Virus record (IMG/VR): IMGVR_UViG_3300025652_000287
Coordinates: 1 to 32,367 of that record
Length of the DNA stretch: 32,367 nt
Origin: a virus
Strand: one strand, 5' to 3'
Below are positions 1 to 32,367 of the stretch, in pieces. The position numbers and the translations under genes are program-made. The notes beneath the pieces are model-generated. The model saw only the letters and a program-made list of their open reading frames with translations. It had not been told where the DNA came from and ran no database searches. Positions within the stretch are counted from its first letter, which is position 1, and every line of letters begins with the position of its first letter.

Positions 1-94
1 CTTTTGCGTCACATTCTGCAAAAAAGATTTGATTATCAATTAGTTAAAGAGTTAATAATCAAAATAATAGTGTTTTTAAAATGAAAGAGTCCTA

Positions 95-1618
95 TTACTT
101 ATTAGAAGACCTTAGTCCTAAGGTGCGATTAACCCGTCTTTTATAAGCGTTTTTAAATAAAGAATAGATAGGTGCATCATTAGCATCTGATAAGTCAGTA
201 GCGTGTTGGCGCAAAACTTTAGCCGTAGCTTTTTCACTTGATTTATCTTTTTTGATTTCTCCTCCGCTGCCTATTTTTGTTTTGGCGTGTTTCATAGAGA
301 TATACAATTCTGGACAATTCGATTTATTCATTTTGTAGGCAGGCAAATTTGGATGGTCTCCTTTAAATATAGCTTCCCATATAGCGTGCTTAATTTCATG
401 CTGAGGATTATTCATGCCATTAGATAGGAGACGAACTTTCCATCCTAGACCTTGTAGTAGTTTTTGCGCTTGCTGCGCTCTGGTATATCGAGTATTTCCA
501 GTTTGGTGATTTCCACCTAAATCGTAGAATAAAATAATTTCTTTGCAGTCGTGGTATTGATAATATTTAGCGATGTCTCGAAAAAGATCATCCTGCATTT
601 TTTGTTCAGAGCCTAAGACATAGAAAGATTTGAGCGTTCTGTATTCGTTAATGCTTCGTAGATTTTGATTTACAGATGCACAATTGATGGCAGCGCCCCA
701 ATCGACACCTAATATAAGTGGCATACCTTTGGTAAGGTCGCCATCTCCACGGCAGTCTATTTTATTACCATGGGTTTCGTAATGACTATAATTATAATTA
801 GAGTAGCAATGTGAATCTATATCGAATAATCCATAAAATCCGTCTTTGGTAAACTTCGGGCGTTTGTTCTTATACTCTGCCTCATAGACCCAATGAGCAT
901 AAGCGTTTATCTCTGCCTCTTCTAAATATTCATCTCTTAAATTCTCCATGTTCCACTCGCATGTGGCAGATATGAAATTAATTTTTTCGGGTTGGCGTTC
1001 TGCTTTTTCTTCAAAATCAACGAACCATTGACCTTCAGGAGTGAGTGGAGTGGAACTCGTATAGAATCGACTACCAAAATAAGGAGCGCTTTTAAAAGCT
1101 TTTTTATTTGTTCCTCTTAATGTTGGGTCTGTATTTTCTTGGAGCTTGTTTCCTGCTAAAATGCCCGCTTCGTCTCCGTCTATCCAATCTGAATTTAATC
1201 CTCTTCCATCGCCCGGCACATCATGCGATATAAGGTGAACGCCTGTTCCATTCCAAAAAGTAATATATCTATTATAATTTTCTGGCGGCTGGTAGGCTCT
1301 ACCCCACGAGGAGCGCCAAGCTCGTGGTGGCTGCTTACCAATAAAATAATGGAGGTCTTTATAGATACCGAACATTTCCAAACCTTGCACCAGTGAAGGA
1401 ACTATCCGAGTTAAAATAAATTGATAAGTCGGGCCGATAAATAAGCCTGTACTTCGAGGCATACTTGAAACGATTTTTAACCACCGATAACCTCTCATTG
1501 TAGTTTTTCCAGTTCCCCGCCCCCATTCTAACAAGAGGTAGGTTGCTAGACTTTTAGCAGCCAACATCTGGGGTACATTTAGCTGTACGCTTTTTTTTCG
1601 GTTGCCGACTTGGCGCAT
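95..1618 (-). CDS. terL: Phage terminase large subunit (ATPase and nuclease)
   Basis: Packaging motor that pumps DNA into the prohead and cuts the concatemer. A Walker A motif GRGTGKTT lies at residues 33-40 of the form starting at 1618. It is followed by a Walker B-like segment 'SDWIDGDEAG' and a C-terminal RNase H-fold nuclease with acidic motifs 'LGVDWGAA', 'FYDLGGNH' and 'LSDANDAP'. The frame is open to an ATG at 1735, but that start overlaps the upstream gene by 98 nt. The ATG at 1618 lies 19 nt after that gene's stop, follows a GAGAG stretch and keeps every ATPase motif, so I prefer it. It is the last gene of the unit that begins at 3880. Function is near certain; the start is less so. 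Confidence 0.93.
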   Translation of the reverse strand: MRQVGNRKKSVQLNVPQMLAAKSLATYLLLEWGRGTGKTTMRGYRWLKIVSSMPRSTGLFIGPTYQFILTRIVPSLVQGLEMFGIYKDLHYFIGKQPPRAWRSSWGRAYQPPENYNRYITFWNGTGVHLISHDVPGDGRGLNSDWIDGDEAGILAGNKLQENTDPTLRGTNKKAFKSAPYFGSRFYTSSTPLTPEGQWFVDFEEKAERQPEKINFISATCEWNMENLRDEYLEEAEINAYAHWVYEAEYKNKRPKFTKDGFYGLFDIDSHCYSNYNYSHYETHGNKIDCRGDGDLTKGMPLILGVDWGAAINCASVNQNLRSINEYRTLKSFYVLGSEQKMQDDLFRDIAKYYQYHDCKEIILFYDLGGNHQTGNTRYTRAQQAQKLLQGLGWKVRLLSNGMNNPQHEIKHAIWEAIFKGDHPNLPAYKMNKSNCPELYISMKHAKTKIGSGGEIKKDKSSEKATAKVLRQHATDLSDANDAPIYSLFKNAYKRRVNRTLGLRSSNK

Positions 1619-1637
1619 TAAGCTCTCATAGTCGCCA

Positions 1638-2237
1638 CTATTCTTCTTGTGAAGTCTGCCGATTTGCTCTTTCAGGAGTAGCTCCTCCCTCGGTGTTAAG
1701 GATTTCTTCGTGTTCGATGTCTTCAACATAATCATTTAGGTTAATACTGCCTTTGGATAAGAATTTATCTAGTTTATTTTCCATCGCTTCAGGGAGAACC
1801 GCGACAACTATGGACGGTTGTAGCTTCTCAAAATCTGGTAGGTCAGCGGTGTCTCGGTCTAATCCCTGCACTTTTATCATTTTGTCAATAGCTTGAGCCA
1901 TTGCTTTATAATCTCCGTTTTTTGCAGCGAGTTGGTAAGTTTTGATAGCGTACTCATAAACAATTTGACGAATGCCCTCTTTATTACTTTCTAGTACATT
2001 CCCGAACAACTTGAGGGCGTTATTGATGTCTCGATAGGCACTTGCTTCGCTATATTGATATTTGTCTTTTAATAAAGGGATTGCTTGTTGGACGCTGTGA
2101 TAATTGGTTAATAAAGAGAATGCAGCCGATAACCTTTGCCGCATTTCTTCATGCTTTGGTGTTAGTGTTGTCCCGTTTAAGTAGTGGTCTCGGATGGCTA
2201 TAAGGACATCTTGCTTATTTCTTGAAGTTACATTCAT
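1638..2237 (-). CDS. Probable terminase small subunit
   Basis: A 199-aa protein immediately upstream of the large terminase, the usual place of the small subunit that recognises packaging DNA and delivers it to the motor. The N-terminal half is helical with a possible DNA-binding helix pair ('KYQYSEASAYRDINNALKLF'). The middle is an oligomerisation-type helical region and the C-terminal 40 residues are acidic, as expected for a portion that contacts the large subunit. I do not see a named family signature, so the call rests mainly on gene order, size and helical character. It follows the methyltransferase gene after only 7 nt, so the two are co-transcribed. Confidence 0.6.
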   Translation of the reverse strand: MNVTSRNKQDVLIAIRDHYLNGTTLTPKHEEMRQRLSAAFSLLTNYHSVQQAIPLLKDKYQYSEASAYRDINNALKLFGNVLESNKEGIRQIVYEYAIKTYQLAAKNGDYKAMAQAIDKMIKVQGLDRDTADLPDFEKLQPSIVVAVLPEAMENKLDKFLSKGSINLNDYVEDIEHEEILNTEGGATPERANRQTSQEE

Positions 2238-2244
2238 CTCTTTT

Positions 2245-3300
2245 TTATCTTATGTTTTTTAACCATTGCAAATTGATTTGATTTGCTATTTGTGCTATCA
2301 TTATTGGAGGCACGCTCATCCCTACTAAGTATTGTGGTAATGAACCATTAAAATTATAATCTAATGGATAAGACCCGACTTGTATAGCTTCACTATCTGT
2401 CAATCCAGCCTTATCTCTCTCTTTAAATAGATCATGCTGATTCTGACTAGTAAGGGTATCACAAACATTTTTTTCAAATATTAATCTTCTTGAAAAACCT
2501 TTTCGTTTTCCAAACGATTCATAGTATTTACCGAAATCTGGTTCATTGTTCTTTATGCACCAATTTATTCCTTTTAACATTTCGGCATTAGGTGAAAATA
2601 AATCTCCAAATAAATTTTCAATAAATCTAAAAGCAATGGGTTTCTCATTAAAATCTAATTTTAGTTTTGGTAAATCAAAATCATTCCTTAATCCTATAAA
2701 AAACACCCGTTCTCTTTTTTGTGGTACACCCATACTAGCAGCATTCAATAAGAACAATTGAACATTATATCCTGCTTTTGTGAATTCCTTGTTTATCTTC
2801 TTCGCATAAGCTTTAGCATTTCCTTGAATTAATCCTTTTACGTTCTCTAATAGAGCTACCTTAGGTCTTAATTTTTTGATAGTCTTTACATATTCAAAAA
2901 CTAAATCATCTAATCTTTGCTTTTTTTGCCCTTCTTTAAAAACTTTATTTTTCCCCCATGCTTTCTCTCTACTTCCCGCTAGACTGAACGAACTACAAGG
3001 AGGAGAGCCGTCTAAAATATCTAAATCATATAATTTTTTTGGTAAATCTTCCCGCTGGTTAAACACCCTTATATCTTCTATAAATAAATATTTAGATTTA
3101 TGATTAGCCTTATAAATAGCGGCTACTTTTGGGTCTATCTCTACCCCTCCTAGATGCTCATACCCTGCTAGTTTATAGCCCATAGAAGAACCACCACCAC
3201 AAATGAAAGTACCAAAAACTTTGCTGTTATGTTTAGTTATTCCTTTTGCTGGATAACCATCTTTTAACCACCATTTATAAGGAAATTTATACTCATCCAT
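2245..3300 (-). CDS. DNA cytosine-C5 methyltransferase (Dcm-like)
   Basis: Transfers methyl from S-adenosylmethionine to C5 of cytosine in a short DNA target. The conserved blocks occur in order: motif I 'FICGGGSSMGYKLAGYEHLG', motif IV with the catalytic Cys in 'DGSPPCSSFSLAG', motif VI 'ENVKG', motif VIII 'QKRERVFFIG', and a motif X-like end 'GMSVPPIMIAQIANQI'. The region between VIII and X is shorter than in many restriction-linked enzymes. No restriction endonuclease lies next to it, so it is an orphan enzyme, probably protecting phage DNA from host restriction. Its start overlaps the end of the ParB-like gene by 8 nt, indicating translational coupling. The recognition site cannot be read from the sequence. 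Confidence 0.93.
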   Translation of the reverse strand: MDEYKFPYKWWLKDGYPAKGITKHNSKVFGTFICGGGSSMGYKLAGYEHLGGVEIDPKVAAIYKANHKSKYLFIEDIRVFNQREDLPKKLYDLDILDGSPPCSSFSLAGSREKAWGKNKVFKEGQKKQRLDDLVFEYVKTIKKLRPKVALLENVKGLIQGNAKAYAKKINKEFTKAGYNVQLFLLNAASMGVPQKRERVFFIGLRNDFDLPKLKLDFNEKPIAFRFIENLFGDLFSPNAEMLKGINWCIKNNEPDFGKYYESFGKRKGFSRRLIFEKNVCDTLTSQNQHDLFKERDKAGLTDSEAIQVGSYPLDYNFNGSLPQYLVGMSVPPIMIAQIANQINLQWLKNIR

Positions 3301-3880
3301 TGAATAGTCCTTTTTCTTTTAGAATGTTCCAGAAATTATCTTCAATACTCCCATTACCTTGATTTAAAACCATTATTATCTGCTCATACCTTTCTATATC
3401 ATAACTTAAAACAATTGTTATTTTTTCGCCAAATCCATCAATATCTATCTCTTTATTCTTATCAGAATAATCTAAATTTAAACCATCTATTTCCTTTAAC
3501 ACATCTGGCATCAGCCCCAACTCTCCCAAATCCACCACCTCCTCAAATACTTCTGCTAACTTCTCTACATCCCAAATACCAACATGCGTATTAGAAGTAA
3601 TATTATACTCCTTCAATTCCTGCTCTGTCAATTCACGATTAGGGATTCTTACATCAATCTCTTCTGTACCTCTACCAACGTCCATTAAAATATGAACTCG
3701 CTGGTTGCCAGCTACAAGGGTGTTATCGGTGTTAATAACAGGGATTTCGACAAGATTGAATTTTTCGAGACTAGCTACTAGTTTTGCTTTTGCCTTCTCT
3801 GTCAGTTTTCGAGGATTATAATCCAAGGTTACTAAATCCATGACTTTTCGCTTGACAGTTGTCCATTCTAATTTTTTCAT
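3293..3880 (-). CDS. ParB/sulfiredoxin-fold protein coupled to the methyltransferase
   Basis: A 195-aa protein with an N-terminal ParB-like domain: 'LDYNPRKLTEKAKAKLVASL' (about residues 19-38), then 'NTLVAGNQRVHILMDVG', where AGNQR corresponds to the GxxR nucleotide-binding box. No HTH centromere-binding domain follows, so plasmid-type partition is unlikely. ParB-fold proteins beside DNA methyltransferases are common in phage genomes, and the 8-nt overlap supports joint function in DNA modification. The start is fixed by a promoter whose TTTG ends 4 nt before the ATG (3885-3920), which implies a leaderless transcript. The C-terminal 60 residues are acidic and unassigned. Confidence 0.8.
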   Translation of the reverse strand: MKKLEWTTVKRKVMDLVTLDYNPRKLTEKAKAKLVASLEKFNLVEIPVINTDNTLVAGNQRVHILMDVGRGTEEIDVRIPNRELTEQELKEYNITSNTHVGIWDVEKLAEVFEEVVDLGELGLMPDVLKEIDGLNLDYSDKNKEIDIDGFGEKITIVLSYDIERYEQIIMVLNQGNGSIEDNFWNILKEKGLFNG

Positions 3881-3884
3881 AAGT

Positions 3885-3920
3885 CAAAAATAGCTCCTGT
3901 AATTGCACCACGTAAGGACA
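3885..3920 (-). promoter_or_regulatory. Phage late promoter for the ParB/methyltransferase/terminase unit
   Basis: On the minus strand: a T-run, TGTCCT (3920-3915), 26 nt, then TTTG (3888-3885) within TATTTTTG, and 4 nt to the ATG at 3880. It matches six other late starts in the window in both boxes and spacing. Confidence 0.75.
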
Positions 3921-3927
3921 TAAAAAA

Positions 3928-4230
3928 CTATTCATTCAAACCCAACTCATTATCCATCCGTTTTTTAGTTTTCTTTATAGCTCTTTTCATACTCCTAGCC
4001 AAAATAATAGCTTTATCATTTGGATTATAACTATCAATTTTTAATTGAGTAATTTTCTCCTTACTATCAATCCTAAAAGCCAATTGACCAGCTTTTAATT
4101 TAATTAAATTATCCTTTCTAGGCGGTATATAGACTGGTTTGTCGTCAAAATAAGGTATAGAACCCTCAACTCTAGACAATATAGCCGCAGCGAATAACAT
4201 CTCAAAAATTCTACGATGATTAAGGTGCAT
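3928..4230 (-). CDS. Small basic phage protein of unknown function
   Basis: A 100-aa protein I do not recognise. A short hydrophobic N-terminal helix ('IFEMLFAAAILSRV') is followed by a beta-rich middle and a strongly basic helix near the C-terminus ('SMKRAIKKTKKRM') that could bind nucleic acid. It follows the 234-aa gene after 18 nt, and the next promoter lies just beyond its stop, so it is probably the second and last gene of a two-gene late unit starting at 4953. Its place between head genes and packaging genes suggests a morphogenesis or DNA-handling role, but that is only context. Confidence 0.65.
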   Translation of the reverse strand: MHLNHRRIFEMLFAAAILSRVEGSIPYFDDKPVYIPPRKDNLIKLKAGQLAFRIDSKEKITQLKIDSYNPNDKAIILARSMKRAIKKTKKRMDNELGLNE

Positions 4231-4248
4231 AGTAAATTTATTATTTAG

Positions 4249-4953
4249 TTAATTCAAATCCAACTCATTCTCCAACCCCCGCAACTCCAATTCATAATCC
4301 AACAACTGTTTATCCCTTTTAGCTTTATCAGCCGCCGACAATTTACCCTCCAACTTCTTCCTTAAACGACTGATTTTTGTTCGTAAATTTAATGCTCGAA
4401 AGATTTTAATTTTTGTCTCCTTCACAACATGCGAAACCTTCGCTCCCCCAGGCACCGTTCCATCCTGCTCATAGCTACGAATGCTATCGTATATATCATC
4501 AAGAGCTGGTGTGATGTCTTCCATGATTTCCTTGGCTAATTCGTGTCGTTGTTGGTCAGAAATAGCAATCTGCATCATTCCTTTAGCCAATGCGTACCTA
4601 TCCCACCATGCTTTTGACCTCGCACGTAAAACAGCGATAGCAGTAGGTTCATTGAGGCGTTCCTGAGCGATTCGCTTGGCGTCGGCTAATTGGGCTTTAT
4701 TTGACGGCTTCTCCTGCATTTCCTGCTCGATGGTGGGTATTTCTATCAAATGCTCCCGATTCGCCTTCAGATACGCTAATAGGGCATGTTCTAGCGTCCC
4801 TTTTGCTCTGTTTGGCACTACCGAAAGTCCAACATAAGACTGCAAACTAGTTAACGTTTTAGGCATAAAAGCAGTCCGAGCTAATAAGGTATAGCCCATC
4901 CCGAACACTTTACCTCTTTGAAACCAATGCTGTATTTCTGATATTAAGGTCAT
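4249..4953 (-). CDS. Helical phage protein of unknown function
   Basis: A 234-aa protein predicted to be almost wholly alpha-helical. A tryptophan-containing N-terminus ('IQHWFQRGKVFGMGYTLLAR') leads to long charged helices and a C-terminal coiled coil ('ISRLRKKLEGKLSAADKAKR'). No catalytic motif is visible. The start lies 4 nt after the TTTG of a late promoter (4958-4993), just downstream of the terminator that closes the capsid unit, so the gene heads a new transcription unit and is probably leaderless. Its late timing and place between tail-like genes and terminase suggest an assembly chaperone or scaffold-type role; I cannot confirm this. Confidence 0.7.
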   Translation of the reverse strand: MTLISEIQHWFQRGKVFGMGYTLLARTAFMPKTLTSLQSYVGLSVVPNRAKGTLEHALLAYLKANREHLIEIPTIEQEMQEKPSNKAQLADAKRIAQERLNEPTAIAVLRARSKAWWDRYALAKGMMQIAISDQQRHELAKEIMEDITPALDDIYDSIRSYEQDGTVPGGAKVSHVVKETKIKIFRALNLRTKISRLRKKLEGKLSAADKAKRDKQLLDYELELRGLENELDLN

Positions 4954-4957
4954 ATAA

Positions 4958-4993
4958 CAAAATTAGGGGTTACAATTGCGATTAACCAAGACA
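4958..4993 (-). promoter_or_regulatory. Phage late promoter for the 234-aa gene
   Basis: On the minus strand: TGTCTT (4993-4988, one change from TGTCCT), 26 nt, then TTTG (4961-4958) within TAATTTTG, and 4 nt to the ATG at 4953. The T-run upstream is shared with the terminator that closes the preceding unit. Confidence 0.65.
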
Positions 4994-5033
4994 AAAAAAA
5001 GCCCAACACCTGAATAGATGTGGGCTTTTTTAA
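4994..5033 (-). terminator. Intrinsic terminator closing the capsid unit
   Basis: Stem GCCCA (5001-5005) with TGGGC (5021-5025), extended by ACA/TGT pairs across one bulge, flanked by A-runs and T-runs on both sides so it can act in both directions. It lies after the 61-aa gene. Confidence 0.8.
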
Positions 5034-5059
5034 AATACGGACTTTTACCTCTAAGCGGT

Positions 5060-5245
5060 TTATTCAGTCTCTTCTGGTTTCGCTTTCTTGGTGGCTTTTA
5101 GATATGGGAAACCTTTTGCTATCAAGCTCGCTGCTTGCTTTTCGGTAAGGGTATCGAGGTTAATCGTTCCCCATTTTCCGAATGCGCAGAGTTGCCCCCA
5201 TTTCCAACCAACCAAGCGAAACCCTTTTGTTTTTAATTTAGGCAT
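5060..5245 (-). CDS. Small conserved-type phage structural-module protein
   Basis: A 61-aa protein with a compact N-terminal half rich in Trp and Gly ('LVGWKWGQLCAFGKWG') and a helix 'LTEKQAASLIAKGFPYLK', followed by a Lys/Glu-rich tail. The helix and 'GFPYL' turn resemble short proteins that I recall from head-tail modules of Bacteroidota phages; this is a weak memory-based match. It follows the 184-aa structural gene after 3 nt and is the last gene before a clear intrinsic terminator at 4994-5033. It therefore closes the capsid transcription unit. Confidence 0.7.
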   Translation of the reverse strand: MPKLKTKGFRLVGWKWGQLCAFGKWGTINLDTLTEKQAASLIAKGFPYLKATKKAKPEETE

Positions 5246-5248
5246 AGC

Positions 5249-5803
5249 TTATGCGTTTGGTGTCTGATTAATGGCTAAAGCGCTGTCATACTTGAAAGGA
5301 ATTTTGCCTGTATCGTCGCCGATTACAAAGCTGATTGCTTTGGTGTCTCCCGGACCTTTTCCACCATCTCCAGAAATTTCCTTAGCATAGGCTGGGTCTT
5401 CATAAGTACCATACACTACAGGATGGTCGTCGGTTCTATCCTTAATCATAAACATCCAGCAGCCAGAAGCCAAGCATTCTGCAAATTCCCGATTCTCTGC
5501 ATCTAAACCCGCTAACATAAAGGCTTGACCATTCTCGAAAGAACGACCGCCTCTTTCACCGACCATAGCGAAGGTCTCTTGTCCCGAATTAGCAATGATA
5601 GGAATCGTTCGCCAATAGCCTTTAGCCACAACCGCAGAAAGCGACCACGCTTCCGCATATATTTTGGTATTACCTGCTACCGAACCATCCCCTACTGCTG
5701 GAGTAGCCAAAACTTCCTCCGCTGGAATAGCGTACAGGATAGCCTTGTTACCCGGAGGGTTTGGCGTGCCACACTTCTTAGTTAAATTTTTTAAATCGCA
5801 CAT
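5249..5803 (-). CDS. Putative phage structural protein, possibly tail tube
   Basis: A 184-aa protein with predicted beta-rich content, many Gly, Ala and Asp residues and no membrane segment or enzyme motif, typical of an abundant virion protein. It lies in the same unit as and downstream of the major capsid gene, where many siphophages carry the major tail (tube) protein or a head-tail component. The size suits a tube protein. The segment 'ENREFAECLASGCWMFMIKD' contains paired Cys residues of unknown role. Tail tube is my best guess from size, composition and context; no diagnostic motif is visible. Confidence 0.6.
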   Translation of the reverse strand: MCDLKNLTKKCGTPNPPGNKAILYAIPAEEVLATPAVGDGSVAGNTKIYAEAWSLSAVVAKGYWRTIPIIANSGQETFAMVGERGGRSFENGQAFMLAGLDAENREFAECLASGCWMFMIKDRTDDHPVVYGTYEDPAYAKEISGDGGKGPGDTKAISFVIGDDTGKIPFKYDSALAINQTPNA

Positions 5804-5865
5804 ATTATGGTTGATTAGTTTTTAATAATTATTGAAAATTTTCAACACCCCTTACTAGTTGGCGA

Positions 5866-6240
5866 TTATTTCAAGAAGCCTGCGCCAATCTTAGCGTAAT
5901 GGGTTAATAAAGCCTGAGCAGCTTCTTTACTCAGTTCCTTCAAAAGAGGGAATTTGACCAATAAGGCAGGAGATGGCGCATCCCCATTAGCGATTTGCAA
6001 AACGCCTTCAGACGATACAATCTGTCCATTCAATAAACGCACTTTTGCGCTACCATCGACAAATTCTACTTTCTTGGTCTTTTGCTTACCAGTCGCATCA
6101 TCTTTCCATTTGGCGGTATAACTGCCAGATACAGGCATGGCAACCACGCCTTTATCTTTCGCCCGAGTCAACGCCTTTTTTGATTCAGCAAGTTCTTTTT
6201 GGAGTTGTAGAATCTGCTCTTCTGCTGTTAATTCAGCCAT
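5866..6240 (-). CDS. Small phage protein with coiled-coil start, unknown role
   Basis: A 124-aa protein directly after the major capsid gene. Residues 4-30 form a charged coiled coil ('EEQILQLQKELAESKKALTR'). A short beta-rich domain follows ('GSYTAKWKDDATGKQKTKKV') and the C-terminus is a helical segment rich in Leu and Ala. The position fits a capsid accessory or decoration protein, but I do not recognise the family. A 10-bp-stem hairpin at 6272-6301, between this gene and the capsid gene, might adjust the amount of transcript that continues into it. Confidence 0.65.
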   Translation of the reverse strand: MAELTAEEQILQLQKELAESKKALTRAKDKGVVAMPVSGSYTAKWKDDATGKQKTKKVEFVDGSAKVRLLNGQIVSSEGVLQIANGDAPSPALLVKFPLLKELSKEAAQALLTHYAKIGAGFLK

Positions 6241-6271
6241 ATCAATAAGTTTTTGAATAATATTTTTAAAG

Positions 6272-6301
6272 AGTAGTAGCTACATAAAAGCAGCTACTAC
6301 T
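6272..6301 (-). other. Hairpin between capsid and next gene
   Basis: Perfect 10-bp arms AGTAGTAGCT / AGCTACTACT with a 10-nt loop, 33 nt after the capsid stop. No proper U-tract follows, so attenuation or mRNA stabilisation is more likely than full termination. Confidence 0.5.
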
Positions 6302-6334
6302 ATATTGATTATACACCCGATTACGTTACTAAAT

Positions 6335-7291
6335 TTATACTTGGTCGTTCACAAACATATTCTCCCAGTATTCTACCCCATAAAATCGGTAAAATTCGGT
6401 TAACCCCTTCAAAATTCGCTCATCTGCTTCCCACCGGATAGCTGGATAAGTTGGGTAACCAATTCGAGTTCCCCAAATCATGTTACTCATGCTTGATGGG
6501 TTGAAAATGATTCGATTAGAACCTTCCATCGCTGCGACACCTACGATTCGTTTGTTCGTTGCCTCCACTCTCAAGTCTGAGTTCTGATTCCCCATGTTAG
6601 AGTTACCTGTACCAAACTTGTCTCTAAAATCTCTGTAATAAGTTCGAGCATTCGATTTGCTCATAAAAATATCGCCATTCAAATCTCTGTATGGTTGCGG
6701 AATCGCATCACACCAAGTTTCAATTTGGTTGACCATCGTGTTGGCCACAAAAGCACCAGTAGCAATCGGCACTAAATCAGTAGCCGTTACAGCATCCGCA
6801 ATCTTCTTCGCAAACCCATCTACAGAAGTATTCGATGCTCCAGCTGTACCAGCAACAGGCGCAGCGTATACCCCATTATAGGAATTGGAGTTCATTTCCT
6901 CGATAGCTTTCGGGAGCATGACCTGCTCATAGATGTATCGTGCGAACGTCCACTCCAATGGATTTTTTCCAATCTCGTGCCATTCTACTTTCCAACTATT
7001 CCAGAATTTTTCTAAATCGTCAGCCGTCAACTGGATGTCGATTTTGATTTTCTGCAATTTGTTTTCAACAGCGTTGAAAGTTGGATTGCCCTTTGGCGTA
7101 AACTGCCATTGGTAAGATTGCACCACTTCAGACACCGCCACGTTGGGCGAACTGTAGGTATTATCACAAGCTCTAGGAGACAAAAGCGTCTCAAACTCCA
7201 AGCCTTGGCGCATTTTCTGCTGAATGGCTGGATTATATGCAACTGCGTAGCGGTTTAGCGTATCTGCATTTGCGTCTAAATTAATAGTCAT
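6335..7291 (-). CDS. Major capsid protein (HK97-fold type)
   Basis: A 318-aa protein directly downstream of the protease-scaffold gene, the usual order for HK97-like capsid genes. The sequence suits a shell protein: a long N-terminal arm, a helix corresponding to a spine helix ('IQLTADDLEKFWNSWKVEWH'), an Ala/Gly/Thr-rich central part, and a C-terminal domain with 'IFNPSSMSNMIWGTRIGYPT' followed by 'YRFYGVEYWENMFVN'. No membrane segment or enzyme motif is present. The leader is AT-rich with no late-promoter box, so the gene is probably expressed from the upstream promoter at 9006-9041. Confidence comes from order and composition together. Confidence 0.85.
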   Translation of the reverse strand: MTINLDANADTLNRYAVAYNPAIQQKMRQGLEFETLLSPRACDNTYSSPNVAVSEVVQSYQWQFTPKGNPTFNAVENKLQKIKIDIQLTADDLEKFWNSWKVEWHEIGKNPLEWTFARYIYEQVMLPKAIEEMNSNSYNGVYAAPVAGTAGASNTSVDGFAKKIADAVTATDLVPIATGAFVANTMVNQIETWCDAIPQPYRDLNGDIFMSKSNARTYYRDFRDKFGTGNSNMGNQNSDLRVEATNKRIVGVAAMEGSNRIIFNPSSMSNMIWGTRIGYPTYPAIRWEADERILKGLTEFYRFYGVEYWENMFVNDQV

Positions 7292-7353
7292 ATTGTTGCG
7301 TGTTTAGAAATTTTTCAAAAAAAAAGAATAAAAAATAACATGTACTAAAATCT

Positions 7354-7373
7354 AAAAAGAAGCCTAGCTTCTT
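7354..7373 (-). other. Small hairpin spanning the protease-scaffold stop codon
   Basis: Arms AAGAAGC and GCTTCTT enclose the stop codon, with TTTTAG following on the minus strand. It could weakly attenuate read-through into the capsid gene or stabilise the upstream mRNA. Confidence 0.35.
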
Positions 7374-8479
7374 CTAGAGAAAGGATTTCTCCATTCGTCA
7401 GCAGCTTTTGCATCTGCCATTGCTGCGGTATTCAAAGCAATCATCTCAGGCGACAAAGCATTCTCCCCTGGTTCTCCAGCAGGAGCAGCGACCTGCGAAG
7501 GCGCAGCGCCCGGTGTTTTCTTCAAAGTTTCATTCTCTGCTTTCAATGCGGCGTTTTCAGCTTGTACAGGGGTTAAGGCGGCGCTAATCATCTGAGCAAC
7601 TGATTCGGTAGTTAATTCTGGAGTCGGTGGTACTTCAGTAGTAGTAGGCGGAGCAGGAGCTGCGGTCAAAGTGGCTAACTGCTCGGCGGTGACTTCGCCT
7701 TTTTCAAGGGCTTGCTTGATAGTTTCGATATTCACGATTTCAAGTTTTTGATTAGGAATTATTCCAATTTGTTGGCGCACTTTGTCCATCACTTTGGAGA
7801 AAATATTCTTTTCGATTTTGCCCGTTTGGGCGAAAAATTGTACTAGTTGTGGGTGGCTCATTTGTTCGGCGTTTGGGATAGTGGCCTCGGCTTCGTAATC
7901 GTCGATTTGATTAACTAGACCAATCTCAAGCGCTTTATTGGCATCCATCCAATGGTCTTCGCCATCAAAATATTTGCTTTTTATATCGTCGATACTCATT
8001 TCTGTATCTGCGACAATTTGAGCAATGGCTGCGGAATTAAACACCTCCAAATTATCGGCTGCCGTTCTTAATGCTTTGGCGTTACCATATACGCCGCTTC
8101 TTGCATCATGCACCATTAATTTTCCATTCTGAGCAATATGTCTGTTCTCTTTTTTGGCAGACAGAAATAAAGCGAATGCATAACTGGCTGCTGTACCATC
8201 ACAGAAGGTGTGCAGCTCCATTTTACTATTTTTCATAGCGGCCATTATCCCATCCCCTTCCATGATATTTCCTCCAGGAGAATTGATTCGGACATTTAGT
8301 TGGGTACAACCCGCATCCTTCAATTCTTTGACGGCTTTCAATATATCAGCCGCTTGTAAACCTTCTTGGCTATGTCCATCGTACTCATATCCATATTGAC
8401 CAATGTATCCGTATAGATAAATTGTTCCCGTTTTCCCCTCTTGTTCCTTCATGACCTGAAATACTTTGTTAGCCTTCAT
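7364..8479 (-). CDS. ClpP-like prohead protease fused to a scaffold-like tail
   Basis: A 371-aa protein. Residues 15-195 are a ClpP-fold serine peptidase with 'RINSPGGNIMEGDGI', nucleophile Ser99 in 'GTAASYAFAL', His124 in 'MVHDARSG', and Asp175 in 'GEDHWMDANKA', aligned to the usual triad. The region from about 250 onward is Pro/Ala/Glu-rich with a coiled coil ('QAENAALKAENETLKK'), resembling a capsid scaffold. The protease would process itself and the capsid protein during prohead maturation, and the tail would guide shell assembly. It is co-transcribed with the capsid gene. A short hairpin spans the stop codon (7357-7373). Confidence 0.9.
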   Translation of the reverse strand: MKANKVFQVMKEQEGKTGTIYLYGYIGQYGYEYDGHSQEGLQAADILKAVKELKDAGCTQLNVRINSPGGNIMEGDGIMAAMKNSKMELHTFCDGTAASYAFALFLSAKKENRHIAQNGKLMVHDARSGVYGNAKALRTAADNLEVFNSAAIAQIVADTEMSIDDIKSKYFDGEDHWMDANKALEIGLVNQIDDYEAEATIPNAEQMSHPQLVQFFAQTGKIEKNIFSKVMDKVRQQIGIIPNQKLEIVNIETIKQALEKGEVTAEQLATLTAAPAPPTTTEVPPTPELTTESVAQMISAALTPVQAENAALKAENETLKKTPGAAPSQVAAPAGEPGENALSPEMIALNTAAMADAKAADEWRNPFSRRS

Positions 8480-8496
8480 ATTCGATATTGATTGAA

Positions 8497-9000
8497 TTAT
8501 AAGACAGGCACATAGCCCGCTGCCCGAGTGGGCGTTTGATTTCTAAATTGCAAACTGTAGTTATTATAGCCTGCGGTATTACTTCCTGTACTTGCCGCAG
8601 CGATGAGCCGAAATGGATGGTCGAGCGTGCCTAATATCCACGGTTGCCCGTTTTTGTCCGTCAAGCGAATGAGGTAGCGATGATTGCGCATCTTCATGAG
8701 TTCTCCTGAAACTTCTGGGCGCATTTTGGGCGTAATCGCTTGCACGGTTTGCTCATAATGTTTGCCCTGATTGGTTTGGCGTTCGGCTTCGGACCATAGC
8801 TTTTCGTTCCCTGGTAAAATTGGGAGTTTCTTCCAGCCTTCTTCCGTAAATTCGATAGTCGATTGCCAGTTATAAGCGCCGCTAATCCGTTGGTCGTAGG
8901 TCGATTGATTGACCCAAGCCGTCGAAGCATACTCGATGCTGCGAAGCGAACCGATATTTTCGGCACAAAAAGCGGATATGGCGGTTAAGGAAGTATTCAC
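8497..9000 (-). CDS. Phage structural-module protein of unknown function, GTG start
   Basis: The frame is open to an ATG at 9075, but those extra 25 residues are an unnatural Phe/Pro/Ser run. The TTTG of a late promoter at 9006-9041 ends 5 nt before GTG at 9000, so I place the start there, giving 168 aa beginning 'VNTSLTAISAF'. The protein has a beta-rich fold: 'YNWQSTIEFTEEGWKKLPIL', then 'RYLIRLTDKNGQPWILGTLD' and 'YNNYSLQFRNQTPTRAAGYV'. It heads the capsid unit, so a minor head or head-completion role is plausible. I do not recognise the family. Confidence 0.7.
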   Translation of the reverse strand: MNTSLTAISAFCAENIGSLRSIEYASTAWVNQSTYDQRISGAYNWQSTIEFTEEGWKKLPILPGNEKLWSEAERQTNQGKHYEQTVQAITPKMRPEVSGELMKMRNHRYLIRLTDKNGQPWILGTLDHPFRLIAAASTGSNTAGYNNYSLQFRNQTPTRAAGYVPVL

Positions 9001-9005
9001 ACCAA

Positions 9006-9041
9006 CAAAGTTGTTGGGAAAACAAAAAAAAGGAAAGGACA
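9006..9041 (-). promoter_or_regulatory. Phage late promoter for the capsid unit
   Basis: On the minus strand: TGTCCT (9041-9036), 26 nt, TTTG (9009-9006), 5 nt, then GTG at 9000. It decides the start of the first gene of the capsid unit. Confidence 0.7.
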
Positions 9042-9119
9042 GGAATGTCAGAAAAAAACTAGGGGAATCGCCCAATTAAATTTGGCAAAATTCGGAATTA
9101 AATTTTGGTAGTTAAGTTA

Positions 9120-9169
9120 TTGGTAATCAGTAGTTTATGAGATAGACAAACAAACTAACTGACTACCAA
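9120..9169 (-). other. Hairpin in the gap upstream of the capsid unit
   Basis: 11-bp arms (9120-9130 and 9159-9169, TTGGTAATCAG and CTGACTACCAA on the plus strand) that pair with one G-U in minus-strand RNA, around a 28-nt loop. It lies after the 9292 gene and before the capsid promoter, with no U-tract; it may stabilise the 3' end of the upstream mRNA. Confidence 0.35.
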
Positions 9170-9291
9170 GTGATTTAATGAACTTTTATTTTAAAAACTC
9201 ATCGTTTCACCATACAAAAAAGCTAATCCGACGAATTGAAGGACATCCTATTTTGCACTAAAAAGCGGCTAAACACTACAAAGTCAACCGA

Positions 9292-9786
9292 TTATGCAGC
9301 CCCTACACTTTCGGGGTAAAAACTTACTATTTTTTTACTATTTCTTAGCCTTAGGTTCACTCTTTTGACCGATTCCCAATCTACATCCTCTTCAGCGTCA
9401 ATTAATATCAAAAAATCTTTGATGGCTTCTATTTGAGTTTTGCCCGAATGGATGTAGTGTAAAATTTGACGGAGGAGGAATTCGTGAAATAATTTATGCA
9501 TGTGATGATGAAAAATCAATACTTCTTTACGCCCTAAAGTAGCATGTGCATTTTTGAAAAGACGGAAAGACATTACATAGGGAAGCGTAGTGGTGAAGTG
9601 TTCTAATTTTCCTTTAATTTTTACTTCTTTAGTGAGCGTTTTTGGTCGGAGTAATAAGACTAAGGTGTGACTAATAATACCGCCGCCCGATAGGTCGAGG
9701 CGTTCCCCTGATTCGAGATTTTCTAACCAATTGACAAACTTCAAAATGTGCGGTTGCACCAAAATGTTCCCTTCTATCTTCATCAT
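9292..9786 (-). CDS. Unknown phage protein expressed as its own unit
   Basis: The frame is open to 9933, but that start lies inside the upstream terminator, so ATG at 9786 (or the adjacent one at 9783) is chosen, giving about 165 aa. A beta-rich N-terminal part ('IEGNILVQPHILKFVNWLEN', 'GERLDLSGGGIISHTL') leads to a middle with clustered His ('FHHHMHKLFHEF') and a C-terminal basic helix ('WESVKRVNLRLRNSKK'). A terminator lies upstream and a perfect dyad at 9814-9832 lies 28 nt before the start, so it is separately regulated. A regulatory role is possible but unsupported by a motif. Confidence 0.6.
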   Translation of the reverse strand: MMKIEGNILVQPHILKFVNWLENLESGERLDLSGGGIISHTLVLLLRPKTLTKEVKIKGKLEHFTTTLPYVMSFRLFKNAHATLGRKEVLIFHHHMHKLFHEFLLRQILHYIHSGKTQIEAIKDFLILIDAEEDVDWESVKRVNLRLRNSKKIVSFYPESVGAA

Positions 9787-9813
9787 AATAATTTTGTTTG
9801 AGCTGGAAATATA

Positions 9814-9832
9814 AACATATTGGTAATATGTT
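9814..9832. promoter_or_regulatory. Operator-like dyad upstream of the 9292 gene
   Basis: Perfect inverted repeat AACATATT-GGT-AATATGTT, 28 bp before the start at 9786, in a stretch bounded upstream by a terminator. It fits a dimeric repressor or activator site. Confidence 0.5.
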
Positions 9833-9908
9833 GCAATATCTTGATTATGGTATATTAGTAATTGGTTGATATATGGAGAAAGAGGTAGGTTTTTGCTGCT
9901 TTTTGTAC

Positions 9909-9940
9909 AAAAAAAGAGAATACCGTGAGGCATTCTCTTA
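9909..9940 (-). terminator. Intrinsic terminator after the EF-hand-like gene
   Basis: On the minus strand AGAGAATGCC-TCAC-GGTATTCTCT forms a 10-bp stem with one G-U pair, followed by seven T. It ends the unit starting at 10944 and rules out translation starts upstream of it for the 9292 gene. Confidence 0.85.
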
Positions 9941-9974
9941 AAATTATCAGAATGAGAAGAGTCTAAAAGTTTTT

Positions 9975-10370
9975 TTATATCGGGTTTTTACTTAATAAAG
10001 AAGGTGTTTTTTTAGGAAACAAAGCTTTTAAGTCTTTGAAAATTCGGAAATTATAAGACAAGGCATTGATAGAAATCTTGAGCGCCTTCTCAATATTGTC
10101 AAACTTCATAGGCAAATCTAAATCTTCGTTGACTATCCTAATCAATTCGTCTTTTTCCGCTTGGTCGAGGTCTTTCCATTCTTTTTTCAAAAAAGGAAAA
10201 GTATCGTATAAGCTAGGAAACCTAAAGCTTAAAGTTGTAAAAGTAGACAATCCCTCAGACCAAGAGACTTTCCCATCTTGATTTTTGTCGATGGTGAACA
10301 ACTGGTCAAACCCTAAGAAAATAAAAGCTAATAAGGTTTTTAAATTTTCGATGCCGTATTTATCAGCCAT
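9975..10370 (-). CDS. Phage protein with an EF-hand-like calcium loop
   Basis: A 131-aa protein. Residues 28-39 read DKNQDGKVSWSE, which fits the calcium-binding EF-hand loop: acidic or polar ligands at loop positions 1, 3, 5 and 9, Gly at 6, a hydrophobic residue at 8 and Glu at 12. Hydrophobic helices flank it ('LKTLLAFIFLGFDQLFTI' before). A second helical half includes 'AEKDELIRIVNEDLDL'. Only one convincing loop is present. It is the last gene of the 10944 unit, closed by a strong terminator, and follows a one-TM protein, so a lysis-related or virion role is possible. Function unknown. Confidence 0.7.
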   Translation of the reverse strand: MADKYGIENLKTLLAFIFLGFDQLFTIDKNQDGKVSWSEGLSTFTTLSFRFPSLYDTFPFLKKEWKDLDQAEKDELIRIVNEDLDLPMKFDNIEKALKISINALSYNFRIFKDLKALFPKKTPSLLSKNPI

Positions 10371-10408
10371 GATGATATAGTTAAAATGAGTTAATTAATA
10401 GTAGCAAA

Positions 10409-10594
10409 TTAGGCACTACTAGCTGTATTAACTAGGACTTGACGGTCTTCCATCACCTTCTTAACTGCCAATAATAGCGGAGAAGACATGGGGTGTTTCT
10501 GCGCCATAACTACTAACTTTCTTTTTCTTGCGAAAGTGTTAATTTGAGCAGCCAGTTGGCGTCGTTTTTTTTCTAAGTTCGATAGTTTTTTCAT
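10409..10594 (-). CDS. Small basic protein, unknown function
   Basis: A 61-aa Lys/Arg-rich protein ('MKKLSNLEKKRRQLAAQINT', then 'FARKRKLVVMAQKHP') with a helical C-terminus. It contains no recognisable domain. Its start overlaps the stop of the one-TM gene upstream by 4 nt (ATGA), a classic sign of translational coupling, so the two products are probably needed together. It could be a partner of the membrane protein or a small nucleic-acid-binding protein; the sequence does not decide between these. Confidence 0.6.
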   Translation of the reverse strand: MKKLSNLEKKRRQLAAQINTFARKRKLVVMAQKHPMSSPLLLAVKKVMEDRQVLVNTASSA

Positions 10595-10944
10595 GTTGAG
10601 CCTAAACGGTTTTGCAGATGATTAATCTTTTCACTGATATGCTCACGGGTATGGGAAATGTGGTCTATTAATTTAGAACTATGATTGTCGCTTTCTTCTT
10701 TAATCAATTGTAGAGAGGTGTTCAGGTCTTTTAGTACATCAATAGTAGAGATATTTAATTCTACTAGTTTGTTATGCATAGTATAGACATACCAACATAA
10801 ACCTATTAGCGCCACTACCAACAACATCACCAACACACCATACACCGTGTCAGGTGATGTTTCAAAGCTGCGAGTTACAACCTCGGTTAGTGCTGCCTCT
10901 GGTGATGGTAGCGATATTTGGATTTGGGTACTGTCCTTATGCAT
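10591..10944 (-). CDS. Single-pass membrane protein with coiled coil, holin- or spanin-like context
   Basis: A 117-aa protein. Residues about 34-54 form one strong membrane helix ('VYGVLVMLLVVALIGLCWYV'). A helical, coiled-coil-prone segment rich in His, Glu and Asn follows to the C-terminus ('LIKEESDNHSSKLIDHISHT'). The topology resembles some one-TM holins or inner-membrane spanin subunits, but no signature decides it. It heads the 10944 unit: a late-type promoter (TAAA 10950-10953, AGGACG 10980-10985 as read on the plus strand) puts the start of transcription near the ATG, and the GGACT repeat cluster lies just upstream. Confidence 0.65.
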   Translation of the reverse strand: MHKDSTQIQISLPSPEAALTEVVTRSFETSPDTVYGVLVMLLVVALIGLCWYVYTMHNKLVELNISTIDVLKDLNTSLQLIKEESDNHSSKLIDHISHTREHISEKINHLQNRLGST

Positions 10945-10949
10945 GGGTG

Positions 10950-10985
10950 TAAAGATGGTAGGAAATACTGATGGATGCGAGGACG
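10950..10985 (-). promoter_or_regulatory. Variant late promoter for the one-TM protein unit
   Basis: On the minus strand: CGTCCT (10985-10980), 26 nt, TTTA (10953-10950), 5 nt, then ATG at 10944. Both boxes differ by one base from the others, while the spacing is identical. The GGACT repeat cluster begins 63 bp upstream. Confidence 0.55.
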
Positions 10986-11306
10986 GATTAGAGATATAGG
11001 AGGTCTGCTCCCCAAAGATAGCCGCCTCTTCACTAGGGATTTTGTGCGGACTTTTGGACTGATTCCTTAGACTGTCTATATAATTGATTGATTAATAGGT
11101 GGTTATGCTGAATTAAACTAGTCCTTTTGCTTTGGACTTGTATGGTCAGTCCAAAGTCCAAAATGGGCTAATGGTCTTTTGGACTGCTTTGGACTGTGTT
11201 CGGACTGTTATAATAGATTGATTAACAAAGATTTAGATACCAAAAGTCCAAAAGCCCACTTCTTTTCTTTATTTTATTATTAGTCTTTTTTCAAATGTCT
11301 GGACGT
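10986..11306. promoter_or_regulatory. Control region with a cluster of TTTGGACT repeats
   Basis: Gene-free stretch between an early terminator and a late promoter. Exact TTTGGACT or its complement occurs at 11053, 11131, 11148, 11155, 11178, 11188 and 11245 (start positions, both orientations), with shorter GGACT matches at 11048, 11120 and 11202. Copies at 11147-11196 form a large dyad with a 3-nt offset. The layout suits a multi-site regulator or a replication initiator. One more copy lies in the immunity region at 20165. Confidence 0.7.
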
Positions 11307-11338
11307 AAAAAAAAGAGTATATATGTATATACTCTTTC
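11307..11338 (-). terminator. Intrinsic terminator after the zinc-ribbon gene
   Basis: An 11-bp palindromic stem (AAGAGTATATA and its complement) with an 8-T tract on the minus strand. It separates the early genes from the GGACT-repeat control region. Confidence 0.75.
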
Positions 11339-11389
11339 TATTAATTTATTCTTTGGAGCTTAGCGGTCTATAATTTTTACAATATTAAC

Positions 11390-11587
11390 TCATATAAATA
11401 AATTATCGCATTCGCAATCATTAATTTCTAAACTACACCCGTCGCACGTTTCCATATAATAACTAGCATCTTCTTCCCACTCATTCTCCTCCCATTCATT
11501 TACTTCTGATTCTTTTGTGGATACTGGATGTTTACAGGTTTTACAGTTAGCACTTTGAAAATCATTGTTACAGTTTAAACATTGCAT
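11390..11587 (-). CDS. Small zinc-ribbon-like, acidic protein
   Basis: A 65-aa protein with two Cys knuckles: 'CLNCNNDFQSANCKTC' near the N-terminus (CxxC and CxxC separated by eight residues) and 'CDGCSLEINDCEC' near the C-terminus. They flank a Glu/Trp-rich linker ('VNEWEENEWEEDASYY'). The eight Cys could hold one or two zinc ions. The acidic linker argues against simple DNA binding and might mimic DNA or contact a basic protein. It is followed by a terminator at 11307-11338. Function unknown. Confidence 0.65.
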   Translation of the reverse strand: MQCLNCNNDFQSANCKTCKHPVSTKESEVNEWEENEWEEDASYYMETCDGCSLEINDCECDNLFI

Positions 11588-11619
11588 ATTGAATTTTTTA
11601 TTGATTGAAGAAAAATATT

Positions 11620-11799
11620 TTAATGGTCAATTCCTCTATGACGTAACTCTTCAGAAACATCAGTAACAGCATTTAAAAATAAATTAAATGTATTTTTATC
11701 AAAGTGTTTATAAACACCCGTTCTAAAAACTAATTTAATCCTCTGCCACTCAGTAATTAATTTTTTATCAGATACTTTATAGACTTCTTCTTCACCCAT
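11620..11799 (-). CDS. Small hypothetical protein (59 aa)
   Basis: A 59-aa protein read from ATG at 11799 to TAA at 11620. It begins 'MGEEEVYKVSDKKLITEWQR' and ends 'EELRHRGIDH'. Its codons look like those of the neighbours and it fills the gap between the zinc-ribbon gene and the HU terminator, so it is likely real. A charged N-terminus leads to amphipathic helices ('FNLFLNAVTDVSEELRH'). No family is recognised. It starts 23 nt downstream of the HU terminator hairpin, so it may depend on read-through or on a promoter within that short gap. Confidence 0.5.
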   Translation of the reverse strand: MGEEEVYKVSDKKLITEWQRIKLVFRTGVYKHFDKNTFNLFLNAVTDVSEELRHRGIDH

Positions 11800-11821
11800 G
11801 ATTATTGCTAATTATTGGTTA

Positions 11822-11859
11822 AAAAATAGACTTGGTAAGCTTCAAAAACTTACCAAGTC
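11822..11859 (-). terminator. Intrinsic terminator after HU
   Basis: Perfect 11-bp stem GACTTGGTAAG (11829-11839) with CTTACCAAGTC (11849-11859), 9-nt loop, followed on the minus strand by TATTTTTT. Confidence 0.85.
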
Positions 11860-11869
11860 ATCATTCCTG

Positions 11870-12145
11870 TTAAGCATTCACCGCAGCATTCAACTCCTTT
11901 CCTGCCTTAAATTTAACTACTTTCTTAGCTGCTATCTGAATCGCTTCTCCAGTCCTTGGATTACGTCCAACTCTAGCAGCTCGTTCGGTAATAGAAAACG
12001 TACCAAAACCTAACATTGCGACTTTTTCGCTATTTTTTAGAGTCGCTTGAATCTTAGTAAATACAGAATAAACCGCTTCGGCTGCTTGCGATTTCGTAAG
12101 GTTTGCATTTTCTGCTACGTGGTTGATTAAATCCCCTTTGTTCAT
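11870..12145 (-). CDS. HU-family DNA-binding protein
   Basis: A 91-aa histone-like protein with the full HU/IHF layout: 'MNKGDLINHVAENANLTKSQ' N-terminal helices, 'LGFGTFSITERAARVGRNPR' with the GRNPRTGE DNA-intercalating arm, and the C-terminal 'KKVVKFKAGKELNAAVNA'. The length matches the family. It would dimerise, bend and wrap DNA. In this phage it lies in the early/replication region next to a ParB-like gene, so it may assist replication, integrase complexes or repeat-based control sites such as the GGACT cluster 0.6 kb away. A strong terminator (11822-11859) closes its unit. Confidence 0.95.
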   Translation of the reverse strand: MNKGDLINHVAENANLTKSQAAEAVYSVFTKIQATLKNSEKVAMLGFGTFSITERAARVGRNPRTGEAIQIAAKKVVKFKAGKELNAAVNA

Positions 12146-12163
12146 GCTAAAATATTTGATTAA

Positions 12164-12946
12164 TTAATAAATAATGGCTCTTTTACTCAAGCCGTGATTA
12201 TAAAATAACTCAAGCTGAGTTAGATATTCCTTTGCGGAGACCTTGCCTTCAAATTGGTCTAGTCGGTTCTCTACCTTTTCTGCTAATCGGTCAAAGTCGC
12301 ATTTGCCGCCTTTATGGAGGGTTTCGATGGCTCGGATAAAAGCCTTGTTTTTATACCTCGTAAAAAATCGGAATCTCGATACTTTCTCTGCAATTTCTGT
12401 AGCTTCAAGAGAATACTTTACCTCAAATTGACCTGTACGAAATAAATCCAATACGCTCCCATTTTGATTGGAGGTACCGTGCATCAATAAACCTACTGCA
12501 TCGGTATAAGAAAACTGGTAACTGTTCACAAATTGACCAAGCACTTTATAGTGATTATTGCCCAACTGGCTGTAGGCGTTCACAAAATCCTTTAACTTCC
12601 ATTTTTCTGTGCGGCTATTGAATTGCGCAATATCTGCCAGGGATAAATCCTCTTGCACAATAATGTAGTAAACAGGCAAATCCAGTTCTTTGCAGACCAT
12701 AAAGCGATGCTGACCGTCAATGATAACCATATCTTTAGTTACCAAAATCGGAAAATAGCGCATCATGTTTAACCCTGATTGAATGTCTTTTTTGATGCGT
12801 TTGATTTTAATTAGATTTAAATCTCTGTTGCCTGTTAATAACTTGAATAAACCAATATTTTTATTGGCATAAATTTTTGTATGAAAAGACTCGTGATGCT
12901 TCATTGCTATGGTCTTTGCTTCGTATGTTGTAGATACTGCTATCAT
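12164..12946 (-). CDS. ParB-like / DGQHR-type domain protein
   Basis: A 260-aa protein. The N-terminal half resembles a ParB nuclease-fold domain: 'RIKKDIQSGLNMMRYFPILV', then 'VIIDGQHRFMVCKELDLPVY', with DGQHR matching the conserved nucleotide-binding loop. 'QFNSRTEKWKLKDFVNAYSQ' resembles the helix that follows in this group. The C-terminal half is helical and basic. It lies 11 nt after the clamp-motif protein gene and 18 nt before HU, all downstream of the primase-helicase, so a replication or DNA-organisation role fits. It is distinct in sequence from the 195-aa ParB-like protein beside the methyltransferase. Confidence 0.8.
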   Translation of the reverse strand: MIAVSTTYEAKTIAMKHHESFHTKIYANKNIGLFKLLTGNRDLNLIKIKRIKKDIQSGLNMMRYFPILVTKDMVIIDGQHRFMVCKELDLPVYYIIVQEDLSLADIAQFNSRTEKWKLKDFVNAYSQLGNNHYKVLGQFVNSYQFSYTDAVGLLMHGTSNQNGSVLDLFRTGQFEVKYSLEATEIAEKVSRFRFFTRYKNKAFIRAIETLHKGGKCDFDRLAEKVENRLDQFEGKVSAKEYLTQLELFYNHGLSKRAIIY

Positions 12947-12957
12947 GGTTATTCTTT

Positions 12958-13221
12958 TTATTCGTTAAATAAATTTAATTGCTCCGTTTTTCGCTTCCCT
13001 TTCTTCGATGCTACTGCTGTGCGTAGTTCCTCCCAATGGATATTTGATTCCTCCATATCTGCCGCTAATTCGCCCAACTGTTTAATTATCTGATAATAGC
13101 GATTAGCATTTTCTTTGGACATTGTTTTGTTAGCGATTTTATTAGGGTATACCCTTTGCTGCATTTTATTCTCCCGCTTACAATAAGCGATAACTTGCTT
13201 GAGTGTAAAATGAATAGCCAT
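12958..13221 (-). CDS. Small replication-module protein with C-terminal clamp-binding motif
   Basis: An 87-aa basic helical protein. Its last residues, 'KTEQLNLFNE', contain QLNLF, which matches the consensus QL(S/D)LF peptide that bacterial polymerases, MutS and other partners use to bind the beta sliding clamp. The motif sits at the free C-terminus behind a Lys-rich linker ('SKKGKRKTEQ'), as is common for genuine clamp ligands. The gene begins 2 nt after the primase-helicase stop, so it belongs to the replication unit. It probably recruits or blocks the host clamp; the fold of the rest is unknown. Confidence 0.7.
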   Translation of the reverse strand: MAIHFTLKQVIAYCKRENKMQQRVYPNKIANKTMSKENANRYYQIIKQLGELAADMEESNIHWEELRTAVASKKGKRKTEQLNLFNE

Positions 13222-13223
13222 GG

Positions 13224-16200
13224 TTAAAATTTATCATTTTCAAAAGAAAGGTTATTATCATTTAAAATGGTTACAAACTCGGCTGCTTTAAATTGCTCAT
13301 TAGCTATTATAAAAAACTCTTTTCCGTTCGACTTAATCCGTCCGTCCTTTCCTGCTTGGATGGGGTTGATGGCATAGCCCGAATACTCGGCAAAGAGCAG
13401 GAGCTTCTCTTTAAATCTTTTAGGGTTCACCCATTTTCGGTCTTGGCTATATTCTTCCAAAAACTTTTCGCAAGCGTAAACCTTCTCCACCTTCTTGTTT
13501 AAGAATGGCCCTCCTTCAGGGTGATACATAAGCGTAGCCCAATCCAAGAAGTTTTCTCCAATCTTCTGCCTTAGCTTTCTTCTGGTGAGTGCTGTTTTTG
13601 GTATCTCATAAGTCATCCCAAAACGGAGGTATGTTTGGATGCAGGTTGCCTGCCAATTGTAGAATAGATTCCATTGCTCGTGATTCCACTCGTGAAAAAA
13701 CTGTCCACCGAACTCATCCCCTACCGTTCGGTCTCGATTAAAGTAATCAGAAAAAGAAAGTACATATTGCCGTCGGTCGTAGCTGCTCCCGTCGCCATTG
13801 AGCGCATGATTGGTGGTGATAATAAATTTTGGAGGTAGCACATCAAAGCGCTTTTCTCCCTTGGGGTTCACCTTGATGCCTGTGGTGATATGAGAGAACA
13901 AAAATTCAAAATTGAAATTCACTCGGACATCATCAAATAAAATGGCTGAGGTTCGTTCGTCCACGCTCTCATAGAGGTGATTGTCATCTTCTATTTTTGC
14001 CTTCTTGCCGTCCAGTACCTCCATCGGGACCATGTGCTTAAATTGTTTACCCCAAATAGATTTTCCTGTGCCGCCCATACTTTTTCCTATTTCTGACTCC
14101 AGCCCATCCATACACACAATTGCTTTCATCAATCCCCAGTTTCGGTAATCGTGTAGCACATATCCCGCTGCAATCATTTTGCTAACTAGATTAGCCATCG
14201 TTAATTGGCGCTCGACTTTGGTTTCTGGAATTGGTTTATCTCTCACCACATACGATTTTCTCCCTTCCTTATCGGTGTGCAGTTCCTGATTATTCTTCCA
14301 CGAGAACCAACTCGATTTTAGATAAAATTGCGCCATTTCGCATTGCTTAAATTCAGGAGCATCTTTGACCCGCCATTCTTGGTCTTTTCGCATAACATCC
14401 ATCATCGGATGCCCGATGTATTCGGGTTCAAAATCTATGATTTTATCTTGCCACACATATTTGGGTAATTCCTTCAGGTCTCGCTGTTCAATCTTATCTT
14501 TTGTGATTTTCCAATAGCAATTTTTAAAATAAAGATATTGGGTGTCTTGGTCGCTTTCGTTAAACTGCGGTTTTTTATAATACATCTGGCTCAACTTGTC
14601 TGGTCCTAGATATTGTTTACCTCCTCGGAGCAATAATTCTAAGATAGGCTTGGAGTGGTCTAGCTCTCTTGTGAAATTCAGCACGTAGCGCTGTATCTTG
14701 TGATGGGTGACTTCCTTGACGATTCTATCCTCAATATGCACATAGCGATAATTGTCGGGGCTTGCTTCGTATAATCCAAACCCTCGGTTTCTTAAAAACT
14801 CTAATATTTGGACATAATCAAACACATAAGTTTTTTTGACATTGCCGCTTCTGGTCTCGGCTTCCTCCACTCTCCAATATTGCTCCTGAGGCAGTAGCTT
14901 TTGGATAAGTTCAAATCCCTTTTCTTCTTCCTCCCATCTATACTTCAGTTGACCATATTTAAAAAAAGGCAACACCTTCAATTGTTCGGCATGTTGCTTG
15001 AAAAAAGCAGGTCGCCCCTGCAGGTGCCAGAACTCTTTTAATTTATGCTCGCTGATGGTGGTGATATTGAATACATTCACATATTCTCCTTCTCCTTCCC
15101 TATCAATCATCGCCGCTTCAAAATCTGCTTTTAGCTTGGCTCGTTCCTCTTTGTTTTTGAAATTGCGGACTAGTAGGTCATCCATTCCTTTGTATACAAC
15201 TTCTTTTCCGTAGGCGAAGTAGATGCCCAGGTCTATTCCTTCGTTGACGTAGGCGTAGAAATAGTCTCTAAATTTTTTGATGGCGCTAAAAAAAGTCTTC
15301 GGGCGCTGGTCTACCGAGTTCTCTAAATTTTTGATAGAGATGTCTTGCCAATCTGCATCTAATACAAAGACTACTTTTTTGATACCACATTTCTTAATTA
15401 ATAATTGGAACTGATGCGGCATTTCGTTCCTGCCTGCAAAGTTGTGAATCCCTGCTGTACCGACCGTCATCATTCCCTCTGCGCACATCTTAGAGGCTTT
15501 CTTCTCTCCCTCGATGATATATAGGGTTTCTATTAGATGCGCCTTCTGGTAGGCATCAATCACCTGATTAGGCAGCCAAAGATGGTTGCCCGATTGCCAA
15601 GGCGATTTATACTTAATAGACTTTCCGTTTTTGTCTTTATGCAAACTTGGGTTACTCCACCGAACTCGAATAAACGGCATGCGCTTTTTTTTAGGCGTGA
15701 GGTACATAATGGGAGTACAAGTCAAATCTAAATAATGCAAGACCATATCATCCCCTGATACCACATTCCAAGCCTTATCAATCGTCGCTGATTGATACCT
15801 ATCCATCTGGTAACTAGAATTATTTTTGTCGTTTTTCTTCAGGAAGTAGGTTTGAGCTTTGTTAGAGAGTCCCGATTCCTTGAGTTGTAGGTCTCTGAAC
15901 TTGATGGCCCTGTTGTGGGCTTTCCCTTTTTTATTATTGGTTTGGGCTTGTTCGCTTTCAATAACTATCTTATAGCGGTCGGCTAAGACTCGGAGTGTTT
16001 CGGGGTAGGTATAGCCTTTAGCTTCCATGAGGAACTTGACTCCATCTCCTCCTTTATCACATACAAAGCATTTCCAATCCATTCTGCCCGGATGAATTTT
16101 GCTTTTATATACGTTGAGCTTCTTTCTAGCTCCGCAGCACGGACAGTCACCAATTAAGGCGCTTCCTGCTTTTCTCAATTCTATCTCATCGCCTATTATA

Positions 16201-16271
16201 TCCTCGGTGATGGCTGCTTCTTTAATCTTCTCGACAAATTGCTCTGGAATGTAACTGGTTTGCATGCGCAC
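13224..16271 (-). CDS. Primase-helicase (CHC2 zinc finger, TOPRIM, superfamily 3 helicase)
   Basis: A 1015-aa phage replication protein. Residues 43-71 form a DnaG-type zinc finger (C43, C46, C68, C71). A TOPRIM fold follows, with 'YIIEGEKKA' (about 251-259) and 'VFVLDADW' (about 301-308), the metal-binding acidic residues for primer synthesis. The C-terminal third is a D5/SF3-like helicase: Walker A 'GGTGKS' near residue 735, Walker B 'AILFDDV' near 777 and sensor 'FIITTNH' near 818. It would unwind DNA and prime it at the fork. The middle 400 residues are unassigned. It heads an early unit running to at least 12164. Confidence 0.93.
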   Translation of the reverse strand: MRMQTSYIPEQFVEKIKEAAITEDIIGDEIELRKAGSALIGDCPCCGARKKLNVYKSKIHPGRMDWKCFVCDKGGDGVKFLMEAKGYTYPETLRVLADRYKIVIESEQAQTNNKKGKAHNRAIKFRDLQLKESGLSNKAQTYFLKKNDKNNSSYQMDRYQSATIDKAWNVVSGDDMVLHYLDLTCTPIMYLTPKKKRMPFIRVRWSNPSLHKDKNGKSIKYKSPWQSGNHLWLPNQVIDAYQKAHLIETLYIIEGEKKASKMCAEGMMTVGTAGIHNFAGRNEMPHQFQLLIKKCGIKKVVFVLDADWQDISIKNLENSVDQRPKTFFSAIKKFRDYFYAYVNEGIDLGIYFAYGKEVVYKGMDDLLVRNFKNKEERAKLKADFEAAMIDREGEGEYVNVFNITTISEHKLKEFWHLQGRPAFFKQHAEQLKVLPFFKYGQLKYRWEEEEKGFELIQKLLPQEQYWRVEEAETRSGNVKKTYVFDYVQILEFLRNRGFGLYEASPDNYRYVHIEDRIVKEVTHHKIQRYVLNFTRELDHSKPILELLLRGGKQYLGPDKLSQMYYKKPQFNESDQDTQYLYFKNCYWKITKDKIEQRDLKELPKYVWQDKIIDFEPEYIGHPMMDVMRKDQEWRVKDAPEFKQCEMAQFYLKSSWFSWKNNQELHTDKEGRKSYVVRDKPIPETKVERQLTMANLVSKMIAAGYVLHDYRNWGLMKAIVCMDGLESEIGKSMGGTGKSIWGKQFKHMVPMEVLDGKKAKIEDDNHLYESVDERTSAILFDDVRVNFNFEFLFSHITTGIKVNPKGEKRFDVLPPKFIITTNHALNGDGSSYDRRQYVLSFSDYFNRDRTVGDEFGGQFFHEWNHEQWNLFYNWQATCIQTYLRFGMTYEIPKTALTRRKLRQKIGENFLDWATLMYHPEGGPFLNKKVEKVYACEKFLEEYSQDRKWVNPKRFKEKLLLFAEYSGYAINPIQAGKDGRIKSNGKEFFIIANEQFKAAEFVTILNDNNLSFENDKF

Positions 16272-16337
16272 GCTTTAGAGTGTTGGAAAAAATCTTTATG
16301 GTAAGTGTTTGGTCCACTAAATTGCAACATCCTTCCT

Positions 16338-16376
16338 AGAGCAGACAGGACAATCCCTTCCTTGCCTTGTCGCTCT
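16338..16376 (-). other. Hairpin in the leader of the primase gene
   Basis: Arms 16338-16353 and 16362-16376 pair over about 14 bp with one mismatch and a bulge, with a purine-rich loop on the minus strand. No U-tract follows. It lies 67 nt upstream of the primase start and may control its mRNA. Confidence 0.4.
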
Positions 16377-16458
16377 GTTCAGGTATTCGTTTAATAAAGA
16401 TTAGTTTATAGTTTCTCTAGATGTGAAGTCTTCCTACTGCTCCGATTTGTGTTAGCTA

Positions 16459-16598
16459 TACTTAAATCGGTTTTGGGATTGTTAGCGAGTTTTGGGGCTG
16501 CTATGGCTCATTATAAAATTGATAAAGAGTGTAGCCACCAGAAAACTGAGTATTAACATATCCATGTTTTTGATGTGAAAAAAGGTACTTAAATCGGT
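16459..16598. repeat. Pair of 13-bp direct repeats before the primase gene
   Basis: TACTTAAATCGGT at 16459-16471 and again at 16586-16598. The first copy also pairs with CCGATTT at 16442-16448. The 332-nt stretch 16272-16603 otherwise holds a leader hairpin and a doubtful 27-aa frame. A regulator site or replication-related repeat is possible. Confidence 0.45.
16482..16565 (-). CDS. Possible 27-aa membrane peptide
   Basis: A short frame with an ATG at 16565 and TAA at 16482 encodes 'MDMLILSFLVATLFINFIMS' plus seven residues, which would make a single membrane helix. It lies 38 nt after the 67-aa gene in a 332-nt stretch otherwise free of genes. Phage genomes carry many such membrane peptides, but a hydrophobic frame this short also arises by chance in AT-rich DNA, so confidence is low. 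Confidence 0.25.
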   Translation of the reverse strand: MDMLILSFLVATLFINFIMSHSSPKTR

Positions 16599-16603
16599 GA
16601 TTG

Positions 16604-16807
16604 TTATACTGTTTTTGCTACTTTTAAATTTTCTAATAATTCGGTTTTATCTTCCTTGTTCATAATAAGAGTAATGGTATCTTTTGAATTTACAGCCGCC
16701 AAGACTAAGCGAAAAAGGCAACCATCTTGTTTTGCTGCTTGGAGAGTATAAGCATCTTCTATGGACTTAACTCTTCGCTTCGTAACTTCATTTTTTATGA
16801 CTAGCAT
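16604..16807 (-). CDS. Small hypothetical protein
   Basis: A 67-aa protein of mixed alpha/beta type ('SIEDAYTLQAAKQDGCLFRL', then 'LAAVNSKDTITLIMNKEDKT') without a recognisable family. It starts 6 nt after the four-TM membrane protein gene and so is co-transcribed with it. The charged C-terminal helix could mediate protein contact. Two 13-bp direct repeats in the following non-coding stretch begin just after its stop. Confidence 0.55.
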   Translation of the reverse strand: MLVIKNEVTKRRVKSIEDAYTLQAAKQDGCLFRLVLAAVNSKDTITLIMNKEDKTELLENLKVAKTV

Positions 16808-16813
16808 TGAACT

Positions 16814-18094
16814 TTATTTTGTTGGTTTAAAAATGGCTACATAGTAGGGGCTACCTTCCTGTGGCGTAGGTTTAACTTGATAGCCTAGAATTTCTAAATG
16901 GCTTTTAAGTTGCTTATAGTTTTTCTCAGGAGTAGTCGGGTCTTCCTGTATCATTTTTCGCTTATAGGCTTGTCTACATTTCTGTTTTAAGTACTTTACA
17001 TTGGAATCTATAAGAACAACTGTTTCTCCTGTTTCCCTTGCTTGTTTCTCCGAGGAGGAAACAAGTGTTTTCTTTTTGCTTGTTTCTTCTGTTACCCCTT
17101 GTTTAACAAGGCTTTTTGGTTGTTTCAAGCCACTTGTTTCCTGCGCTTGTTGCCCTCCTGTTGCCCCCTTCATCACGAAACCAATTTTTCGCTGTTGCCC
17201 CTCTTGTTGCGCCACTTGCAAGGGCGCAGCTTTTGGTTGATTTAAATAAGTAATCATTGCCTCGTCTTGGTTGTTGGTAAATAGGTCAATGGCTTTTGAT
17301 TTGCCTAACTGTTCGCATAGGCTGCGAAAGTCATAATGTGACCGATACCACATTGTTCCTTCAAAAGCGACTTCAAAAAATAGGCAGAGGAAAAACACCG
17401 CTAAAGCTATCCAGCCAACTGAGATATTATGATCGACTAATGCTAATTGATTATGTTCCCAAATTTGTTGTTTTCTAGTTTGTCTCGATGCGATTAGGTT
17501 CGTTTGTGTTGGTAGCATCAATTGAATATTTTTGTTAGCATCCTGAGTCACCGTTCCTCTCCATCTAGTGTTTTTCATGGTCGCTATCATATTATCAATA
17601 GAATCTAATCTTGATTGGATGCCAACCAGTTCTGGGTCTGTTGTTTCTATAATCACATCTGCCTTGCCTTCGCTTAGTCGAATCACTTCCAGATAAGCGC
17701 CGCCGCCAGTACTGATGCCAGACAAAATAAAAAAGAGGAGGAGCATCGCCAAGGGTAGTTTTAGTATGACCTTTCTGGATTCGTAAGCATCCCAGAATAC
17801 ATCAGAACTCCAGCGTTTGGCGATTTCGATTAATAGGAGCGTAAAAAAGGCGATGACTCGACAAAGGATTGTTCCTTCAATCATCCAAGAAAGCAACCAT
17901 GTTAATCCCTTGAATGCTAATAAAATGGAAATGATATTAAAACCGTAGCTTGCGATAGTCGCCAGTTGTTTGATAGGTCTATTAGCCTTCGTATATTTCC
18001 GAATGCCAAAACGATTCAATAGGGCTTTTACTTCCTGAGTTTGTTGGATTTCTTTATATCCATCCTGCCCTTGATTGGATTCAATATTGTGCAT
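16814..18094 (-). CDS. Four-TM membrane protein with periplasmic-type loop and cytoplasmic tail
   Basis: A 426-aa protein I do not recognise. Membrane helices are predicted at about residues 47-69, 74-92, 109-129 and 226-244. The loop of about 95 residues between helices 3 and 4 has a coiled-coil feel ('SRLDSIDNMIATMKN'). The C-terminal 180 residues are soluble, Gln/Lys-rich and low in complexity up to about 350, then form a compact domain ('KNYKQLKSHLEILGYQVKPT', 'PYYVAIFKPTK'). The gene lies in the early region, upstream of replication genes. A membrane anchor for replication or a superinfection-exclusion protein are both possible; neither is shown. Confidence 0.65.
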   Translation of the reverse strand: MHNIESNQGQDGYKEIQQTQEVKALLNRFGIRKYTKANRPIKQLATIASYGFNIISILLAFKGLTWLLSWMIEGTILCRVIAFFTLLLIEIAKRWSSDVFWDAYESRKVILKLPLAMLLLFFILSGISTGGGAYLEVIRLSEGKADVIIETTDPELVGIQSRLDSIDNMIATMKNTRWRGTVTQDANKNIQLMLPTQTNLIASRQTRKQQIWEHNQLALVDHNISVGWIALAVFFLCLFFEVAFEGTMWYRSHYDFRSLCEQLGKSKAIDLFTNNQDEAMITYLNQPKAAPLQVAQQEGQQRKIGFVMKGATGGQQAQETSGLKQPKSLVKQGVTEETSKKKTLVSSSEKQARETGETVVLIDSNVKYLKQKCRQAYKRKMIQEDPTTPEKNYKQLKSHLEILGYQVKPTPQEGSPYYVAIFKPTK

Positions 18095-18124
18095 ATCTTG
18101 CGGTATCTAAATGATGAAAAAATA

Positions 18125-18154
18125 TAAGCTTCTACCTCGGTCGGGTAGGGGCTT
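18125..18154 (+). repeat. 30-bp hairpin repeat, copy 1
   Basis: Identical over 30 nt to the minus strand of 29337-29366. The hairpin (AAGCTTCTACC with GGTAGGGGCTT) pairs fully, with two G-U pairs, only in plus-strand RNA. In minus-strand RNA it has two C-A mismatches but is followed by ATATTTTTTC. It overlaps the stop of the 72-aa gene. Confidence 0.75.
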
Positions 18155-18371
18155 ATTTAGTTTTAATGAGTAGCATTTTTAATACATCCTCGACTGGCTT
18201 GATAGGCGCATATCGAAAATTATAATAAATGTGTTCATACGCCTTGTCCATTCCTATCGCACAAAAGGTCTCCTGTTCTGCTTTCAATAATTCCTCTGCT
18301 GCTGTTCTTAGCTTGACTTGCAGTTCAAAAAGCCGTAATTGTAATAATTTCTTTTTTTCTTCTTCGTGCAT
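18153..18371 (-). CDS. Small helical protein, unknown function
   Basis: A 72-aa protein with a charged coiled coil at its N-terminus ('MHEEEKKKLLQLRLFELQVK') and a C-terminal part 'YEHIYYNFRYAPIKPVEDVL'. No family is recognised. It lies just downstream of the terminator of the candidate structured RNA. Its stop codon overlaps one copy of a 30-bp sequence that recurs inverted near 29337, the only pair of long dispersed identical copies that I see in the window. Confidence 0.55.
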   Translation of the reverse strand: MHEEEKKKLLQLRLFELQVKLRTAAEELLKAEQETFCAIGMDKAYEHIYYNFRYAPIKPVEDVLKMLLIKTK

Positions 18372-18390
18372 AACTAATTTTTGATTGGTT

Positions 18391-18421
18391 TAAAAATAAC
18401 CGCCAGCCCAATACTGGCGGT
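18391..18421 (-). terminator. Intrinsic terminator of the candidate structured RNA
   Basis: Perfect 8-bp GC-rich stem ACCGCCAG (18399-18406) with CTGGCGGT (18414-18421), 7-nt loop, followed on the minus strand by TATTTTTA. It stands upstream of the 72-aa gene and downstream of no credible coding gene, which implies that a non-coding transcript ends here. Confidence 0.75.
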
Positions 18422-19320
18422 ATTGACAACAACAACAATTTATAAATCCATTAACATATTTTAAAAGCTTCAAAAACCCCTCGACGCTGCGGTTGTTTAC
18501 AGTCGCCGAGGTATGTTGAAACCCTCTCTATCTTGTCGAAAAGTTCGCCGACACTTCTAATAAGTGCCAGCGATAAAAACCCCGTAAAATCTGAGAGCAG
18601 CATGCTCCCAGTATATTTTTTTGAAAATGCGGGAGACCTCCTTCCAATTACTTTTAGGCTGCTAATTTTAAGGATTCTAGAAAGCGAATTAGCAAACATT
18701 TTCTAGCCCGCTTCGTGACCAAACAATGTCACGCTATCACAAAGCCTAATTTCAAAAAACAATCTTGTTGCTCGGTCTCCCTTTTGGTATGTGTTGCAGT
18801 AGCAAAAGGAGTCGAACCTTTATCCTGATAGCATCACTATGCTATTCTGTCACCTGTAGCTACTGTATAAAAAGTCTCACTCTAACGAGTGGGCTGGAAA
18901 ACGGACAAATGAAAACAAACATCTTTCTGTTAAAGGATGCCGCTACTATGAAAGAAATCCTATTATAAACTAACTAGCAGCGGCGTCAACAATAACTATG
19001 AATCTTTGGGTGAATCCTGCCTCGTTGGCTCTTTTGCCTAAGACAGGACTCGATGATAATGTCAATTTAAAAAGTAGGGCGGCTGAGTCTGTTTTGGGTG
19101 TAGTTTTCTTGCCGCCCTTGCATTATGAATACACGATGAAACATTATTTCTTCTGTTTTAATATTGGTTTACCAAAAGGCTTAATAAATCTAATAATATT
19201 TAGTTGGCTATAAGTCGGTTTCTCCGTCCAATCTTGGCATGCAAATCCTAAGACAATTAATTGTAGGTTGTCGTGGTATCTAGAGCTTAGCCGTTGGCAT
19301 AACTCCCCGTTTTTATTGAT
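18399..19320 (-). ncRNA. Candidate large structured phage RNA (GOLLD/ROOL-like class)
   Basis: About 920 nt with no credible gene but many stable helices on the minus strand. Examples: 18546-18572 (11 bp, two G-U pairs, 5-nt loop); 18591-18611 (9 bp, one G-U); 18479-18511 (8 bp, one G-U); 18714-18733 (6 bp); 18654-18660 with 18743-18749; 18939-18948 with 18975-18984 (10 bp, one G-U); 19012-19021 with 19042-19051 (10 bp, two G-U); 19076-19118 (8 bp); and a possible pseudoknot at 19247-19272. The G-U pairs close only on the minus strand. A tRNA-like domain is embedded and an intrinsic terminator ends it. Size, phage setting and tRNA link recall the GOLLD and ROOL RNAs; family membership is inference. 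Confidence 0.55.
18797..18865 (-). other. tRNA-like domain inside the structured RNA
   Basis: The minus strand has a 7-bp acceptor-like stem (CAGTAGC at 18865-18859 with GCTACTG at 18803-18797) and a perfect T-arm, AAAGG-TTCGACT-CCTTT (18821-18805). The middle departs from tRNA. In place of an anticodon arm there is a 7-bp stem with a 4-nt loop (ATAGCAT-AGTG-ATGCTAT), the D-arm is not canonical, one extra U separates the T-arm from the acceptor, and no CCA is encoded. It is thus a degenerate tRNA or a tRNA mimic rather than a working adaptor. Confidence 0.45.
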
Positions 19321-19327
19321 GTAATAT

Positions 19328-19658
19328 CACTAGTGTTGCGTTATAAATAACAGAAAATCAATTCGTTATGACTGCTATTTTTAATAATTTGTAATTTAAG
19401 CCTACTAATCAGTTGATATACAGAAGGTTAATAAAACGAGAAAGTCTTCAATTTTTGTAGTTTTTTGTAGAAATTTTCATAAAAATATAGCTAATCATAA
19501 AAGCTTAAAAAATTATCTAGTCAGGATTTAATTAAATTTTTAGTTTGCTAAAATTATTAATCAAAACTCAATTGAAGTCGTGAAATCAAAAAACCTTTAT
19601 AATCAACTGTAAAACAACAAGTTATGACAAAAAATAATTTCTTAACGCAACACTAGTG
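19328..19658. mobile_element. MITE-like insertion with terminal inverted repeats and target duplication
   Basis: A 331-bp AT-rich element bounded by perfect 16-bp inverted repeats: CACTAGTGTTGCGTTA at 19328-19343 and its complement at 19643-19658. It is flanked on both sides by the same 9 bp, ATGTAATAT (19319-19327 and 19659-19667), a target-site duplication. It contains no gene of useful size, so it must have been moved by a transposase elsewhere. It sits between the HTH gene and the candidate RNA. The parent IS family cannot be named from the ends alone. Confidence 0.8.
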
Positions 19659-19753
19659 ATGTAATATTTACTACTCATTACCGTGATTTATTGGTTATGT
19701 AATGTTAGTTTTCTCTAGTATGCTCCTTAATCCCGTATTAGTAGGGTAGCTGA

Positions 19754-20032
19754 TTATGCTGCTATTGCGATTGCTTTCCGTTTGATTTCTAACTCTGGAG
19801 GATAATTCAACAGTTCATCCACCGTCACTTCTAAAGCTATAGCCAACTTAATTAAATCATTGCTTGTGAGGGTATTGCTATCTTCCATATTCCAGTTCCT
19901 TGCCTTGTGGAATCTGCTTGGCTCAATACCTACCGCTTCTACTACTTTTCGATAAACCTCTTTGTATGCTTTCCCTTTTTTCCCATTGTTTTTGTATTTA
20001 TCAAGTAATCTCTGTATTTTATATTTTCTCAT
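19754..20032 (-). CDS. XRE-type helix-turn-helix protein
   Basis: A 92-aa DNA-binding protein. The HTH region runs from 'VYRKVVEAVGIEPSRFHKAR' through 'NTLTSNDLIKLAIALEVTVD', matching the Cro/CI-like layout with 'LIKLAIALEVTVDELL' as the typical end. The frame is open upstream to 20074, but those residues ('MPTSCHTRPINYCL') are not family-like, and the ATG at 20032 gives a normal start. It is divergent from the repressor gene at 20247, so the pair forms the lysogeny/lysis switch, and this one is probably the Cro-like or antirepressor-side regulator. The MITE lies 95 bp downstream. Confidence 0.8.
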   Translation of the reverse strand: MRKYKIQRLLDKYKNNGKKGKAYKEVYRKVVEAVGIEPSRFHKARNWNMEDSNTLTSNDLIKLAIALEVTVDELLNYPPELEIKRKAIAIAA

Positions 20033-20177
20033 AAGACAATAATTTATAGGTCTCGTATGGCACGAGGTAGGCATGTTTTGTTAGAAATAAATTAAGAAAA
20101 GTGATTTTATTTACTTATTTAGCTATAATTTTGTACTTAAAGTCTATTGATTGCTCTTAAATACAGTCCAAAGATAT

Positions 20178-20213
20178 AACGCTATTTCGATAATTGCAAA
20201 CGCTATTTCGATA
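20178..20213. promoter_or_regulatory. Operator repeats in the immunity region
   Basis: AACGCTATTTCGATA occurs at 20178-20192 and 20199-20213, a 21-bp period (two helical turns) in the same orientation, between the divergent HTH and repressor genes. A CAGTCCAAAG copy lies just before at 20164-20173. Probable binding sites for one of the two regulators. Confidence 0.7.
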
Positions 20214-20246
20214 TTAATAATAAAATTTTTAAATTAAATTAAGTAA

Positions 20247-20624
20247 GTGTCTATTAATCAAAGAATTAAATCTTTAGAAAATTTTTATAAAAAAAATAAA
20301 AAAGAGTTATTATATGCCAGCGCAGGCATACCTCAAAGCACTTTTGCCTCAATGAAAGCAGAAGGGAAAGATATTAGGTATTCTAATTTAATGAAAATAC
20401 TTAATTGTAATCCTTTAATAAATCCAATGTGGTTAATACTAGGAGAAGGGGATATGTTTGTCCCTAAAAAACCAAAAACCGTTCCTTTAGAACAAAAGCT
20501 TGATGGCTTAATGGATGAGATGCAGACAAAACTCAAAGCTCAAAGTATTTTAGCTATTTTAGACAAAATTGACTCTCTACTTCTCGAATTAAAAGGACTT
20601 CTACCATTGAAAAAGAATGATTGA
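20247..20624 (+). CDS. Phage repressor-like protein (HTH, Bacteroidota type)
   Basis: A 125-aa protein starting with GTG. An N-terminal HTH ('ELLYASAGIPQSTFASMKAE', then 'RYSNLMKILN') is followed by 'NPMWLILGEGDMF', the tail motif common to Bacteroidota phage regulators ('P-x-WLL-x-GEG-x-MF'), and a C-terminal coiled coil ('LKAQSILAILDKIDSLLLEL') for oligomerisation. No LexA-type peptidase domain is present, so induction would not use RecA-driven self-cleavage. It is divergent from the XRE gene, with a 15-bp operator-like repeat pair between them, and is closed by a strong terminator at 20662-20701. Probably the prophage repressor. Confidence 0.78.
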   Translation: MSINQRIKSLENFYKKNKKELLYASAGIPQSTFASMKAEGKDIRYSNLMKILNCNPLINPMWLILGEGDMFVPKKPKTVPLEQKLDGLMDEMQTKLKAQSILAILDKIDSLLLELKGLLPLKKND

Positions 20625-20661
20625 CGGTCATTAAAAAACTAAAATACAGCGCTAAGAAAAG

Positions 20662-20701
20662 AGAGGTTTGAAATGTTTCGTTTCAAACCTCTTGTTTTTT
20701 T
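20662..20701 (+). terminator. Intrinsic terminator after the repressor
   Basis: Perfect 12-bp stem AGAGGTTTGAAA (20662-20673) with TTTCAAACCTCT (20681-20692), 7-nt loop, then a T-rich tract on the plus strand. Confidence 0.9.
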
Positions 20702-20744
20702 TGAATTAATGAGGAATTATTAAAAAAATCAAGGTGAAAAGGTG

Positions 20745-20907
20745 TCAGAAAAGTGTCACTTATCCCTGTTTTAGGGTTAAAAACATTTATGTAAGTTGTT
20801 GATTTATAAGAGTTTTGTGATTGCGGAGGGCTTCCTGTCTCCGCTACAATAACCTTGTAAGTCCTTGACTTGCAAGGTTTTATTTTTTTACTGACACTTT
20901 TTTCTGA
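20745..20907. other. Probable phage attachment site (attP) with inverted arm sites
   Basis: Between repressor and integrase. TCAGAAAAGTGTCA (20745-20758) and its inverted near-copy TGACACTTTTTTCTGA (20892-20907) flank a middle with GCGGAG...CTCCGC (20823-20844) and then a terminator. The middle looks like the 3' end of a host structured-RNA gene with its terminator, a common integration target. Exact core limits are not visible without the host sequence. Confidence 0.55.
20851..20890 (+). terminator. Terminator-like hairpin next to the probable att core
   Basis: 13-bp stem AACCTTGTAAGTC (20851-20863) with GACTTGCAAGGTT (20867-20879), one G-U pair, 3-nt loop, then TTATTTTTTT. No phage gene ends here, so it may be a host RNA gene terminator carried in attP. 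Confidence 0.75.
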
Positions 20908-20929
20908 TTTAACCGTGTCACCGGTTAAA
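20908..20929 (+). promoter_or_regulatory. Hairpin in the integrase leader
   Basis: TTTAACCG-TGTCAC-CGGTTAAA, a perfect 8-bp stem ending 11 nt before the integrase ATG. It could limit translation or bind a regulator; its loop repeats the GTGTCA unit of the arm-like sites. Confidence 0.45.
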
Positions 20930-20940
20930 CCAAAAAAAAA

Positions 20941-22125
20941 ATGTCAAAACTTGAATACTATCCCGCTGAACTAGTTAGAGCCACTCAGGCGTGGTACATT
21001 CGATTTTATCAAGAATGTACAGAGACTCACGAGATGATTCGATTTCGGCGAAAGTTTGGGCTGAATCGAATCAAAGATAATTTCCTTAGAGAAAAAATTG
21101 GTACACAAAAAGTAAAAGAGATTAATCGTCAATTAGCGATGGGTAAACCGTATGTCGATGCTCGAAAGAGTAGGGTAGCGGCTGCACAAGAAAAACCTTT
21201 AACAGAAACACCTATCTTAGAGGCATTGGCAATGGCTGAGAAAATAAAGTGTAATACTGATAGAAAACGGACTATTGAGATGGTAGAATCTATGTGTAGA
21301 ATTTTTGCCGATTTTTTGGAAAAGAAGGGTTTGAAAAAAATCAAAATCAATCAATTGACTAGAAAACATGCAGTCGCCTTTTTGGATTATGGAATCATGG
21401 ATAGGAAGATAGGACCCAGAACTTATAATAATTATATCGAGCGAATGAAGGCTATATTAAACGAATTGGTCGAACGGGAATATTTAGAAGTTAATCCATT
21501 TGCTAAAATGAAAAAAAAGAAAATTACAGGAAAGCGCCGCCGTGCTTTTTCTGAAGAGGAGCGCCAAATAGTGGGAGAACATATTCAGAAAAAAGATAAA
21601 TGGTTATGGTTAGGTATTCAGCTTCAGTATCATTGTTTTATTCGTCCGATTGAACAACGAAGAATGGAAATACATATGATCGACCTAAAAGAAGGCGTTA
21701 TCCGATTGCCTGCTCGTGTTACAAAAAATAAGGAATCAGCTATTATCACGATACCAAATTCTATTCTATCTTTTTTGAGAAATTTTGGATTTGAAAAATT
21801 TAATCAACGTTGGTTATTATTTGGTAGTGGAGGTAAACCGAACCCTACGAAGTGCTGTGGTCACAATACTTATAATGAGCGCCACAAGAAAATAATTGAG
21901 AAGTTTTTCAATAATGGAATGCTTGCTGATATTGAGGGGCTTTCTTATTATAGCTGGAAGGATACTGGAGTAATCGAGCTATTTAAAAAGAAGGTAAATA
22001 TATTGGAGATAATGCGACAGCTTCGGCATAAAGACTTATCTACCACCCAAAAATACTGCAATTCATTATATGTATTAAATTACGAAATTAAGAATTTGGA
22101 TAACTCTATTTTGACTGCGGCATAG
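20941..22125 (+). CDS. int: Tyrosine recombinase integrase
   Basis: A 394-aa phage integrase. Residues about 88-185 are a SAM-like core-binding domain ('TYNNYIERMKAILNELVERE'). The catalytic domain has Arg235 in 'FIRPIEQRRM', Lys340 in 'YSWKDTG' where most relatives have the second Arg, His363 in 'LRHKDL' and nucleophile Tyr372 in 'TTQKYCNSL'. The 'YSWK-x-TG' variant is familiar from Bacteroides-group recombinases, so the enzyme is probably active. The N-terminal 80 residues would bind arm-type sites. Inverted arm-like sites and a core flank the region just upstream (20745-20907). A hairpin ends 11 nt before the ATG. Confidence 0.93.
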   Translation: MSKLEYYPAELVRATQAWYIRFYQECTETHEMIRFRRKFGLNRIKDNFLREKIGTQKVKEINRQLAMGKPYVDARKSRVAAAQEKPLTETPILEALAMAEKIKCNTDRKRTIEMVESMCRIFADFLEKKGLKKIKINQLTRKHAVAFLDYGIMDRKIGPRTYNNYIERMKAILNELVEREYLEVNPFAKMKKKKITGKRRRAFSEEERQIVGEHIQKKDKWLWLGIQLQYHCFIRPIEQRRMEIHMIDLKEGVIRLPARVTKNKESAIITIPNSILSFLRNFGFEKFNQRWLLFGSGGKPNPTKCCGHNTYNERHKKIIEKFFNNGMLADIEGLSYYSWKDTGVIELFKKKVNILEIMRQLRHKDLSTTQKYCNSLYVLNYEIKNLDNSILTAA

Positions 22126-22233
22126 GCTTAATTGATTTTTTACTATATTTGCTTCAGTAATAAGAAAAACAAGGGTTCACCCAATCCCTTCAAAATATAC
22201 AAGATTTTGTTTTCATTTGGTTTTTTGGGTAAA

Positions 22234-22270
22234 GGTGCTGTATACTCATATACAGCACCCCTTTTTTTTT
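22234..22270 (+). terminator. Intrinsic terminator after integrase, convergent with tape measure
   Basis: Perfect 11-bp stem GGTGCTGTATA (22234-22244) with TATACAGCACC (22249-22259), 4-nt loop, then CCTTTTTTTTTT on the plus strand. On the minus strand only three T follow, so it mainly serves the integrase side. Confidence 0.88.
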
Positions 22271-24749
22271 ACCTCAGCACGCCTCCTCCTGCTACCGTTA
22301 AATCATCCAATCGCTCTACTAAATCAATCGCTGTCTGGTCTGGAATAATGGCTCTAATATTTGGGATAGCTTGTAGTAATTGTTGCATAACCAGATAGGT
22401 CATTTTTGCCAGTTCGTTATTTTCTTGATTATTTTGAGTCGGATTTTCTGTCGTTGTCGCTGCGATGGTCGAGCCGCCTGCTGCCATTTGGCGATGGCTG
22501 ACTATGTTGTCGATGGCTCGGACGTGGTTCAATACATGGGGATTTCTAAGAGCGCTATGGTTGACAAAATATTCTTGTCCTGCTTCGTTGGCTAATATTG
22601 GTCCAGTTGTGGACGCCATCAGGATAGGGTGATTATAGTCAAGCATTCCAGTAGGGGCTTGTCCGATATATTTAGCATTATAATTCAATCCATCATCTGC
22701 CCCTCTGATGTTTGTCCATCTCCCTTTTTTCTTTTGAGGAACATCTACACTAGAAAGAATACTTTTCGCCTGCCCAATGTTTCTAAGGACTGTTGCTACA
22801 GAGGTAGCGATAGCAACCAAGTTCGCAGGAAAAGGAAGCGCCCTTGTCGCTTTGGCAGTTGCTACGGCTATCGCTTCAGCCGAACTAATTCCTATTTGAG
22901 CTAAAGCTAATAGTTTTCCTAATTTTGTATTTTTGACCGCTTTTGCGCCAATCGCATCCATCACTCCTCCAATTACGGTACCTACTGCTTGGAAAGATTG
23001 ACGTAATATTACGGCTTGTTTTTGTTGAGATTCAATTAATTTTTTGCGGTCATTTTCATCCAGTTGATTGATAGCATCCGATTTCTTTTTCCGAAAAGCA
23101 AGTTCTAAATCAAGGGTATCAATTCCATGTAACTCTGCCAATCTAAGCAGGTCGCTATGTTGCGTTTCCAGTTCTTCGAGAGCCAATTGGCGTTCGGTCA
23201 AAAATTCGTCTTTGATGATTGCGTTAATTTCTTCTTCTGTTGCTCGCTTAGCTTCCTCTCTCTTGTGCATAGCCTCCAAGTCTGCGGCTATTTGGGTAGC
23301 TTCTCGTTCTGAGTCTTTAGTTAGTTTTTCCTCGAATAGTTGTTGTCGGAGTTCTTCGAGTGCGACTTCCTTTAGGCGCTCTAGGTCTAATTTATTAGAG
23401 GTCGCAGAAGCCACTCCTTTTCCCTCTAACTCGATAGCGACTTGTATTTGCTTATCATATTTAGCAGCGAGCTTGGCTATCTTTTGGTCTTCTTCTGATA
23501 GTTGCGCTACGGTGGACTCTTGTTTGATTAACAGGATTTTCTCTTCTAATTGCGCTGCTTTTTTAGCGAGTTCTTTTGCTTCTTTTTCTGCTAACTTCTG
23601 TCGTTCTTTGGCTATTTTTTTAGCGTTGTCGAGTTGCTTCTGGCGAAGCGCATCAGCGGCTAGTTTTTTCTGAAGGTTGGCGGCAATCTTTTCTTTATCG
23701 GTGAGTGCTTCAGTCGATTTAGCTAAAGCATCTGCTTTCTGTTGAGCGTTGGCTAAGGCTTGTGCTTTTTCATCTATAGCCTCTTTTGCGCCATCGCCAA
23801 CTAAATCAGTAAAACCATCGACCACCCAATTTATCCCTTCAGCCACTTTGATAGCAATATCTACTAAGCGATTAAAAACGGGGATTAATACCGTTGCTAA
23901 TTTTTCGCTAACTTCTGTCGTTAATGCCGCAAGTTTTGCTTTTTTGCCTGCTAAAGAATCCGAACCTTCAGCAAAAAACGCTTGTGCATCGGCTGATTTT
24001 TGGGTTATCAATTCGAGGGTAGCGGCTGCTTTTGCTTGCTGGAGAGATGCGCCTGTTAATTTATCCAATCCTTTTTCGGCGAGCTTCGCTTTCACATCTG
24101 CTTCATTGATAGCAATTCCAAACCGTTTAAGTTGTTCTCTTTCGCCTAAAAGCGCTTTTCCTAATATATCACTCGCTTCTTTGGCGTCAATCTGTCCACC
24201 TGTCCATTTTGATAATGCGCCCGATAGATTGACCATTTCAGTAGAGATACTACCTGCTTCTTTTCGAGTAAATCCCATGGGGACCAATAGGTCTCCTATG
24301 GCGGTTGCAGCTTCAGTATATTGCGAGGCGGTCAAACCGATGGCGTTGGCGTTCTTTTCGGCTGCTGCGGTGACTGCTGGGAGCGCTTCACCAAAAACGA
24401 TGCGAGCCTTTTGGGTCATTATCTCCATCTTTTCCGCTACACCAAACAATTTTACCCCATATTGAACAATGACTTTAGCGGAGAACGCTGCCACTTGTGC
24501 CAAAATAAACCCCTTAGCCAGCCCTTTCATCTTTCCCCAAGTTGACTCGATTCCATTCATCTCTTTTCTGTGACCTCTAATTTCTTTCTTCAAGTTAGCA
24601 TATCTATTCACCGCTTTTACATATTCATCAGACCCCTTTTTAGAGTTGTTAATCGTCACTTTTAACGCTCTCATTTCTTTGTTAGCGAGCTTAATGGAGT
24701 CGGCTACTGTCTGTCCATTAAAGAATACATTTACACTTCTACGTGCCAT
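22269..24749 (-). CDS. Tail tape measure protein
   Basis: An 826-aa protein, the longest in the tail module. The ATG at 24749 overlaps the previous stop by 1 nt (TAATG); the frame extends to 24884, but those residues lie inside the upstream gene and are Arg-rich shadow. The layout is typical: an N-terminal helical part ('ANKEMRALKVTINNSKKGSD'), a hydrophobic stretch ('GFILAQVAAFSAKVIVQYGV'), a very long Ala/Lys/Glu coiled coil (about residues 320-600), and a second hydrophobic, Ala-rich region near 650-700 ('FPANLVAIATSVATVLRNIG'). It sets tail length and is ejected ahead of DNA. The tail is probably siphovirus-like. Confidence 0.88.
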   Translation of the reverse strand: MARRSVNVFFNGQTVADSIKLANKEMRALKVTINNSKKGSDEYVKAVNRYANLKKEIRGHRKEMNGIESTWGKMKGLAKGFILAQVAAFSAKVIVQYGVKLFGVAEKMEIMTQKARIVFGEALPAVTAAAEKNANAIGLTASQYTEAATAIGDLLVPMGFTRKEAGSISTEMVNLSGALSKWTGGQIDAKEASDILGKALLGEREQLKRFGIAINEADVKAKLAEKGLDKLTGASLQQAKAAATLELITQKSADAQAFFAEGSDSLAGKKAKLAALTTEVSEKLATVLIPVFNRLVDIAIKVAEGINWVVDGFTDLVGDGAKEAIDEKAQALANAQQKADALAKSTEALTDKEKIAANLQKKLAADALRQKQLDNAKKIAKERQKLAEKEAKELAKKAAQLEEKILLIKQESTVAQLSEEDQKIAKLAAKYDKQIQVAIELEGKGVASATSNKLDLERLKEVALEELRQQLFEEKLTKDSEREATQIAADLEAMHKREEAKRATEEEINAIIKDEFLTERQLALEELETQHSDLLRLAELHGIDTLDLELAFRKKKSDAINQLDENDRKKLIESQQKQAVILRQSFQAVGTVIGGVMDAIGAKAVKNTKLGKLLALAQIGISSAEAIAVATAKATRALPFPANLVAIATSVATVLRNIGQAKSILSSVDVPQKKKGRWTNIRGADDGLNYNAKYIGQAPTGMLDYNHPILMASTTGPILANEAGQEYFVNHSALRNPHVLNHVRAIDNIVSHRQMAAGGSTIAATTTENPTQNNQENNELAKMTYLVMQQLLQAIPNIRAIIPDQTAIDLVERLDDLTVAGGGVLR

Positions 24750-25177
24750 TATCCTATTTTTACTTTTGTGGAAATAATACCAGGGATATTCAATTTTAAT
24801 TCTTCGACTGCTAGGTCGGCGTATTTTTCTGCGATGAGGTCGGCGAGTTGTTCTATCTCTGCATCGAGGATTGGTTTCAACCAAGGGTTTGGTTTTGTCT
24901 TTCCTGACTGTATGCCTCTTCCTCTTCCTACTCCTCGCTCATAAAAAATACCATGCTTGGTGAAACTAAAGGAGACCCGCTCCAATTCGCCATCTTTTTG
25001 CTTGAACTTAGTTTTTAGGCTTTTTACTAGTTTAGATTTTTCTTTCACTCCAAGCTTGGCAAGTTTGCGCAGTAGTTGCCCCTTCGTATTCTCTGCCCAT
25101 TCGATGACGGTTTTATCCATCGCTTCGAGGCGGTCGCCTAAGGCTCTTTGCCTTTTAATTAATAGTGTATCTGCCAT
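24749..25177 (-). CDS. Putative head-tail joining / tail component (gp10-like)
   Basis: A 142-aa protein between the amidase unit and the tape measure gene. A helical N-terminus ('MDKTVIEWAENTKGQLLRKL') is followed by a basic segment ('KSKLVKSLKTKFKQKDGELE'), a beta strand pair with 'HGIFYERGVGRGRG', and 'NPWLKPILDAEIEQLADLIA', which resembles HK97 gp10-type neck proteins ('F+HGTGKQ..P+PFL.PA...'). The start lies 4 nt after the TTTG of a late promoter (25182-25217), so it heads the tape-measure unit and is probably leaderless. Confidence 0.65.
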   Translation of the reverse strand: MADTLLIKRQRALGDRLEAMDKTVIEWAENTKGQLLRKLAKLGVKEKSKLVKSLKTKFKQKDGELERVSFSFTKHGIFYERGVGRGRGIQSGKTKPNPWLKPILDAEIEQLADLIAEKYADLAVEELKLNIPGIISTKVKIG

Positions 25178-25181
25178 GCTA

Positions 25182-25217
25182 CAAAGATGGCGTAGGTGGG
25201 AAGTAATGAAAAGGACA
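25182..25217 (-). promoter_or_regulatory. Phage late promoter for the gp10-like/tape measure unit
   Basis: On the minus strand: T-run, TGTCCT (25217-25212), 26 nt, TTTG (25185-25182), 4 nt, then ATG at 25177. Confidence 0.75.
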
Positions 25218-25234
25218 TAAAAAAGGAAGGAATA

Positions 25235-25468
25235 TTATTGAGCCTTATCTTTTTTCCTGAATAATTTCTGAATCAACCAAATTAACCATTTAACTGCCTT
25301 CATTAGCACCACCTCCAATCCTTTTACTTCGACAGTCGTTTCTCCATCTTTGGTCTTAATGATAACTTCTGTCACCCCTCCGTTTTCGTCGAGGTTGGTT
25401 ACTTTTCCGTATGTGTCTAATTCAGGGATAAACACTCGGTCGCCGATTGCTATTTTTTTCTTAGCCAT
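25235..25468 (-). CDS. Small SH3-like protein with hydrophobic basic C-terminus
   Basis: A 77-aa protein. The first 50 residues look like a small beta barrel ('IGDRVFIPELDTYGKVTNLD', 'VTEVIIKTKDGETTVEV'). The remainder is an amphipathic or membrane-seeking helix with a basic end ('VKWLIWLIQKLFRKKDK'). It overlaps the amidase gene by 19 nt, so the two are tightly coupled. The amidase has a similar hydrophobic-basic end. Together they may form a membrane-associated lysis pair, which is inference. Confidence 0.6.
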   Translation of the reverse strand: MAKKKIAIGDRVFIPELDTYGKVTNLDENGGVTEVIIKTKDGETTVEVKGLEVVLMKAVKWLIWLIQKLFRKKDKAQ

Positions 25469-26166
25469 GAGAAGGAAAATATTTTGGTAATTAAGCCTAA
25501 CAAAAGGCTTTTAATAGAATATTCATTGATTGGTTTGAGTGTTTCTTTCCATTCGGTTTTGATAATCTCTTTTTCTACTATCTGCATAATGGGCCTTTCT
25601 ACCACATCTGCTTTGAAAGCCTCCCAGTTCCAATCCCATTCCAAATTTCCGACGATGACAGGGAGGAACATCTTCGGGCAATCTTTGCCTGTAATGTCAT
25701 AATGTCGATAGAGGTCGCCTAGACTCAAGTTGTGGCGGTCTAATATTTCCTGACAGAGTTGGATTGTGGTTTTTACGGTCTTTGTCCAGTCGCTGTCTAT
25801 ATTCACACACATTTCGATGTTGATAGTGTAGTAGTTTGGGTTTTTATAGAGCGCTCCTTCTAAAAGCTTCTCTCGAAGAGGAAGGTAATTGCTACTTGGT
25901 TTGTCGCCAACGGTGTGGGCGACTTCGTTTTCTGGTATACAGAGAATTACTTCATCGTTTTCTACAACATAGTGAGCCGATGCACCTTTTTTGTTTTTAT
26001 TAAAATAGGCTCGATGTGCTTTTGCTCCTGCTCCTTTGTGGGTATTGGCTGTCCAATGCACAACGACGCCTCGCACTTCGTTTAGTAGGAAACGATTAGG
26101 GTCTTTTAATGCTGGTCTGCTTTTTGAATTAGTAAGGAGATGTTCGATAATTTCAAGCATCTTCAT
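25450..26166 (-). CDS. N-acetylmuramoyl-L-alanine amidase (endolysin or tail lysin)
   Basis: A 238-aa enzyme that cuts the amide bond between MurNAc and the peptide stem of peptidoglycan. It is an amidase_2 domain: His37 in 'VVVHWTANTHKG', then 'GASAHYVV', Glu118 in 'INIEMC', and His155, Lys161 and Cys163 in 'RHYDITGKDCPKM'. His37, His155 and Cys163 are the zinc ligands. There is no signal peptide. The C-terminal 50 residues are not catalytic and end in 'LLLGLITKIFSFSWLRKK', a possible membrane-contacting helix. It lies among connector and tail genes rather than beside the holin-like gene at 10591, so it could be virion-borne. Confidence 0.9.
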   Translation of the reverse strand: MKMLEIIEHLLTNSKSRPALKDPNRFLLNEVRGVVVHWTANTHKGAGAKAHRAYFNKNKKGASAHYVVENDEVILCIPENEVAHTVGDKPSSNYLPLREKLLEGALYKNPNYYTINIEMCVNIDSDWTKTVKTTIQLCQEILDRHNLSLGDLYRHYDITGKDCPKMFLPVIVGNLEWDWNWEAFKADVVERPIMQIVEKEIIKTEWKETLKPINEYSIKSLLLGLITKIFSFSWLRKK

Positions 26167-26410
26167 TAAGAATTTCTCCTAACATTTCCAACCGAGCCTC
26201 TACTTTTCCCTCTGCTTTTTCAAGTGCATTTTTTTCTAAATGCAATTGCTGGATTCTTGCTTTGGCTCGCATGATTTCCCCTTCATTGTTCAATATTTCC
26301 CTAAATCTTGCTTCTTTTTCGTGAGCAATTCGCTGTCGGTCAGCTTCATACTTGTCGATAGCTTTGATTAGGTGTTTTTCGTCAAATTTTGCTTTTGGAA
26401 AAATTCCCAT
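26153..26410 (-). CDS. Small coiled-coil protein
   Basis: An 85-aa protein that is almost entirely one charged coiled coil ('KYEADRQRIAHEKEARFREI', then 'AKARIQQLHLEKNALEKAEG'). It overlaps the amidase start by 14 nt. The family is not recognised. Such proteins beside portal and connector genes can act as assembly factors, but sequence alone gives no function. Nothing in it suggests a membrane segment. Confidence 0.6.
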   Translation of the reverse strand: MGIFPKAKFDEKHLIKAIDKYEADRQRIAHEKEARFREILNNEGEIMRAKARIQQLHLEKNALEKAEGKVEARLEMLGEILNEDA

Positions 26411-26433
26411 GATTGTAGATTTTATTATGTTTA

Positions 26434-27483
26434 TTAGAAGCGAAATATTTTCTTGTTTTTGGTGGTAGTGCTACAATTACAATATCCTGAGCAGCTACTA
26501 CAGGAGCTATATCTACTATTGTCTTCCTCCTCCGTTTCGGCTTCTTCGGCGGCGACTAATGCTTCTTGCCATGTTTTATAAGTTGGAAAGAGGTCAATAT
26601 TCTCGGTCAAATACCATTTTGCTTTTGAGAGATGTCGGGCTGCAAATTCCTCATTATGACTAGCTAGTACGCCAATATTCGTTGGCGAGGCATTGCTTGT
26701 TTTTCGATTACTCTGAGGCTCAAGTTCCTCTACTTGTGCGATGCGGTCTCCTTGAAACTGTACAATATTTCGCTTGAGCGATTCCAGAACGGTATAATGA
26801 GCTACGGATTTTTGCAGGTAGAATAATAATTGTTTTTCTTCAGCGCCTAAGGTGTCGGCTTTTATTTTGGTTTTGATTTCTGTATAAAAATCTTGTCCCA
26901 ATAGTGGTTCTAATACAAAAATTTCCATCTCCTCGATCACTGGGCGCATTATCTGATAAATGTAGCGATTGATTTTCATGTCGTAATGAACTGCGAACTC
27001 AGAGGCGTAATTAATGACCAGGGAACGATGTCGAGCATATTCAGCCGCAGCGGTAAATAATGGATAATCTACTAGGTTCGCATCTAGGAACAAAATTAGG
27101 CGTTCTATACTATTATACCCTTGATTGAGATGTTCAGCTCTGAAGGTATTCACCTGATATTTATATGCTCCTTTGCGGTCGTCGGTCTCGGTGCGGTATA
27201 ATCCTGATTCTCCGAAACTAATGTCACCAACAAAACTATGTTTGTAAACCGATAATAAAGCTAATGGTCTACGGACTGCTTCCAATAAATTAACTATTCG
27301 GGCGTCTTCACTAGCCAAACTCGTGACCAGCTCATCGTATTGTGTTTGTCCAATAATAGGGATAATATAGTCATAGGTCGCTCGCTCGATAGTGGGCGTG
27401 ATAGAGCGCATGTCTATACTTACATTGATCGCTCCTCCTACAAAGGGCTGTAATTCTGTGATCTCGGAAAATAGAATATTCAT
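26434..27483 (-). CDS. Head-tail connector-like protein (DUF6712-type)
   Basis: A 349-aa protein after the portal gene. Two helical repeats are visible: residues about 1-150 and about 155-330 both carry 'Y.IP.IG...Y' or 'LEPLLGQDFYTEI' type motifs followed by 'A......L..Y'. This resembles the DUF6712 proteins I recall from Bacteroidota phages and the adaptor slot of head-tail connectors. The C-terminus is odd: an acidic run and then Ser/Cys-rich 'YSSCSSCSGYCNCSTTTKNK'. The start lies 4 nt after the TTTG of a late promoter (27488-27523) whose TGTCCT box is inside the end of the portal gene. Domain naming is from memory. Confidence 0.65.
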   Translation of the reverse strand: MNILFSEITELQPFVGGAINVSIDMRSITPTIERATYDYIIPIIGQTQYDELVTSLASEDARIVNLLEAVRRPLALLSVYKHSFVGDISFGESGLYRTETDDRKGAYKYQVNTFRAEHLNQGYNSIERLILFLDANLVDYPLFTAAAEYARHRSLVINYASEFAVHYDMKINRYIYQIMRPVIEEMEIFVLEPLLGQDFYTEIKTKIKADTLGAEEKQLLFYLQKSVAHYTVLESLKRNIVQFQGDRIAQVEELEPQSNRKTSNASPTNIGVLASHNEEFAARHLSKAKWYLTENIDLFPTYKTWQEALVAAEEAETEEEDNSRYSSCSSCSGYCNCSTTTKNKKIFRF

Positions 27484-27487
27484 AACA

Positions 27488-27523
27488 CAAAAATATTAAG
27501 CTTATGAGGTGGATGAAAGGACA
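27488..27523 (-). promoter_or_regulatory. Phage late promoter for the connector/amidase unit
   Basis: On the minus strand: TGTCCT (27523-27518, inside the end of the portal gene), 26 nt, TTTG (27491-27488) within TATTTTTG, 4 nt, then ATG at 27483. Confidence 0.75.
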
Positions 27524-28917
27524 GTCGCATCGGGTTGTGTCTCGCTTTCTTCTCGACCATGCTCATTTTTGTCCTTCGTCGTATGCCTATTGTGGTCGAT
27601 ACGAAAGACAACATCCCAGTCGGGGTCTTCTGTCCGATTATAGAGAGCGATATAATTAAGCGGCTCTAGTATCTTGAGTTGTTCGACGGTATTGGTGTCT
27701 ACTTCGATATTGAATAATTCTCTTTTGTCGCTGCCTGAGCCTGCGCCCATGCTGCCCCCTTCAGGAGCTAGACCAATCATGCTCGGCTGGCCGCCAAGCG
27801 CTTGCACGATTTGCGCATCGGCTGCATTCGATGACGGTACCCAGTTATTAGCCTTCACTTTATCATCAAGTGCGATTATTTCCACTTTTCCCTCATCCTT
27901 CTGCGTGATTTCATTTTGTCGAAATACGGTAGTGATTGATTTGAAGGCGTTCTTCGTGTCGGTCAATTGGGTCTCAATAGCAGTCACCAAAGTATCTATT
28001 AAATTGTTGCGCTCATCGTCGCTGAAAGCATCCCATCCTTGATAACGTACTTTAAAATAAGATTCTGGTATATTGATTTGATACTTCAGTATAATTTGAC
28101 TGGACTGCATTGAGTTGATAATCTCAGGAACTTTCGCAGCTACATCTATCCATCCATTCTCCCTAATTAAGCCTATCCAGTACGGTCGAGCATAATAAAC
28201 GGTGCCAGGGGTTTTAACTCTAGTGTGCCAAGCAAACTGTCGTTTTGTACCTAATTTGTCCACAAATTTTCGACGGTCGAACCACGGCATTAAAGGAATT
28301 TTCTTCCTTTTTTGCTGCGATGGTGGAGCGCCTTGCTTAAAATAAGGACTGTACCAAATTTCCTCTATCTTAAAATTATTCTTATTCTGCTTTCCTAATC
28401 GACAAAATTCGGCTTCTTTATGATAGATAGAAGTGATAAGCTTGGCATCTTTGCTCAGTATCATTTCAGAGAAGGAATTCCAATTATATCGGTAATCTAA
28501 AAACTGAGGAAATAACCATTCTGTTTCAATCATATTCTCTTCTAACCAATCCTCTATTTTTGGTATTTTGACAGGTTTTACGATGCCTGCATACAGGTCT
28601 TTTCTGCGATAATAAACCAGCCCATTTCCAAACAACATTTTAGCTAAATCATGTTGCACTCTGCCCGCTAATCCTACTTTTTCAAAAGCGCAACGAATAA
28701 AGGTTGGTAAATTATCGCCATATCCAAATGGGTTTTTCCACGGTGCCCACTCGTAGCCGCCATCTTCTTCTGGTGGTATCTCTGCGGTGGTCATTGGCTT
28801 GGCAGGCGTAGGGAGCGTAGATTGTTTGCTACCTGCTCGCATTTCTGGCAAAGCATGAAACTTACCTGTTTTAGCGTCTCCAAATACATTTATTTTAATA
28901 TTTCTACCTTTCTTCAT
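27502..28917 (-). CDS. Phage portal protein
   Basis: A 471-aa protein that would form the dodecameric ring at the capsid vertex through which DNA passes. Family-like features: 'FIRCAFEKVGLAGRVQHDLA' near the N-terminus, a wing with 'LDYRYNWNSFSEMI', a conserved region 'AFAWHTRVK'-like ('RQFAWHTRVKTPGTVYYARP'), then 'VPEIINSMQSSQIILKY', 'GGQPSMIGLAPEGGSMGAGS' and 'KRELFNIEVDTNTVEQLKIL', the stretch that forms the tunnel loop and crown in portals. It overlaps the 124-aa gene by 1 nt (TAATG). Its last codons contain a TGTCCT box that serves the next gene. Confidence 0.85.
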   Translation of the reverse strand: MKKGRNIKINVFGDAKTGKFHALPEMRAGSKQSTLPTPAKPMTTAEIPPEEDGGYEWAPWKNPFGYGDNLPTFIRCAFEKVGLAGRVQHDLAKMLFGNGLVYYRRKDLYAGIVKPVKIPKIEDWLEENMIETEWLFPQFLDYRYNWNSFSEMILSKDAKLITSIYHKEAEFCRLGKQNKNNFKIEEIWYSPYFKQGAPPSQQKRKKIPLMPWFDRRKFVDKLGTKRQFAWHTRVKTPGTVYYARPYWIGLIRENGWIDVAAKVPEIINSMQSSQIILKYQINIPESYFKVRYQGWDAFSDDERNNLIDTLVTAIETQLTDTKNAFKSITTVFRQNEITQKDEGKVEIIALDDKVKANNWVPSSNAADAQIVQALGGQPSMIGLAPEGGSMGAGSGSDKRELFNIEVDTNTVEQLKILEPLNYIALYNRTEDPDWDVVFRIDHNRHTTKDKNEHGREESETQPDATVLSSTS

Positions 28918-29291
28918 TAGGGAACAACTGTTTGATTATTGAATTTGAGTACTAATGGCGGATGTATGGTGCGAATTTCACTTGTGATATGCCCATCAAC
29001 TAGCAGCGTAATGTTTCGGGTGTAGTTTTTTCGGTGGTGTGGGTTGCTCTTTCTAGCATCAAGCAAAGCTGCTTTTTTGCGCTCCTGCTCGGTTGGTGGA
29101 CGTTGCCCATTTTCCCGCTTTTCCTTTTTCTGAAACAATGGGTCGGTACTAGTCAGTATAGCCTCGGCGTACTCGATGCGCTTCCCTCCTGTTCGCTTTT
29201 GGCGATTATAAGAGACGACAATCATGGAAAAGGTTTTTCCTGTTCCCATCTGTTTGAGCATATCCGAGGTTTTGATTACTGGTGTTGCCAT
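28917..29291 (-). CDS. Basic phage protein upstream of portal, unknown
   Basis: A 124-aa Lys/Arg-rich protein ('YNRQKRTGGKRIEYAEAILT', 'KARKSNPHHRKNYTR'-like middle) with beta strands at the end ('ITLLVDGHITSEIRTIHPPL'). I do not recognise it. It is the first gene of the portal unit: the TTTG of a late promoter ends 4 nt before its ATG (29296-29331). It may be a minor structural or DNA-contacting protein. Confidence 0.65.
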   Translation of the reverse strand: MATPVIKTSDMLKQMGTGKTFSMIVVSYNRQKRTGGKRIEYAEAILTSTDPLFQKKEKRENGQRPPTEQERKKAALLDARKSNPHHRKNYTRNITLLVDGHITSEIRTIHPPLVLKFNNQTVVP

Positions 29292-29295
29292 GAGG

Positions 29296-29331
29296 CAAAG
29301 GTGGAGATAATGGGAATGGTAAGACAGGACA
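29296..29331 (-). promoter_or_regulatory. Phage late promoter for the portal unit
   Basis: On the minus strand: T-run, TGTCCT (29331-29326), 26 nt, TTTG (29299-29296), 4 nt, then ATG at 29291. It directly follows the terminator of the upstream unit. Confidence 0.75.
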
Positions 29332-29332
29332 G

Positions 29333-29366
29333 AAAAAAGCCCCTACCCGACCGAGGTAGAAGCTTA
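29333..29366 (-). terminator. Intrinsic terminator after the 315-aa gene; 30-bp hairpin repeat, copy 2
   Basis: On the minus strand AAGCTTCTACC-TCGGTCG-GGTAGGGGCTT forms an 11-bp stem with two G-U pairs, followed by a T-run. It ends the unit containing the 613-aa and 315-aa genes, just before the portal-unit promoter. The same 30 nt recur inverted at 18125-18154. Confidence 0.85.
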
Positions 29367-29408
29367 GTGATAATTAGACTGGTCTTAATTAGCTTTTTTT
29401 ACTTCCTC

Positions 29409-30356
29409 TTAAACCTTCCTTTTAGCCATTTCCAACTCCGATAATTTTCGCTTATCCTCCAAATAACTCAAATAAGTCAAGCCAGTAGAATACAACTGAT
29501 TGCCGACTACCTTCAGGTTAGGCAAGCCTCCAGACAGTTCTAATAATAAAGTAGCCCAGCCGTAGTCGTTGCCGCCCTGCTCTGTGCCATCTGGCTCTTG
29601 GAAAATATTAGCATAACCTTTAATGATTTGGTGGCGACAACTCGCAAACCAAAACACAATTAATTGCTTGACATTTTTTGGCAACTGTGCGCAAAGCTGC
29701 GCCCTTGCCTCTATCGTCGATTCGTGGTGCAATAATGCTAACCGGCGGTCACCATGGTAGTTTGATTGCTTGAGCGCCTTAGATGATTTTTTGCCCGGAC
29801 GATAAAGGATCCCCAAGAGTCGATGCAAATAACTTTCGTCTTTGGTTTCTAGGTATTGCTCCAAGGCGGTGAAACTCATCGTTAGCTCATAAAGCGTGAT
29901 GTTAGAGAGTTCGTTTTTTGGCGCAAATAGTTTAGTTTTTTTCTTAGGGCTTTCTAGTCTAGGGAACGGACAACGGGAAAGTGTCATCGTTAACTCATAG
30001 GTAGTCGCGGTCTCTGTAGGTTCGTCTGAAGGAAGGAGCGCCACTTCCTGAAAAGCAAAATCGGTCATCGCTTCGACAATAGTGTTGAGTTCTGCTAAAA
30101 AGATGGTTTTACCTGCTTCTTCGCCTTCAGCTTCGATACAGTCTTTTTCCCAACGTTCCAAAAAGTCATCTTTTAGCTCCATCAGGTATTTGGTGATGGC
30201 GAGTCGCTTATAAGGTAGAGCTTCATCGAGCGTAAAATCTAGGAGACTATCCTGCATGATTATTTGATAGCAGGTGAGTTGTTGTTCTACGGTTAGATTA
30301 TCCCATGTTTTTGGTACTTGAAAACTGGTGTCGTTAATAGTAATCGAGTCTTGCAT
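29409..30356 (-). CDS. Phage tail-module protein of unknown function
   Basis: A 315-aa, mostly helical protein. It begins 'MQDSITINDTSFQVPKTWDN', a beta start that resembles tail assembly chaperone-like proteins of Bacteroidota phages, and has a charged middle and a C-terminal domain with 'DYGWATLLLELSGGLPNLKV'. It follows the 613-aa gene after 2 nt and ends in front of a strong terminator (29333-29365). No enzyme or membrane feature is visible. An assembly chaperone or minor tail role is possible; the evidence is context only. Confidence 0.6.
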   Translation of the reverse strand: MQDSITINDTSFQVPKTWDNLTVEQQLTCYQIIMQDSLLDFTLDEALPYKRLAITKYLMELKDDFLERWEKDCIEAEGEEAGKTIFLAELNTIVEAMTDFAFQEVALLPSDEPTETATTYELTMTLSRCPFPRLESPKKKTKLFAPKNELSNITLYELTMSFTALEQYLETKDESYLHRLLGILYRPGKKSSKALKQSNYHGDRRLALLHHESTIEARAQLCAQLPKNVKQLIVFWFASCRHQIIKGYANIFQEPDGTEQGGNDYGWATLLLELSGGLPNLKVVGNQLYSTGLTYLSYLEDKRKLSELEMAKRKV

Positions 30357-30358
30357 AA

Positions 30359-32200
30359 TTATTCTTTTATGAATTCGACAATGGCAGGACTAATGCCTGT
30401 TTGGTCGATTTTGAAACTAATCGTCTTGATAACGCCACTCAGGTGACCATTGGGGTGACGGATGGTTCGGCGGCTATTTTCCCATTTTCGGATGTCGAGT
30501 ATGTCCTGAATATTCAGTCGAATGTTTTTGCTCACGGTGTCTCCCTGCAGTAGTGGTAGATATTGCTTCCAGAAGGTTTCATAAATGCCCGTTGCGCCAG
30601 ACCAATCGAGGGTATATGTCCCTACTGATTGCGCCTTATAATCTACATCTTTGTGTGTCGCATACGGATAGTTATTATCCCGACTGTTTTGGCGATTGCC
30701 TCTATCGAATAGAAGCTTCACGCCTGTCTCGTTTTTGCCAATATTCAGCTCATCTGAGCTTCCTTTTTGTTCTATATATGGAATTGCCCAAGTGAAGGCA
30801 TCAGGGTCTAAAAAGACGCTACGAGTGTCTTCATAAAGAGTACCGATTGGCAAAATAAGCGGGTCGCCTCCGTCGCCTATTTTCAACTCTGTCAATTGTC
30901 CGCTGCGCTTGGCTGTGTCGGTGTCATCTGTTGGATAGCGTAGAGAGAAGCCTTCCTCTTCTGCAAAATCTTGATTAATGCTTGGCTCTGCCTTCTTGGT
31001 CCAGTCTGTTGCAGGCTGAAGTAACTGGCCTATTTTTTTTCTGATATAGATAGTCTCTCCTTTGAATTCATAATATACATTCGCAAACCCTAACAAATTG
31101 AGGGCTTCTTTTGCCGTCAATTCTGGCACATGTTGATTGATGTCTATCTCTGCTTTGAAACCATTCAAATATCGAGTACTAGCAGTCACTACATCTATAT
31201 ACTCGCTGATTTGGTCTAAGGCATAGTTATTATAGATTATTAATTGCTGTGTGTCTGCGAGTTCAAAAAAATCTCCTACAATAGCCTTAATGTCAGAGTT
31301 TGCGACAATACGCTCAAAAATGTAAGAAAGTCTAACAAAAGGAATAAGCGTATGAACGAACTGTCGAGATAGTTCTGGTTCGTTTTCTTTCATCACTCCA
31401 TCTTCTACATAATTAATATACCCCTCGAAATTTGCATTCGCATTTTCGTAAAAAGCAGGATTGAAAATTGTCGCAAAACTTATTTTGTTGTTCCCGTTGA
31501 CCACGCTATCTTCTACATAATCTTTCATGTTTGCCTGATTAGCAGCCGCTGGAGGCGTATTGGTTTGAACATTGACTCCTTCAAAAACCTGAAGCGATAA
31601 ATTTTCTCCTACTGGAGGGCTAATGATTAGCTCATTGGGCGTATTGGCTGCCGCCCAATTAGGAAAATCAGCATTAATTAATAATTCTAATTGCCCGGCT
31701 ACTGATATAGCATCTGGATAAATTAAAATGTCGCTCGCATCGAGCTGATAATTCATATTATTGACATTCAAGGAATAATCCCCAGGAGGACTATCAATTG
31801 TCAATATTGTTTGAGCCACGTTTGTTTGAGGAATTGGTACTGTCTCCAGTATCTCATGGATGTTGATTTTTTCTAACTGGTCTAATACGCTCAAATCTAC
31901 GTTTTGAAAAACAGCGGAAATATACTGGTCGGATGATTTTTTGATAGTAAATGTTCCTGTCTCGAAGGGTAATCCTTCTATATAAAGTACAGTATTCTCT
32001 ATTTTCTTTTTGCCTGAAAAGTTGATTAAGTTGGGATAGCCTAATACTGCGAGGTTTCGAGGTGTGAGGGGTAAGGAAAACGGGAGTGTCCAAGTGCGAG
32101 GAAAGTTGTCCGCATCAAAGATGGGGTTATTCATCCTAATCGAGATGGCTGCTCTAGGGTCTAGGTCGAGATAAGTGTCTTTGATGCGGATGGCGAACAT
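30359..32200 (-). CDS. Large putative tail / baseplate structural protein
   Basis: A 613-aa beta-rich protein beginning 'MFAIRIKDTYLDLDPRAAIS' with 'PRTWTLPFSLPLTPRNLAVL', a start I associate with tail proteins of Bacteroidota siphophages and prophages. The long middle has many Asn/Thr/Asp and no catalytic motif. The end contains 'TISFKIDQTGISPAIVEFIK'. Size and position upstream of other tail genes suggest a distal tail or baseplate hub component. It is preceded by a partial gene at the window edge, so its promoter lies outside. Confidence 0.6.
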   Translation of the reverse strand: MFAIRIKDTYLDLDPRAAISIRMNNPIFDADNFPRTWTLPFSLPLTPRNLAVLGYPNLINFSGKKKIENTVLYIEGLPFETGTFTIKKSSDQYISAVFQNVDLSVLDQLEKINIHEILETVPIPQTNVAQTILTIDSPPGDYSLNVNNMNYQLDASDILIYPDAISVAGQLELLINADFPNWAAANTPNELIISPPVGENLSLQVFEGVNVQTNTPPAAANQANMKDYVEDSVVNGNNKISFATIFNPAFYENANANFEGYINYVEDGVMKENEPELSRQFVHTLIPFVRLSYIFERIVANSDIKAIVGDFFELADTQQLIIYNNYALDQISEYIDVVTASTRYLNGFKAEIDINQHVPELTAKEALNLLGFANVYYEFKGETIYIRKKIGQLLQPATDWTKKAEPSINQDFAEEEGFSLRYPTDDTDTAKRSGQLTELKIGDGGDPLILPIGTLYEDTRSVFLDPDAFTWAIPYIEQKGSSDELNIGKNETGVKLLFDRGNRQNSRDNNYPYATHKDVDYKAQSVGTYTLDWSGATGIYETFWKQYLPLLQGDTVSKNIRLNIQDILDIRKWENSRRTIRHPNGHLSGVIKTISFKIDQTGISPAIVEFIKE

Positions 32201-32224
32201 GGTCTTTTTTTTTAATAGAGCGTA

Positions 32225-32367
32225 TTAATTAATTTTCTTCCTTAGTTTTACTTTCGGTATAAAAATACTGTTATTAACTTCTTTTACGTTGTAAAAACTT
32301 GAATTGAAAACCCTCGAATTATAAGGGTCTTGATTTAAGTTGATGTTGTATTCAATGTCACCTATAT
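32225..32367 (-). CDS. Partial gene, C-terminal end only
   Basis: The last 46 residues of a minus-strand gene that continues beyond the right edge: an open frame from the edge to TAA at 32225-32227, beginning 'IGDIEYNINLNQDPYN' and ending 'IFIPKVKLRKKIN'. It reads like the end of a beta-rich tail protein. It lies 24 nt upstream of the 613-aa gene and is probably co-transcribed with it. Confidence 0.5.
   Translation of the reverse strand, partial: IGDIEYNINLNQDPYNSRVFNSSFYNVKEVNNSIFIPKVKLRKKIN

Follow-up and report, generated by a model that had tools for sequence, protein, structure and literature searches.

The window analysed here, 32,367 bases in all, is a complete virus record with integrase, terminase-like, primase and tail genes, which bears out the phage location given in the original prediction. 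It is a temperate phage, akin to those of Bacteroidota by its primase and terminase: the closest relative of the primase (55%) belongs to a prophage of Flavilitoribacter nigricans, and the terminase stands at 70% and 64% to two metagenomic contigs and at 36% to Polaribacter phage Leef_1. The region of interest is a gene-poor stretch between two minus-strand open reading frames (ORFs). Upstream, on the same strand, lies a 106-aa ORF (19754-20074) that probably encodes a Cro-like DNA-binding protein, a role suggested by the divergent repressor-like gene that faces it; its only match was a weak one to phrog_6530, of unknown function. Downstream, a 72-aa ORF (18153-18371) is the first gene of an early operon leading to the primase, and neighbour-protein searches gave zero relatives for either this ORF or the 426-aa neighbour of the RNA. 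The order is a divergent repressor-like gene, the Cro-like gene, the structured RNA, a terminator, 28 nt and the early genes, although the roles of these genes are partly inferred from the layout itself. We looked for a terminator between the Cro-like ORF and the RNA, and for a Bacteroidota-type promoter (TAnnTTTG) just upstream of the RNA, and found neither.

The surrounding DNA holds further features. A 25-nt inverted repeat (19319-19343 and 19643-19667), 18 bp of it perfect and centred on the palindrome CACTAGTG, flanks a 299-nt spacer of 24% GC right upstream of the RNA. Its 17-nt core occurs at these two places only (expected 0.01), and the pair may serve as two sites for a regulator or mark the borders of a promoter segment that can invert. 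Between two divergent small putative regulator genes, the direct repeat AACGCTATTTCGATA is present at 20178-20192 and 20199-20213, 21 bp apart, where the copies are probable operator sites. Seven copies of TTTGGACT, in both orientations, occupy positions 11053-11252 of a gene-poor region with a strongly folding stretch, and one more lies at 20165; the 11053-11252 repeats look like iterons and possibly mark a replication origin. The phage also encodes an HU/IHF-like protein (11870-12145) and a C5-cytosine DNA methyltransferase (2245-3300). Just before the integrase gene, at 20828-20879, a hairpin GCGGAG..CTCCGC is followed by CTACAA and a terminator, and a similar string, GGTTCAGTTCCTGCCTCCGCTACA, adjoins a terminator in a host-family genome (locus L131). 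This site is a probable attP derived from the 3' end of a tRNA or tmRNA.

About 730 letters between the two ORFs are free of genes. The largest frame within the region is 82 aa and none of four small internal frames has a Pfam match, so the earlier statement that no credible gene is present holds. An origin tied to a reverse transcriptase or retron, a diversity-generating retroelement (DGR) or a guide-RNA nuclease was considered and set aside, such genes not being seen beside the RNA in the part of the window's genes that was searched. What the stretch does contain is a structured RNA core of about 726 nt on the minus strand, read from 19120 to 18395. Its minimum free energy is -233.4 kcal/mol, compared to -184.8 +/- 7.7 for shuffled sequences (n=200), giving a z of -6.3, and 0/200 dinucleotide shuffles were as stable. 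Folds of the same length elsewhere in the phage had z from -3.0 to +2.1, a range that is rough since it comes from 24 folds (12 places, both strands) with nine shuffles each. The core is also richer in GC (0.40) than the upstream spacer (0.24) and parts of the neighbouring lysogeny genes (0.25-0.31).

The core also stands out by its number of helices. Nine of them reach -16 kcal/mol or lower, where shuffles average 1.36 +/- 1.05 with a maximum of 5 (n=400) and 62 control windows from the same phage have a maximum of 6, in keeping with the original claim of at least nine; seven of the core's strong helices form within 45 nt (shuffle mean 0.25, maximum 2). Mean pairing probability is 0.92 or higher for nine helices. 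On the plus strand these strong and local counts fall from 9 and 7 to 6 and 2, and the fold z is -3.2. Seven of the nine strongest helices carry G-U pairs that would be unpaired in plus-strand RNA, as had been pointed out from the letters, and the minus strand is therefore the likely sense strand. Structure had been proposed across about 920 nt, and this stands for 18395-19120 and fails for 19121-19320. This last stretch of 200 nt, a possible 5' part of the transcript, folds no better than usual (local z of about 0 to +1), and the wider region (18380-19320, minus strand) has a z of -4.6.

Reading the minus strand from its 5' side, the core begins with three hairpins. The first (19076-19118) pairs AGGGCGGC with GCCGCCCU around a 27-nt loop at -21 kcal/mol with a pairing probability of 0.99. 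The second (19012-19051) pairs GAGUCCUGUCUU with GAGGCAGGAUUC over 12 bp, three of them G-U pairs that fix the strand, again at 0.99, and the third (18939-18984) pairs GCCGCUGCUA with UAGUAGCGGC over 10 bp at 1.00. A small hairpin, CACUC-GUUA-GAGUG (18878-18891, probability 0.92), is followed by AGACUUUUU, and together they make a possible weak internal terminator. Beyond the tRNA-like domain described below, a long-range helix of 8 bp between GGGAGACC (18774-18781) and GGUCUCCC (18631-18638) closes a domain spanning 18631-18781, at -18.8 kcal/mol over a 135-nt loop and with a probability of 0.66; the long-range pairing claimed at the outset is thus present. An inner UUAGGCU/AGCCUAA helix enclosed by it was read by hand, and the nested-fold model gives it little weight (probability 0.01). 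Toward the 3' side stand a hairpin of CUGGGAGCA and UGCUCUCAG (18591-18611, probability 0.95), the strongest helix of all, UCGCUGGCACUU with AAGUGUCGGCGA (18545-18573; 12 bp with two G-U pairs, -23 kcal/mol, probability 0.98), and a hairpin of CCUCGGCG and CGUCGAGG with inner CUG/CAG pairing (18479-18511, probability 0.99-1.00) that runs into GGUUUUUG. The core ends in an intrinsic terminator on the minus strand, ACCGCCAGU-AUUGG-GCUGGCGGU followed by UAUUUUU (18399-18421, probability 0.98). The original prediction had noted this terminator, which is likely to form the 3' end of the RNA.

Within the long-range domain is a convincing H-type pseudoknot of 7+7 bp (18661-18706), with stem one formed by CUAGAAA (18700-18706) and UUUCUAG (18677-18683) and stem two by GCUAAUU (18687-18693) and AAUUAGC (18661-18667). 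Such a pattern arose in 0.5% of 400 shuffles, in 0/200 in a second test and in none of 62 control windows on both strands. It replaces the pseudoknot first proposed at 19247-19272, where the letters are present as described but 88% of shuffles hold an equally good 5+4 pattern and the loops of 0 and 1 nt are sterically implausible. The nested-fold model cannot represent pseudoknots, and for that reason the pseudoknot, the closing helix and the tRNA-like parts rest more on pattern statistics than on energy. Further, the pseudoknot and tRNA-like patterns were defined after the sequence had been seen, so that the shuffle rates flatter them somewhat.

The tRNA-like domain (18797-18865, minus strand) consists of a CAGUAGC/GCUACUG acceptor-like stem, a 7-bp hairpin (18828-18845) and a T-arm, AAAGG-UUCGACU-CCUUU (18805-18821), that fits the consensus with its UUCGACU loop. 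The combination of T-arm and acceptor was met in 0/400 shuffles and 0/124 control strands, and nested-fold probabilities are 0.53 for the acceptor-like stem and 0.09 for the T-arm. A true tRNA has a D-arm, a 7-nt anticodon loop, a T-arm and an acceptor stem. Here the likeness extends to the acceptor-like stem and T-arm, which are offset by 1 nt, and there is neither a D-arm nor a canonical anticodon loop; the Rfam tRNA model scores 21 bits against a cut-off of 29 and ARAGORN finds zero tRNAs or tRNA arrays in the window. The domain that had been described is thus upheld statistically, in the reduced form of these two elements. Derivation of the tRNA-like part from an attP site was considered and rejected, its 3' end being absent from the tRNAs of 61 sampled family genomes and a better att candidate lying beside the integrase at 20828-20850. 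The early region of another primase relative (locus L121, 4681-4764) holds a tRNA-like gene whose anticodon is irregular (tRNA-??? by ARAGORN).

Membership of the GOLLD or ROOL type, raised as a possibility in the original prediction, is not supported. Rfam was searched, as had been suggested, at the gathering threshold, with zero matches, GOLLD and ROOL included, and with permissive filters (E <= 10, 18370-19345), where again neither appeared and only weak matches were returned (tRNA at 21 bits, P9, Hrs13). Relatives were equally elusive. Searches with blastn found no DNA similarity in phage and plasmid records and no homologue in 298 Saprospiraceae-family genomes, 395 Bacteroidota genomes and the genomes of 11 primase relatives, where the only matches were of about 30 nt, attributable to chance, or a 25-nt match in apparent host sequence. 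The primase has many relatives; their syntenic regions are without similar DNA, as are the roughly 80 loci that were fetched. Single-sequence covariance models of the 18628-18784 domain (R1) and of the tRNA-like domain (R2) recovered only the window itself among the fetched loci, the R1 model found nothing in 398 genomes or 32 phage records, and exact scans of IMG/VR for the T-arm/acceptor and pseudoknot motifs found none. In total, no homologue was found in phage, plasmid and viral collections or in about 1,050 sampled genomes. Since each genome search scored a handful of candidates only, distant homologues would escape it, and the empty result does not prove that none exist. The RNA fits no known family and stands as an orphan, probably a fresh variation on the large phage RNAs.

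At the syntenic place in the closest relatives the interval is shorter. In the closest prophage relative (locus L022, 7668-8050), strong terminator-like hairpins (fold z -4.1) are lined up in the interval that separates a small gene of DNA-binding type from the early operon. A near relative (locus L118) has a short counterpart that lacks a strong fold (z -1.7), with two terminator hairpins seen by eye. Sequence similarity between L022 and the whole core is not significant. An apparent similarity to the 3' domain of the RNA, matched by 0/200 shuffles, is one that we do not accept, as this domain was picked out with hindsight, the core taken as a whole shows no similarity and a terminator-like composition can produce such a result.

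We prefer, at a little under an even chance, a model where the minus strand encodes a stand-alone, multi-domain non-coding RNA that acts in trans. Its probable source is the early (Cro-side) transcript, with transcription passing the Cro-like gene, or else an unrecognised promoter inside the AT-rich spacer (19343-19643); either way transcription would produce the RNA and stop at 18399-18421. The transcript, presumably a single molecule, would fold into at least nine hairpins, a pseudoknotted domain closed by the long-range helix and a tRNA-like domain of acceptor plus T-arm. It would then most likely work in trans in its own right, as GOLLD and ROOL are thought to, outside those families, and the tRNA-like part might, for example, have a role in protection or processing, or touch the translation machinery of the host. 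We favour this stand-alone RNA because its size, pseudoknot and tRNA-like part exceed the needs of a leader, and its roughly 730 nt are far more than a simple attenuator or the put element of about 70 nt (PMC9378689). The stability of the minus-strand fold, the strong helices with their one-strand G-U pairs, the pseudoknot and tRNA-like patterns, the terminator, the GC content and the internal frames free of protein families speak for it too. Weighing against it are the lack of a homologue, of a TAnnTTTG promoter just upstream and of a counterpart of equal length in the closest relatives with their terminator-like hairpins, as well as a place directly ahead of the early operon that would suit a cis-acting leader equally. 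A further-reaching reading places the RNA in a class of its own among large ornate phage RNAs, with no sequence relation to GOLLD, ROOL and OLE. It would combine a built-in tRNA-like domain with a core that contains the pseudoknot, come free from the early transcript of a Bacteroidota phage, act in trans and possibly form an RNA-only assembly; we consider this fuller proposal rather unlikely.

A cis-acting leader of the early operon, in which the RNA controls read-through of the terminator at 18399-18421 as do HK022 put or lambda N/nut, is possible, if somewhat unlikely. In lambdoid phages terminators stand ahead of the early genes, and putR is found about 270 nt downstream of the PR start (PMC9378689). 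The lambda-like gene layout, with a terminator 28 nt ahead of the early genes, is in line with such a leader, and so are terminator hairpins at the same place in the two relatives, several in tandem in L022 and two in L118. However, put comprises two stem-loops where the RNA here adds a pseudoknot and a tRNA-like domain, the short L118 counterpart lacks a strong fold and similarity to L022 is not significant for the core as a whole. Were it a leader, its size would be exceptional for an element controlling early genes, and large phage RNAs would thereby be tied to antitermination.

We find it improbable that the region is instead a set of separate small RNAs, or of hairpin terminators lying next to one another. 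Internal hairpins followed by U-runs (18878-18891, and 18479-18511 with GGUUUUUG) would agree with this, but the long-range helix (18631-18781) and both stems of the pseudoknot join about 150 nt into one unit, and the one strong canonical terminator found is at the end. Very improbable is the absence of any functional RNA, the hairpins acting as DNA (e.g. in replication or packaging), being remnants of a decayed element or arising by chance: the empty homologue searches and the adjoining inverted repeat (19319-19343/19643-19667) would allow it, but the structure depends on one-strand G-U pairs that DNA hairpins would not favour, 0/200 and 0/400 shuffles match it and the terminator is on the same strand.

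Among known systems, the put RNA of HK022 and nut-tR1 of lambda share the place of the RNA, which follows a Cro-side gene and precedes the early genes, with a terminator downstream. Put RNA is about 70 nt with two stem-loops, and the RNA here is about ten times longer and more complex (PMC9378689). Published accounts of GOLLD and ROOL give prominence to their size, their pseudoknots, their location in phages and the tRNA islands close by (PMC12286853); of these traits, phage location, size and one pseudoknot are found here, and a match to the family models and the tRNA association are not. Single-sequence statistics, strandedness and the terminator thus support the large structured non-coding phage RNA that was first proposed, without its assignment to the GOLLD/ROOL type. 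Like GOLLD, of which many exceed 800 nt and which occurs in phages and prophages with an elaborate secondary structure, the RNA is large and phage-borne (PMC12286853). Some GOLLD RNAs carry tRNAs in a linker (PMC12286853), and here the tRNA association that had been proposed shrinks to a partial tRNA-like domain. Unlike GOLLD, the RNA sits ahead of an early operon, and the conserved 3' region of that family was not found in it. Likewise, ROOL is large and phage-encoded, with multiple pseudoknots and no known protein partner (PMC12286853); in contrast, there is no tRNA island here and one clear pseudoknot only was found (18661-18706). Further marks of the two families are raised expression during lysis and a multimeric nanocage for GOLLD, and a homo-octameric nanocage for ROOL. 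The likeness to both in size and location remains an analogy. Very few large structured phage RNAs are known (GOLLD, ROOL), and an independent large RNA in a different host phylum, with a fixed place ahead of early genes, would provide a second handle on the role of GOLLD, ROOL and RNAs of their kind.
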